DNA from: a virus | DNA length: 46,474 nucleotides | Virus record (IMG/VR): IMGVR_UViG_3300025669_000005 | Coordinates: 1 to 46,474 of that record | Strand: one strand, 5' to 3' | Shown: positions 1 through 46,474 of the stretch, in pieces | Position numbering within the stretch: the first letter of the stretch is position 1 | Layout of the letters: each line of letters starts with the position of its first letter | Notes under the pieces: model-generated | The model's input: only the letters and a program-made list of their open reading frames with translations | What the model was told of the DNA's origin: nothing | Database searches by the model: none | Program-made: the position numbers and the translations under genes

Positions 1-127
1 AGGTTTCAGCAGCAGCACAAATAACTCTGATAGTACCTGTAAGTGGCCCGATACGTTCACCCGGATAGAGTGGAGTATCATTAACATCAGCCGCACCACC
101 GTTATCTCTGTAGAATATTGTATGAAC
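1..127. repeat. Terminal overlap, copy 1 (circular closure)
   Basis: These 127 bases are identical to 46348-46474. A gene interrupted at base 1 continues in frame across the overlap to a stop at 46319, so joining the ends gives a closed 46,347-bp circle. A length of exactly 127 matches a common assembler k-mer size, so this is more likely an assembly overlap on a circular or circularly permuted genome than a true terminal repeat. Confidence 0.93.
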
Positions 128-724
128 ACCGTCATTAAGTATCTCAGCTTTAGTAAGAGTAACAGACGAAGATGCAGCCGTAACAGCCGCAGCCGCAGGT
201 ACACTTGATATTTCGTTAGCACCTTCGAGTACAGGAAGGTTGCCATCAACAGGTGTGATCCCGTCTATGTTTACATCTGAACCTCCACCCTGTGATCTTT
301 TAGAGACATTCAGGTTACATGTCCCCGTCGCTACAAGGATGACTGTTCCTGAAATTGTATAAAAATCGTAGCTGTCAATCTCCGCATCAGTAGTTACAAC
401 ATCAACTTTCTGGGATTCAAGTGCTGTAACTGCAGGTGTTTCGACCGTAACAGTTTCGGCAAGTATCTTGTCATTACCGAATTTTTTATAGAACTTAATG
501 GTAAGTGTGTCACCACCGGCTATGTTCTGGACAGCAGCACTAAGCCATACCTCGAAGTCAGAGCAGAAGCTGACATCTCTCAATGTTTCAACTATAACTC
601 CTGTAAGTGATTCAGACATAACCGCATCATTCTCAGCTACACGTTTTGTATTTCTACTCTCAGTGTATTTCTGCTGACTATCTACATTACCAATTCTAAG
701 TTCGCTGTTTGATTTAACTACCAT
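1..724 (-). CDS. Beta-rich virion protein (5' part; continues at 46474)
   Basis: ATG at 724 lies three bases beyond the stop of the upstream 947-aa gene, behind a purine stretch. The frame is open to base 1 and, after circular closure, runs to TAA at 46319-46321, giving 250 aa. I do not recognise the family. The protein is rich in Thr, Val, Ser and Ala with alternating hydrophobic residues, as in beta-sandwich virion proteins, and has a Gly-rich patch (SQGGGSD) in the middle. It has no signal peptide or membrane segment. Its place between ejection-protein genes and a LamG-type tail gene suggests a decoration or tail-appendage protein, but this is inference from position. Confidence 0.85.
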   Translation of the reverse strand, partial: MVVKSNSELRIGNVDSQQKYTESRNTKRVAENDAVMSESLTGVIVETLRDVSFCSDFEVWLSAAVQNIAGGDTLTIKFYKKFGNDKILAETVTVETPAVTALESQKVDVVTTDAEIDSYDFYTISGTVILVATGTCNLNVSKRSQGGGSDVNIDGITPVDGNLPVLEGANEISSVPAAAAVTAASSSVTLTKAEILNDGVHTIFYRDNGGAADVNDTPLYPGERIGPLTGTIRVICAAAET

Positions 725-726
725 CT

Positions 727-3570
727 CTAATCTCCCTGTATAAGTTCTTCAGTATATTCAAAAAGTTCCTTGACCATCGGCACACGCAATGCCGGTTGCC
801 TCTTAAAGTTATTATAAACGTTTTCATATACATAATCAATAGAATCTTTCTTACTGTTCCCTATCATATCGAAAATCTTATCTCCAACCATGAGGAAAAG
901 AACAGCTGCTGTAGATATTGACGGTGCAAGTATTCCGCTTACATCACGGTATCCCAGGTTGACCATACCTACCAGTGGAGCGATCACGGGGGTTCTTCCA
1001 ATACCGTATGAGGCGAATGAATCAACTGTCTCATCATCTGTAAGTTTAGATAATGCAAGCATACCGAACCACGCGGAAGCCAACTTAGCTGCATTGACTA
1101 CCGGAGCTTTATCTCCTGCATCATAACTTCTTTTAACGCCACGCAGTAAATTAGTATAATACATATTCCAAGTCATAAATCTCATTGCTCTGGCACTAGC
1201 CCAATGTTTTTTATACTTGGTTATCATTCCCGGTCTGAAGTATCGGCTGTAATTAAACAGCTCCGACCGTACTGACATCCGTGCAAATCTCGAAAGGAAC
1301 TCGGGTTTATTCTTAACAGCTTCCATTATGTATTCACGCTCAAGTGAATTGAACTCGTACATGTGGAGATCTTTAACAATCCCGTCAATTGCTTTTGCAC
1401 TTCCTTTAGCAATACTATCAGCATGTCTGCTATACTGGCGTTCACCATACTTAACGGCAGCTGTAAGCCCAACACCACGAGCTGAAATATCCGACATCTT
1501 AAATATAGTCGTCAGCGCACTAAATACACTCTGCATACGCCCATTCATTGTATATAGGGACTGCATCGTGACATCAGGAGCTTCGTATTTCCAGTAATCT
1601 GCGAATGCTTTCTTGAGTATTGGTTCTTGGATTCCTTCAGTCATGCTCTTAATTGAAAGCTCTATATTGGATTTGGAACAGATTTTCTTGAATACTGAAC
1701 TATCACCTTTACTTGCCAGAAACGCTTTAACGAAAGACGGTGAATCCTTTATAGCTCCAAGTGTAGGCATAATACCCTTGAACATCGCAGTTGTCGGCAG
1801 TACCTGTAAGAAATTAAACAACGGCATCCTCTGTCCTTCAACAAATCCACCGAAATCACCGAGAGGCAATCCAAGTAAGGATGTCACAGATTGACCAAGC
1901 GCAATCGCAGTGTTGGCATCCGTTATGGTTGCAAGTCCTTTGGTAAGCCAGTGTGTAGGTTGCTTCTGAGGTGCGAACATATCTGACCATGTAGTCATAA
2001 TATTATTAAGCATACCTCCATAGGCATCTGCATAATTCTGTTTTCCTGATCTTTCAACAAAATCCTTGGAATGATTAAGTGCATCAAAGATGGTGGCACT
2101 TTTTCCAATATGATCTATGAATTGTTTCCCTGACTTATATGTATTCTCATTAACAACTGAATCGAAATACTGACTCATCTCATCTTTCGGGTCTAGTCTA
2201 AGATCAAAGTCAATACTGGCTTTCGACCCTTCGATATTTCTACTCATCTTATGGAATGCCCTCTGTTCTCCTGAATAACCTCCGAGACTCTCAACACCGT
2301 ACTTCGCTATTTTAGCCTGTTTAATTGTCTCCATGTGTTCAGGGCTTGGTTTTACTGGAAAATAATTAATACCTATATCATGTATTTCACCGAAGGACAT
2401 ATTTTCTTTGAACATTATCGCATCATCCTGAACATTATCATACAGGGATGCCACTGCTTTAACTGAATCATCGAAGTCTTTTGGATGTCTTGATTTTGCC
2501 CTGGCAACTTCACCGTATAGAGTAACTCGTTCGATGTTCTTAACTCTATTGAATAAAGATACATCATCAACTGAAAGACCAAGCTGTTCAGCTAATACCC
2601 AATCACCTTCAATCTTTTTAAGAGGTACACCCGCATCATCAAGTTTATTAGCAAAGCTAAACCGACTTACTTCCATACCACTCACATATTCACGCATAAG
2701 TTTCCGCTTTTCGATACCCATCTCTTCCATTAAGTTTCCGGAATTAAACTTAGCAGCTTTAGTCATTGTCTCAATAGCAGCTGCGTTGTTAAGAAACGAG
2801 TGAGCCATCTTACAGGCATCAGCACCGGCTTTATTGTCATACTTCAAGAACTCGTCATGCAATGTGCTTATCTTATCACCGAGTGTCCCGCTGAATCTCT
2901 GAATATTACTGAAGTTGTTTACCTTCCTCATTGTATCTGAAGCAACCCTTCTTGTTGCAGCTAAAGTAGCATACACATTCTTATTGAGTGCTTGGACTTT
3001 ATTAAGATCGAAGCCATCAAGATACTTCTCAATTTCCCCTGTCTTTATCATAGTCTCTATACGAGCAGCAGGTGTTCCTGTAGTGGACGAAATTATCCGA
3101 GCCATTTCATCTGTGCCACCATAATTCATTAACTCAGAAACCCATTCATTGGTTTTAGCATTGTAAATATTTTTCTTACCGGCATCTCGGAGTTTTCCGT
3201 AAAGTTTATTTACATCCTTATAGTCTTCAGGGTTTATCTCCACCTTGAATTTTCTTGCTTTTGCTACAGCATCCTGTAAAATAGCTGACTCACCTAAGCC
3301 TGTAACGGATTTAAGTTGTTCTGCCCGGACTCCGTATGCTTTATACGCAATATCATCAATAGCTTTACCGATATAGTCATGATACTTTTTTGCTTTCTTA
3401 ACTGACTTAGTAACTTTCCTTATCACGTCTATGTTGAGTTCCTTGCTACTAGCTTTCTCTGCGAGTTTAGCAACATCATCACTTATTTTAGCAACATCAT
3501 CGAAGACTGTCTTACCTATCTTCTCACCGATAACTTTCATTAAAGCTATGAATCCGGATGCTTTACTCAT
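727..3570 (-). CDS. Giant late virion protein, likely ejection/internal protein
   Basis: This 947-aa protein is the third largest product of the genome. The start at 3570 (MSKASGF) is chosen because a near-perfect GGAGGTGAT precedes it; longer versions have no such site. It overlaps the upstream gene by 8 bp. It is mostly helical and charged, with long Lys/Glu/Asp-rich stretches and a few hydrophobic segments in the C-terminal third (for example SISTAAVLFLMVG). No catalytic motif for a lysozyme, peptidase or polymerase is visible. Large helical proteins encoded after the tail genes of short-tailed phages are typically internal virion proteins ejected with the DNA. The C-terminal segment around ARAMRFMTWNMYY resembles the large polyvalent-protein-associated domains of phages, which I cannot confirm. 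Function is inferred from size and position. Confidence 0.88.
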   Translation of the reverse strand: MSKASGFIALMKVIGEKIGKTVFDDVAKISDDVAKLAEKASSKELNIDVIRKVTKSVKKAKKYHDYIGKAIDDIAYKAYGVRAEQLKSVTGLGESAILQDAVAKARKFKVEINPEDYKDVNKLYGKLRDAGKKNIYNAKTNEWVSELMNYGGTDEMARIISSTTGTPAARIETMIKTGEIEKYLDGFDLNKVQALNKNVYATLAATRRVASDTMRKVNNFSNIQRFSGTLGDKISTLHDEFLKYDNKAGADACKMAHSFLNNAAAIETMTKAAKFNSGNLMEEMGIEKRKLMREYVSGMEVSRFSFANKLDDAGVPLKKIEGDWVLAEQLGLSVDDVSLFNRVKNIERVTLYGEVARAKSRHPKDFDDSVKAVASLYDNVQDDAIMFKENMSFGEIHDIGINYFPVKPSPEHMETIKQAKIAKYGVESLGGYSGEQRAFHKMSRNIEGSKASIDFDLRLDPKDEMSQYFDSVVNENTYKSGKQFIDHIGKSATIFDALNHSKDFVERSGKQNYADAYGGMLNNIMTTWSDMFAPQKQPTHWLTKGLATITDANTAIALGQSVTSLLGLPLGDFGGFVEGQRMPLFNFLQVLPTTAMFKGIMPTLGAIKDSPSFVKAFLASKGDSSVFKKICSKSNIELSIKSMTEGIQEPILKKAFADYWKYEAPDVTMQSLYTMNGRMQSVFSALTTIFKMSDISARGVGLTAAVKYGERQYSRHADSIAKGSAKAIDGIVKDLHMYEFNSLEREYIMEAVKNKPEFLSRFARMSVRSELFNYSRYFRPGMITKYKKHWASARAMRFMTWNMYYTNLLRGVKRSYDAGDKAPVVNAAKLASAWFGMLALSKLTDDETVDSFASYGIGRTPVIAPLVGMVNLGYRDVSGILAPSISTAAVLFLMVGDKIFDMIGNSKKDSIDYVYENVYNNFKRQPALRVPMVKELFEYTEELIQGD

Positions 3571-3943
3571 TATCACCTCCGTCAAGCATAGATTTGACAA
3601 TAAAGTCAATCTCATTATCTCCAACTTCCGGATTGAATTCGGGGTTAAGTCTTACTTCAGGCTCATTCTCTGAACTCTTCATAGCTGTAAATACCTCATC
3701 TATCATTTCGCGGACACCATCTCTGAGATCAGAATAAATATATCGGAACATATTCACCGCATCCATTTCAGCTATAGCATCAACATCACGATCTTCCAGA
3801 CCTCTGAGCGGAGTAATAGGGGGAACATAAACAAGCATACCATCATCATCCAGTTTATCTTTCACAGCTTCGGCAAAGATATCTTTAACACCTTCATCAC
3901 CACCGAGCAATTCTTTCAATCCATTCTCAAGATCATTTGACAT
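3563..3943 (-). CDS. Small acidic late protein, unknown
   Basis: This 126-aa, strongly acidic protein lies between two candidate ejection-protein genes. It overlaps the upstream gene by 11 bp and the downstream gene by 8 bp, so translation is probably coupled. It starts MSNDLENGLKE and holds a proline-containing stretch (YVPPITPL) near the middle. There is no membrane segment, no Cys cluster and no recognisable motif. It could be a chaperone or assembly partner of the large neighbours, but nothing in the sequence proves this. Confidence 0.8.
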   Translation of the reverse strand: MSNDLENGLKELLGGDEGVKDIFAEAVKDKLDDDGMLVYVPPITPLRGLEDRDVDAIAEMDAVNMFRYIYSDLRDGVREMIDEVFTAMKSSENEPEVRLNPEFNPEVGDNEIDFIVKSMLDGGDNE

Positions 3944-5264
3944 TAGCGAAATACTCCAGAATTGATATTATGTTTTTATGTGTAAGATATTCTCCGGGTA
4001 GTTTTTCGAACTCTTCTCTGATAGCCTCCTTAGAAGTCTTACCGCTTGAGATAGCTTTTTCAACTTTATCCACAGTTGAATTAACAATCATCTGAGGCAT
4101 ATCCTGCTCCATCTCCTGCATTATCTTGCCATCGTATCTTACTCTTGTATTCTTAGCTTTTATTTCATCAGCCATTAACAGAGCTTCGTTCTTCAATTGT
4201 CTTGACAAACTGTTCTTCATTCTCTTGCCTGCTGATCTTCCGAATGCGCTGATTAATTTACCGGGACCCCACATTGCTCCGGTGAATAACATTCCGCCAC
4301 CTATACTTGAAGCAACACCACCTGCTGTCAGTTTATACTCATTGGATATCTCTCTTCCTTCTGAAACCTCGAAAGCACTAACGATTGAATCGGAAGTTAT
4401 TTTACTTGCAGCATCGAATCCACCGAAGGTAACTCCACCGTGTATTGGGTTCAATCCTGAAATACCGCCATTAACCATCTTGGAAGAGATCTTTGTGAGT
4501 ATCCTCGGCATGAGAACAAAACCTAAATTACCACCAACGAATGTCCCAATACCCTCTGCAAGACCAAGTTTAATTGCATCTTCTTTTTTATCAGGCATCA
4601 CACGAACTTCATTGTATTTCTCAAATCCTTCAGCAACACCCATGGAAGTATTGAATAAGACTGTTGTCGCAATCTCATTACCGACTTTTGAAATAGCAGG
4701 AACAGGAAGACCTGATATTGCCAGAATATCTCTTGCAACAGAGCCAGCCATTTCGCCTACATTCCTTGAAATATTCTCATCACCTTTAGGATTAATAAAC
4801 CCTGCTGTCATTGACTTCACGATACCTTTATCAAAATCTGACATATTGACTGTAGGATCTTCTTCCGGTTCAGTTAAGTGAAACTCTCTGGGATTATCTT
4901 TTTTAAACATATAATTCAGGAAATCTGCACCAGCCATTATGCCCGGTATAACCTTACTCGCTATGAATAGAGATACTTGTTTTGCTGCGGTAGCTCCTGC
5001 GATTGCACCGGCTGCCGTTCCAATTGGGCCGCCTGTACTTCCAGCTGCTGCACCGCCAATCGCAAATACTGTTCCAAGAGCCACAGTTGCCGCTGCCGAC
5101 ACACCAACCATTGAAGGTATATTCTTAATAGTGGAACGCTTCCAAGCATCCTTAACATCTTTGTAAGAGACGGGTGTGTCATCCCAAGTAACACGTTCAG
5201 GTGCTACGGTTTCAAGCTGTTTGTTTATTGAATGTTCTTGAACAACTTCAAGCTGTTTATTCAT
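3933..5264 (-). CDS. Glycine-zipper virion protein (candidate ejection channel)
   Basis: The protein has 443 aa. Residues about 52-112 form a long Gly/Ala-rich hydrophobic block (for example GGPIGTAAGAIAGATAA), the small-residue pattern of glycine-zipper membrane helices; a second short Gly-rich stretch (SSIGGGMLFTGAMWGPG) lies in the C-terminal half. There is no signal peptide. The N-terminus carries a short internal repeat (NKQLEVV then NKQLETV). Membrane-inserting, signal-less proteins encoded next to tail genes are typical of podoviral ejection proteins that form a DNA conduit through the cell envelope. It overlaps both neighbours (8 bp upstream, 11 bp downstream). The role is inferred. 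Confidence 0.85.
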   Translation of the reverse strand: MNKQLEVVQEHSINKQLETVAPERVTWDDTPVSYKDVKDAWKRSTIKNIPSMVGVSAAATVALGTVFAIGGAAAGSTGGPIGTAAGAIAGATAAKQVSLFIASKVIPGIMAGADFLNYMFKKDNPREFHLTEPEEDPTVNMSDFDKGIVKSMTAGFINPKGDENISRNVGEMAGSVARDILAISGLPVPAISKVGNEIATTVLFNTSMGVAEGFEKYNEVRVMPDKKEDAIKLGLAEGIGTFVGGNLGFVLMPRILTKISSKMVNGGISGLNPIHGGVTFGGFDAASKITSDSIVSAFEVSEGREISNEYKLTAGGVASSIGGGMLFTGAMWGPGKLISAFGRSAGKRMKNSLSRQLKNEALLMADEIKAKNTRVRYDGKIMQEMEQDMPQMIVNSTVDKVEKAISSGKTSKEAIREEFEKLPGEYLTHKNIISILEYFANVK

Positions 5265-7176
5265 CTATCTTTTTAACCTCATATCCGGGGATGTCTTTAA
5301 ATTTATTTTTATTTATCATTGCGAATCGTATGAAGGTCTTAACTCCTATCTGTTTTCCCTCTTCTCTCGATATGTTCCGGTTATTCTTATCTTTGTATCG
5401 GCCCTCTACAATATCAAGCATACCTGTCGCCTGTACCATCTGACTCTTAATTTTATTAGCTAACTTATTGTCCCCTTTTTCGAGAGCTTTGTTGAGTGCC
5501 TGATAAGCTATTGAAACTTGAGCTGCTTGATGCTGCCATGCGTTTGTATCTGTAACCTTTTCAGCTTGGAGTATTTGTCCTTTCTTGATAAGGTCCACTA
5601 TTTCAGGATATGCGTTTGCATCAGTAACAAGATCACCTGTCCAAATATCAGTTTTAGTTTTAAATTCCTGCCCCGATTTTATCTTATCAGTTATAGCTTT
5701 CAACCCCTTGTTGGTAAACCTATACCCAGCTAACACCAGAGGCGTAACAGCATTGAGAAATTTAGCACCATCCTGTTCATCAGTATCCCAAAGAAACCCA
5801 TCAAGAGCTTCAGTAAAATGTTTTGACAACATAGCTGTCTGGTCATTAACAGCACCTTCATGGTCAGGATTCTCAACAACTTTAGCATCAGCAAGCGTGG
5901 CTGCATAAGAAAGAGGTAATCCCATAGCCTGAAAAGCTACCATTGAATCCATGTAATCCTTAGCATCCATAACGCCCTGTCTCTTTAGGTCATTACCAGC
6001 TTTCACTACAAGAAGTTTTGCTTTTATTCTGTCTATTCTATTTCTCTCAGAACGGATAATAAAATCACCTCTTGCTTTTGCTCTGACACCTATCTCTTTC
6101 TGTTCAGCTGTGCTGTATAGTCTCTGAGAAGCCTCAACTGCCTGCCCTGTTTTAAGTGCTGACGTTCCATACTTCTGGTAATTATCAAGAATAGTTTTAA
6201 ACTGAACATTCTTCTGTGTCATGTAATCGAGAACAGCTTTGTTTCTTGTCTTCTGTAATTCGTTAAAATCATCGTTATACGCTTTTGCAAATTCAACATC
6301 CGTATTATATCTTTTCTGTAAGAACTCTGCGTTCTTCACATCTATAGCTCTGTTAAATCCATCTACTTGATCTGCTCTCAACTGAATGGCATCGACACCT
6401 GAACTCAAACTCTCAGCACCTGCACCCGAAATAACACCTTCACTTCCACGAGCTGTCTGAAACATACCGCCCAATGTAGACATGACGGCAACCCTTGCCA
6501 TTTGTTCAGCGTTATCATACTTTATTTTCTCAATTTCAGGTATAGGAAGATCACTAACTTTCATAAGTAATCCTCCCGGAACGCTTGCCTTTACTTTTTG
6601 GATATCTTCAGGATTTAATGCACCTGACATGTAAGCTGCAAAATCAAGAAACTTCTTAAAAAGAGTATTCGATTTATCAATAGCACCTGTAAGATCATCC
6701 ATCTTGCCAAAATTCACACTGGGCATACCGGGAGTACTTGCACCACCATTTAAAGCGGAAGATAATAAACCAAGTTCGTCTCTGGTTGCTTTACCACCTT
6801 TGGATATTTTATCAAGAATAATATTAAGTGCTTTCTTCTTTTCTGCATCTTCAGGACTTGTTTCTACGTCACCTTTCTTGGCTGGGATGCCTTTGGGACT
6901 TCCACCAGATTCAAACCCAGCTTCGTGAGTCCAGCCAGTTGCAGAATCTTTGGCAGATTTAGGAGCTGTCCATTTTGTTGTTTCGATTCCTTCTCCTGAA
7001 GCAGCACGACGTCCTTGGCCACCCCACTCTCTAAACACCTGTGTTGCTTCAGGCTTTTCAACAGGCTTTTTGGGATCTTCAACAACTCCAGAGTCACCAG
7101 TATTCGCACTATCACCAGTACTTCCAGTATCCTCAGTATTTACTTTTTTCTTTTTCTCTTCTTCTGGTTTAGTCAT
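5257..7176 (-). CDS. Large helical late virion protein, unknown
   Basis: This 639-aa protein starts at 7176 behind GGAGGTG and overlaps the upstream stop by 4 bp (ATGA). The first ~120 residues are low-complexity (Lys/Glu/Thr/Gly/Pro-rich, starting MTKPEEEKKKKVN) and probably disordered. The rest is helical with many Gln, Lys and Ala residues and no clear membrane segment or enzyme motif. Its position between two glycine-zipper proteins suggests a soluble subunit of the internal or ejection complex. A cell-wall-degrading activity would be expected somewhere in this group, but I see no catalytic signature here. Confidence 0.85.
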   Translation of the reverse strand: MTKPEEEKKKKVNTEDTGSTGDSANTGDSGVVEDPKKPVEKPEATQVFREWGGQGRRAASGEGIETTKWTAPKSAKDSATGWTHEAGFESGGSPKGIPAKKGDVETSPEDAEKKKALNIILDKISKGGKATRDELGLLSSALNGGASTPGMPSVNFGKMDDLTGAIDKSNTLFKKFLDFAAYMSGALNPEDIQKVKASVPGGLLMKVSDLPIPEIEKIKYDNAEQMARVAVMSTLGGMFQTARGSEGVISGAGAESLSSGVDAIQLRADQVDGFNRAIDVKNAEFLQKRYNTDVEFAKAYNDDFNELQKTRNKAVLDYMTQKNVQFKTILDNYQKYGTSALKTGQAVEASQRLYSTAEQKEIGVRAKARGDFIIRSERNRIDRIKAKLLVVKAGNDLKRQGVMDAKDYMDSMVAFQAMGLPLSYAATLADAKVVENPDHEGAVNDQTAMLSKHFTEALDGFLWDTDEQDGAKFLNAVTPLVLAGYRFTNKGLKAITDKIKSGQEFKTKTDIWTGDLVTDANAYPEIVDLIKKGQILQAEKVTDTNAWQHQAAQVSIAYQALNKALEKGDNKLANKIKSQMVQATGMLDIVEGRYKDKNNRNISREEGKQIGVKTFIRFAMINKNKFKDIPGYEVKKIDE

Positions 7177-8099
7177 AATGCACCTCCACCAAACATTCTT
7201 TCCATATACCCAAGCATTTCATTCTCAGACATATTATCAAAATCCCAGCCAGAACCAACATCTTTTGGGTTTAATTGAGGTTTAACATCAGCACCAAAAT
7301 CTAAGCTATAGTCTAAACCTTCAGGCGTTACAGCCGGGACAACATCTTTATTTGGAACAAATTCGCTGTTTGAAAGTGCATCAGTTCCTTCAAGCAAACT
7401 CCCTCCAGCCTTAACTCCAGCCCCCGAAGTATAGCCACCAACGCTACCCTTACCACTAGCAGTAGACCCTTTCCCGCCTAGCTGGAACATATTTAGTGCA
7501 GGGTTCGCCATTGACGTTACAAGGTTCTTCATTATCCCAGCAAACTGATCGTTCAATCCATTTTCTGCCTGCTGCATTCTCAATACTCTCAGTTGCCGTG
7601 CTAAGTTTACACTCTTAGCCTGAGTTGCGTATGCGCTATTTGCCTGAACCTTATTTACAAGTGCTCTTCCTCTGCTTCCCTCTATATATCCTTCGAGTGC
7701 TGACTGGCCCTTTGCTCTACTTTCAGATGATCTTGAGAGTAATGATGTTGTAAGCCTTGATCTGTCAAGAGGCGACATACCTAACGCCACCGTGTTGAGT
7801 TCGTTCGCCTGCTGCATCCCTGCTTTGCCTGATGCTTCCTGAAGACGGGCTACACTCTGCGGAGATGCTGAATCTGTCATGGATGCTTCGGCTGCATTCT
7901 CACCTGCGAAGAACAGTGCCATCTTTTCATCAGCAGAAGGTCCAGGCCACTGAGGTTTATCAGTAAGCATATCGATACCCGCACTAACTGCCTGTCCTGC
8001 TCCAGCACCAACAGCCGCGCCGGCAGGGCCACCAACTACAGCTCCGGCTGCAGTAGCACCGCCTTGAAGTATCATAGATAATATATCTTTACCTGCCAT
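7173..8099 (-). CDS. Glycine-zipper virion protein (candidate ejection protein)
   Basis: The protein has 308 aa when started at 8099 (MAGKDIL), where GGAGGA sits 7 bases upstream; a longer start at 8126 would overlap the previous gene further and lacks such a site. Residues about 10-42 are Gly/Ala-rich (GGPAGAAVGAGAG), a glycine-zipper membrane helix pair. The middle is Gln/Ala/Ser-rich and helical, and the C-terminal part is Gly/Ser-rich. Many phage internal proteins encoded after the tail genes have this layout: an N-terminal membrane-inserting zipper followed by a helical body. The role in ejection is inference. Confidence 0.85.
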   Translation of the reverse strand: MAGKDILSMILQGGATAAGAVVGGPAGAAVGAGAGQAVSAGIDMLTDKPQWPGPSADEKMALFFAGENAAEASMTDSASPQSVARLQEASGKAGMQQANELNTVALGMSPLDRSRLTTSLLSRSSESRAKGQSALEGYIEGSRGRALVNKVQANSAYATQAKSVNLARQLRVLRMQQAENGLNDQFAGIMKNLVTSMANPALNMFQLGGKGSTASGKGSVGGYTSGAGVKAGGSLLEGTDALSNSEFVPNKDVVPAVTPEGLDYSLDFGADVKPQLNPKDVGSGWDFDNMSENEMLGYMERMFGGGAL

Positions 8100-8421
8100 G
8101 GATTTCCTCCAGTTTGTCAATTTCATTTAGATAAAACTTCATAAATGACCAGTCCCCAGACGGCATATCGTTATCGAATCCTACGGAATAGGGAAGAACG
8201 TATGTCGTATCGAAATATTGTTCAGTGGATACAGACATTGGTCTTACAACAAGATTATACTGGCTTTGTTGTGCAACATCACGAATTTGTGCAACATCAA
8301 GAATTTGTGCAGTTGTCAATGCTTTAACATTCAGAGATGTGACCTCATTAACTTTATGAAAAAGATTCCTGAATATTTTTTTAAGTGAAGTGACAGTTAT
8401 TGTCTCGCCTTTAACGAACAT
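8089..8421 (-). CDS. Small late protein, unknown
   Basis: This 110-aa protein (MFVKGETIT...) is preceded by GGAGATAG. It is a mixed alpha/beta soluble protein with no Cys cluster and no hydrophobic helix. Its 3' end overlaps the start of the glycine-zipper gene by 11 bp. It lies between two groups of candidate ejection genes, so a structural or assembly role is likely, but I do not recognise it. Confidence 0.8.
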   Translation of the reverse strand: MFVKGETITVTSLKKIFRNLFHKVNEVTSLNVKALTTAQILDVAQIRDVAQQSQYNLVVRPMSVSTEQYFDTTYVLPYSVGFDNDMPSGDWSFMKFYLNEIDKLEEIHGR

Positions 8422-8424
8422 CAG

Positions 8425-8955
8425 CTATCTCCAAAACAGTGCATGAATTTCATAAACCCAACGATTCTGAATAAGAAATTTTATCTCAGTATCATTTCTA
8501 TAATACCATATCTTTTTTTTATCGCCACCTGATTCTTGTTCCGCTTCAGCTGGCGGGTCAAATATCACAAAACTATTGAACCCACTGAATCCGTCGGGGA
8601 CTTTCATAACGATCTGCGTAAGCTCACCACTCTTACCACGATCAATCATATAATCCTTGAGAGTCGCTACCCCCCCATCGTTCAAGTCTACCGAAACAAC
8701 TGACCTCGCTGCGAATTCCATAACATTGGCTCTAGCACTTGTAAGCATGTGGTTCAGTTTGTAGGCATCAACACTGTTTATCATTGATAGTCCTGTGAAC
8801 ATATAATTTGTTTTATCAATCTTGCCATTGAGGTTAAGTGCAGCTGAACTTAAATACTTGAAATTTTCAGGAGAAAGTCTCTTCAACTTTTCGTTAAGAC
8901 TCCTAATCTCTTTCTGAATATTTTCATCAAAACAATCAATAATATAATCTTTCAT
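8425..8955 (-). CDS. Late structural-region protein, unknown
   Basis: This 176-aa protein starts at 8955 (MKDYIID) behind AGGATAA and overlaps the upstream stop by 4 bp. The N-terminal part is helical (residues 1-45) and the C-terminal part is mixed with several Trp and Tyr residues (WYY, YEIHALFW). It has no signal or membrane segment. Its setting among virion genes suggests a minor tail or ejection component. No family is recognised. Confidence 0.82.
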   Translation of the reverse strand: MKDYIIDCFDENIQKEIRSLNEKLKRLSPENFKYLSSAALNLNGKIDKTNYMFTGLSMINSVDAYKLNHMLTSARANVMEFAARSVVSVDLNDGGVATLKDYMIDRGKSGELTQIVMKVPDGFSGFNSFVIFDPPAEAEQESGGDKKKIWYYRNDTEIKFLIQNRWVYEIHALFWR

Positions 8956-10061
8956 GTTATTATCCTGAAAAGTACATCGACTTCACATAAAGCAGTTATG
9001 TAATCATCTTCCGATTCTATTAGTTCCTGATCGGTTTCCCATGCAGCCTCATAAGGTAATACAGAAAACGCAACAGCTGTTGTTTCAGCATCAACAAGCA
9101 TCGGCTGTCCTATCCGAGTTACAAATGACTTAGTAAGATACCCTGAGGTTGTTTCCACTATATTATCTTCTGAAGAAGCCTTTGCGGATATAGCATATAA
9201 ATTTTTAGAAAAAAGATCACTCCTGGAATAAGGAGCACTACCTATAAAGCTGGAATTATATCTAACATTAGCATCCGAATATTGAGACAAGAGATCTGTC
9301 AACTCCAGCATCGAAACAAGCCTAAAATTAGAAGGATGCTTATAAATCATTATCTGTATATTTTCCCTATATGGGTCATACGAATCATCATAGTCAGGTC
9401 GTGTAGCGTTATTATAAGCCTGAACAGATGCAATCGAAGCAGCGCCTGCAGCAAGACCGCCGATAACACCAAAAGCTGCGCCAGGAGGACCGCCTGCCGC
9501 GAACCCCGCTGCAAAGCCAACAACACCGCCGATAAGTATCTGAGCCAGCTGCTGTCCAAACGGCATTATTTCTTCATCGGCATTGAGATAGTCATAATAA
9601 GCTTTTGCTCTCTGTTCGCTTGCCGTGCTAGCTATCTGCCTCTGAGTTGCCAACGACATTCCTTCCGTGTCTCCGGCTATAACAACTGACGGTTTCTCAA
9701 GATTCTCCTGGTTCTTGTAATTAAGAGTTACCGTTCCTTTCTTAGAGATCACTGTAAATTTATCTGCATACCATGCGTATTCTTTTATTCTATCAAAAAC
9801 ATCTGTCTTAAAATTAACTGCCTGTGCACTGTAAAGACTGTCAAGAACGGGTGACTGTGCAAGGAATTTGTCTGCATATACAGGATTGCCATGATCGGCA
9901 ATATCGTTTATTGATGCTTTGCCGAGTGATGTTATTTTGCCTGCCACCTGATGAATATTGTCATCATCCATTCTGCCCTCAAGCATAGCCTCTATTTTAT
10001 TCATCTGAGAAATAATGTCAGCTTCTGTTACTGCTATGAGATTAAGATTAATTTTCGCCAT
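8952..10061 (-). CDS. Virion protein with central glycine-zipper membrane segment
   Basis: The protein has 369 aa when started at the second of two adjacent ATGs (10061), four bases after GGGGGA. Residues about 175-213 form a strikingly regular Gly/Ala block (GGVVGFAAGFAAGGPPGAA and onward), which is a glycine-zipper hairpin. The N-terminal half is soluble and mixed; the C-terminal ~150 residues look globular. It overlaps the 3' end of the LamG-type tail gene by 14 bp. This is the third glycine-zipper protein in 6 kb, so it belongs with the presumed ejection complex. An alternative is a tail-tip protein that anchors in the outer membrane. Confidence 0.83.
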   Translation of the reverse strand: MAKINLNLIAVTEADIISQMNKIEAMLEGRMDDDNIHQVAGKITSLGKASINDIADHGNPVYADKFLAQSPVLDSLYSAQAVNFKTDVFDRIKEYAWYADKFTVISKKGTVTLNYKNQENLEKPSVVIAGDTEGMSLATQRQIASTASEQRAKAYYDYLNADEEIMPFGQQLAQILIGGVVGFAAGFAAGGPPGAAFGVIGGLAAGAASIASVQAYNNATRPDYDDSYDPYRENIQIMIYKHPSNFRLVSMLELTDLLSQYSDANVRYNSSFIGSAPYSRSDLFSKNLYAISAKASSEDNIVETTSGYLTKSFVTRIGQPMLVDAETTAVAFSVLPYEAAWETDQELIESEDDYITALCEVDVLFRIIT

Positions 10062-12687
10062 CATTTCCCCCAATATAAAAAGCTCCTGATGGTGAATATC
10101 TCATTTCACGAACTTTAAAATCATCGAAATCTCCGTCAGTCTTACATTTAATTCTGAATCTAATAGCATAATGATCTCTGTTGTTAAGACTTCTTACAGC
10201 ATAGACCTCTGTCTCTTTCTTAGCAGACACAACAGCGTTGACAATAAGCCCAGTATTTTCATCCTCTGAAAATTTAATCGGTTCAGGCTCAGTATTAAAA
10301 CTATAGTTACTATCAAGCGCAATTTGTAATGTGGCTCTTGTAGCTGTCGGCGCTGCAACTATATACACAGCCAGGGCAATGTCTTCGACAGCTTTACCGT
10401 CTGATAAATCATAATAAATATTAACTGTATCAAACCAGGCATCATATATATTTGCTTTATCCTGTCTTGAAATAAAGAGACTCGTTTTGGCATAGAGACC
10501 ATTTTCATCTGCTGCAAAAGTAGCAAACTTGGCATTATAAGAATAGACAGTATCTTTATAATATTCAGGCGCACGGACGTATGTATCCACAAACACGGTA
10601 TCAAGATCCTCCGGAGTATATCTTAGATAATCTTTATGACCTTCGTTCATCTTAATAATGCAGTCGGTGATATCCAAGGTCGGCTCTTCATCAAGTTCGT
10701 AACAAGTTCCAACACATAAGAAATACTGTCTCTCATCATCATCCACATCCTGTATGTCAAGATAATCGGTGAAATATCCGGAAGCTGTTGGTGCGAACTT
10801 AACTTCAACATAACGGGCATTAGGAGCAAAAGAAAAATAATAATAACCGGCATCATTAAGAAGATGTATTTTAGATATCTGGAACACATACTTACTATCA
10901 TAATTCATATTAGTTAATATAAAATAACTCCCAGTAACCGTATTCTTTAATGCGTGTAAAGCTGTGTCACCTGCTGTGTGGGACTCTCCTGAAAGATCTG
11001 AGCTTGTATTCCCAGATGTTAAATCATAGTCGATAGAGCTGATATATATCCTGCCTGTTGCAGAGTATCGAGAAAGCGAAAGGTCGCCATCCTTCATATT
11101 GAATCTTTTCAAATAAGTAATATTTATATTGACAAACGAATAATAGGCAGCTTTAACATAAGTAAGCCCAACAACCTCATTAGATGTGGACAAGCCATTG
11201 CTAAAATCATAATTAAGAATTATTAACCCATCAACATTGAAATACAACCACTCATAGCAGAAGTCAACTTGAGATACCCACCCGCCAGTAACAGTTATGT
11301 TGTCACTGTAGTTTAGAGGTGTATTCACATAAATAGTTGGAGTAACAACAACAGAAATTCCACGCATATCTATCGTGAAAACACCTGAACGCCTAACAAT
11401 ATTTAAAGAAATTGTTTCATACGATGACGGAATCCCTACAGGAGCAGTAGCAACTGTTCTGACAGCTGTTCCGTCATACATGGCTATTGTGAGTGTTCCG
11501 GCATTTGTAATGTAGACATTAAGCGGATAATCTGCACCACCACCAGAATCACTTATCCTAAATAGCGGCTGCGAAGCTGCTGAAGCTGAACCAAAATTGA
11601 ATATTGTTCTTACAATAAAATTAGCACCATTAACCTGATCAGGAATATCAATCGTATAGGTTCCACCACCGTCACCAATAACTCCACCGGAGTTACGATA
11701 TTGAACAAGTGTTGACTCATTGTATCCGACTATAGATATTTCGGGTCTTGTGTTTCTGTCTATTCTATTGCAAAGATGTTTCGTGTCATCAGCCGCATCG
11801 TTAATACTGCATCTACTCTCAACTGTGAATGACGTTCCATCAAAAGAGATAACTGTCAATCCTGTTGCTGAAGCATCCATACCTGAAGCAACTATCAAAC
11901 CGTTATCCCTAACCGATATAGAAGCTAAATTGTAAGCGTACACTGTTGAGGCATAACCCGTAATGACAGCCACTGCGACTAATGTTTCCAAATCATAAGC
12001 TGCAATCCAAGACTCACTCTGCGTTCCACCTGAAGTATATGTATCTCTACCGCAAACATATAGGTAATTATCATCAGAGCAGACATCCATTATTTCCCAT
12101 GTATCAGCCGCTATAGCTGTCGATGGTGACGCCCAAGCTTCAGTTGTCGCCGTGTTTAAAGACATATCGGATTTTTTAATTCTAGCGATTACCATGCTGG
12201 AAAGATTCGGATCATTTATAACAATATAAATATATTCCGCTGTCTGTGACATGTGTGCGTTATGCAAAGCATTATACGTTATTGATGTTGTTATCCCTAC
12301 ATTCTCAACTATATCCTCTTCAGGAACACTATCAAATAAAGTTGACTTAGTTACCTTACTTGCGATCACTTTATAGGTAGGCGTGCCAGCAACATCATAT
12401 TCATAAATGTAAAGATAATAAATATAATTAAGATCTTCACACATATCGAGTACGGTGGATTCATCAAACTCGAACGCTTTCTCAAATCCGTTATTGTATG
12501 ATCTGTCATTCAATGACTCAATACTGTAAGCTCCCATCATTTCTGTTTTGAAGCTAAATGGCACAGCTATAGAAAAATCCGATCGTCTTCCTATGTTGTC
12601 TTTGTAAACAAGTGTCTTGAGGGTAGAGGAGCTATCCTTTACTGTATCAGGAAAAATAGCTTTAGTGACTGCCGGTATAAAAGGCAT
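10048..12687 (-). CDS. Large tail protein with LamG/concanavalin-like region
   Basis: This 879-aa protein starts at 12687 (MPFIPAV), directly after the upstream stop and behind GGGGGATAGG. It is beta-rich throughout. Residues roughly 335-460 show the pattern of a laminin-G/concanavalin-like sandwich (alternating strands with PLFRISD, LNVYITN, LTIAMYDG). The N-terminal third has repeated four-strand blocks with Tyr-rich strands (DNYLYVCGRD), suggestive of a beta-propeller. It follows the nozzle-like gene and precedes ejection genes, so it is probably a tail-fibre or receptor-contacting tail protein. No catalytic glycosidase residues are identifiable by eye. Confidence 0.85.
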   Translation of the reverse strand: MPFIPAVTKAIFPDTVKDSSSTLKTLVYKDNIGRRSDFSIAVPFSFKTEMMGAYSIESLNDRSYNNGFEKAFEFDESTVLDMCEDLNYIYYLYIYEYDVAGTPTYKVIASKVTKSTLFDSVPEEDIVENVGITTSITYNALHNAHMSQTAEYIYIVINDPNLSSMVIARIKKSDMSLNTATTEAWASPSTAIAADTWEIMDVCSDDNYLYVCGRDTYTSGGTQSESWIAAYDLETLVAVAVITGYASTVYAYNLASISVRDNGLIVASGMDASATGLTVISFDGTSFTVESRCSINDAADDTKHLCNRIDRNTRPEISIVGYNESTLVQYRNSGGVIGDGGGTYTIDIPDQVNGANFIVRTIFNFGSASAASQPLFRISDSGGGADYPLNVYITNAGTLTIAMYDGTAVRTVATAPVGIPSSYETISLNIVRRSGVFTIDMRGISVVVTPTIYVNTPLNYSDNITVTGGWVSQVDFCYEWLYFNVDGLIILNYDFSNGLSTSNEVVGLTYVKAAYYSFVNINITYLKRFNMKDGDLSLSRYSATGRIYISSIDYDLTSGNTSSDLSGESHTAGDTALHALKNTVTGSYFILTNMNYDSKYVFQISKIHLLNDAGYYYFSFAPNARYVEVKFAPTASGYFTDYLDIQDVDDDERQYFLCVGTCYELDEEPTLDITDCIIKMNEGHKDYLRYTPEDLDTVFVDTYVRAPEYYKDTVYSYNAKFATFAADENGLYAKTSLFISRQDKANIYDAWFDTVNIYYDLSDGKAVEDIALAVYIVAAPTATRATLQIALDSNYSFNTEPEPIKFSEDENTGLIVNAVVSAKKETEVYAVRSLNNRDHYAIRFRIKCKTDGDFDDFKVREMRYSPSGAFYIGGNDGEN

Positions 12688-12688
12688 C

Positions 12689-15640
12689 CTATCCCCCAAC
12701 CAATTCAGGTAAACCGGTAAATTTAAACTTACCCATTACAAAAGTCCTGTTGTTTATAATAACACATAACTCATCACGATATGAAAATATTCCTGCGATA
12801 TTGTTGTTACCTAAATCTATGATCTCTTTCCAGCCACCATAGCAAAGTCCAAAGATTCTATTGCCTGAACTAAACCACACAGTATTCTTAGCAAAAGCTA
12901 TATCAGTATCTGAACCCCACTTAACATCCGTTATAGGAACAGAAAGATTCTCTAGGGAAAAATATTTAATATTCTGTTCAGTGTAATTAACAGTTCCTCT
13001 GAATATCTCTCCAGAGGAAGTTACCCCATATACATCACCGTTACTGACATCTTTTGATACAAGAACATTAACTGAACCAAAATCACTGAGATTTTTAACA
13101 TCCGAAATTTTCCCTTCTTTGCTGACGACATAAACCATATCACGACAAAAAACCATAACACCCTTATCAAACTTAACTATATCGACAACAGACCTATCAA
13201 GTGCTACCTTTGCGTCAAGGGTCATGTATCCCTTTTCGGAACCTATCCACAGACCCCCATTCTCAATAACGAAAACTGTCCCGTTATTAACTACCATTTT
13301 CTTTAGAAACTCAACAGTCTTCTGCATAGTGTTCAAAGGATATTTAAAAGCACCTACATTTATAAATTCAACAGAGCTTACTGGAAGATATCCAACAGCA
13401 TCAAGCTCTGTCTGATAATTCATAACACGTCCAACTGTCTCACTGTCATATAATTTAGTAGTACCGTCATCTTCTTTTTCATAAACAGGTTTCAAGTAGT
13501 TATCCCCGCCCATAACAGATGATGTAAAACACTTCTGAGATATAGCGACCACAAGCCCGTCGTTCCACACAACAAACCTCGATCCAGATTTAAGATATTC
13601 ATCGTATTCACTCTGGAGACAAGCTACATCATAATTTGATATCAATCCAGAAACTTCAGTATCTGTTAAATCTGTCTTAGCGTTAAGGTCACCATTAACA
13701 GAAACGTAATAATCTTCTTCCTGCGAAAGTATAAGACTAACTATAGTGCATTCCCTTTTCACAATCCAGTTATTATACCCTAAATTTTTGAGCAGCACAA
13801 AGAGTCTTGACCTATCCGGAACAGAATAAATATGACAGGCAGGAACAAACGCATAGGGAACAGCTTCAGAGGTTACCTCCATATCAATATTGACTAAACC
13901 GACATTAACAAAACCTGTTGTTGCAATTTTGTCATCTCCTATAGTCCCGCTCGCTATAGTCAAATCAGGGCCAGCATTTGTTTTTAGTGAATAGATTCTA
14001 TTGCTTTTGGGAACATCGCCTGAAGAAATGCCAATCAAAACATCATAGATCATTCCATGTTCGAGGTTTTCGGCATCACCCTCCTTAAGAGTATAATCAA
14101 GAAACCCTGATGCAAGATTAACGGGATTCGTAGGAGGTGCTCCGGTAGCATCTGTAGGAGAATATTTTGTTGGATACTCGTCTGCATAAGCCGCATGTCT
14201 TATATAAATATTAACATTGCCAGTTGGAACAGACGGGAAAGCTGACGTATATATTTCAGGAGGAGCAGCATCAGCATCATTGTCTGCTATGAATTCACCT
14301 TCTGTACCTACAGTCCATGTATCGTCAGCAATAATATCTTCCGTTTTTATTCCTGTTAATTTAACAGCAGGGAGTTTCAAAAACTGTAACGAATATCCTT
14401 TTATCAATTCACCTATATTTTGAGGAACAGTTTGCCTGTAAGCATCTTCATTTGAAAAAGCATAATCACACCACATAGTAGCTCTTGCGAATTCCCCGTA
14501 TGGTGTCTTAACTATATCGGGAAGAAACCCGAGCCTGAATGTTTTTCTCGCAATAATTCCAAAAGAGTGCGAAGGCATTGTTTCCCCAAAGCTCCAGTCC
14601 TGCTCGGGACACTCTATCTTAAGGGTGTTAGTAAAACTTCCGACACCTGATGTGTAGCTAGGCTGATCTCTTGTTGCGAATAGAAGTTGGGATTCCTCAT
14701 TATGATACTTATCAGCAACATCCTCAATGTCCAACAATGAAACAGTCTCTAGATAATTAGATATAACTCCAGGAACTGAATATGTGTTTATGAGTGAAAC
14801 ATAATTCTCAGCATAATCTTTAAGAAGAACAGACTGCGACATTTTACCTATCCTGCCAGACGAATCAACCTGTGCGACCCTCAACTCACCTTTCAGCGAA
14901 TGTATTCTGGGTGTCTGACTTCCATATAAAGTATTCCCATCATCGTCTTTAGTGCCGTTTATATCATACATCCTTTTAGTTGCAGGAACCAAACTGAATG
15001 TTTCTAATGGATTCATTCTCGTGAAATTGACATCGAGATAAATACACGGAGACAGAGTGTTCAGAAGATTGAACTGTACGTTTCTCAATCCATCAAGTCG
15101 AGCTTTAACGAAATACATCTCCTGATTATCAGATGTATAAGAAAAACTTATCGCACCGAATTTATTGAAAGTGAAAACATCGCCATACTCATTATAAATA
15201 CTAACTGAATCATCTCGTATTATTTTATCAAATATAGAGCCTCTTTCAAATTTAAGCTCATAACTGAAAGATTCCGCATCATTATAATAAATCTGCGTAA
15301 AGCCCGTCTTATTAACCCTGAGTAAAGCTTCCGGGAAAGAATCGCAAAAACAATAAATCTCTCCTGCACCATTTACAAGAAATGCCAGTTCTGTTCCTGA
15401 AATTTCTTCTGAAAAATAAAGAAGCCAATCCATATTAATATCGGTTACAGGCGTAACCATACATCTTGAGCCAAGCCGCCTCTCAACAACTCCATCACGA
15501 TCTATTTTCATATTGTTAAGATCTTTTACAAATCCGTTTATATCCGTATTGGGTTTCTTAAGTAAACCTTTATTGAAAAGAATACGAGGACTTCTAAACA
15601 ACCTCTTGATAGATTCTAGCATACCCTTATCGGTTGGCAT
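12689..15640 (-). CDS. Tail nozzle / stabilisation protein-like
   Basis: The product of 983 aa is the largest in the genome. The N-terminal region contains the signature typical of podoviral nozzle or stabilisation proteins: a stretch like NGFVKDLNNMKIDRDG followed by VVERRLGSR, where the protein describes its 'R-x-G-x-R' loop. The rest is beta-rich, with a C-terminal part of repeated YVVSKEG / EIFRGTV strands suggesting a beta-propeller. It overlaps the adaptor gene by one base (TAATG). In short-tailed phages an adaptor plus a large beta nozzle protein together form the tail tube, which fits this order. The assignment is by size, order and N-terminal pattern, not by search. Confidence 0.8.
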   Translation of the reverse strand: MPTDKGMLESIKRLFRSPRILFNKGLLKKPNTDINGFVKDLNNMKIDRDGVVERRLGSRCMVTPVTDINMDWLLYFSEEISGTELAFLVNGAGEIYCFCDSFPEALLRVNKTGFTQIYYNDAESFSYELKFERGSIFDKIIRDDSVSIYNEYGDVFTFNKFGAISFSYTSDNQEMYFVKARLDGLRNVQFNLLNTLSPCIYLDVNFTRMNPLETFSLVPATKRMYDINGTKDDDGNTLYGSQTPRIHSLKGELRVAQVDSSGRIGKMSQSVLLKDYAENYVSLINTYSVPGVISNYLETVSLLDIEDVADKYHNEESQLLFATRDQPSYTSGVGSFTNTLKIECPEQDWSFGETMPSHSFGIIARKTFRLGFLPDIVKTPYGEFARATMWCDYAFSNEDAYRQTVPQNIGELIKGYSLQFLKLPAVKLTGIKTEDIIADDTWTVGTEGEFIADNDADAAPPEIYTSAFPSVPTGNVNIYIRHAAYADEYPTKYSPTDATGAPPTNPVNLASGFLDYTLKEGDAENLEHGMIYDVLIGISSGDVPKSNRIYSLKTNAGPDLTIASGTIGDDKIATTGFVNVGLVNIDMEVTSEAVPYAFVPACHIYSVPDRSRLFVLLKNLGYNNWIVKRECTIVSLILSQEEDYYVSVNGDLNAKTDLTDTEVSGLISNYDVACLQSEYDEYLKSGSRFVVWNDGLVVAISQKCFTSSVMGGDNYLKPVYEKEDDGTTKLYDSETVGRVMNYQTELDAVGYLPVSSVEFINVGAFKYPLNTMQKTVEFLKKMVVNNGTVFVIENGGLWIGSEKGYMTLDAKVALDRSVVDIVKFDKGVMVFCRDMVYVVSKEGKISDVKNLSDFGSVNVLVSKDVSNGDVYGVTSSGEIFRGTVNYTEQNIKYFSLENLSVPITDVKWGSDTDIAFAKNTVWFSSGNRIFGLCYGGWKEIIDLGNNNIAGIFSYRDELCVIINNRTFVMGKFKFTGLPELVGG

Positions 15641-16578
15641 TACTTTGATCTCCGTCTACCGAAACCAGCACCACGAAATCTTAACTTGGTAGTTGTATTA
15701 ATAATATCTGAGTCTGCTCTCCATTGAGGATACAGACGACCTTCAAGTTCTGAATACTCATAAGTAATCATAGCCTTACCTATTCTTGAAAAAGAATTTC
15801 TCTTAACAAGAAGAAGGAGCAATCGAATATAAGCATCAGGCACAGGCATAATTTGATTATCGTAATCATTGGTAATTGTCCCTGTCGTCCACGCACCGAG
15901 AGCCGAACTGTCAAGTGCCACTATGATTGCTGTCTGTGTTGCATGAAGTATCGTGTATGTTCCAGCATATCCTGCTGTTCCTGAAGCTACGATTATTATA
16001 TTTCCACGTTCAAGATCATTGTCAGCAACCACAAAAGATGTGTTCGAGGAACCAAGGCTACTGGAATCAGTAACCGTAAGTGTAGTCTCAATTTTAAGTT
16101 TCTGCGGGTAGATAGATGCGGTAACTCTGAAGACATCCCCTGCAGCCCAGCCATCCTCATTGTGTATTGTTCTCTTCGATGGGCAGTAAATACTATTTGA
16201 GCTAACCGTGTTGTCAAATGGCGCAACCCACTGACCCAACCTTGAACTTGACAAGGGTATCATCATTTTATGAATCTCATATATCTGTTCAGGTATTGTC
16301 AGGATAGTATCATCCACACATGAATTAATATTTAGATAATATTTCTCTCCATCGCGCACAGGATAATATTCGTCACCTCCATCGTAAAGAGTAATAACTA
16401 TCTCTTCTGTAAATTTTGCTTGATTTTCACGCATGAGTTCACAAACTGCATCATGTATAAACTCAGGTGTATCAGCTCTGGGAAGTTTTCTATAAGATTC
16501 CGCATCTGCTGAATCTCCAGACTCTTTACCTTGCCTTAGGTTAAAATCCAGCTTTTCATTAAACTTAGATAAGTACAC
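15640..16578 (-). CDS. Head-to-tail adaptor / tail tubular A-like protein
   Basis: This 312-aa protein uses GTG at 16578, five bases after GGGAGG. The first ~110 residues are helical with a conserved-looking LMRENQAKF and a strand region; the end (about 230-312) again contains long helices (AYIRLLLLLVKR) and a basic tail (FRGAGFGRRRSK). Between them, residues about 160-228 are a Ser/Thr/Gly-rich beta block that looks like an inserted Ig-like or decoration domain. Position directly before the nozzle-like gene and the helix-rich ends fit a gp11-type adaptor ring. The inserted domain would make it longer than the ~200 aa usual for that family. Confidence 0.72.
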   Translation of the reverse strand: MYLSKFNEKLDFNLRQGKESGDSADAESYRKLPRADTPEFIHDAVCELMRENQAKFTEEIVITLYDGGDEYYPVRDGEKYYLNINSCVDDTILTIPEQIYEIHKMMIPLSSSRLGQWVAPFDNTVSSNSIYCPSKRTIHNEDGWAAGDVFRVTASIYPQKLKIETTLTVTDSSSLGSSNTSFVVADNDLERGNIIIVASGTAGYAGTYTILHATQTAIIVALDSSALGAWTTGTITNDYDNQIMPVPDAYIRLLLLLVKRNSFSRIGKAMITYEYSELEGRLYPQWRADSDIINTTTKLRFRGAGFGRRRSK

Positions 16579-16605
16579 AGAAACCTCCCAAAACTAATTA
16601 AGAAT

Positions 16606-17001
16606 CTAAGACGTGAGAGCCTGTGCTCCAGTAAAACAAATCACGAAGTACCCGTTGTTGCCGTCTGTTGTGTTTCCGGCTGAGATGCAAAGGTACGAGC
16701 TGTACTGAACCAAGTCTGTAGCAACTACAATAACGTTAGCTGCTGCGTCAACCAGGTCAGCAGTCTGAATTGCATTTGTGTACTGAATCAGAAACGCCTT
16801 GTCCTTGTTGGTGGCTGCAGCCGTAGGTAGGGTAACAGTCTTACCGTCTCCTGTCTCTATAATTATAGAGTTGACATCTGCATCGACCGTAAGATCAACA
16901 GCGGTTTCCTGTGTTCCTTTAAAGAAAAGCCTCGCAAGAAGATCCCAATTTGTGTTAAACCGTTCATCATAAACTTCAACTAACTTTTTCTTATCAGTCA
17001 T
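16606..17001 (-). CDS. Small beta-rich virion protein
   Basis: This 131-aa protein is taken from the second of two adjacent ATGs (17001), five bases downstream of TGGAGG. After a short charged N-terminus it is almost entirely beta-strand-like with Val/Thr/Ala/Asn (SIIIETGDGKTVTLPTAAA). Such short all-beta proteins next to capsid genes are usually head decoration proteins or small spike stalks. It is the first gene after the UUCG terminator, so it may be expressed at a lower level than the capsid genes. The function is inferred. Confidence 0.82.
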   Translation of the reverse strand: MTDKKKLVEVYDERFNTNWDLLARLFFKGTQETAVDLTVDADVNSIIIETGDGKTVTLPTAAATNKDKAFLIQYTNAIQTADLVDAAANVIVVATDLVQYSSYLCISAGNTTDGNNGYFVICFTGAQALTS

Positions 17002-17035
17002 CATATCCTCCAAAAAATAAAATCAATAAAAATAA

Positions 17036-17053
17036 GGGAGGCCGAAGCCTCCC
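17036..17053 (-). terminator. Strong UUCG-loop terminator inside the late unit
   Basis: A perfect 7-bp G/C-rich stem (17036-17042 with 17047-17053) closes a four-base loop that reads UUCG on the minus-strand RNA, with a C-G closing pair, the most stable tetraloop known. It is followed on that strand by a U-rich stretch (TTATTTTTATTG). It lies 10 bases past the stop of the capsid-associated gene. It probably acts as a partial terminator separating abundant head proteins from tail proteins. Confidence 0.88.
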
Positions 17054-17062
17054 AATAAAAAA

Positions 17063-18082
17063 CTATCTGGCTTCAACCGTAACAACATAATCTATATAAA
17101 TCTTTATAAGACCTGTGTCAGCCTCTTCACCCGCAACATCAACTTCAATACTGTTAGCGGCTGCCAACTTAATGTAACCGCCCGGAGTACCATCAACAAC
17201 TGTGCCTGCAATAAATGTCCCTGTTGAATCATCTTTGTCAAGAGCACCTGTCAAAGCATCTGTGCTTGCTTTAGCATTAAAGGTAACTGTAGCTGTATCA
17301 GTACCAGAAGTTATTGCTTCAACTACGTCAACAAAAACGTTACGAATAACTGCACCTAAAGGAAGAAGGTCACGAGCACCCATAAGGTCATACGTTCCAA
17401 CAGCTCTTCCATCAACAGCATAATCCCAAATAGCTACCGCCATAAGTGAGTGTTTAATGATATGCTGATCGTCTGTAGCTTCAAGATCGTCTCTCTGGTT
17501 AAGAATATTAATTCCATCACCAAGCAACTGCTGTGCTGCATGGAGCGAAGGTGCTCTCTGTGCCAAAGTAAAAGCAGCATCTGTAAGGATTTTTGAGCCT
17601 ATATCCAACATGTAAAGAACATTGTCCGCTCCACATGCTGTTGTGATAACATCATCAAGACCCATGGCTCCGGGTGTCATTTCTGCAAGGAAAATTAATT
17701 CACTTGCGAGATAATCACCGTTTACCCATGCGATAACCTGTTCAGCTGTAGTGGTCGCATCTGTAATTTCCACAGTAATAGCACTATCAACAACAAGTAC
17801 GGTTCCAAGTCCAGAATCAATATCTATCAGAGTAACAGTAATGCCGTTGCCTGGTGTACCAGCAACTCTCGATGTTCCAAGAATTACACCAGTTTCTTCT
17901 GGGGTATTAACGCCAGTACCGAAAGTACCAACACCAAGAACTGCTTCGTCAAGGTCAATATCATCCTCGTTATCCTTCACAGTCTTGGGCGTGTCGCCCT
18001 GTACATACAGGACGGCATACTCTATCGCATTTTTGACAGGTTTCGTAAGAGCGGTTCTCCATTTTTTTAAGCTAAAAGCCAT
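17063..18082 (-). CDS. Capsid-associated/decoration protein
   Basis: This 339-aa protein begins at 18082 behind AAGGGAGG and immediately follows the major capsid gene. After a helical N-terminus (MAFSLKKWRTALTK) residues about 68-125 form an Ig-like beta module (GNGITVTLIDID ... AITVEITDATTTAEQ), a pattern common in phage decoration proteins. A helical middle (SLHAAQQLLGDGINILNQ) is followed by a beta-rich C-terminus from about residue 235. Adjacency to the capsid gene and the terminator immediately behind it suggest a highly expressed head decoration or minor head protein. Confidence 0.8.
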   Translation of the reverse strand: MAFSLKKWRTALTKPVKNAIEYAVLYVQGDTPKTVKDNEDDIDLDEAVLGVGTFGTGVNTPEETGVILGTSRVAGTPGNGITVTLIDIDSGLGTVLVVDSAITVEITDATTTAEQVIAWVNGDYLASELIFLAEMTPGAMGLDDVITTACGADNVLYMLDIGSKILTDAAFTLAQRAPSLHAAQQLLGDGINILNQRDDLEATDDQHIIKHSLMAVAIWDYAVDGRAVGTYDLMGARDLLPLGAVIRNVFVDVVEAITSGTDTATVTFNAKASTDALTGALDKDDSTGTFIAGTVVDGTPGGYIKLAAANSIEVDVAGEEADTGLIKIYIDYVVTVEAR

Positions 18083-18094
18083 GATAAACCTCCC

Positions 18095-19408
18095 TTATAC
18101 GTTTGTTATACTGAAGAATCCACCAGAACGAGGCTCATTAACTTCGAGTCCACCCATTCCGTCAAATTCTGTCTTATCAATAGAACCATGGTTGATTCTA
18201 GCGATCTCTGACATATCAGCATTTTTTGTTTTTCCGTTCTTATCGATATAAGCTCTCTTTCCAATATGAGCAGGATCAACAGCAATAATCATATACTGAC
18301 CATTACTTTCAGTACCCGGAGCAACTGAATCTTTAATAAGCATACGCACATCATTGAGTGCCTTTGATCTCATAAGATGAGCTTTACCGAATCCGAGAGA
18401 CAGGGTATTGACCATGTTCACATCAGCAAGCCCAATATCAAGATCTCTAAGATCTGTTCTTTCAATACCAATACTCTTTTCAGCAAGATCATAAATCATC
18501 TTGTAAGAGTCATCATTGGTAATGAAGAGTTTATTTTTTGTTCCATAAGCTGTAAGGTCACACATCCAGTTACGAAGATCACTGAGAGTGAACTCTGTTC
18601 CTGAGACAACCTTATTAACTCCATTGAAACCATCAGCTGAAGTTGATCTGAATCCAGCAACATCAGTATGTGCAACATTAGCCGGATTATAGAAGAATGG
18701 AAGTCCACCACTCATCATAAACTCATCAGATGTATCGATCCCGCCAAATGCGAAATCCTGTGTAAGCAGTTTAAGCTCTTCTTTCTTAGCATAGTATTTC
18801 CATGCTCTCTGAATGAGAGATGCTTTCGAGTTATCAATAAGAAAGTCTTCTCCGGCGAAATCAGAATCACCAACAGTATCTCTGGATCTCTGCATCCAGT
18901 TACGACCGATGTTTCCTTTCTTATTATTGTAAGGTCTGGCATCGCCATGAATGTTTACAGATGAATTCAGAACATTGATAAATGTAGTTGCAGCAACGAG
19001 CATAGCAGTTCCTGCACCAGTATCACTTGTGGTAAGAACAGTACAGTTGTATTTAGCAGCTGAGATTCTTGTTCCAAGTCTGATTATCGCTGTGAGATCA
19101 GTAACAGTATCGTAGAGGCGTATAATGTCTCCTTCAAAAAAGAAATCATAACTAGCAGCAAACGTGATGCTTGTAGCCGTCATTGAATTGAAAGTTGCAC
19201 CGAGTGTGGCTTTCGTACTGAAATAATCTCCGATTGCGTAGCCAAGTTTTTTAGACTTAACAGCTTCAAGTGCCGGAAGGCTCTCAATGAAAGAAACGAA
19301 AGGAGCTTCGTCCTTCGTAAATCCCCATGCTTTTTTTCTTATAATCTCATTCAGAATATTGGGATCAGTATTCTGGTCATAAAAGGTCTGCGGTGTATTT
19401 CTACCCAT
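18095..19408 (-). CDS. Major capsid protein
   Basis: This 437-aa protein lies after portal and scaffold-candidate genes, the standard place of the major capsid gene, and has an excellent ribosome site (AGGAGATAG). The sequence fits an HK97-fold subunit: an N-terminal arm (PQTFYDQNTDPNILNEI), mixed alpha/beta core and a long spine-like helix region (NSKASLIQRAWKYYAKKEEL) followed by a Gly/Asp-rich loop. The overall composition recalls the SU10/N4-type capsid families (which lack proteolytic pro-domains), but I cannot decide between them by eye. No separate protease gene is present in the window, in line with an unprocessed capsid. Confidence 0.87.
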   Translation of the reverse strand: MGRNTPQTFYDQNTDPNILNEIIRKKAWGFTKDEAPFVSFIESLPALEAVKSKKLGYAIGDYFSTKATLGATFNSMTATSITFAASYDFFFEGDIIRLYDTVTDLTAIIRLGTRISAAKYNCTVLTTSDTGAGTAMLVAATTFINVLNSSVNIHGDARPYNNKKGNIGRNWMQRSRDTVGDSDFAGEDFLIDNSKASLIQRAWKYYAKKEELKLLTQDFAFGGIDTSDEFMMSGGLPFFYNPANVAHTDVAGFRSTSADGFNGVNKVVSGTEFTLSDLRNWMCDLTAYGTKNKLFITNDDSYKMIYDLAEKSIGIERTDLRDLDIGLADVNMVNTLSLGFGKAHLMRSKALNDVRMLIKDSVAPGTESNGQYMIIAVDPAHIGKRAYIDKNGKTKNADMSEIARINHGSIDKTEFDGMGGLEVNEPRSGGFFSITNV

Positions 19409-19444
19409 AACTATCTCCTCATTTTAATAAACAAAAAAAAATGA

Positions 19445-19918
19445 CTAGAGGAAGTTTTTCATCATCTCGATATCCCGATCAGTATAACCTTTTGCTAGTA
19501 ACTGTTCACGAGTTAAATCACGAATGTCAGGTTTCTTCTCCGCAGCGGCAGCTTCTCTGGATACAGGGGGTTCATCAGTATTAACCACAGGAGCAATTAC
19601 TTCCTTCTCTGGTTTTCCAATTTCACTTTCTGTCTTGAGCTGTTTCATTTTAGCGGAACTGTAGTTCTGAGTCTTCGATACAAAAAGTTCTTCATCTTCG
19701 AGAATTCGCGGTTTCTCGAAAATTTCAGCTCTAAAAGACTTGTCACCAATTTTGGTTTCAAGTATCTCTTTAAATCCGGGATCTTTTTCAACCATCTCGT
19801 CCAACCTTTTTGCAGTCTTCTGTCTTTGCAGATACGCCAAATATTCAGGATCGTAAGCTGCTTCCGTGTTCACTTTCGTTTCGGTTGTTTCTTCGATTGG
19901 TTTTCTTTCTTCGGTCAT
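19445..19918 (-). CDS. Capsid scaffold protein (candidate)
   Basis: This 157-aa, Glu/Lys-rich, probably largely helical and partly disordered protein sits directly upstream of the major capsid gene. It contains no Cys and few aromatic residues, and its C-terminus (RDLTREQLLAKGYTDRDIE) is a short helix-turn-helix hairpin like the capsid-binding ends of scaffolding proteins. Composition and position are typical for a scaffold; there is no sequence signature that proves it. Confidence 0.75.
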   Translation of the reverse strand: MTEERKPIEETTETKVNTEAAYDPEYLAYLQRQKTAKRLDEMVEKDPGFKEILETKIGDKSFRAEIFEKPRILEDEELFVSKTQNYSSAKMKQLKTESEIGKPEKEVIAPVVNTDEPPVSREAAAAEKKPDIRDLTREQLLAKGYTDRDIEMMKNFL

Positions 19919-19948
19919 GACATTACCTCCGTCAAGTTTATTTTACGC

Positions 19949-20194
19949 TTAAACGCTGGAACTTTCAAGTATTTTTCTTATATGCTCGACACTTGTTTTA
20001 AATGGGAACATATCTCCACTGAAAACAGATACTTGAAGCTCACTGTTGATTATAGTTGCCACCTTTGCTTTTAAGATCTCGAGATCTTCCATGGTGGAAC
20101 TCTTTAATATTTTGTTAAGTGGGAAGTTATTTATATCAGCATATATCTCAAGCATATCGTCAAGAGATAGGGTTACGTCCTCAGGTAGCTTCAC
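19949..20194 (-). CDS. Small late protein between portal and scaffold
   Basis: This protein has 81 aa if it starts at GTG 20194, which has GGGAGG five bases upstream inside the portal gene; an ATG at 20209 would add five residues but has a weak site. It overlaps the portal gene by 14 bp. The sequence is a compact alpha/beta protein (VKLPEDVTLSLDDMLEIYADINN...) with no membrane segment. It may be a head-completion or assembly factor. The family is unknown. Confidence 0.78.
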   Translation of the reverse strand: MKLPEDVTLSLDDMLEIYADINNFPLNKILKSSTMEDLEILKAKVATIINSELQVSVFSGDMFPFKTSVEHIRKILESSSV

Positions 20195-22025
20195 CTGTAC
20201 CTCCCTCATCTTTCTGCTGTTGCTTCTGCTGACTGATAGCTGCTAGCTTCTGAGCGAACTTCTCAGGCCCAAGCTGTTTAAGGTCTCCAAGAAGGTCTTC
20301 AATAATCCCTTCATCAAGTCCACCCACAGGGTCGCGCTCAAAGTCTTCAAGTCTAAGACCGAATGCTTTAAGGAAAAATTCCTCAGCTTTGTTCGGATCA
20401 TAAGTATATGGATTTACAGAAGCTCTACTCATAACGATCTGAGCCTTCTGTGCTCTGGTCATCTGATCTTCAGGCAGATACGAGCCATTAACTATCCTGA
20501 TATTCTTAAAGTTAGCGATATCATCACGAGTTATACCTCTCTCTTCAAGTGCAGGGAATTTAGCATAATGGGCGTAATACATGTACTGAAACATCTTACA
20601 TTTTACATTGAAATAATATGTATCAAGATTCTTAACTAAACCCGAACTATTCCTCATACTCGCCTGATTGATCATCTCGGCGACTGATTCAACTCTTATC
20701 TGCTTTTCCTGTCTTCCGGACATATTCGCAGGGTTAAGACCTGTTATGAGCCAGATATTGTTCATACCCTCGGAATAAAGGAATTGTGAACCATTAGTTA
20801 CTTCCTGAAATTCAGGTTTCGCAAATAGATCAATAACAGATTTCAGGTTAAGGTTCGGGATATGTTTTAAACCGGCAGGATTAAGTTCCATAATATTATT
20901 GAAACTATTATACATTCCTGATGTCAAATTACTCATTGTCTTTGGGTCTATCAATCCCTTTAGCGTTACCCAAGGGAACTTGTTCCTCATTATGGTATTA
21001 TCTGCAACAAGATTTATAGCTGTAGCAACAAGCTCAATACTCGGCTGAAGCTTATCCATAAGCGGGATTCCGTATGGGCTTTCCGGATCGACAACTGCCG
21101 GGCAGATTATTACAGGCAATTCACCGTATATCCGTGCTGAATTCCAATTATCAGCAATAATGAACTGGTCTTCCAATATTGTATATTTCTTACCATTTGT
21201 GAGAAAATATTCTCTTATAACGAATCCCGACTTATTCTCAAGACCGGAAACTTCTTCAAGCTCTTTCTTGTAAGTGTCAACAACAAGATATGTTTTACTA
21301 CCAGCTTTCCCAGCACCAAATCCCCCACTTGATATATTGAGGATACGAACATCAACATCATATTTCTGTTTAATATATTCAGCTGATTTTTCACCAGCAG
21401 TTATTACAATCCATTCAGCTGTCTTCTGGACTCTATGCGGTTCAGCGTTAGGGTCGATTAATGTTCTCAGAACATCGTATGAATAGAATCCGAGACTTGA
21501 ACCATTATCAATTCCCTGTACTTTCTGAGTAATATTTCCTTCCTCATCTTTAACATCAATAATAACGGAATCTGACATGGATTTTATTATCGGCACTGAA
21601 ATTATTGTTCCGCTGTCAAGAAGATTTATGAGGTTCATGCTGTGCTCAGTCATTATGTTTTCCTGAGTGAATGTTCTCTTGAACTCTTCCATGAATACTT
21701 CAGCTTTACCTTTTCCGCTCTTATCATTATGTTCATACACGAATTCGAATGGGTTAGCTGTGAGATCCTCTATCATCTTTTCTTTAATTGCCAATGCTAC
21801 CGGAGGACAATAAACCGATCGGTTCTCTGTCTCGGCATTATTCCCTTCTATGGATTCCGAATCAGCAACCAGTTTATCGGCTGATATCTCAGGGAGCACC
21901 TGTTTTAATAGTAACCTAGCATCTCTTATTGATTGGAACTTACCAGCATGCTTTGTCTGCGCATCCTGTATCCTTGTCTGATACTCAACAATTAGCTTTT
22001 CATATTTCTTCTGGTTCAACATCAT
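20181..22025 (-). CDS. Portal protein
   Basis: This 614-aa protein begins at 22025 behind AAGGAG and directly follows the large terminase gene, the classical order. The sequence has portal hallmarks: a long N-terminal helix region, the wing/stem with a segment like LIDPNAEPHRVQKTAEW, a central helical LQPSIELVATAINLVADNTI block, and a Gln/Lys-rich C-terminal tail (QKQQQKDEGG) that would face the capsid lumen. Portals form the dodecameric DNA gate at one vertex. The length is within the podoviral range. Confidence 0.87.
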   Translation of the reverse strand: MMLNQKKYEKLIVEYQTRIQDAQTKHAGKFQSIRDARLLLKQVLPEISADKLVADSESIEGNNAETENRSVYCPPVALAIKEKMIEDLTANPFEFVYEHNDKSGKGKAEVFMEEFKRTFTQENIMTEHSMNLINLLDSGTIISVPIIKSMSDSVIIDVKDEEGNITQKVQGIDNGSSLGFYSYDVLRTLIDPNAEPHRVQKTAEWIVITAGEKSAEYIKQKYDVDVRILNISSGGFGAGKAGSKTYLVVDTYKKELEEVSGLENKSGFVIREYFLTNGKKYTILEDQFIIADNWNSARIYGELPVIICPAVVDPESPYGIPLMDKLQPSIELVATAINLVADNTIMRNKFPWVTLKGLIDPKTMSNLTSGMYNSFNNIMELNPAGLKHIPNLNLKSVIDLFAKPEFQEVTNGSQFLYSEGMNNIWLITGLNPANMSGRQEKQIRVESVAEMINQASMRNSSGLVKNLDTYYFNVKCKMFQYMYYAHYAKFPALEERGITRDDIANFKNIRIVNGSYLPEDQMTRAQKAQIVMSRASVNPYTYDPNKAEEFFLKAFGLRLEDFERDPVGGLDEGIIEDLLGDLKQLGPEKFAQKLAAISQQKQQQKDEGGTGEAT

Positions 22026-22032
22026 ATTCTCC

Positions 22033-23961
22033 TTAATATCCAGTTGTCTTGAAGATTGTACGAGATTTATTCTTATTTTGCAAATTGATATCTTTTTCCT
22101 TCACTTTAGTTTCATTACGCAACTGCTTAAAATAAGCTGCACTTTCGATAGTTCCTTTAGGTATAGCCATTATCTGCACCATAGCATCGAGGAAATCGAA
22201 ACCCTTATTTTCTCTGAGTATTTGCTTGATCATCTTAGATAATTTCCAGTGAACTCTAATTGCGCCTGACTGGAACATTGCAGATAACACTGACTGGATT
22301 GTGGCCGCCTTGCCCACAGTCTCGCTCTCTTTAGTTTTAGTGTATGGGATGTATTCAATGTAATCCTGATCTAAAAACTCATCTTCCTGCAGTGAAGTAA
22401 ATATCTGATTCGATACAAATATCTGTGTCCCCTGACTATCGGCAATGAGAAAGTCTGGGTAATAATCTTTTGAAAGTAAGATAACACTTTTCTTCTGGCC
22501 TTCAAGACTGAGATTTCCAAGCTCACTGAATTCACCGGTGAAGAAATAGACATTATCTTTATGAACACAGCGGACACATACATCGTTAGATTTCCCATCG
22601 TCATGCTTCTTCTGCTTCTTTGAATACGATGAATCTTTACTGATAGAGATAGGGTTATTTTCATGCAACGATTCATAAGTGAAATTCATTTTAGCTGTTC
22701 CGTCCGGAGACCATTCATCTGAGTATCCGAAAGAGAATGATCTTACATCGTTCGCTAAATCAATGATAGCCTCTCTCTCGATACCGATCATATATCTCTG
22801 TGCCAGGAACATATTCTTTGTGGTGTTTCTTTTCTTCTTATCAATAAAATCATCCGTAACCATCGGATCAATGCGATGCTTGTGTTCTTTACAGAAGGAG
22901 TAGATAGTCTTATGCTCGTCCGGGTCCCACGTCATAGGCATTATGAATGTTTTAGTGAGACGTTTTTCAATAGCTTCAGTTATCATGTTCGGGATGTAAT
23001 ATTGTGTGTCGGTTATCTGTATTGGGATTCCCTTTGTTTCTCCTGTCTTTTTATCAAAAACATATTCCTCAAGATCTTCTAAACTGTTAAAGACCGTTGT
23101 TATCGATTCAGCTCTCGATTCACTTCCGCTATTTGCTTCAGTTACAAAATCATCCAATTTAACACGGTTATAATGCTGGCCGGTTACATCGACTCTAGGT
23201 GTGAATAGATTCCATGTAGATTCACCTCTCATATAATCTGACGGATCAATTATTCTCGCCATATCCTTGAAATCCAAGACACGCATATTAATACGATTCT
23301 TTCTAATTACAGTTCCTCTTATCCTATATAATTCCACATCATCAACAAAGAATTCCGGAAACATAACTGCGAGGTTCGGATGAAATAAAGAGTCACGGAG
23401 TCGTTTCAGATTATCTTCAGCTTTCTTATCCTCTGAATGCCCGATAAGACATTTCTCTGACGGATCAATTATAAAATCAAATATCGACCGGCATATAACT
23501 TCATTGTGAGTTTTTCCTAATCCACGCATCATCATTATGATCGTTGTGTCGGCTGCCTTATCCCACTTGAATACAGCTCCGTAATTCTCAGCACCTTTGT
23601 AATATTCCGGAAGAGCACTCGGCCCGTATTTCAAGAACTCTTCCTTTACAATATTAACTTTTGAAAGTCTCTTCGGATCTGAGATAACCCGGACAACCCA
23701 ATTATTATTATCCTTCATTAAGAATCGAGCTACTGATACACGGGACCGGTAAAGAAAAATAGGATCAGTTTTTGAAATGCCTTTAACAGATTCGCTCACC
23801 TTCTGTTCAGCCTTAGCAAGAAGTTTCCTGCAATGATCATTAGTCGCTATATGTTTATACATTCCCGACTTAAACATAGCACTGTCCAAGGTATGCCACA
23901 GCTGATCAAATGGGACATCCTTATACGGTTTTAAAACATTATTTTCAACCGGTCTTGGCAT
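22033..23961 (-). CDS. terL: Terminase large subunit
   Basis: This 642-aa protein is the packaging motor. The ATPase Walker A motif is visible at about residues 146-151 (RGLGKT, preceded by IIMMM), and the Walker B at about 267-272 (VKLDDF). The C-terminal half has the nuclease-type pattern, with Asp-rich strands (SNDVCVRCVHKDNVYFF and YYPDFLIADSQG) and a final FLDAMVQIMAI helix containing another Asp. It starts at 23961 behind GGAG and lies immediately before the portal gene. Length and motif order match the family. Confidence 0.93.
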   Translation of the reverse strand: MPRPVENNVLKPYKDVPFDQLWHTLDSAMFKSGMYKHIATNDHCRKLLAKAEQKVSESVKGISKTDPIFLYRSRVSVARFLMKDNNNWVVRVISDPKRLSKVNIVKEEFLKYGPSALPEYYKGAENYGAVFKWDKAADTTIIMMMRGLGKTHNEVICRSIFDFIIDPSEKCLIGHSEDKKAEDNLKRLRDSLFHPNLAVMFPEFFVDDVELYRIRGTVIRKNRINMRVLDFKDMARIIDPSDYMRGESTWNLFTPRVDVTGQHYNRVKLDDFVTEANSGSESRAESITTVFNSLEDLEEYVFDKKTGETKGIPIQITDTQYYIPNMITEAIEKRLTKTFIMPMTWDPDEHKTIYSFCKEHKHRIDPMVTDDFIDKKKRNTTKNMFLAQRYMIGIEREAIIDLANDVRSFSFGYSDEWSPDGTAKMNFTYESLHENNPISISKDSSYSKKQKKHDDGKSNDVCVRCVHKDNVYFFTGEFSELGNLSLEGQKKSVILLSKDYYPDFLIADSQGTQIFVSNQIFTSLQEDEFLDQDYIEYIPYTKTKESETVGKAATIQSVLSAMFQSGAIRVHWKLSKMIKQILRENKGFDFLDAMVQIMAIPKGTIESAAYFKQLRNETKVKEKDINLQNKNKSRTIFKTTGY

Positions 23962-23965
23962 TTAT

Positions 23966-24247
23966 TCAGATATCTCCTTTTGTTATTTCTCTATAAACAC
24001 TGCCAGTGTCTCCAGCCTCATTCTTATTAAATCTAAGTTCCACAACAGTTTCAGCGGCTTTCAGACTACCGCCATCAACCATTATGTCAAGCCACTCACT
24101 TATCTTTTTACGATCTATATTATTGCGATACATCCATTTCATACGAGGGATATTCTCTTCCATATCAGCAATGTTATCTTCGATACTATCAGGTATTTTA
24201 ATATCAAACCGTATGATCGCAAGTGCTTTGTCGTAAGTATCACTCAT
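23966..24247 (-). CDS. Candidate terminase small subunit
   Basis: This 93-aa protein lies directly upstream of the large terminase gene, the usual place of the small subunit. The start at 24247 (MSDTYDKAL) overlaps the previous stop. The body is helical with a C-terminal stretch MVDGGSLKAAETVVELRF that could be the oligomerisation/helix region, and a region DRKKISEWLDIM that could be an HTH helix. It is shorter than most small terminases (100-180 aa) and no clear HTH is seen, so the assignment rests on position. Confidence 0.6.
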   Translation of the reverse strand: MSDTYDKALAIIRFDIKIPDSIEDNIADMEENIPRMKWMYRNNIDRKKISEWLDIMVDGGSLKAAETVVELRFNKNEAGDTGSVYREITKGDI

Positions 24248-24581
24248 CAGCATTATTGAGTGTTTCAAGTATATCTATCATTTTCATATCTTTAGTAATA
24301 TCTTTAGGCATAGTTGCAGCGTAAGTATCCATGCGGTCGATAAGCTCCACATAAACAGCATCAGGCTTTCTACCCTGCACTGCATAGAGTGCGACAGCCA
24401 TCATAACCATATTTATTTTCAGTAAGTGAACATCGCTTACTGTGAGGTTCTTCAACATCTTCCGGACTTTTTTTATATCCACCTCGATATTCCCGGGAGA
24501 GATCGGCTGTCCCGGGAGATTATCAGGATATGCTTTTCTCTTCGGTCCGAGAAAGCTTTTCTTTTCTTCCACTTCAGTCAT
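24240..24581 (-). CDS. Small late protein upstream of terminase
   Basis: This 113-aa protein can start at ATG 24581 or GTG 24593; neither has an ideal ribosome site, and both overlap the stop of the preceding gene (translational coupling). It contains a basic, Pro/Gly-rich N-terminus (FLGPKRKAYPDNLPGQP) followed by helices (VDIKKVRKMLKNLTVSD; LLKINMVMMAVALYAV). It could alternatively be the small terminase subunit. The family is not recognised. Confidence 0.75.
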   Translation of the reverse strand: MTEVEEKKSFLGPKRKAYPDNLPGQPISPGNIEVDIKKVRKMLKNLTVSDVHLLKINMVMMAVALYAVQGRKPDAVYVELIDRMDTYAATMPKDITKDMKMIDILETLNNADE

Positions 24582-24738
24582 TCCTGTCACCACGTTTTAT
24601 ATAACTTCTGATCAGATGCTTGAATGCTCTCGGCCTGGAGCCAAGTGTTCTAACTAAAAGATCCCATGTGTTTATGATCTTGATATCCTTTATCGGATCA
24701 AGTCTTACAAGTAACTGCCACCATTTTGATTTAGTCAT
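24574..24738 (-). CDS. Very small basic protein (54 aa)
   Basis: This 54-aa Arg/Lys/Trp-rich protein starts at 24738 (MTKSKWWQLL) behind AAGGA. It overlaps its upstream neighbour by 8 bp and the downstream gene by about 8 bp. It has no Cys and no membrane helix. Basic charge suggests nucleic-acid contact. It belongs to a tightly packed group of four small genes at the head of the late unit, just before the terminase. Confidence 0.65.
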   Translation of the reverse strand: MTKSKWWQLLVRLDPIKDIKIINTWDLLVRTLGSRPRAFKHLIRSYIKRGDRND

Positions 24739-24958
24739 TTTTCGTTTCCTTCTGTTCTTCAAGTTTCTTCTTGCATTTTGCTAAATCGTTCTCCAGAAGA
24801 TCCATTACACCTTTTATTTTATATGATGTTATTATAGCTTCCGTTTTGTCATCACACATATTTTCAGCAACTCCGTCTATAATCTCAAGACCTATTTTTG
24901 TAGTAACCGTATGCTTATTCTCTTCATCTATCCATATATCGATTCTTACCCACTTCAT
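24731..24958 (-). CDS. First gene of the late unit, unknown
   Basis: This 75-aa protein starts at 24958 (MKWVRIDIWID) behind GGAGAG, about 50 bases downstream of the predicted late start site. The N-terminal half is beta-like and the C-terminal half is a charged helix (DLAKCKKKLEEQKETK) that may form a coiled coil. It has no recognised family. Its place as first late gene makes it a candidate regulator or packaging accessory, which is only inference. Confidence 0.75.
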   Translation of the reverse strand: MKWVRIDIWIDEENKHTVTTKIGLEIIDGVAENMCDDKTEAIITSYKIKGVMDLLENDLAKCKKKLEEQKETKND

Positions 24959-25015
24959 CTCTTCTCTCCATTCATTAAGTTAATCAAAGTGCCGGTAACA
25001 ATGTGCCGACTATGA

Positions 25016-25043
25016 ATGTTAACAGGTTTGTTTAGTTTGTCAA
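25016..25043 (-). promoter_or_regulatory. Late promoter, extended -10 type
   Basis: On the minus strand, a perfect -35 TTGACA (25043-25038) is followed after 16 bases by TGtTAACAT, an extended -10 (TG then TAACAT at 25021-25016). Transcription would start near 25009, about 50 bases before the first late gene. It is built the same way as the plus-strand promoter at 34802, so host sigma70-type RNA polymerase probably reads it. Confidence 0.75.
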
Positions 25044-25145
25044 TGTTATCAGGAAGTTTTTTTTGATATAGGGTTCGGGGATATATATACAGTAAACACT
25101 ATTAATCTCTCTGGGACCATTCGAAAATAAAAAAGAAAAAAGAAC

Positions 25146-25174
25146 TTGACAAACACCTAATTATGTGATACCTT
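25146..25174 (+). promoter_or_regulatory. Early promoter P1, extended -10 type
   Basis: A perfect TTGACA (25146-25151) is separated by 17 bases from TACCTT (25169-25174), which is preceded by TG one base away, giving an extended -10. The -10 itself is only three of six, but the extended TG compensates. It would make a leader of about 530 nt before the first early gene. Confidence 0.6.
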
Positions 25175-25519
25175 AACACAGGAATCCACTCTAATTTACA
25201 TTAGTTAATCATTCTAAGCATTTACAATATGTGAAGGATGTAATACCCAATAAAAACAACCAATTACAATCAATTGTCTGTTATACTTTAATTACTCCTT
25301 TAATTAAGTAGCAAAAAAAAGGTATATATCAAAAATGATACAATCTGTATTACCCCCCTTTTATTTTTATTCATAGTTACTTTTTCGTTAAATCATACTA
25401 TTTTAGGGATTATACTGTAACAAGGTAGAATCATTAAGAGTCCCCAGTTGAAACACTGTAACCACCTGAAATTGGCCTCATATTTTTTACTACTTTTATC
25501 ACTTTTTATCACTTTTTCC

Positions 25520-25547
25520 TTGACAAGCATTTTAAAAGGAGTAAGAT
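25520..25547 (+). promoter_or_regulatory. Early promoter P2
   Basis: A perfect TTGACA (25520-25525), 16-base spacer and TAAGAT (25542-25547; four of six). It lies about 170 bases upstream of the first early gene and would start transcription just before the first duplicated leader. Confidence 0.6.
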
Positions 25548-25596
25548 TATAAGAGATCGAGAGTTCTTTAGCAGATGAATACCGTGATAACATTTA

Positions 25597-25713
25597 GCGA
25601 GTAAGGCAATCGAGCAACATTGACTTGTTAGTTCTAGCCCTGCAAACTTTATGTTACACCGTCAATTACAATTGATAGTTGATTTATTAATACTTTAAAA
25701 GGAAGGTGAAAAG
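25597..25713 (+). repeat. Duplicated leader, copy A
   Basis: This segment and 25839-25923 share an ordered set of blocks: TTAGCGAGT, then TTGAC, GTTAGT, TAG, and finally TTTATTAATACTTTAAA followed by GGAAGG just before ATGAATTA. The spacing between blocks differs (copy A is longer). The order and the identical ends show a duplication of a translation-initiation leader, which continues into the first codons (MNY) of both genes. Confidence 0.75.
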
Positions 25714-25842
25714 ATGAATTATTCCAGAATGCTTGAACTTGCAAAGATGACCGAAGATCAGTTGTTGGATATCCTTATCAGCAACGCGACTAACAACGTC
25801 GGTATAGATGAGAATTTGTACATTCTTAGAAACTTAGTTTAG
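25714..25842 (+). CDS. First early gene, 42-aa peptide
   Basis: This 42-aa peptide (MNYSRMLELAKMTEDQLLD...) has a good GGAAGG site nine bases upstream. It is an acidic, helical peptide with no Cys or membrane segment. Its last codons (GTTTAG) form the start of the second copy of the duplicated leader. Small first-expressed phage peptides often bind host regulators such as RNA polymerase, but nothing here identifies a target. Confidence 0.7.
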   Translation: MNYSRMLELAKMTEDQLLDILISNATNNVGIDENLYILRNLV

Positions 25843-25923
25843 CGAGTCGGATCTTGACGGGTTAGTATTAGAAGGTATTTAGTTTAACGTGTTTATTAAT
25901 ACTTTAAAGGAAGGAGACCCGCT
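25839..25923 (+). repeat. Duplicated leader, copy B
   Basis: This is the second copy of the leader found at 25597-25713, with the same ordered blocks ending in TTTATTAATACTTTAAA and GGAAGG. It begins in the last codons of the preceding gene and ends at the next ATG. Confidence 0.72.
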
Positions 25924-26181
25924 ATGAATTACAAAGAAGCAATGAACGAACTCAAAGGAATGGGAGCAAAAACAACTGATGGCGTAATTATTGATTTAAC
26001 GAATCCTCTTAAGAAGGAATACAGAAAAAACCTGTATTTTTATCAGGGTTCAGATTTTGTCTTGGTTAGCAATGAATACGTTGATCAGACATACTATTAT
26101 GAAAACTCTCCTTATCAGGCACGACTTGAAAATGTTATAAGTGCCTGTGCCTTTATGTTTGCTAAGAGGTGTAAACAATGA
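25924..26181 (+). CDS. Early protein, unknown (85 aa)
   Basis: This 85-aa protein starts MNYKEAMNELK, sharing its first three residues with the preceding peptide through the duplicated leader. The sequence is alpha/beta and Tyr-rich (EYVDQTYYYENSPYQ) with no membrane segment. The next gene overlaps its stop by 4 bp (ATGA). The family is not recognised; position suggests host takeover or counter-defence. Confidence 0.78.
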   Translation: MNYKEAMNELKGMGAKTTDGVIIDLTNPLKKEYRKNLYFYQGSDFVLVSNEYVDQTYYYENSPYQARLENVISACAFMFAKRCKQ

Positions 26182-26357
26182 ACAAAACAAAACCACTGGT
26201 TAGAATGCAGTCAGTTTGCGGGCAATGTACTAAGTCAAGTTGCCGTGGTTGCAGTAACTATCTCGGACGTGAACAAGAAGTGAAACAAAGTATCTTAACT
26301 GATCTAATAGCAGTAATAGCTTTGTTTTCAGTATGTATATTAATATTTATTATTTAA
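26178..26357 (+). CDS. Cys-cluster membrane miniprotein (59 aa)
   Basis: This 59-aa protein starts at 26178, overlapping the upstream stop (ATGA). It has four closely spaced cysteines (C14, C17, C22, C25; CGQCTKSSCRGC) that could bind zinc or an iron-sulfur cluster, then a charged linker, and a C-terminal hydrophobic helix (about 41-59) that would anchor it in the inner membrane with the Cys cluster in the cytoplasm. No family is recognised. A tail-anchored early phage protein could act in superinfection exclusion or membrane takeover. Confidence 0.7.
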   Translation: MNKTKPLVRMQSVCGQCTKSSCRGCSNYLGREQEVKQSILTDLIAVIALFSVCILIFII

Positions 26358-26368
26358 GGGGAATTATT

Positions 26369-26542
26369 ATGCGAAAGTGTGAAATTTGTGGAAAAGAAGT
26401 TTCAAGGATTAATCTTGTAAAGGTTGCGGAATTTGAAACTATGCAAATGTGTGATGATTGTATAGAAGACGAAGAAGTAGTTCAGATCATTGATGATGAT
26501 GATGATATTATAGATGAAGTTTTAAGATCAATAAGGGGTTAA
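26369..26542 (+). CDS. Zinc-ribbon-like early protein (57 aa)
   Basis: This 57-aa protein starts at 26369 (MRKCEICGKEV) behind AAGGGG; an upstream in-frame start would lie inside the previous gene and lacks a site. Two CxxC pairs (CEIC and CDDC, spacing about 26) form a treble-clef or zinc-ribbon knuckle, and the C-terminus is very acidic (IDDDDDIIDE). It may bind nucleic acid or host protein. The three genes from here on share the same type of leader (TAAGGGG...TTAT). Confidence 0.75.
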   Translation: MRKCEICGKEVSRINLVKVAEFETMQMCDDCIEDEEVVQIIDDDDDIIDEVLRSIRG

Positions 26543-26544
26543 TT

Positions 26545-26754
26545 ATGAGCATGAGAAAACTGGAGTTTATCCACGACAACTACACAAGCGGCAATAAAAG
26601 AGATTGTGTAAAAGAGATTGACAACTACGGATCTGCCGACTTTTTTTCCGACTTTAGGATATATCTTTATGAGATGTATTGTGGTGACTATAAAACACAA
26701 CACAAACTCTTTACTGATATGACAATCAGTTATTTTAGATTTAAACAACTATAA
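26545..26754 (+). CDS. Early protein, unknown (69 aa)
   Basis: This 69-aa protein (MSMRKLEFIHDNYTSG...) follows the zinc-ribbon gene by two bases, with AAGGGG upstream. It is Asp/Tyr/Phe-rich and probably helical. No motif, signal or membrane helix is visible. It belongs to the block of small early genes. Confidence 0.72.
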   Translation: MSMRKLEFIHDNYTSGNKRDCVKEIDNYGSADFFSDFRIYLYEMYCGDYKTQHKLFTDMTISYFRFKQL

Positions 26755-26769
26755 TTTAAGGGGTTTATT

Positions 26770-27267
26770 ATGATTACAACAACAAACGGAAACGTAGTAT
26801 TTCACTTTCTTAACTTTTTGACAGATGAAGAAAAAGAGCGGTTCAAAGATGATGGACTTGAAAGAGTCCCAAGAATGTACAGACTGGCAGTAAACAAGGC
26901 AAGGTATTTTGACGGTAAAGAATACCGTGGGAAACAGTACGGCGGAGGTATAACTTTTAAAAGTGAAGGAATAGCAAGACAGGCGTCTACACTTCTGAGC
27001 ACAGAAAGAACTAACAACGCTATTATTCTTTTGCAACAGGCGGAAGAGCTTTTCCGTAAATCCGCACAAGCTGGCGTAGCTTATGCAAATACAGGCTGGA
27101 AAGAGAAACATGAAAAAGAATTATCTTTTGCTAAACAGGCGGAGCAAATTTTAATAGCAGTTTTCCCAAGTATAAAAATTGATTATCCTGGACTGCATCC
27201 GAGCTTTGAAGTTAACGGGCACAATCACTATACTATTAAAAGCTTAATTGTCCACGAACTGATCTAA
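26770..27267 (+). CDS. Early protein, unknown (165 aa)
   Basis: This 165-aa protein starts at 26770 behind AAGGGG. The N-terminal ~70 residues are mixed alpha/beta with a basic stretch (KEYRGKQYGGG); the middle is a long amphipathic helix region rich in Gln, Ala and Glu (NAIILLQQAEELFRKSAQ). There is no enzyme motif, and the C-terminus contains a His-rich turn (NGHNHY). A 74-base gap follows it with only a weak imperfect stem (27279-27301). No family is recognised. Confidence 0.78.
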   Translation: MITTTNGNVVFHFLNFLTDEEKERFKDDGLERVPRMYRLAVNKARYFDGKEYRGKQYGGGITFKSEGIARQASTLLSTERTNNAIILLQQAEELFRKSAQAGVAYANTGWKEKHEKELSFAKQAEQILIAVFPSIKIDYPGLHPSFEVNGHNHYTIKSLIVHELI

Positions 27268-27341
27268 CTACCTTCTCCAACCGTCTTGAAAACAGGGCGG
27301 TTCATAGAGGGCGTGTTATTAATTTATTATGGAGAGTTATC

Positions 27342-27524
27342 ATGTATCAACCGAAGCAAGGCGAAACAATGTCAATTTACAATGTAATTACTATTGACAG
27401 GAAAACAGGCGACCAGGAAACACTAGATTTTATTATTCATCTTTATCCTGGCGAAGTTATCGACAATCAGGTCGAGCAGTCAACAGCAAAAACAGCGGTT
27501 TTATTTAAAAAGATAGAGGATTAA
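27342..27524 (+). CDS. Early protein, unknown (60 aa)
   Basis: This 60-aa protein starts at 27342 behind GGAGAG. It looks like a small all-beta protein (SIYNVITIDRKTGDQETLD). It is followed four bases later by the next gene. Nothing identifies its function. Confidence 0.7.
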   Translation: MYQPKQGETMSIYNVITIDRKTGDQETLDFIIHLYPGEVIDNQVEQSTAKTAVLFKKIED

Positions 27525-27528
27525 ACCA

Positions 27529-27777
27529 ATGAAAAAAGCATTGAAAATTACAGTTTATTGGGCTGGGCTTAGTGGCTTTGAAAAGAAAATAGGCGACTTT
27601 AACGCCTCAATTATCATGACCGGCAAACTGCAAAACATTCCGGGACTGTCTGTTGACGTATGGGACGAAGTTGATGTTGAAACTATTGATACACCGGAAG
27701 AAATCAGAAAAACTATTGATCTTTCAAATAAAACATTATTTGGTTTTTATCTTTTCAGGGGGTTCAAGAATGCGTGA
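27529..27777 (+). CDS. Early protein, unknown (82 aa)
   Basis: This 82-aa alpha/beta protein (MKKALKITVYWAGL...) contains an acidic middle (VWDEVDVETIDTPEE). No recognisable motif is visible. The next gene begins inside its last codons. Confidence 0.72.
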   Translation: MKKALKITVYWAGLSGFEKKIGDFNASIIMTGKLQNIPGLSVDVWDEVDVETIDTPEEIRKTIDLSNKTLFGFYLFRGFKNA

Positions 27778-28117
27778 CCAACCAACCTTCATCCAGTACA
27801 AGCGGGCTGAAATTAAAGGTCTAGTCATAGAGCGATACAACAACCTATACGACCTGAAAAGGAACCCTGTACTAGCCGTACTGCTCGGAGACAAGGGAAC
27901 GATAAGCAAAGTAACCAAACAGAAATACGGTGTCGTCTACATTCCGTGGAAAGAGCTGGCACTTCATAAAAAAATCAAGATCATCAGAGGTAGGAAAGGA
28001 AATTATAAATATGAGATCTGGCGTAAAATCAGAGTTGAGGAATATATGGTGAACTATGAAATGAAAGAATACGACAGAGCGGGCGAAATTAAACAATCAC
28101 AGGAGGTGGCGGTATGA
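27770..28117 (+). CDS. Basic early protein, unknown (115 aa)
   Basis: This 115-aa protein starts at 27770 (MRDQPTFIQ), overlapping the upstream gene by 8 bp, behind CAGGGGG. A longer in-frame version from 27653 would run deep inside the upstream gene and is rejected. It is basic (KKIKIIRGRKGNYKYEIWRK) with a strand-rich middle, which suggests nucleic-acid binding. Its last 38 bases also form the first copy of a repeated leader (see 28079-28116). Confidence 0.75.
   Translation: MRDQPTFIQYKRAEIKGLVIERYNNLYDLKRNPVLAVLLGDKGTISKVTKQKYGVVYIPWKELALHKKIKIIRGRKGNYKYEIWRKIRVEEYMVNYEMKEYDRAGEIKQSQEVAV
28079..28116 (+). repeat. Repeated gene leader, copy 1
   Basis: The segment from GCGGGCGAAATTAAACAAT to the GGTGGCGGTATG start is almost the same as 29340-29376, and a shortened form is at 28809-28838. 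All three end at a start codon (genes at 28114, 28836 and 29374) and carry the ribosome site. Confidence 0.8.
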
Positions 28118-28809
28118 AGAAAAAAACAAAAGAAAAAATGATTACAACGCTAAAAACAAAAGAAAAAATGATTACAACGCTAAAAACAAAAGAAAAAATG
28201 ATTACAACGCTAAAAACAAAAGTAGATGTATGGAATAGATGGAGAGAAATGTTTCCATCAAACCCTGATCTCCGTGATGCTTATCTCCGTGATGCTAATC
28301 TCTGTGATGCTAATCTCTGTGATGCTAATCTCCGTGATGCTTATCTCCATTATGCTAATCTCTGTGATGCTAATCTCTGTGATGCTGATCTCCGTGGTGC
28401 TGATCTCCGTGGTGCTAATCTCTGTGATGCTAATCTCCGTGGTGCTAATCTCCGTGATGCTGATCTCCGTGGTGCTAATCTCCGTGGTGCTAATCTCCGT
28501 GATGCTGATCTCCGTGGTGCTAATCTCCGTGATGCTGATCTCCATTATCCTAATCTCCGTGATGCTAATCTCCGTGGTGCTAATCTCGATTTTTCATGTT
28601 TAGATTTATCCTGCAAAACTTTGTCAACAATATTTGATGAAAAACAGTTAATTCAGTTTCTTTTTCATGTGGCTCTGCCGACACAGAACAACAGCCTTAA
28701 CATACAAGATAAGGATTTAAAGAAGTTACTAAACCTGAAAACATTCCAAAAAGTGGTAAACAAATTCCACCGAGTAGAAGAATGCGGAATATTTACAGGA
28801 ACTAAATAG
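28114..28809 (+). CDS. Pentapeptide-repeat protein with triplicated N-terminus
   Basis: The protein has 231 aa. The N-terminus is a perfect tandem repeat of TKEKMITTLK (three copies, residues about 4-36). Residues 52 to about 166 are some 23 consecutive pentapeptides of the A(N/D/Y)L(R/C)(D/G) type, which fold as a right-handed four-sided beta-helix, often a DNA mimic (as in MfpA and Qnr proteins that bind gyrase). The C-terminal ~65 residues are non-repetitive (for example STIFDEKQLIQFLF) and may dimerise or bind a partner. Codons in the repeats are nearly uniform, so the array has expanded recently. As an early gene it may block host topoisomerase or a restriction system; this is inference. 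Confidence 0.85.
   Translation: MKKKTKEKMITTLKTKEKMITTLKTKEKMITTLKTKVDVWNRWREMFPSNPDLRDAYLRDANLCDANLCDANLRDAYLHYANLCDANLCDADLRGADLRGANLCDANLRGANLRDADLRGANLRGANLRDADLRGANLRDADLHYPNLRDANLRGANLDFSCLDLSCKTLSTIFDEKQLIQFLFHVALPTQNNSLNIQDKDLKKLLNLKTFQKVVNKFHRVEECGIFTGTK
28122..28222 (+). repeat. 30-bp tandem repeat in gene start
   Basis: About 3.4 perfect copies of a 30-bp unit (containing AAAAAATGATTACAACGCT) encode TKEKMITTLK in phase. Each copy contains an in-frame ATG preceded by an A-rich run, so the repeat also multiplies possible start codons. Confidence 0.92.
28267..28611 (+). repeat. 15-bp pentapeptide-coding repeat array
   Basis: About 23 in-frame copies of a 15-bp unit (consensus GATGCTAATCTCCGT) encode the pentapeptide helix. 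Most differ at only one or two bases, for example CGT/TGT giving Arg/Cys and GAT/GGT giving Asp/Gly. Because the array has few stop codons in other frames, long open frames appear on both strands here; these are artefacts. Confidence 0.93.
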
Positions 28810-28838
28810 AATTAAACAATTAGAGGGGTGACGGTATG
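28809..28838 (+). repeat. Repeated gene leader, copy 2 (short form)
   Basis: This segment matches the 3' part of the leaders at 28079-28116 and 29340-29376 (GAATTAAACAATTAGAGGGG, then TGACGGTATG). It carries the ribosome site of the gene at 28836. Confidence 0.75.
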
Positions 28839-29015
28839 AATGTTAAAGAATGGAAAAAAGAAGCGTTGGAAATTATGGAAACAGAGTATGGTCTCGAAAA
28901 CTGTATGTTTGAAGAAGTAACTTTGCTAAGGTCTTTTGATAGCGGCGACACACCGAGAGACTTCGCAAACTGGCAGGAATCAAAACACAATCTGATTAAC
29001 TTCAATGAGGGCTAA
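28836..29015 (+). CDS. Early protein, unknown (59 aa)
   Basis: This 59-aa acidic protein (MNVKEWKKEAL...) starts behind a copy of the repeated leader (GAGGGGTG...GTATG). It is predicted helical with one Cys and several Glu/Phe residues. It has no membrane segment and no recognisable family. Confidence 0.72.
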   Translation: MNVKEWKKEALEIMETEYGLENCMFEEVTLLRSFDSGDTPRDFANWQESKHNLINFNEG

Positions 29016-29018
29016 CCA

Positions 29019-29135
29019 ATGACAACAGATAAAAGCAAGAATGAGCAGGAACTAAGACACAGGATAGAGAACAGCCTTGAGGACGGGTATTATTTGAGCA
29101 AAAAGAACTTTAATTACTATGAGGTTACATCATGA
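29019..29135 (+). CDS. Very small early protein (38 aa)
   Basis: This 38-aa protein (MTTDKSKNEQEL...) sits three bases after the previous stop and overlaps the next gene by 4 bp. Its first six residues resemble those of the remnant at 29308 (MITDKSE), which suggests a shared origin of the gene start. The function is unknown. Confidence 0.6.
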   Translation: MTTDKSKNEQELRHRIENSLEDGYYLSKKNFNYYEVTS

Positions 29136-29305
29136 AGAAATCAGTTTATATAGGACAGGCAAGAAGTGGTGGAATTGTAATATCGCTTGTAACAGGGGGA
29201 GACACCTATCTAACCATTTCACAGGTAAGGGAACTCAAAATTGATGTTCTCTCTTTAGAAGATTTCTATATGGCTGATTTTACAAAGTTCTACGGAGGAT
29301 TGTGA
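29132..29305 (+). CDS. Early protein, unknown (57 aa)
   Basis: This 57-aa protein (MKKSVYIGQARSGG...) starts at 29132 by ATGA overlap. It appears beta-rich at the N-terminus (GGIVISLVTGGDTYLTI) and helical at the end. It has no signal peptide. The family is not recognised. Confidence 0.68.
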   Translation: MKKSVYIGQARSGGIVISLVTGGDTYLTISQVRELKIDVLSLEDFYMADFTKFYGGL

Positions 29306-29307
29306 GA

Positions 29308-29361
29308 ATGATAACAGATAAATCAGAACGGATATTAAAGCGGGCGAAATTAAACAATTAG
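29308..29361 (+). pseudogene. Truncated paralogue of the 29586 gene (17 aa)
   Basis: ATG at 29308 begins MITDKSERILKRA and stops after 17 codons. The gene at 29586 begins MITKKSTRILRRA, so this is a 5' copy cut off where the repeated leader (29340-29376) begins. It looks like the scar of a recombination event at the leader; a functional micropeptide is possible but less likely. Confidence 0.6.
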
Positions 29362-29376
29362 AGGGGTGGCGGTATG
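29340..29376 (+). repeat. Repeated gene leader, copy 3
   Basis: This 37-base segment repeats 28079-28116 with a one-base length change, and ends at the start codon of the gene at 29374. It overlaps the 3' end of the truncated copy at 29308. Confidence 0.8.
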
Positions 29377-29589
29377 AAGTACGAAAAAAAGTTTGTTGAA
29401 GCGTTGTATGAAGTTTTGGCGGAAACAGAATGGAAAGATGAAGGTTTGGAAGTCCTTAAAAATCTCCCGGAAAGTATAGACAATGTTTCCCTCGATAAAA
29501 ACGAAGGGCTTATTGAGTTTGAGGACTCTGAGGGGCGGGTTACTTATCAAATAACAATAAAAGCAGTTCATGCAGCGAGGCCACAATGA
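29374..29589 (+). CDS. Acidic early protein, unknown (71 aa)
   Basis: This 71-aa Glu-rich protein (MKYEKKFVEALYEVL...) starts behind the repeated leader. It is a helix-plus-strand protein (GLIEFEDSEGRVTYQITIKAV). It overlaps the next gene by 4 bp. No family is recognised; strongly acidic small early proteins are sometimes DNA mimics, but nothing here proves it. Confidence 0.72.
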   Translation: MKYEKKFVEALYEVLAETEWKDEGLEVLKNLPESIDNVSLDKNEGLIEFEDSEGRVTYQITIKAVHAARPQ

Positions 29590-29810
29590 TAACTAAAAAG
29601 AGCACAAGGATACTTCGCAGGGCGGTCGGGTGGCTTACACTCTGGGACGGATACGCCAAAGAAGATATTAAACACGGGACACGTGACAACAGGGACTCAG
29701 ATGCAGCACAAAACATCTGGCGGTTGGCTAAGCAGGAACTAGACAGGCTAGACCGACCAGTCAAGCTAACAGTAACAAGATACATGGAACTGATAAACGG
29801 GAGGCGATGA
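29586..29810 (+). CDS. Early basic protein, unknown (74 aa)
   Basis: This 74-aa Arg/Asp-rich helical protein (MITKKSTRILRRAVG...) contains the charged segment RDNRDSDAAQNIWRLAKQELD. The truncated paralogue at 29308 shows that its gene was duplicated. The positive N-terminus suggests nucleic-acid or membrane-surface contact. The family is not recognised. Confidence 0.72.
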   Translation: MITKKSTRILRRAVGWLTLWDGYAKEDIKHGTRDNRDSDAAQNIWRLAKQELDRLDRPVKLTVTRYMELINGRR

Positions 29811-30085
29811 TGAACCAGAAAAAAGAAAGAAGAAAACAGTTTAGAGATGTCCAACGACTCAAACTTAAAGGGTTATGTAGACATTGTTTGTTTTGTAAAT
29901 GGAATGAAGTTAAAATAGCTGGCAAATACCAGAAAGATTATTATTGCAGTGCTAGGATAAATATGCTTCTTCCTATATGTAATCGCTATATACCAGACTC
30001 AGTAACAAACAAGCGGGAAGCTATGTGTATGATGCGTGGACGTAAGTTTTCAACACTAGATTTGACTGGAGGCGATAACCTATGA
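29810..30085 (+). CDS. Cys-cluster early protein ending in CxxYIP (91 aa)
   Basis: This 91-aa protein is taken from the second of two adjacent ATGs (29810), five bases after GGGAGG. It has cysteines in the order CRHCLFC, YYC, CNRYIP, a pattern repeated in three other early genes of this phage (38492, 38766, 42230). The C-x2-C ... C ... C-x2-[YF]-x-P order suggests a small metal-binding fold, probably zinc. The N-terminus is basic. The function is unknown. Confidence 0.75.
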   Translation: MNQKKERRKQFRDVQRLKLKGLCRHCLFCKWNEVKIAGKYQKDYYCSARINMLLPICNRYIPDSVTNKREAMCMMRGRKFSTLDLTGGDNL

Positions 30086-30342
30086 ATTTAGTCAACAGGG
30101 TTTTTTTATATTGTCGTATGCGCGGGATCTCAATTCCTGAATTGTCAAGACGAACGGGCCTCTCCAGGCAAACGATCTATAGAATGAACAATACCGGGAA
30201 ATGCACCGTTGAAAATATAGAAAAACTCTGTGAAACTATTGACTTGGAAATAAATTTCAGAAAAATTGAGAAAAAAGTTGATAAAACTATAGAAAAGAAT
30301 AAAGTTGTTAAGGATTTTACTTTAACTGTCACCCGGAGGTAG
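30082..30342 (+). CDS. XRE-type HTH regulator
   Basis: This 86-aa protein has a typical lambda-repressor-like helix-turn-helix at about residues 16-46 (ISIPELSRRTGLSRQTIYRM), followed by a helical tail rich in Lys (KKVDKTIEKNK). It overlaps the previous gene by 4 bp. A 211-bp gap with a candidate promoter and a small palindrome follows it, so it may repress or activate the replication genes downstream. It is too short to carry a sensing domain, which suggests a simple early regulator. Confidence 0.82.
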   Translation: MNLVNRVFLYCRMRGISIPELSRRTGLSRQTIYRMNNTGKCTVENIEKLCETIDLEINFRKIEKKVDKTIEKNKVVKDFTLTVTRR

Positions 30343-30512
30343 CGATGAAACATTAATTGCACAACAACGTAGACCTGAGTACGTCTGAAACTGCTCAATG
30401 TTCTTTTAAGTTTAGAATTGACTGTCATTATCTTTTAGGGCAAATCACCCGTATTCCAGATGAATATCTAAGATAAGATCTAATCCCCCATATCGGGTAA
30501 AATGGCAGTCAG

Positions 30513-30541
30513 TTGTGAGTTTAACTCGATTAATTTATAGG
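30513..30541 (+). promoter_or_regulatory. Possible promoter with operator palindrome before replication genes
   Basis: TTGTGA (30513-30518), a 17-base spacer and TATAGG (30536-30541) are each four of six matches. The spacer contains the palindrome GAGTTTAACTC (30517-30527), a possible operator for the HTH protein encoded just upstream. This is a weak call. The remaining bases 30343-30512 show nothing else. Confidence 0.35.
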
Positions 30542-30553
30542 CAGGAGAAGACA

Positions 30554-30775
30554 ATGAGACAAAAACAAAGAATAGCAATGAACAGGACGGAGTTGGTTAA
30601 GGTATTGAAAGATGTATATGAGATCAATACGACAACACAGTCGATAAAGAATTGGGAGAAAGACCGGAAATTCCCTAAAGAAAAAGCGGAAGGAAGACTT
30701 GCAACTTACGATATAAAGAAAGCTCTTATCTTTATTTGTGGAGAGAAACTTGGAGTAGAACTATTTAATAAGTAA
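30554..30775 (+). CDS. Excisionase/MerR-like HTH protein
   Basis: This 73-aa protein starts at 30554 behind AGGAGAAG; an in-frame upstream start at 30515 has no site. Residues about 20-60 (TTTQSIKNWEKDRKFP ... YDIKKALIFI) fit a winged-helix of the MerR/excisionase group, which in phages often acts as a recombination directionality factor or transcription activator. No integrase is present, so a regulatory or primase-loading role for the next gene is more likely. Confidence 0.7.
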   Translation: MRQKQRIAMNRTELVKVLKDVYEINTTTQSIKNWEKDRKFPKEKAEGRLATYDIKKALIFICGEKLGVELFNK

Positions 30776-30785
30776 GGGGCCGGGT

Positions 30786-33272
30786 ATGATTAAATGCAGT
30801 TATGCAGAACACGTCTCCAGGTCTGTTACTCCGGTAGATCTTGAGGATGTCTTATCTGATATAAAAAATGGTAAACATAAAGAAAACATAAACCGTATCC
30901 GCAGAACTTCTCTGAACGATACGAGTACACGGTCAGCACTGAAAAAGAAACTTCCTATCTTAACTGGTGGAATTTACGAAGCTCATGCGGAAGACGATAA
31001 GGACCGGCTGACGAATAGAAATGGAGATTATTTCAAGTCAACACGGATAGTTATACTGGATATAGATCACATATCGGAATACTATTCTATGCCTGAAACG
31101 GGCGATCCTGCAGAGATAGCCTGGATGAAGTCAGACTTCGATCCCGAATCTGAATCGTGGCTATTCAGGAATGTATATGCGGCTTTCCGTTCTCCAGGTG
31201 GTGATGGACTTAAGGTTGTTCTTGTACTTGACAGGGCTATAACTGACCTCAATACATATAAAAGGGTATGGAGATTCTTAGCTGATGAATGGAAGAGCGA
31301 TCAGGGTAGTGAAGTGGACCCTTCAACGTGTGATGCAACACGAACGTGTTTTCTAAGCTATGATCCTGAGATGTACCATGCACCGGATAATATAATTGAT
31401 CTTGATGTTATAACTCCGATGATAAGTTCACTTGAATTCACTGATGCTGAAATGGATGAGAGTGGAAGGAGGATATCAGTGCAGCTTAAACACCCGGAAC
31501 AGAAAGCTATTTTCTTACATTTAGCAGATGATGTTTATGTAGAACATTACAAGGATTTTCGTAATCTATGCAGTGCAGTGAGTAATCTGGGGAAAGACCT
31601 TATGACTGAATTCTACGATAAATTACTCGCAAAGAATTCTGATAATCTTTCCAGAGATTCCGCTAAACAGCTAAGAACGAACAGGGAATCATATATCCGT
31701 AGTTTTTCTACGGAACATAAGCGAGTTCCATTACAGTTCGTTTTCGATTTCGCTGGACTTGAAGGAATAACACTTGAGAAATTTGCTGTTAAGAAGAAGT
31801 CAGGAAGTAAACTCGCTCCGATGTTCGACATTGACGGTATTAAACAAAATATCATTAACTGGATGAATAAAAGATATGCAGTCTTTAAGGCCGGGCGATC
31901 TATACTTATTCTTCCACAGATAAAATCTAAGAGTTACTACTCGATATCTGCGCAGGACCCGACATCATCCGCTGAAATGAATATGATACAATTAGCGGGA
32001 AGAAATGATTTCAGAGCATTTATGGATAATATGAAACTCTATTATTATAATGATAGAGGTGAGCTTGTATCAGTAAAATATTTCGATATCTGGTGGAACT
32101 CACGCAAGCGGAGAAACTGTTCCGGTATGATATGTTATCCATCTAAGATAACTAATAATAATATTGTTAATAATTGGACAGGATTCAATGTTGATCCTGA
32201 GAAGGTTAAAGTTATTCTTTCGCAGGAACATTCTGAAGACACAAATATCTGTCAGCCAATACTCGATTTTATCTGGGAAGTTATATGTTCTAAGAATAAA
32301 GCTGACTTTAATCTGGTATTAAATTGGATAGCCGAAATGATACAGAACCCTACACCAACGAATAAATCGGGGATAGCTCTTGTACTTAGGTCAACAGCAC
32401 AGGGGACAGGTAAAGGAACAATGGCTGCAATAATTCAGGATATGATAGGTCCGGTTCATTCAGCGGAACTTCATAGAGCGGAGGACCTTACCGGCTCATT
32501 CAATTCAGTTATTGAAAACAAACTGTTCCTGGCACTTGACGAGGTATTCTTCGCCGGTGACAAGAAGGGTGCTGCAGATCTTAAACATCTCATAACAGCA
32601 TCCGGATTTACAGTTAATCGTAAATTCGTTGAAGGGTATCAGGCTGATTGTTCAGCTCGCTTTCTCTTTATGTCTAATGCGGAGCATACAGTTCATATCG
32701 AGCTTGACAATAGAAGATACGTTGTTCTCGATGTATCTCCACATAAGAAAGATGATTACGATTATTTTGCAGGACTAAGATTGTGTATGAAAAACGGAGG
32801 GAAAGAAAGTCTATTCAATTTCTTCCAAAATTGGAAGATAGATCACTCCGTATTCCAGATAAGAAAACGCGGTATCAATAAAGCGACTATCGCTCAGGTA
32901 CAGCAATCATTCGAGAGTTTTGATCTATGGATAATGCACATATTGTCAGAAGGTTGCTTCACCGATGGATTCAAGGAAACCGCTAAACTGAATTATGAGA
33001 GTGAGAATGTCCTGAGTATTAACGATATGTATATTGACTATCTTTTATTCTCAGAACTTACTAGAGTCAGATTCAAACATAATCTCGCAGCATTCCAATT
33101 CAGGATCAGCGAATTTTTCGGACCGCAAGTACCTGTAACGGATGGAAGAAATCTAACGAATAAAATAAAATTCGCATTCAAGAGTCTGAACGAGATAGGA
33201 GAAACCCATTCAGCACACCGACCTCTCGGATGGATAGAGAGAAAAGATCCTGATTATGGAGATAAAGTTTAA
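30786..33272 (+). CDS. Primase-helicase (VirE-like primpol N-terminus, SF3-like ATPase C-terminus)
   Basis: The protein has 828 aa. The N-terminal primase-like part shows ILDID at residues about 90-94, SPGGDGLK at 136-143, and TRTCFLSYDPEMY at 185-197, the pattern of the BT4734/VirE-type archaeo-eukaryotic primase family. A linker region follows. The C-terminal ATPase has Walker A STAQGTGKGT (536-545), Walker B FLALDEVFF (581-589) and a sensor/arginine segment NRRY (642-645). It belongs to the D5-like phage bifunctional replication proteins that both synthesise primers and unwind DNA. It is the main replication protein, as no DNA polymerase gene is present. Confidence 0.88.
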   Translation: MIKCSYAEHVSRSVTPVDLEDVLSDIKNGKHKENINRIRRTSLNDTSTRSALKKKLPILTGGIYEAHAEDDKDRLTNRNGDYFKSTRIVILDIDHISEYYSMPETGDPAEIAWMKSDFDPESESWLFRNVYAAFRSPGGDGLKVVLVLDRAITDLNTYKRVWRFLADEWKSDQGSEVDPSTCDATRTCFLSYDPEMYHAPDNIIDLDVITPMISSLEFTDAEMDESGRRISVQLKHPEQKAIFLHLADDVYVEHYKDFRNLCSAVSNLGKDLMTEFYDKLLAKNSDNLSRDSAKQLRTNRESYIRSFSTEHKRVPLQFVFDFAGLEGITLEKFAVKKKSGSKLAPMFDIDGIKQNIINWMNKRYAVFKAGRSILILPQIKSKSYYSISAQDPTSSAEMNMIQLAGRNDFRAFMDNMKLYYYNDRGELVSVKYFDIWWNSRKRRNCSGMICYPSKITNNNIVNNWTGFNVDPEKVKVILSQEHSEDTNICQPILDFIWEVICSKNKADFNLVLNWIAEMIQNPTPTNKSGIALVLRSTAQGTGKGTMAAIIQDMIGPVHSAELHRAEDLTGSFNSVIENKLFLALDEVFFAGDKKGAADLKHLITASGFTVNRKFVEGYQADCSARFLFMSNAEHTVHIELDNRRYVVLDVSPHKKDDYDYFAGLRLCMKNGGKESLFNFFQNWKIDHSVFQIRKRGINKATIAQVQQSFESFDLWIMHILSEGCFTDGFKETAKLNYESENVLSINDMYIDYLLFSELTRVRFKHNLAAFQFRISEFFGPQVPVTDGRNLTNKIKFAFKSLNEIGETHSAHRPLGWIERKDPDYGDKV

Positions 33273-34501
33273 TGATAACCTTAACACCAACACAAGTTTA
33301 TGCAGTCAGGCAGGGCGTTGAAATTGTCAGACAGCACGGGTTCGTTTACCTGATGATGAAGACTAGAACCGGCAAGACATTTGCATCCTTTGAAATTGGG
33401 AATCTTATCGGATTCACCAGAGCCTGTTTCATTACCACTAAAAAGAACATTAAAGATATTCGGGGACAGGCTAAGGATTACAATTTCAAAGTCGATGTCA
33501 TTAACTATGAATCAGCACATAAACTAAAGGGAAAATATGATCTTGTCATTCTCGATGAAGCTCATAATCTGGGAACATATCCGAAAGTTTCTCTCAGGTG
33601 GAAAAAAGTTAAGGAACTTTGTATCGGTGCTACCGCTATCTTTCTCTCTGCAACGCCTACGCCTGAATCGTGGAGTTCTATCTTTCATCAGCTCCGGTTA
33701 TCTGATAGTGATCCATTCAAAGAATACGCAAGTTTTTATCGTTGGGCTGATACATACGTCAATAAGAAGAAAATCTATTGTGCTGCAAATCCTCATGCGA
33801 TCAGTTATAAGGATGCTCGGATTAAAGAGATAAAGAAAGTTATTGATAAATTCTGTGTAACTGTTACTCAAGAGCAAGCTGGGTTTGTTGCCAAACTTAA
33901 TGAGTCTATCCTCCGTGTCAGTATGAGCGGATATACAAAACTCATTTATGATTTCATGGCGAATGACAGTCTGTTGAGAATGAGAAGTCTGGATATTGTG
34001 ATCTCCGGAGAGAATGCAACGAACCGTAAGAACAAATGCCACCAGATATGTTCCGGCACAGTTAAGAACCTCGATGATTATTATGTGATAGACAACAGTA
34101 AGGGCTATGCGATTAAAGAGCACAGAGAGGCTCTCCGTTATCGTAAAATTGTAATTTTCTACAAATATATAGCTGAAAGACAGATAATAGAGAATGTCTT
34201 CGGGAAAGTGGAAAGTGATCCTCAGAAATTTCAGAAAGCGGAATCAGGTGTATTCATATCCCAGATACAATCAGGAAGAGAAGGGTTGAGACTTGACAGT
34301 GCCGAATGTCTTTATATGTTCAATATAGATTTCGCATGGCTGAGTTATGAGCAGGCACTTAACAGGATAATGAGCATGGACAGAGTTGATCCTGCAAAGA
34401 TCGTCTGGGTATTTTCAGACATAAAGTATGAAGATGAGATACTTGAAAAAGTAATGAATAAAGAAGATTTTACAGTCAACCACTTCAGGAGAATGTTATG
34501 A
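33272..34501 (+). CDS. Superfamily 2 DNA helicase/translocase
   Basis: The protein has 409 aa and shares one base with the previous gene. Motif I KTRTGKT (about 30-36), motif II DEAH (95-98), motif III LSATPTP (125-131), motif V SGREGLRL and a variant motif VI (QALNRIMSMDRVDP) are visible in order, as in SNF2-type phage helicases. The usual Gln-x-x-Gly-Arg-x-x-Arg of motif VI is reshaped to N-R-I-M-S-M-D-R. It may unwind recombination intermediates or move along double-stranded DNA during replication. It is coupled to a VRR-NUC gene. Confidence 0.88.
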   Translation: MITLTPTQVYAVRQGVEIVRQHGFVYLMMKTRTGKTFASFEIGNLIGFTRACFITTKKNIKDIRGQAKDYNFKVDVINYESAHKLKGKYDLVILDEAHNLGTYPKVSLRWKKVKELCIGATAIFLSATPTPESWSSIFHQLRLSDSDPFKEYASFYRWADTYVNKKKIYCAANPHAISYKDARIKEIKKVIDKFCVTVTQEQAGFVAKLNESILRVSMSGYTKLIYDFMANDSLLRMRSLDIVISGENATNRKNKCHQICSGTVKNLDDYYVIDNSKGYAIKEHREALRYRKIVIFYKYIAERQIIENVFGKVESDPQKFQKAESGVFISQIQSGREGLRLDSAECLYMFNIDFAWLSYEQALNRIMSMDRVDPAKIVWVFSDIKYEDEILEKVMNKEDFTVNHFRRML

Positions 34502-34818
34502 AGACACCGGCACAGAAAGTTCAGAGTAAGATCAAGAACTATTGCGACAGGCACAATGTCATGTATAACAAGACCGTTGTAATGTCGAATATAGGCTGGC
34601 CCGATATTCAGATTCTATGCGGTTCAATTACCTATTATTTTGAGGTAAAAGTCAAAGGAGACACTGTCAGTCCGATACAGGAATACACCCATAAAATGAT
34701 GAATCGTACAAAGAGAATTTGTTTTGTTGTAGAAAATTGTGAAGAATTTATTGATATATTCGAGAAACTTACGGAAAGTTACAGAAATATAATAAAAGAA
34801 CTTGACACAATCATGTAG
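34498..34818 (+). CDS. VRR-NUC domain nuclease
   Basis: This 106-aa single-domain protein has the signature GWPDIQIL (Pro-Asp) followed by a strand with FEVKVKGD (Glu-x-Lys) and a conserved SPIQ, the PD-(D/E)xK core of VRR-NUC nucleases. It overlaps the helicase stop by 4 bp (ATGA). Stand-alone VRR-NUC proteins in phages are thought to cleave branched DNA (Holliday-junction resolution) and are often next to SF2 helicases, as here. Confidence 0.87.
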   Translation: MKTPAQKVQSKIKNYCDRHNVMYNKTVVMSNIGWPDIQILCGSITYYFEVKVKGDTVSPIQEYTHKMMNRTKRICFVVENCEEFIDIFEKLTESYRNIIKELDTIM

Positions 34819-34829
34819 AATGTTATCAT
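34802..34829 (+). promoter_or_regulatory. Strong extended -10 promoter of the recombination genes
   Basis: A perfect TTGACA (34802-34807), 16-base spacer and TGtTATCAT, an extended -10 (TG at 34821, TATCAT at 34824-34829; five of six). It lies at the 3' end of the VRR-NUC gene. It matches the minus-strand late promoter (25016-25043) in spacing and TG element and would drive the SSB-ERF-exonuclease block. Confidence 0.75.
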
Positions 34830-34848
34830 AGTATTAATGGAGGTTGAT

Positions 34849-34887
34849 GTGAAAGCAACAGTTTTAAGGAGGATTGATTATGACTAG
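34849..34887 (+). CDS. Possible 12-aa leader peptide
   Basis: GTG at 34849 with TGGAGG upstream opens a 12-codon frame (KATVLRRIDYD) that ends in TAG across the start of the next gene. It contains two consecutive AGG Arg codons which also form the next gene's ribosome site (AAGGAGG). Translation of this leader would control access to that site. The call is speculative. Confidence 0.3.
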   Translation: MKATVLRRIDYD

Positions 34888-35077
34888 AGTGCGATACAAA
34901 AAAGGTGAGAAGATCAGTTCAATGACTGAGTTCGTGGGATATGTCAAGAGTCCATATAATACCGGACTATATTTCAGGGAAAAATATGAGGACTTCGGGT
35001 TCATACTTAACTGGCAGTATATACGTCTTCGTATGGCTGTCGATGGCGGACGTATTCGTAGAGCGGAGGAAATTTAG
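34880..35077 (+). CDS. Small basic early protein (65 aa)
   Basis: This 65-aa protein starts at 34880 (MTRVRYKKGEK) behind AAGGAGG; a TTG start two codons upstream is too close to the site. It is Arg/Lys/Tyr-rich with a helix-strand pattern. Its position as first gene behind a strong promoter and before SSB suggests a recombination or DNA-binding accessory. It has no known family. Confidence 0.75.
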   Translation: MTRVRYKKGEKISSMTEFVGYVKSPYNTGLYFREKYEDFGFILNWQYIRLRMAVDGGRIRRAEEI

Positions 35078-35079
35078 TC

Positions 35080-35319
35080 ATGAGTGGTTATTCAAATGTC
35101 TGTAGATATTGCGGGAAAATAATATCAAAAGAGGAAACTCTCAAATCTTATTATGGATATGATGTTTGTTCAGAGTCATGTGGAGAAGCAATTGACAAGG
35201 AAGAGTATGATAGTCTTCCTGAGAATCCGGATGAGACAGTCAGGAGAGGTCACTTAACTTATAAGGATGATGCCGATAGTTTCGGTATTAACGATAACGA
35301 AGTAAGGAGAAACAGATGA
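35080..35319 (+). CDS. Zinc-ribbon protein (79 aa)
   Basis: This 79-aa protein has CRYCGK at residues 8-13 and CSESC about 19 residues later, a zinc-ribbon pair, followed by an acidic Asp/Glu tail. It overlaps the SSB gene by 4 bp. Small zinc-ribbon proteins next to SSB often bind DNA or act as recombination helpers; the exact role is unknown. Confidence 0.77.
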   Translation: MSGYSNVCRYCGKIISKEETLKSYYGYDVCSESCGEAIDKEEYDSLPENPDETVRRGHLTYKDDADSFGINDNEVRRNR

Positions 35320-35705
35320 GACCAACAACAGTAGAATTAGTGGCAACCAAAGTAGCGTTAAATGAAAGAACATCAAAGAAGGGGAACACTTATTGTGAAC
35401 TTTTCGTAACAGTACCAACTGAAAAGTGGGATGTTGCTGAAGGTGCAGTAGTCGACACCGTTGATCAGTATAAGGTTGTGGTATTTGGCAGAGATGTCGA
35501 TACCGCAATTAACTGGCCTGACAAAACAGAAAAGAAAATAGATGTTGTCATGCACGGCGGAACTTATGTGAGTAAGGCAGGGAAAAAGGGTATGAGCATT
35601 GAGCTTACTCTTGACAGAATCCATGTTCAGGCACAGTTCGAGGGAATAAAAAAAACTGAAAGTGTCCCCCCGATCGAAGATGATGATGATGACTGTCCTT
35701 TTTAA
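35316..35705 (+). CDS. ssb: Single-stranded DNA-binding protein
   Basis: This 129-aa protein has an OB-fold pattern (strands from residue 5 to 108; TYCELFVTV and YKVVVFGRD) and the classic acidic SSB tail ending DDDDDCPF, where the terminal Pro-Phe recruits partner enzymes. It sits immediately upstream of the ERF annealing protein and RecB-like exonuclease, the usual phage recombination module. The OB core is somewhat divergent, but tail plus context are convincing. Confidence 0.86.
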   Translation: MRPTTVELVATKVALNERTSKKGNTYCELFVTVPTEKWDVAEGAVVDTVDQYKVVVFGRDVDTAINWPDKTEKKIDVVMHGGTYVSKAGKKGMSIELTLDRIHVQAQFEGIKKTESVPPIEDDDDDCPF

Positions 35706-35732
35706 TGAAGATAATTTTTAATGGAGAAGACA

Positions 35733-36482
35733 ATGACTGATAATAAAAAAGAAGTAGATGCAGGAACAAAAGTAGTAGTAATTGAGAAAACATTCATACA
35801 GAGGATCGCTGAATTCAAAGCGGAGTTCCATAGTCTGGAAATTAAAATGACAGGAGAGAATACGTTCTCCCGTTTCTTTTATTTTCAGCTCAAAGATTTT
35901 GTTGATGACGCAACTATCCTTCTGGCGAAACACGGACTGTATTTCAAAACAAATTTCCCTAAAATCGGACCTGAAGAAACTGACAGAATATGTGTCGGTG
36001 TTTGCCATGATGCTTTCAGTGATAAAGAGGAATCCTTTGAGCTTCCTGTTGTGAAAGCTTTTATTAAAGGAGCAAATGAGATTCAGGCACTCGGAGCCAC
36101 CATTACTTACATGCGGAGATATATCTGGATGGTATTTCTCGATCTCGTTGAATCCGATGCCGTTGACCAGAACCCGAAAGGTGACAGTGAGCCTGAAGGT
36201 GAGAAGAAACCCAACAGAAGAAGAGCTGCCAAAAAAACTCAGGATAAAACTGAACCTGTTCCTGTAAAAGAGAAACTTCCCGAAGAGCCGAGTCTTACCG
36301 ATAATTACCGCAAGCACTTTATGAAGGAACTCGAGAAGACAGAAAATGTTCTAGGTGCGATAGCAACTATCGAAGACACAAAGAGTGGCTGGGGAAAGAA
36401 AGTTGATACTCTGTCTGTTACAGAAATGAAAGAGATCCTCAGACAGATGAAGACACCTTTTCCAACGATTGAGGTGATGTAA
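35733..36482 (+). CDS. ERF-family single-strand annealing protein
   Basis: This 249-aa protein starts at 35733 (MTDNKKE) behind GGAGAAG. Residues about 20-150 fit the ERF domain: a conserved FKAEFHSLE region, HGLYFKTNF, and the typical end GATITYMRRYIWMVFLDL. The Lys/Pro-rich middle (SEPEGEKKPNRRRAAK) is a linker to a short C-terminal helix region. ERF proteins anneal complementary single strands in recombination. It is followed by an exonuclease gene three bases away. Confidence 0.9.
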   Translation: MTDNKKEVDAGTKVVVIEKTFIQRIAEFKAEFHSLEIKMTGENTFSRFFYFQLKDFVDDATILLAKHGLYFKTNFPKIGPEETDRICVGVCHDAFSDKEESFELPVVKAFIKGANEIQALGATITYMRRYIWMVFLDLVESDAVDQNPKGDSEPEGEKKPNRRRAAKKTQDKTEPVPVKEKLPEEPSLTDNYRKHFMKELEKTENVLGAIATIEDTKSGWGKKVDTLSVTEMKEILRQMKTPFPTIEVM

Positions 36483-36484
36483 CC

Positions 36485-38038
36485 ATGAAAGAAATAAACT
36501 GGGGATTGATTAAACCGGAGCCTGATAAGGCTTCGGAGATTCTTTTCAATGAGGCTGAACATCAATATACTAACGTTAATGGTGATGTTATTCCTTCAAC
36601 AACTCAGGTTCTTGGAGATACAGGGGTTGCTCCTGACTATACTGAAATAACCTATCTTCCTCATCCAATGGACTGGTATGCAGACAGAGGGACTATCTGC
36701 CATGAAGGTCTAGAGATCTATCAGAACACTCATAGCCAGAAAGCCGTTATGGATGCTACATTGAAAGCCACTAAGGAAAGTGAGTATGATTTTGATTACA
36801 AGGAAATTGCTAAACTTGTAAGCTCGGGTATCCGCCTCGTTGACGACATGGAACTCGATGGCTGGAAATTTAATGAAGCTGAGAAAAGATTTCTTGTGAA
36901 GAAAGATATCGGAACTTACGCCGGAACAATTGATATAGTTGCTGAAGATCCTGACGGGAACATTGTGGTTCTCGATTGGAAAACTTCTAAGGATGTGAAC
37001 AAGGAACACTACAAATTTCAGATCGCAGCTTATGCAGAAAGACTTGATGCGGTTAAAGGTGGTGTCATCCGGCTTGGACATGATGGAGAAAAAGCTACTA
37101 TACTCGATGTTGATGTACCTACTTACAGAGAGAAATGGAATAAGGTTCTTGAACTTTACTTCTCAGACATGGACGATGCTAAAATGAAAAAAGCTGTTAA
37201 GAAGATCGTTGACAATAGTGTTGATATGCCTGACTATATTGCAGAGAATCTCGAAGAACTTCATACTGAAAAGAAAGAGCTTGACAAACAGGTAAAAGCT
37301 ATTGGTGTCAAGATAACTAAATTCAAGACAGAACTCGTTGGTGATACCAAGGGTATCAATTATGTGAGAGACAACGTTGCTGTCAAGTGGGAAGGGAAAC
37401 AGACAGAGGTTATTGACAGAGAAGCTATGGAAGCTGAGGTTAACGAACTAACTGATGGTAAGTACCTTAAGAAAAAAGAACAGCTTGAAACAAAGGCTAT
37501 AGAAGAATGCGAGAAGATAACAAAAACATATAAGGTGGATCTCGACGCTGTTATACTGAAACACACTTCTATTAAAGATACGGGAAAGTATGTTCTCCGG
37601 GTAACGAAGAAGAAAGAGAAAACTGCAAAGGAAATTCTTGATGATAATCAAACACCACTGGAAGAGATGGGTGAAGCATTGGATCATAGTCTTTCAGAAG
37701 TAATAAAGAAAGCTCAGGATAATTTTCAATCCTCTGAAGAACCTGTGTCAGAGAAAACTCCTGACTCTGCTCCAACTATTAAGCTGGAACCTATAAAGCC
37801 AGTAGATGGAGAGGAGCTTTCTATGAAGGAACGTATTCACAACATGCTTGTAGGGAAAAAATTCGATGAAGAACTTGAAAGGGTTTTTTGGCTAAATGCT
37901 GAGAAAATATATGCCTGTGAAAAAGATTCGGATAAGATGGATGCTTTCCTGAGTGATGTTCTCGATATAGCTGAAGAAATATCTTTAACAGCTATCAAAG
38001 CAATTAAAGCTGATCTCGATGCCGGCGTTGCAATGTAA
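36485..38038 (+). CDS. RecB/Cas4-like exonuclease
   Basis: The protein has 517 aa. The PD-(D/E)xK nuclease core is visible: RGTICHE (68-74), a helix, then GTIDIV with Asp150, LDWKTSK with Asp164 and Lys166, and QIAAYAERL (Gln179 and Tyr183) - the arrangement of RecB-type exonucleases. The region from residue 250 onward is helical, coiled-coil-like and Lys/Glu-rich. The enzyme would chew one DNA strand to make substrates for the SSB and ERF proteins encoded upstream. A terminator follows directly. Confidence 0.89.
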   Translation: MKEINWGLIKPEPDKASEILFNEAEHQYTNVNGDVIPSTTQVLGDTGVAPDYTEITYLPHPMDWYADRGTICHEGLEIYQNTHSQKAVMDATLKATKESEYDFDYKEIAKLVSSGIRLVDDMELDGWKFNEAEKRFLVKKDIGTYAGTIDIVAEDPDGNIVVLDWKTSKDVNKEHYKFQIAAYAERLDAVKGGVIRLGHDGEKATILDVDVPTYREKWNKVLELYFSDMDDAKMKKAVKKIVDNSVDMPDYIAENLEELHTEKKELDKQVKAIGVKITKFKTELVGDTKGINYVRDNVAVKWEGKQTEVIDREAMEAEVNELTDGKYLKKKEQLETKAIEECEKITKTYKVDLDAVILKHTSIKDTGKYVLRVTKKKEKTAKEILDDNQTPLEEMGEALDHSLSEVIKKAQDNFQSSEEPVSEKTPDSAPTIKLEPIKPVDGEELSMKERIHNMLVGKKFDEELERVFWLNAEKIYACEKDSDKMDAFLSDVLDIAEEISLTAIKAIKADLDAGVAM

Positions 38039-38052
38039 TAATGTTTGAAAAT

Positions 38053-38072
38053 GGGAGGGAACGCTCCCTCCC
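38053..38072 (+). terminator. Hairpin terminator after recombination genes
   Basis: A perfect 8-bp stem (GGGAGGGA at 38053-38060 and TCCCTCCC at 38065-38072) with a four-base ACGC loop starts 14 bases after the exonuclease stop; a weak U-stretch (TATCTT) follows. It ends the replication/recombination transcript, at least in part. Confidence 0.82.
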
Positions 38073-38100
38073 TATCTTAATCGAATGGAGGATTACAATT

Positions 38101-38565
38101 ATGCTGAAAGATTATGAGAAAGCAAATCTAACGAAGAGGAGACTTTGTATGGGTCACGAAGAATATGCAGGATATCTCGGAGAGAAGAAATGGAAAGTTT
38201 CCGCATTCCTTAGAAACGATAGAGTCCCGTATCTTAGTGTCGATGCCCATAGAATAATACTTGAGGACTTCGAACGCATGTTCGTAGTTAAGACAGAGGG
38301 AGAAAAACCGACATCCAATCTAACCTGGAAAGAAAAGATCTGGATAATAAATAAAAGACTTGGCACGAAAAGAATCAAAGTTATTCTGGGTAGCACTACC
38401 ATGATACATAATCTCAGTAGAAGCAAAGCTCTTAAAAAGAACCGGAGCGAACTAATGAGAATAGCTGATCTCAGTGGAGGGATACTCACCTATGAAGAAA
38501 TTGATAAAGAAATTAGCAGAGTCTACGGGGCTAAACGAACACCAAATCCAGTGTGGGACCTGTAG
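38101..38565 (+). CDS. Double-HTH candidate regulator (154 aa)
   Basis: This 154-aa protein starts at 38101 (MLKDYEKAN) behind ATGGAGG; a longer start at 38041 lies across the terminator and is rejected. Two similar basic helical segments, about residues 12-55 (RRLCMGHEEYAGYLG...) and 75-120 (LTWKEKIWIINKRLG...KVILGSTT), could each be a helix-turn-helix, followed by a charged tail. It is the first gene behind a terminator, so it may control the second accessory zone. No family is certain. Confidence 0.7.
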   Translation: MLKDYEKANLTKRRLCMGHEEYAGYLGEKKWKVSAFLRNDRVPYLSVDAHRIILEDFERMFVVKTEGEKPTSNLTWKEKIWIINKRLGTKRIKVILGSTTMIHNLSRSKALKKNRSELMRIADLSGGILTYEEIDKEISRVYGAKRTPNPVWDL

Positions 38566-38722
38566 ATATGAGTTTGAAACTAAGATACATAAAAATAAAA
38601 ATGTTACACTCTACAGACATACCTGTTTTTTATCTTGCATCATTCTTACTTGGCATTCTGAAGTGTGTGAAGATTATGTTCCTAAGTCAAATATGAAAAA
38701 CGATACAGAGGCAAAGGAATAA
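38492..38722 (+). CDS. Cys-cluster early protein ending in CEDYVP (76 aa)
   Basis: This 76-aa protein starts at 38492 (MKKLIKKL), ten bases after GGAGGG. It overlaps the previous gene by 74 bp in another frame, an unusually long overlap. The Cys pattern (CGTC, then C-x3-C and CEDYVP) is the same miniprotein signature seen at 29810, 38766 and 42230. It is probably metal-binding. Its function is unknown. Confidence 0.72.
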   Translation: MKKLIKKLAESTGLNEHQIQCGTCRYEFETKIHKNKNVTLYRHTCFLSCIILTWHSEVCEDYVPKSNMKNDTEAKE

Positions 38723-38765
38723 AGGAATAGATGTATATACTGATGAAATATAAAAGGAGGTCGAG

Positions 38766-40049
38766 ATGAGTAAGAAGATGACAAGAATTGAAAGTGCTAG
38801 GACTGTAAGAGATTTTAAAGGCAATTGTGGTGCAAATTACGACATTCAGTGTAGAAAGTGCTTTAATTATCTTCCAACAAATAAATGTAAATCAAATTCA
38901 GACACAGAAAGACTAATTGCAGCCCAAACCTTCATCAAACGACACAACCAAAAAAGCAAGCGGAAGCCTAAACCAGTTATTGCAAAAACCACACCTACTA
39001 GACCAAACTTCCGCCAAGCCCTTAAGGATAAAAAGGAGTTCTATGTTGCAGTTACTCCAGAGCTATCAGAGGAACTTCAGAAGGTGGCGTTTGAGTGTGG
39101 GGTATGCTGGCGTAACGAAACATCTGGCGTAGTTCATACTGATAAAAAATGGCTCAACTTTGAATCATTGGGCTGGTTTGGGTATTCTTCAGAACCGTTT
39201 TATAAAACAGAATACCTCCCAGAATCTGACACTTTCAAAGAACCTGTAACCCGTTCCAATTTCCGCCAAGCCCTTAAGGATAAAAAGGAGTTCTATGTTG
39301 CAGTTACTCCAGAGCTATCAGAGGAACTTCAAAAGGTGGCGTTTGAGTGTGGGGCCAAGTGGATGGGTAATCCTGATTTAATTCAGGTTACAGGAAACGA
39401 TTTTTTAATATTTGAATTTAGTGTAGCAAAACAGAATGCGTACCATATTTATGCCTCTAATATTATAATAGATCATAAGGCTGAACACACAGAGTACGAT
39501 CCCACCACAGACACTTTCAAAGAACCTGAAAGCATAGGTACAGTGCCAGACGTAGAGTGGTTTGAGTGTATAGATATTGGTGGAGTAAGCGGGAAAAATC
39601 TATCCTACCATAAAAAATATAAGGTTATCGGACGAGATGATGATATGGTCACTATTGTTAACGATAAAGGTAAAGAAGAGAGGGTGTGGGCAAGCAGATT
39701 TATCCCCACCACAGACACTTTCAAAGAACCTGAAGCCCAAGAAACCATAGGCAACCCTTCAGATGAGGCTGATGAACTTCCTGAGTGTATCAAGTTTGAA
39801 GATGAAGTGCCTGAGTTCGTGTATATTGTAAATGATATGTCTATCCTGAAAAGAAAAGTAGAGCGGTTTGTGGATGAAACTAGTAGATACAAATATCATA
39901 ATCCTAATAATGGTATTGTGACAGCAATTGGAATGAATGGCTATAACAAAGGAATAGAAGATACGGGCGGAGCTTTGCATGGGTTTGATAAGTGCTATAA
40001 GTCTACAGACGAAGCAGTTAAGATATTTAAAAGTAGGGAGGTGAAGTAA
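38766..40049 (+). CDS. Early protein built from duplicated modules (427 aa)
   Basis: This 427-aa protein starts with a Cys-cluster head (QCRKCFNYLPTNKC). Then come two copies of an about 31-residue module (FRQALKDKKEFYVAV... to ECG, residues about 82-112 and 166-196), each followed by a variable region, and linkers ending (T)DTFKEP at three places. A later SH3-like module (YKVIGRDDDMVTIVNDK) and a C-terminal domain follow. The DNA of the two modules is identical over 94 bp except one base, showing a recent in-frame duplication. It has no membrane segment. The function is unknown; modular early proteins often bind host proteins. Confidence 0.8.
   Translation: MSKKMTRIESARTVRDFKGNCGANYDIQCRKCFNYLPTNKCKSNSDTERLIAAQTFIKRHNQKSKRKPKPVIAKTTPTRPNFRQALKDKKEFYVAVTPELSEELQKVAFECGVCWRNETSGVVHTDKKWLNFESLGWFGYSSEPFYKTEYLPESDTFKEPVTRSNFRQALKDKKEFYVAVTPELSEELQKVAFECGAKWMGNPDLIQVTGNDFLIFEFSVAKQNAYHIYASNIIIDHKAEHTEYDPTTDTFKEPESIGTVPDVEWFECIDIGGVSGKNLSYHKKYKVIGRDDDMVTIVNDKGKEERVWASRFIPTTDTFKEPEAQETIGNPSDEADELPECIKFEDEVPEFVYIVNDMSILKRKVERFVDETSRYKYHNPNNGIVTAIGMNGYNKGIEDTGGALHGFDKCYKSTDEAVKIFKSREVK
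39009..39102 (+). repeat. 94-bp direct repeat, copy 1
   Basis: This segment in the modular gene is identical to 39261-39354 except for one base, and both are in phase with the frame. It encodes the repeated module FRQALKDK...ECG. Confidence 0.93.
39261..39354 (+). repeat. 94-bp direct repeat, copy 2
   Basis: This is the second copy of the 94-bp repeat at 39009-39102, 252 bp apart (84 codons), so the frame is preserved. Confidence 0.93.
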
Positions 40050-40429
40050 TGAGAGGATATAGAGTATTTGATACAGTAGAAAAGAAGTATTGTCCTAACG
40101 GCTTTTATCTTAGAGGTGATGGTGTTTTGCTTGAGAATGTTGGAGGAGCTTTTACATCTTTAACCCCAGCCGACCCAAAACGCTACATTGTAGAGGAGTC
40201 TACAGGGCTAAAGGACAAGAATGATAAGATGATATTTGAGGGGGATGTTGTATCTTTTTGGCCTACCCTAGAGCATGAAAGAGGAAAAATTAAATGTGAA
40301 ATAACTTATTCAATGCACGGTTTTTGGGCAAAGGAGATTGATATTGACCGCAAATGGATAATGTATGGTGATGTAGAAATAATAGGCAACGTCCATAATA
40401 ACCCTGAACTACTGGAGGTAACAGAATGA
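40049..40429 (+). CDS. YopX-family protein 1
   Basis: This 126-aa protein has the YopX pattern: N-terminal RGYRVFDTVEKK, an EESTGLKDKNDKMIFEGDVV core and a C-terminal VEIIGNVHNNPEL. The first 43 bases of the gene are identical to those at 40803. It shares one base with the previous stop and overlaps the next gene by 4 bp. YopX proteins are common in phages of many hosts; their biochemical role is unknown. Confidence 0.85.
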   Translation: MRGYRVFDTVEKKYCPNGFYLRGDGVLLENVGGAFTSLTPADPKRYIVEESTGLKDKNDKMIFEGDVVSFWPTLEHERGKIKCEITYSMHGFWAKEIDIDRKWIMYGDVEIIGNVHNNPELLEVTE

Positions 40430-40806
40430 ACATCAGAGAAAATTTGATTATAGATATAGAGACAGATGTTTCAGACAACGAGTCAGATTCTAAAACTTTA
40501 AAATTTCTTGTAGATGAGGACTTGAAAGATTTAGGTTATAATGTACATTCGCTACAGGTTCAGCCAGCTAAACGCCACCCAGACCCCAACGGAGTGCTAC
40601 CTTTGACGGAAAAGGAGCTGGAAGAATATTATTCTACGTTTGGATATGAATCAAGTAGTGTTGGAGTTCTGAGGGCTGTATCAATATTAGATGACGGGCT
40701 TTACGCTGTTGTTGCGTTGTGGGAAAGAAAAGAGGGGTGCAGAATAACCAACTACAAGGCTATCCTATGGCTTGCAGAACGATTTGAACTGGAGGTAGAG
40801 AGATGA
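40426..40806 (+). CDS. Early protein, unknown (126 aa)
   Basis: This 126-aa acidic protein (MNIRENLIIDIETD...) starts behind CTGGAGGTAACA, a leader also used by the gene at 41141. It has an alpha/beta composition with a C-terminal helix (AILWLAERFELEVER). It lies between two YopX genes. No family is recognised. Confidence 0.75.
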   Translation: MNIRENLIIDIETDVSDNESDSKTLKFLVDEDLKDLGYNVHSLQVQPAKRHPDPNGVLPLTEKELEEYYSTFGYESSSVGVLRAVSILDDGLYAVVALWERKEGCRITNYKAILWLAERFELEVER

Positions 40807-41144
40807 GAGGATATAGAGTATTTGATACAGTAGAAAAGAAGTATTCAGATAAAGAGTTTTTCATTTCTAAAGATGGAAAGCTATATATCAAAGATGGAAT
40901 CCAATTAAAAAAGGTAGACACAGACCGCTACCTTGTAGAGGATTCAACAGGGCTGACAGACAAGAATGATAAGATGATATTTGATGGGGATATTGATCTT
41001 GAATATGGCGTTGTGAAATGGTCAGATAATTATGGTGGTTGGTTTTGCTTTAAAGATGGCGAAGAAAGACCGCTTTATGATTATCCTTTATTTGAAGTAG
41101 TCGGAACTATCCATGATAACCCAGAACTGGAGGTAACACAATGA
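40803..41144 (+). CDS. YopX-family protein 2
   Basis: This 113-aa paralogue of the gene at 40049 has the same N-terminus (RGYRVFDTVEKKY) and core (DSTGLTDKNDKMIFDGD) and the end FEVVGTIHDNPEL. It is somewhat shorter and diverged in the middle. Together the two YopX genes and their followers (40426 and 41141) form a duplicated two-gene cassette. Confidence 0.85.
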   Translation: MRGYRVFDTVEKKYSDKEFFISKDGKLYIKDGIQLKKVDTDRYLVEDSTGLTDKNDKMIFDGDIDLEYGVVKWSDNYGGWFCFKDGEERPLYDYPLFEVVGTIHDNPELEVTQ

Positions 41145-41524
41145 ACATAGCTAATATATTTGGGTTGCACATGGGGTGCAATGTAAAGACAGGCGGGTCT
41201 ATAGGCAAATTAGTATCTGTTGGTGGCGACTATGGTCTAGTTGGGGTGAAGGAAAATAAAAGCTATCATGACGATTACGTAGAATACCAGATAATAGACT
41301 GCAAGCTCCTACTCACCCCACTAGATAAGATCACGGAAGAGGATAAGAGGGAGTTTTTAAAAAAGTTTGAAGTAGAATTTAAACACCTAACACTTGAAAA
41401 AGGTGTACTTCAAATTCATAAGCAGATAAAAAGAGATTTGACAGTATATGAATGTTTCTGGCTTGCAAGCAAAGGCTACGACATAGGAATATGTCCCAAA
41501 GAATATAAGGAGATAACAACATGA
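41141..41524 (+). CDS. Phage accessory protein, unknown (127 aa)
   Basis: This 127-aa protein (MNIANIFGLHMGC...) has a beta-rich start (GKLVSVGGDYGLVGV) and a segment CKLLLTPLDKITEEDKREFLK followed by an amphipathic helix region; the same layout is known from accessory proteins of gut phages that occur beside YopX genes. The start has a strong GGAGGTAA site. It overlaps both neighbours by 4 bp. Confidence 0.78.
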   Translation: MNIANIFGLHMGCNVKTGGSIGKLVSVGGDYGLVGVKENKSYHDDYVEYQIIDCKLLLTPLDKITEEDKREFLKKFEVEFKHLTLEKGVLQIHKQIKRDLTVYECFWLASKGYDIGICPKEYKEITT

Positions 41525-41757
41525 AACTTACCCTATTAGGTTGGATATGGTTATTTACAATAATCCTTATATCTATACTTGTAACAGCACACTTTACATT
41601 AGAAGCAGCTGAGATAGATATGGATTCTTTTATTGACACTTTACCCTCTGGAGATTGTGGAGGTGGCTGTATAGAAGAACTTCAGGTGTGTATATGGTCT
41701 TGTAAATATGACTTAGATGAAGATAGTTACTTAGATAATTATGGAGGTATGAGATGA
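41521..41757 (+). CDS. Membrane-anchored Cys-rich early protein (78 aa)
   Basis: This 78-aa protein has a hydrophobic N-terminal helix (about residues 5-25) that would anchor or signal it to the membrane, then a soluble part with three or four Cys (CGGGC, VCIWSC), which suggests disulfides in an oxidising compartment such as the periplasm. The next gene overlaps by 4 bp. It is a candidate superinfection-exclusion or envelope protein. Confidence 0.73.
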   Translation: MKLTLLGWIWLFTIILISILVTAHFTLEAAEIDMDSFIDTLPSGDCGGGCIEELQVCIWSCKYDLDEDSYLDNYGGMR

Positions 41758-41996
41758 GTTTATTAATAGTTTTTTTATGTCTATGTTCTGGGTATGCTTA
41801 CGGTACAGTGTCTAACAAGTCAAAATATATCTATGGCTATGATATGACCGACAATAAACCGTTAAGGATGAATAGAAAAACAACAGCAGTTGAATTTATT
41901 CTTTGGGAAAAAGGAGAGCAAGGACACGAAGACATGTTTTGGTACAGGATGGACAGAAGTCATTGGATTAAATTTAAACCTTATGAAAACAATTAA
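41754..41996 (+). CDS. Secreted early protein (80 aa)
   Basis: This 80-aa protein starts with a signal-peptide-like segment (MSLLIVFLCLCSGYAYG), probably cleaved near residue 16. The mature part is Lys/Asp/Trp-rich (WYRMDRSHWIKFKPY) and could be a small periplasmic protein. The family is unknown. It forms part of a cluster of four envelope-targeted genes. Confidence 0.72.
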   Translation: MSLLIVFLCLCSGYAYGTVSNKSKYIYGYDMTDNKPLRMNRKTTAVEFILWEKGEQGHEDMFWYRMDRSHWIKFKPYENN

Positions 41997-42008
41997 TGGA
42001 GGTGTGAA

Positions 42009-42230
42009 GTGAAGTTTAGAGCTATTATAAAAGCCCTTCTTGAGGGTATGGCGTTCGGAGTTGCATTTGTTGTAATTGCTGCTGTACTGATAAGACTGTT
42101 CTTCCCACCGACCATGACATTCAGCATTAGCGAGCACAAACCGTACACCGTAACAATGAAATGTGAAGTATGGTATGAGATGGTTGACTACGAACCTGTA
42201 AGAACGTTTAAATGTACGGAGGTTGAGTAA
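42009..42230 (+). CDS. Membrane early protein with GTG start (73 aa)
   Basis: This 73-aa protein uses GTG at 42009 after GGAGGT. Residues about 9-31 (LLEGMAFGVAFVVIAAVLI) are a transmembrane helix, with a C-terminal soluble domain containing two Cys (MKCEVWYEM, FKCTEVE). The basic N-terminus points inward, so the soluble part should face the periplasm. It may be involved in superinfection exclusion, which is inference. Confidence 0.72.
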   Translation: MKFRAIIKALLEGMAFGVAFVVIAAVLIRLFFPPTMTFSISEHKPYTVTMKCEVWYEMVDYEPVRTFKCTEVE

Positions 42231-42481
42231 TGCTAACTTGCAAAAACTGTTGTCTTATGCAGAACTGTAAAATGGCTGGTCAGGTATGCGGGGACTTTAT
42301 GCCTGAAGCTGTGCCTGACATTGTGATTGATTGGACAAGGTATATTTATACCAGAAAAGAAGTTGAAGAATACACTGATCTTGCAGGAGAAATATGGCCT
42401 GATTGCTCAGATGCGATGTTGGCTGATTATGTTGAGGGTATAAAGACGATATTAGTGTTGGATGAAAAGGTTATTTCTTGA
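42230..42481 (+). CDS. Cys-cluster early protein ending in CGDFMP (83 aa)
   Basis: This 83-aa protein starts with CKNCCLMQNC...CGDFMP, the same Cys signature as at 29810, 38492 and 38766. The rest is acidic and helical (EVEEYTDLAGEIWPD). It is the last gene of the early strand and overlaps the convergent lipoprotein gene by 11 bp. Confidence 0.77.
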   Translation: MLTCKNCCLMQNCKMAGQVCGDFMPEAVPDIVIDWTRYIYTRKEVEEYTDLAGEIWPDCSDAMLADYVEGIKTILVLDEKVIS

Positions 42482-42782
42482 TATCTATATCACAACTTTC
42501 TTTCAGAGTAGTATTCTCAGTAATAGGTTTTCCGCCAGTATTGAATCCAATTTCACATCTGTAAGTTCCTTTGTCAGGGATTTCCAAGAAGAACAAACAT
42601 TTATTGTCTGTAATAACACCAGCACCTTTTTTATATTTAACATCTGAGGTGCAGGATATGTCGTATGACGTTCCGGTATCACCATCCAGAACACTAATGT
42701 TGAACACGTTACTTGAATTGAAATCGAAAGTGCATCCTACTACGAACAGTAGGACTAATACGATAAAAATAAGTTTCTTCAT
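42471..42782 (-). CDS. Phage lipoprotein (candidate spanin/lysis or exclusion protein)
   Basis: This 103-aa protein begins with a lipoprotein signal (MKKLIFIVLVLLFVVGC), where Cys17 would be lipid-modified. The mature part is beta-rich with several Cys (SCTSDVK, CLFF, CEIG) and Asp/Thr residues. It is the last gene of the late strand. Lipoproteins in late phage regions can be outer-membrane spanins (Rz1-type), but those are usually shorter and Pro-rich, so an exclusion or receptor-blocking role is equally possible. Confidence 0.78.
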   Translation of the reverse strand: MKKLIFIVLVLLFVVGCTFDFNSSNVFNISVLDGDTGTSYDISCTSDVKYKKGAGVITDNKCLFFLEIPDKGTYRCEIGFNTGGKPITENTTLKESCDIDIKK

Positions 42783-43009
42783 TTGTTTTCTCCATCTCTT
42801 AACATTTTTCTAAGTTTCTCTAATTCCTGTGAATAGCTCTGTAACAGATTGTTCTGTCTTTCTATCTCACCATACGCCCACTCAAGAAGCTCCACAGCTC
42901 TCTTAAACTTGGCACGGTAGGCATTGACCCCAGCATCTATCCCTTTCTCTAGGAACGCAATCCCTGCACCTATGAATGAGAACAGGTCGCCTGTATTTAT
43001 CTTACTCAC
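42779..43009 (-). CDS. Coiled-coil protein (76 aa), lysis-region
   Basis: This 76-aa protein uses GTG at 43009, overlapping the upstream stop (GTGA), and overlaps the lipoprotein start by 4 bp. Residues about 35-72 form a regular helix (LLEWAYGEIERQNNLLQSYS...) likely to be a coiled coil, after a small hydrophobic patch (FSFIGAGIAFLEKGI). It pairs with the lipoprotein as a possible inner-membrane partner, though the hydrophobic patch is weak for a membrane anchor. Confidence 0.72.
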   Translation of the reverse strand: MSKINTGDLFSFIGAGIAFLEKGIDAGVNAYRAKFKRAVELLEWAYGEIERQNNLLQSYSQELEKLRKMLRDGENK

Positions 43010-43158
43010 TTTTTACTCCACTTTTTGAACAGCTTAACCGCATCATCATCCCATGTGAATGAAGTTTCCTTAGCGAGTTTCTCTGCTATGTGGATGAAGA
43101 GTTCCTGTACGCCTTTGATTGACATAAAGGCAATGAACATTTTAATAATTGTTTTCAT
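43006..43158 (-). CDS. Small amphipathic protein (50 aa)
   Basis: This 50-aa protein (MKTIIKMFIAFMS...) starts at 43158, overlapping the previous stop (ATGA). The N-terminal 15 residues are hydrophobic (possibly a membrane segment) and the rest is an amphipathic helix with a Trp (TSFTWDDDAVKLFKKW). Holins and related lysis peptides of this size exist. A holin-like role is possible but unproven. Confidence 0.68.
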   Translation of the reverse strand: MKTIIKMFIAFMSIKGVQELFIHIAEKLAKETSFTWDDDAVKLFKKWSKK

Positions 43159-43337
43159 TTCTTTTCCTCCATTGTCTTATCGTCAAAACATATATCTCTA
43201 TCCCCTGTTTCCAGTTCCATACCAGAAGCCCATCGGGTTACACCAAAAAGTTTCGACACAAACTCTTCAACTTTTGCTTCTTGTTCTTCTGTTACTTCGC
43301 AAGTTCCCTCTGTGTTGTAAACGATTTTAACCTTCAT
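43155..43337 (-). CDS. Small acidic late protein (60 aa)
   Basis: This 60-aa protein (MKVKIVYNTEGTCEV...) starts at 43337 behind GGAGG. It is a short beta-alpha protein, Glu-rich with two Cys. Nothing identifies its role. It is translationally coupled to the next gene. Confidence 0.7.
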   Translation of the reverse strand: MKVKIVYNTEGTCEVTEEQEAKVEEFVSKLFGVTRWASGMELETGDRDICFDDKTMEEKK

Positions 43338-43355
43338 AACATCCTCCGTTTAAAT

Positions 43356-43814
43356 TTATCTCCCGCTTGCTATTCTATTCTTAGTCGCTTTCTTTTTCTT
43401 TCTAGGTTTAAGTGCAGTTTTGATAGCCTTATTGACACTTGTGTCTTTAGCATGAGCAACTGCTTTACCAAGTTCTTTGCGTGTCCTCTTAGTTTTCTTT
43501 TTCATAGAAGCTTCAGCAAGGACAGCCTTCTTCTGTTTCTTGGCAATAGCCATCTGCTTTTCAGTGAGGGCGTTCTTATTGCTATGTCTCTTAGAATCAC
43601 CCAAAGCTCTATTGATGAAGTTCTGGGTACGATTCCATTCTTTGGTTCCTTTTGTAAGAGTTTTCCTGTGTGCGATTGCCTGTTTGAGTGAAATCTTTTT
43701 CTTAGCAACTTTAGTTTCACCTGACTTTTTCTTTTCCATCTTTTTCTGGACTTTAGGTTTAGGACTATCCGGCATCTTCTTTTTCTTCTTAGGCCATTCT
43801 TTATTCTTCTTCAT
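43356..43814 (-). CDS. Extremely Lys-rich protein 1 (152 aa)
   Basis: In this 152-aa protein about 45 residues are Lys and about 9 Arg by hand count, more than one third of the sequence. It starts at ATG 43814 (five bases after GGGAGA), overlapping the previous stop (TGATG). The N-terminal SPKPKVQKKMEKKK is shared with the next gene; a globular-looking middle (QAIAHRKTLTKGTKEWNR) is followed by a Lys-rich tail (PRKKKKATKNR). It looks like a histone H1-type DNA-condensing protein. There is no membrane segment. Confidence 0.82.
   Translation of the reverse strand: MKKNKEWPKKKKKMPDSPKPKVQKKMEKKKSGETKVAKKKISLKQAIAHRKTLTKGTKEWNRTQNFINRALGDSKRHSNKNALTEKQMAIAKKQKKAVLAEASMKKKTKRTRKELGKAVAHAKDTSVNKAIKTALKPRKKKKATKNRIASGR
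43725..43760 (-). repeat. 36-bp repeat shared by Lys-rich genes, copy 1
   Basis: These 36 bases are identical to 44162-44197 and encode the shared segment PKPKVQKKMEKKK in the same frame. Confidence 0.9.
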
Positions 43815-44275
43815 CACTTTCTCCCTTTAACTGATTTCTTCTTTTTGGAAGGAGTTTTCTTTTTTGGTTTATAGTCAAGAGGGCTTTTACCTTGTTTTAT
43901 TTTGTCTGGGTCCAGGGACCGCCTTTTAAAAAGTCTCCGCATATCAACTTCATGCTTGTTGGGCACCCGTCTGGAATCTGGCTTATCATGAACATTGGGT
44001 GTGCCATTAGTCTTGGCATCAATCTTTAGGAGTATTTTCTTGACACTCCTTATCCGTTTAGCTGTATCTTTTTTTACATAATCTTTAAATGATTTAGGCT
44101 CTTTATCCTTTTGAACATAAGTTCTTTTAACAACCTTCTTAAACTTAGCCTTGGCAGCAACCTTTTTCTTTTCCATCTTTTTCTGGACTTTAGGTTTCGG
44201 TGAAGGTGGCATTTGTTTTTTCTTCTTTTTGGAAGGAGTTTTCTTTTTTGGTCTAGTGGATTTCTTTGGTTGCAT
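43814..44275 (-). CDS. Extremely Lys-rich protein 2 (153 aa)
   Basis: This 153-aa protein starts at 44275 (MQPKKSTRPKK) behind AAAGGAG. Its N-terminal half is dominated by Lys/Pro/Ser (SPKPKVQKKMEKKK, shared with protein 1), and its two ends carry the same PKKKTPSKKKK motif. The middle (FKDYVKKDTAKRIRSVKKILL) is helical and basic; the region PDSRRVPNKHEVDMRRLFKR could fold. It resembles H1-like or VP-type DNA-binding proteins that condense DNA or neutralise charge. It probably works with protein 1. Confidence 0.82.
   Translation of the reverse strand: MQPKKSTRPKKKTPSKKKKKQMPPSPKPKVQKKMEKKKVAAKAKFKKVVKRTYVQKDKEPKSFKDYVKKDTAKRIRSVKKILLKIDAKTNGTPNVHDKPDSRRVPNKHEVDMRRLFKRRSLDPDKIKQGKSPLDYKPKKKTPSKKKKSVKGRK
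43835..43868 (-). repeat. 34-bp repeat within Lys-rich gene 2, copy 1
   Basis: These 34 bases are identical to 44219-44252 and encode the motif PKKKTPSKKKK at the C-terminal end of Lys-rich protein 2. Confidence 0.9.
44162..44197 (-). repeat. 36-bp repeat shared by Lys-rich genes, copy 2
   Basis: This is the second copy of the 36-bp repeat at 43725-43760, in the downstream-adjacent Lys-rich gene. Confidence 0.9.
44219..44252 (-). repeat. 34-bp repeat within Lys-rich gene 2, copy 2
   Basis: This copy encodes the PKKKTPSKKKK motif near the N-terminus of Lys-rich protein 2. The gene therefore has repeated ends. Confidence 0.9.
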
Positions 44276-44510
44276 AAGACATCTCCTTTGGTTGGTTATC
44301 TTTCTCATCACAAGTATCTTTTTTGTGATATTTTAAATGATCTTCAAATTTGGTGTCTAAATTGTCTAATTGTAATGACACTACTGCTATATCCTCTTTC
44401 AGATCGTTCTTCATTTCAGCAAGCAAGCACCAGCAACCAGTAACTATTGCAACGAACATACCGAACAGCACTCCAATTTCAGCAATAGAGAATTTAGATT
44501 CCTTAGACAT
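44253..44510 (-). CDS. One-TM coiled-coil protein, candidate holin
   Basis: This 85-aa protein is started at 44510 (MSKESKF) seven bases after GGAG. It has a single membrane helix (about residues 8-27, IGVLFGMFVAIVTGCWCLLA) followed by an amphipathic coiled-coil (IAVVSLQLDNLDTKFEDHLK) and a charged tail. This layout matches XhlA/BhlA-type holin-accessory proteins. It overlaps Lys-rich gene 2 by 23 bp. It is the best holin candidate in the genome. Confidence 0.73.
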   Translation of the reverse strand: MSKESKFSIAEIGVLFGMFVAIVTGCWCLLAEMKNDLKEDIAVVSLQLDNLDTKFEDHLKYHKKDTCDEKDNQPKEMSYATKEIH

Positions 44511-44988
44511 TTTCAGCTCCATAGAGTTTTTCAATTACAGCAAGTATCATATCCTCTTTAGTTCCAACCTTTATTGAGATTCCATATTCCTTTTCAATCA
44601 TAGCTTTTGTGAAAGAGGTAGCTTCTAACTTAGCTCTTAATGCAAGTATGGCTTCCTGTTTGTTCTTCTCTGCGATGATAGTACTTGCTTCCTGTGGAGT
44701 TATAAGGTCGGCTATCTTTTTGTCCTTGAGGTTCTTCTCAGTTACCTTGTTTCCTTCCTTGTCATAGAAGTTGGGAAAGTTCCGTCTGACATTTCCTTTA
44801 CCGGCTTTTACCATTGTGAGCATCTTGATCTTGGTATCATCTGATTTAGTCCAGACAACTATCTTTCCTTTCTGATTGACTACATTTCCTTTCTCTTCAT
44901 CAGAAAGAACATCAAAGAGTGCGGTCTTTTCCGTCTTGGTGAGCTTGTCTGACTCAACCTCTGTTTCCATTGCGTTTATTCTGTTCAT
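44503..44988 (-). CDS. Late protein, unknown (161 aa)
   Basis: This 161-aa protein starts at 44988 behind TAGGAG. It is Lys/Glu-rich and probably helical with a beta patch (GKIVVWTKSDDTKIKMLTMV). The C-terminal part (KLEATSFTKAMIEKEYG) is helical. It overlaps the candidate holin gene by 8 bp. It lies between a tail protein and lysis-type genes. It has no peptidoglycan-hydrolase motif. Confidence 0.75.
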   Translation of the reverse strand: MNRINAMETEVESDKLTKTEKTALFDVLSDEEKGNVVNQKGKIVVWTKSDDTKIKMLTMVKAGKGNVRRNFPNFYDKEGNKVTEKNLKDKKIADLITPQEASTIIAEKNKQEAILALRAKLEATSFTKAMIEKEYGISIKVGTKEDMILAVIEKLYGAENV

Positions 44989-45035
44989 TTTATGCTCCTA
45001 ATCCTGTTTCAATGCTGTTGCTAATACTACCATCT

Positions 45036-46319
45036 TTAAATCCCCACTAAACGTTTTACATATCTTCCAAATTTATCGAGCTGTCTTACTATCATAGCTT
45101 GTGAATAAATAATAAGACTCTGCGATTTTGTAACAGCTAAGTCTTGAGTAACAAGCTCCTCGGTTATATCTCCTGTTATTGGAGTGCCTTTAGCATCATA
45201 AGTATATTCGTTTGGAGTAGTTGCAACGCCTATTTTATTTGACGCATCATCCCAATATGTACTGAGAAAATATGGTGTCACTTCCTGTAGTGTAGGTACA
45301 GCGGAATTACAATACCAGTCAGTAGGGTTAGCTCCATCATATCCGAGAGTCGCCTGAATAGCTACAAGCCAGTCTGCAACTACACTTTTATCCATTAATG
45401 AGCCAGCGGGGAATCTCAGAGCAGTTTCAGCACCATTATGCCATAGAGGGTTATCATTCTTGAACGCCACTTTCGGATGCGAAGATTGTAGAGTAAATCC
45501 TGCTACAGCATCGACTACACCAACACCATCAACATGAGGAACCCATACATAATCACTTTCAGTTCCTATTGTGCCACCTGTTCTGAACCAAAGGTCGAAA
45601 CCGTATGTGATATTGTAGTGGAAAGAGTCTTGGCGTTCGTAAAGGTCTAATCCTGTCGCTGATACAACTCCATGATTGTCATTACCGCTTATGTCGTAGG
45701 CTGATCCCTGAAGTGGCCAATTACCCATTACGACATCATCAAATTTTAACTCAACATTCCATACTTTTCCATTAAATTCATTTATTATATTTGCACATAT
45801 TCTAAAATCATAAGTAAGGGTAATGTCGTCAGCAGCTATTGACGAAATATCTATACCCGCTCCAACTTCAGTATCGTCAACATAAAGGTGTAGCTCATCA
45901 CTTCTATCCGCAAACACTCTATATTTATGAATTGTATTGACGGTAATGCCTAGAGTCGCAGTATCCACCCGCACCTTGAACTCTACAGAAGCGTTTCCAA
46001 AATGAGCCTCTAAATAACCCCCATTTATCGCAATACCTGCTTTGGAGTAAATTCCAAACCTATGACTTCCACATATTCCAGCTACTTGAGGCAATTCGTC
46101 AAATGCAGCATAGCAAGTTAAATCATAATCACGAGTGCCTAGGGATTTAAGATTTGCGACATTAATATACCCAGTAGCACCATCACCCTTAGCACAAAAG
46201 GACTTAACCAATTCAACTTCACCACTCCAAGGAGTAAGATACTGCTCTGATATCATGTGCCTGTGAGGTGGTATAAGAGATTTGGTGATACTTTTTGGAA
46301 CATCCCTTGTTATTTTCAT
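45036..46319 (-). CDS. LamG/concanavalin-like tail protein (candidate receptor binder)
   Basis: This 427-aa protein starts at 46319, overlapping the stop of the upstream beta-rich gene (TAATG). Residues about 35-215 form a LamG/concanavalin-type sandwich, with typical end-strand motifs LHLYVDDTEVG and YDISGNDNHG. The C-terminal half (from about 225) contains a Trp/Asp/Asn-rich segment, and a final helix (QLDKFGRYVKRLVG). It may bind host surface sugars as a tail fibre or tail spike; the catalytic residues of a depolymerase are not visible. Confidence 0.84.
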   Translation of the reverse strand: MKITRDVPKSITKSLIPPHRHMISEQYLTPWSGEVELVKSFCAKGDGATGYINVANLKSLGTRDYDLTCYAAFDELPQVAGICGSHRFGIYSKAGIAINGGYLEAHFGNASVEFKVRVDTATLGITVNTIHKYRVFADRSDELHLYVDDTEVGAGIDISSIAADDITLTYDFRICANIINEFNGKVWNVELKFDDVVMGNWPLQGSAYDISGNDNHGVVSATGLDLYERQDSFHYNITYGFDLWFRTGGTIGTESDYVWVPHVDGVGVVDAVAGFTLQSSHPKVAFKNDNPLWHNGAETALRFPAGSLMDKSVVADWLVAIQATLGYDGANPTDWYCNSAVPTLQEVTPYFLSTYWDDASNKIGVATTPNEYTYDAKGTPITGDITEELVTQDLAVTKSQSLIIYSQAMIVRQLDKFGRYVKRLVGI

Positions 46320-46474
46320 TATACAAACTCGGTAATTCTGAGTGTTGAGGTTTCAGCAGCAGCACAAATAACTCTGATAGTACCTGTAAGTGGCCCGATA
46401 CGTTCACCCGGATAGAGTGGAGTATCATTAACATCAGCCGCACCACCGTTATCTCTGTAGAATATTGTATGAAC
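46319..46474 (-). CDS. Beta-rich virion protein (3' part of the gene starting at 724)
   Basis: Bases 46348-46474 duplicate 1-127, and 46319-46347 add the last codons of the 250-aa protein (ending LRITEFV) with TAA at 46319-46321. The fragment is open to the right edge. It is the same gene as the 1-724 feature. The stop overlaps the start codon of the LamG-type gene (TAATG). Confidence 0.85.
   Translation of the reverse strand, partial: VHTIFYRDNGGAADVNDTPLYPGERIGPLTGTIRVICAAAETSTLRITEFV
46348..46474. repeat. Terminal overlap, copy 2 (circular closure)
   Basis: This is the exact second copy of bases 1-127. It should be trimmed before the genome is circularised. The minus-strand reading frame passes through it without interruption. 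Confidence 0.93.

Follow-up and report, generated by a model that had tools for sequence, protein, structure and literature searches.

A phage pentapeptide-repeat gene with a near-uniform repeat array, a variable number of units and a conserved C-terminal cap

The DNA analysed here (the window) is an entire IMG/VR virus record, 46,474 bases in length. An intact gene coding for a pentapeptide-repeat protein (PRP) is located on its plus strand, opposite to the structural genes and 5' of genes for HTH, primase-like and helicase proteins (Table 1). An AGGAGG sequence is present at positions 28101-28106, seven bases 5' of the PRP ATG, which overlaps the TGA codon of the upstream ORF (ATGA). The large proteins encoded on the minus strand of the window (727-23961) mostly lack a PHROG match, and the matches to terminase and head-tail adaptor proteins are weak. 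No relatives were retrieved when the primase neighbour (30786-33272) was used as a query for related phages, and the terminase-like protein matched nothing in cultured phages. On these protein comparisons, we place the phage far from described groups. Elsewhere in the window, two small proteins (40049-40429 and 40803-41144) both match a single ORF of locus L047; this shared match makes them likely paralogs in an early operon, and by eye they are possibly YopX-like.

Table 1. Features of the PRP locus, with positions in the window.
Feature	Position	Strand	Remarks
Upstream ORF	27770..28117	+	115 aa; no PHROG match; stop overlaps PRP start
Leader with ribosome-binding site (ATTAAACAATCACAGGAGGTGGCGGTATGA)	28086..28117	+	Start of the block in common with L005/L006; overlaps upstream stop
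PRP coding sequence	28114..28809	+	231 aa; ATG start; intact ORF
Basic N-terminal helical extension and cap	28114..28260	+	Residues 1-49; net charge +10; predicted helices 2-35 and 37-46
Perfect 30-bp tandem repeat	28122..28222	+	3.4 copies; N-terminal helix ~20 aa longer
Array of 21 15-bp units (predicted beta-solenoid)	28264..28578	+	Consensus GCTAATCTCCGTGAT; A-N/D/Y-L-R/C/H-D/G/Y
C-terminal cap domain	28576..28806	+	Residues 155-231; four predicted helices; signature DFSC..L.C....D..Q...H...NKFHRVEECG
Second leader-motif copy (AATTAAACAATTAGAGGGGTGACGGTATGAA), 5' of the next gene	28810..28842	+	End of the block in common with L005
Downstream ORF	28836..29015	+	59 aa; no PHROG match

The two tandem arrays of the PRP gene score above all others found by TRF in the window, the remaining three rows having scores of 52-79. 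The 30-bp unit (100% matches, score 202) forms an exact period-30 run of 101 bp, while a 15-bp unit is repeated 21.3 times at 28268-28587 (88% matches, score 472). The sequence-only reading had described near-identical 15-bp units and a perfect 30-bp triplication, and these match levels bear out both. Where it counted about 23 pentapeptides, a unit-by-unit count gave 21 canonical ones at 28264-28578; 23 is reached by adding ANLDF and SCLDL, which belong to the cap. Its description of the array as very young calls for some qualification: the mean pairwise identity of the units is 87%, and silent differences between them are absent. The units differ at six columns, all at codon position 1 or 2, and all 105 third codon positions are uniform by column. 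The 15-bp period also generates an antisense ORF (28258-28545) and an overlapping ORF (28226-28603), both of which we discarded as by-products. At 8269-8311, a minus-strand ORF contains a further tandem repeat, with an 18-bp unit present in 2.4 copies (96% matches).

The assignment of the protein to the pentapeptide-repeat class, made earlier from the letters alone, was confirmed by Pfam (Pentapeptide, PF00805; 116.7 bits against a cut-off of 20.2, E=2.9e-34). An AlphaFold2 model built from an alignment of 36 family members (pLDDT 89.5) has a four-sided solenoid with one strand residue per five, preceded by N-terminal helices (2-35 and 37-46) and followed by C-terminal ones (176-191, 200-206, 209-215 and 221-224). 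When the model was compared with solved structures by Foldseek, the designed PRP beta1, NP275, HetL, QnrB1, MfpA and AlbG were recovered with a probability of 1.00, though with modest overall TM-scores. The predicted fold is thus a right-handed quadrilateral beta-helix followed by a helical cap, and the four-sided helix on which the earlier reading depended is present in the prediction. The protein shares its A(D/N)LXX repeats, predicted fold and Foldseek matches with PF00805 proteins, and differs from them in having an array that appears homogenised at the DNA level and a cap that is absent from the collections searched.

For the cap, residues 157-231 matched nothing in Pfam or NCBIfam, the best PHROG match was weak and not significant (E 0.048), and no match in the PDB was obtained, either by profile or by fold with a cap-only AlphaFold model (pLDDT 85.9). 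When these 75 residues served as the sole query, seven viral loci were found. An alignment of the seven, used as the query, revealed the best 80 of 82 viral loci and 18 genome loci, totals in which some loci are counted twice and others match just the final repeats and the beginning of the cap. The final alignment comprises 69 distinct caps, and the cap is borne by ~70 relatives in phages or prophages; the C-terminal domain is therefore not unique, contrary to the sequence-only reading. The genome loci come for the most part from MAGs and isolates of Clostridia; individual MAGs carry other labels, Spirochaetaceae and Gammaproteobacteria among them, but MAG labels may mislead for phage contigs.

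The family signature is DFSCxPLWCG...Q...H...FHR. D159, S161 and C167 are found in 100% of the 69 caps, Q181 and H185 in 99%, H219 in 84%, and F160, C162, P164, L165, G168 and D175 in at least 90%. The window cap has G155, A156, D159, F160, S161, C162, C167, D175, Q181, H185, H219 and R220, while in the P-L-W-C-G core P164, W166 and G168 are replaced by D, S and K, as in L005 and L006, its closest relatives. By alignment, the three form a divergent branch that retains the other signature residues. The conserved Cys and His residues of the cap may form a zinc site. A literature search for the motif FHRVEECG found no published mention. We conclude from these comparisons that the cap defines a phage-associated family, uncatalogued so far. 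It is the conserved part of the protein, which fits a functional or docking role.

Among 50,697 records, Blautia phage Montmirail is the only cultured phage with a full cap. Its PRP (WAK79216.1), encoded near excisionase/regulator genes, belongs to the same cap family (73% identity to the L034 cap), but is short (record positions 5720-6013), and its cap is ~41% identical to the L007 branch. At L045 (3-2327), four PRP genes of the family, with divergent arrays, lie head to tail; on this arrangement, genes are duplicated locally, besides the duplication of units. In two unrelated phages, L046 (6340) and L062 (1168), the family PRP has close by a further PRP whose C-terminal domain is of another type (CGCGIN...). 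Another cap family of phage PRPs, GCQxHxxxxW (L149-L157 and L159-L170), was found in Salmonella, Edwardsiella, Acinetobacter, Rheinheimera and other phages.

The DNA shared between the window and L005/L006 is confined, according to blastn, to 28086-28842 (upstream edge 28086/28087), and the remaining window ORFs are without relatives on the L005 and L006 contigs. An isolated block in otherwise unrelated phages is what is expected of a moron, and by this comparison the gene is a mobile cassette outside the phage core. The leader at its upstream edge has matches in L005 (3736 and 4219) and L006 (93), and occurs three times in the window against 0.05 matches expected; a shared translation leader could promote recombination of the cassette. 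Its two further copies (AGGGGTGRCGGTATGA; 28823-28839 and 29361-29377) each precede a small gene of the window. In L005 the PRP gene is duplicated and located between a GpA-type terminase gene and a lambda-type portal gene. The label of an early gene, given by the sequence-only reading, holds by position for the window, where the gene is on the plus strand upstream of the HTH, primase and helicase genes, but not for the same cassette in the packaging/head cluster of L005, a late position at odds with an inhibitor that acts strictly early.

The N-terminal 30-bp unit is single-copy in L005 and L006 (MNATTKEKMIVTLKTK...) and present in three copies in the window; at the protein level, the peptide KEKMI(T/V)TLKTK occurs once in each relative and three times in the window. 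Since L005 and L006 carry the unit once, comparison suggests that, most simply, the triplication arose on the window's own lineage.

The comparison of repeat number among related phages, which the earlier reading had proposed, revealed large differences under nearly identical caps. The tandem gene copies of L005 have 9 and 23 units and 100% identical caps; L092 and L094, from one genome, have 7 and 21 units (caps 98% identical), and L035 and L041 have 15 and 3 (caps 95% identical). Full-length members of the cap family range from ~3 to ~60 units. PRPs of Salmonella P22-like phages behave similarly, the C-terminal 29 residues being identical and the number of units 12-26 in complete, readable cases. 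Phages L and ST64T, whose genomes are otherwise >99.9% identical, differ here by one 15-bp unit (PMC8022706). The ongoing expansion noticed in the window thus extends, with contraction, to the cap family, the Salmonella arrays and the published phage pair, and turnover of repeat number is demonstrated by these alignments. The Salmonella protein Orf232 (phages L, ST64T and epsilon34) resembles the window PRP in being a phage accessory PRP with a constant C-terminal segment, silent sites nearly uniform within arrays and an overlapping residue alphabet (N/D/Y, R/C, G/D); unlike it, Orf232 has the GCQxHxxxxW cap instead of PLWC...FHR, and adjoins ral in several of those phages.

Silent and replacement variation was compared in 53 arrays, 24 of which, with a mean unit identity of at least 85%, were classed as young. 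The young arrays contain 100 replacement variants at exposed codons and 11 silent ones (10% silent), while ~43% silent would be expected if both kinds were neutral (binomial p ~1.6e-14, counting alleles, which are not independent, instead of mutation events, and assuming a transition weight of 3.5). For all 53 arrays the numbers are 279 and 93 (p ~4e-13). A three-fold smaller effective number should leave the result clear. The window array alone, with ~6 replacement-only variants, is not significant (probability from a few per cent up to ~15%, calculated by hand). Codon bias was considered as a cause of the uniformity and rejected: the wobble consensus varies between the 53 arrays but shows little or no variation inside many of them, and in the window array leucine is encoded by CTC in 21 of 21 units, a codon that accounts for 15.8% of leucine codons in the large ORFs of the phage. 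Outside the family, where the comparison was limited to the L149-L157 arrays, with misfiled family arrays and antisense frames excluded, an Acinetobacter phage PRP of 35 units has no silent-position variants and four exposed ones, and a Caulobacter phage PRP of 47 units has two and six, respectively.

Because relaxed constraint alone predicts more silent variants, we infer from the arrays that units are homogenised and that selection retains exposed differences; relaxed constraint could account for part of the exposed-residue variation. Along the faces, any periodicity is weak (lags 2, 4 and 8; lag 4 z=1.9, lag 8 z=2.1). Uniformity at silent positions, variability at exposed positions and a variable number of units are together the features of homogenised recognition arrays of the TALE or NWD kind. 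By analogy, the NWD/het WD40-repeat family of Podospora is the nearest described counterpart, with concerted internal repeats, variable repeat number and exposed-site replacement variation; it differs in being an unrelated beta-propeller that functions in fungal self/non-self recognition, and in that positive selection was tested there codon by codon (PMC1805685). The way the arrays evolve suggests a diversifying binding surface.

The neighbours of the family genes are mixed and include integrase, repressor, Gam-like, annealing protein, DnaD-like loader, cytosine methyltransferase and transglycosylase/endolysin genes, and no partner gene recurs beside the cap family among the neighbourhoods compared. 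In Salmonella P22-like phages, the PRP gene has ral (antirestriction) on one side and superinfection-exclusion (sie) genes on the other. By association, the neighbourhoods point to an accessory gene and fit counter-defence or exclusion. Against such a reading, the ral and sie neighbours belong to PRPs with the other cap.

In the explanation we favour, the protein would have three parts. Its 21 pentapeptides would form a four-sided beta-solenoid, flanked by an N-terminal helical cap, which a triplication has lengthened very recently, and by a conserved helical cap at the C-terminus. The 15-bp units would undergo slippage or unequal recombination, which would homogenise the array and alter its length, while selection would keep or favour differences at outward-facing residues alone (positions i-1, i+1 and i+2). 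The solenoid face may then be a rapidly retuned protein-binding surface, with the constant part left to the caps (capping of the fold, dimerisation or docking of an effector). The protein would bind and block a host or rival-phage factor in counter-defence, host take-over or superinfection exclusion. That this mobile cassette, with its homogenised array and selected exposed face, encodes a binder of a host or rival factor and not a DNA mimic is a tentative proposal, which we hold with somewhat less than even confidence. On this reading, the product of this accessory gene would bind a protein of the host or of a rival, probably in counter-defence or exclusion.

Several other explanations were weighed. 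The triplication or the array length might be an assembly artefact of a lone metagenome contig, and exact DNA scans for other contigs revealed none with the 30-bp unit and none with the DNA of the window cap, so the triplication rests on one contig. We nevertheless consider an artefact extremely improbable: the 30-bp units are in frame and lengthen a helix that the relatives have once, ordinary paired reads can span a run of 101 bp, and independent cultured phages, including a published pair (PMC8022706), also change repeat number. A more serious alternative is that the solenoid is a stable rod, tolerant in length and under relaxed constraint, while the conserved C-terminal cap does the work; differences at the surface of the rod would then have little significance. 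The conserved caps, the freely varying repeat number and the lack of strong face periodicity favour such a spacer, as does the general tolerance of exposed pentapeptide positions to substitution. It is rather unlikely in our estimate, for relaxed constraint predicts ~43% silent variants, where the young arrays have 10%, and does not account for a wobble base that is uniform within many arrays and different between them.

The sequence-only reading had proposed mimicry of DNA, with inhibition of gyrase or another DNA-handling enzyme in the manner of Qnr and MfpA. The surface of these two proteins is acidic. The window protein is basic overall (net +8, pI 9.06); its array has a charge of -4 over 108 aa (family median -3), the solenoid faces sum to 0, 0, -3 and -1, and at exposed positions Arg is mixed with Asp/Asn. 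A strongly negative DNA-like surface was not found, as judged from sequence alone. The NCBIfam models for Qnr and MfpA scored far below their cut-offs (NF033086, 34.5 against 240; NF000349, 46.5 against 360). Repeat number varies, which argues against a fixed DNA-like footprint; a range of 3 to ~60 repeats is incompatible with a single DNA-like length. The protein resembles the gyrase-protecting PRPs Qnr, MfpA and AlbG in its solenoid fold and in having a C-terminal helical element after the solenoid, but its C-terminal domain is unrelated to theirs and to that of every solved PRP. PRPs with such activity do exist, their acidic surface having been reviewed (PMC10886550), and the window gene adjoins early replication genes; even so, mimicry is very improbable here. 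The PRPs McbG and QnrB did not block BREX in a published test (PMC7261183), which shows that the fold by itself confers no anti-BREX activity.

The cassette might instead be a moron that benefits the lysogen, acting in the prophage state through superinfection exclusion or host fitness and not in lytic take-over. The interval between terminase and portal genes, where the L005 cassette lies, is a typical moron site; several relatives are in bacterial-genome contigs, some of them identical to IMG/VR prophages, and the Salmonella PRPs adjoin sie genes. A consensus scan around the window gene, however, recognised no promoter or terminator of its own clearly above shuffles, and genes of early replication and recombination are found close to many relatives. 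We regard a role restricted to the lysogen as improbable.

The proposal of a binder with a retuned solenoid face can be extended to phage PRPs in general, which would be fast-evolving recognition rods: the order of pentapeptides would encode the host or rival protein that is bound, and interchangeable conserved caps would serve as effectors. Units of 15 bp would be continually copied, deleted and homogenised, an arms race would keep the exposed alphabet (N/D/Y, R/C/H/S, G/D/Y) diverse, and the caps would be PLWC...FHR, mostly in Clostridia-type phages, and GCQxHxxxxW in enterobacterial phages. We offer this generalisation as a doubtful, if possible, one.

Phage PRPs are common, and most are annotated as 'function unknown' or taken, as a guess, for DNA mimics that act on gyrase. 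The present finding is real and interesting, though not category-breaking: the solenoid is known, and the phage-associated cap family attached to it is new. It urges caution against reading DNA mimicry into each pentapeptide protein. The cap makes the family searchable, the number of units and the surface residues are variables that can be altered, and cultured material exists in the form of Blautia phage Montmirail and Salmonella phages L and ST64T. If homogenisation combined with diversifying selection is true, PRP arrays would be candidate arms-race binders.
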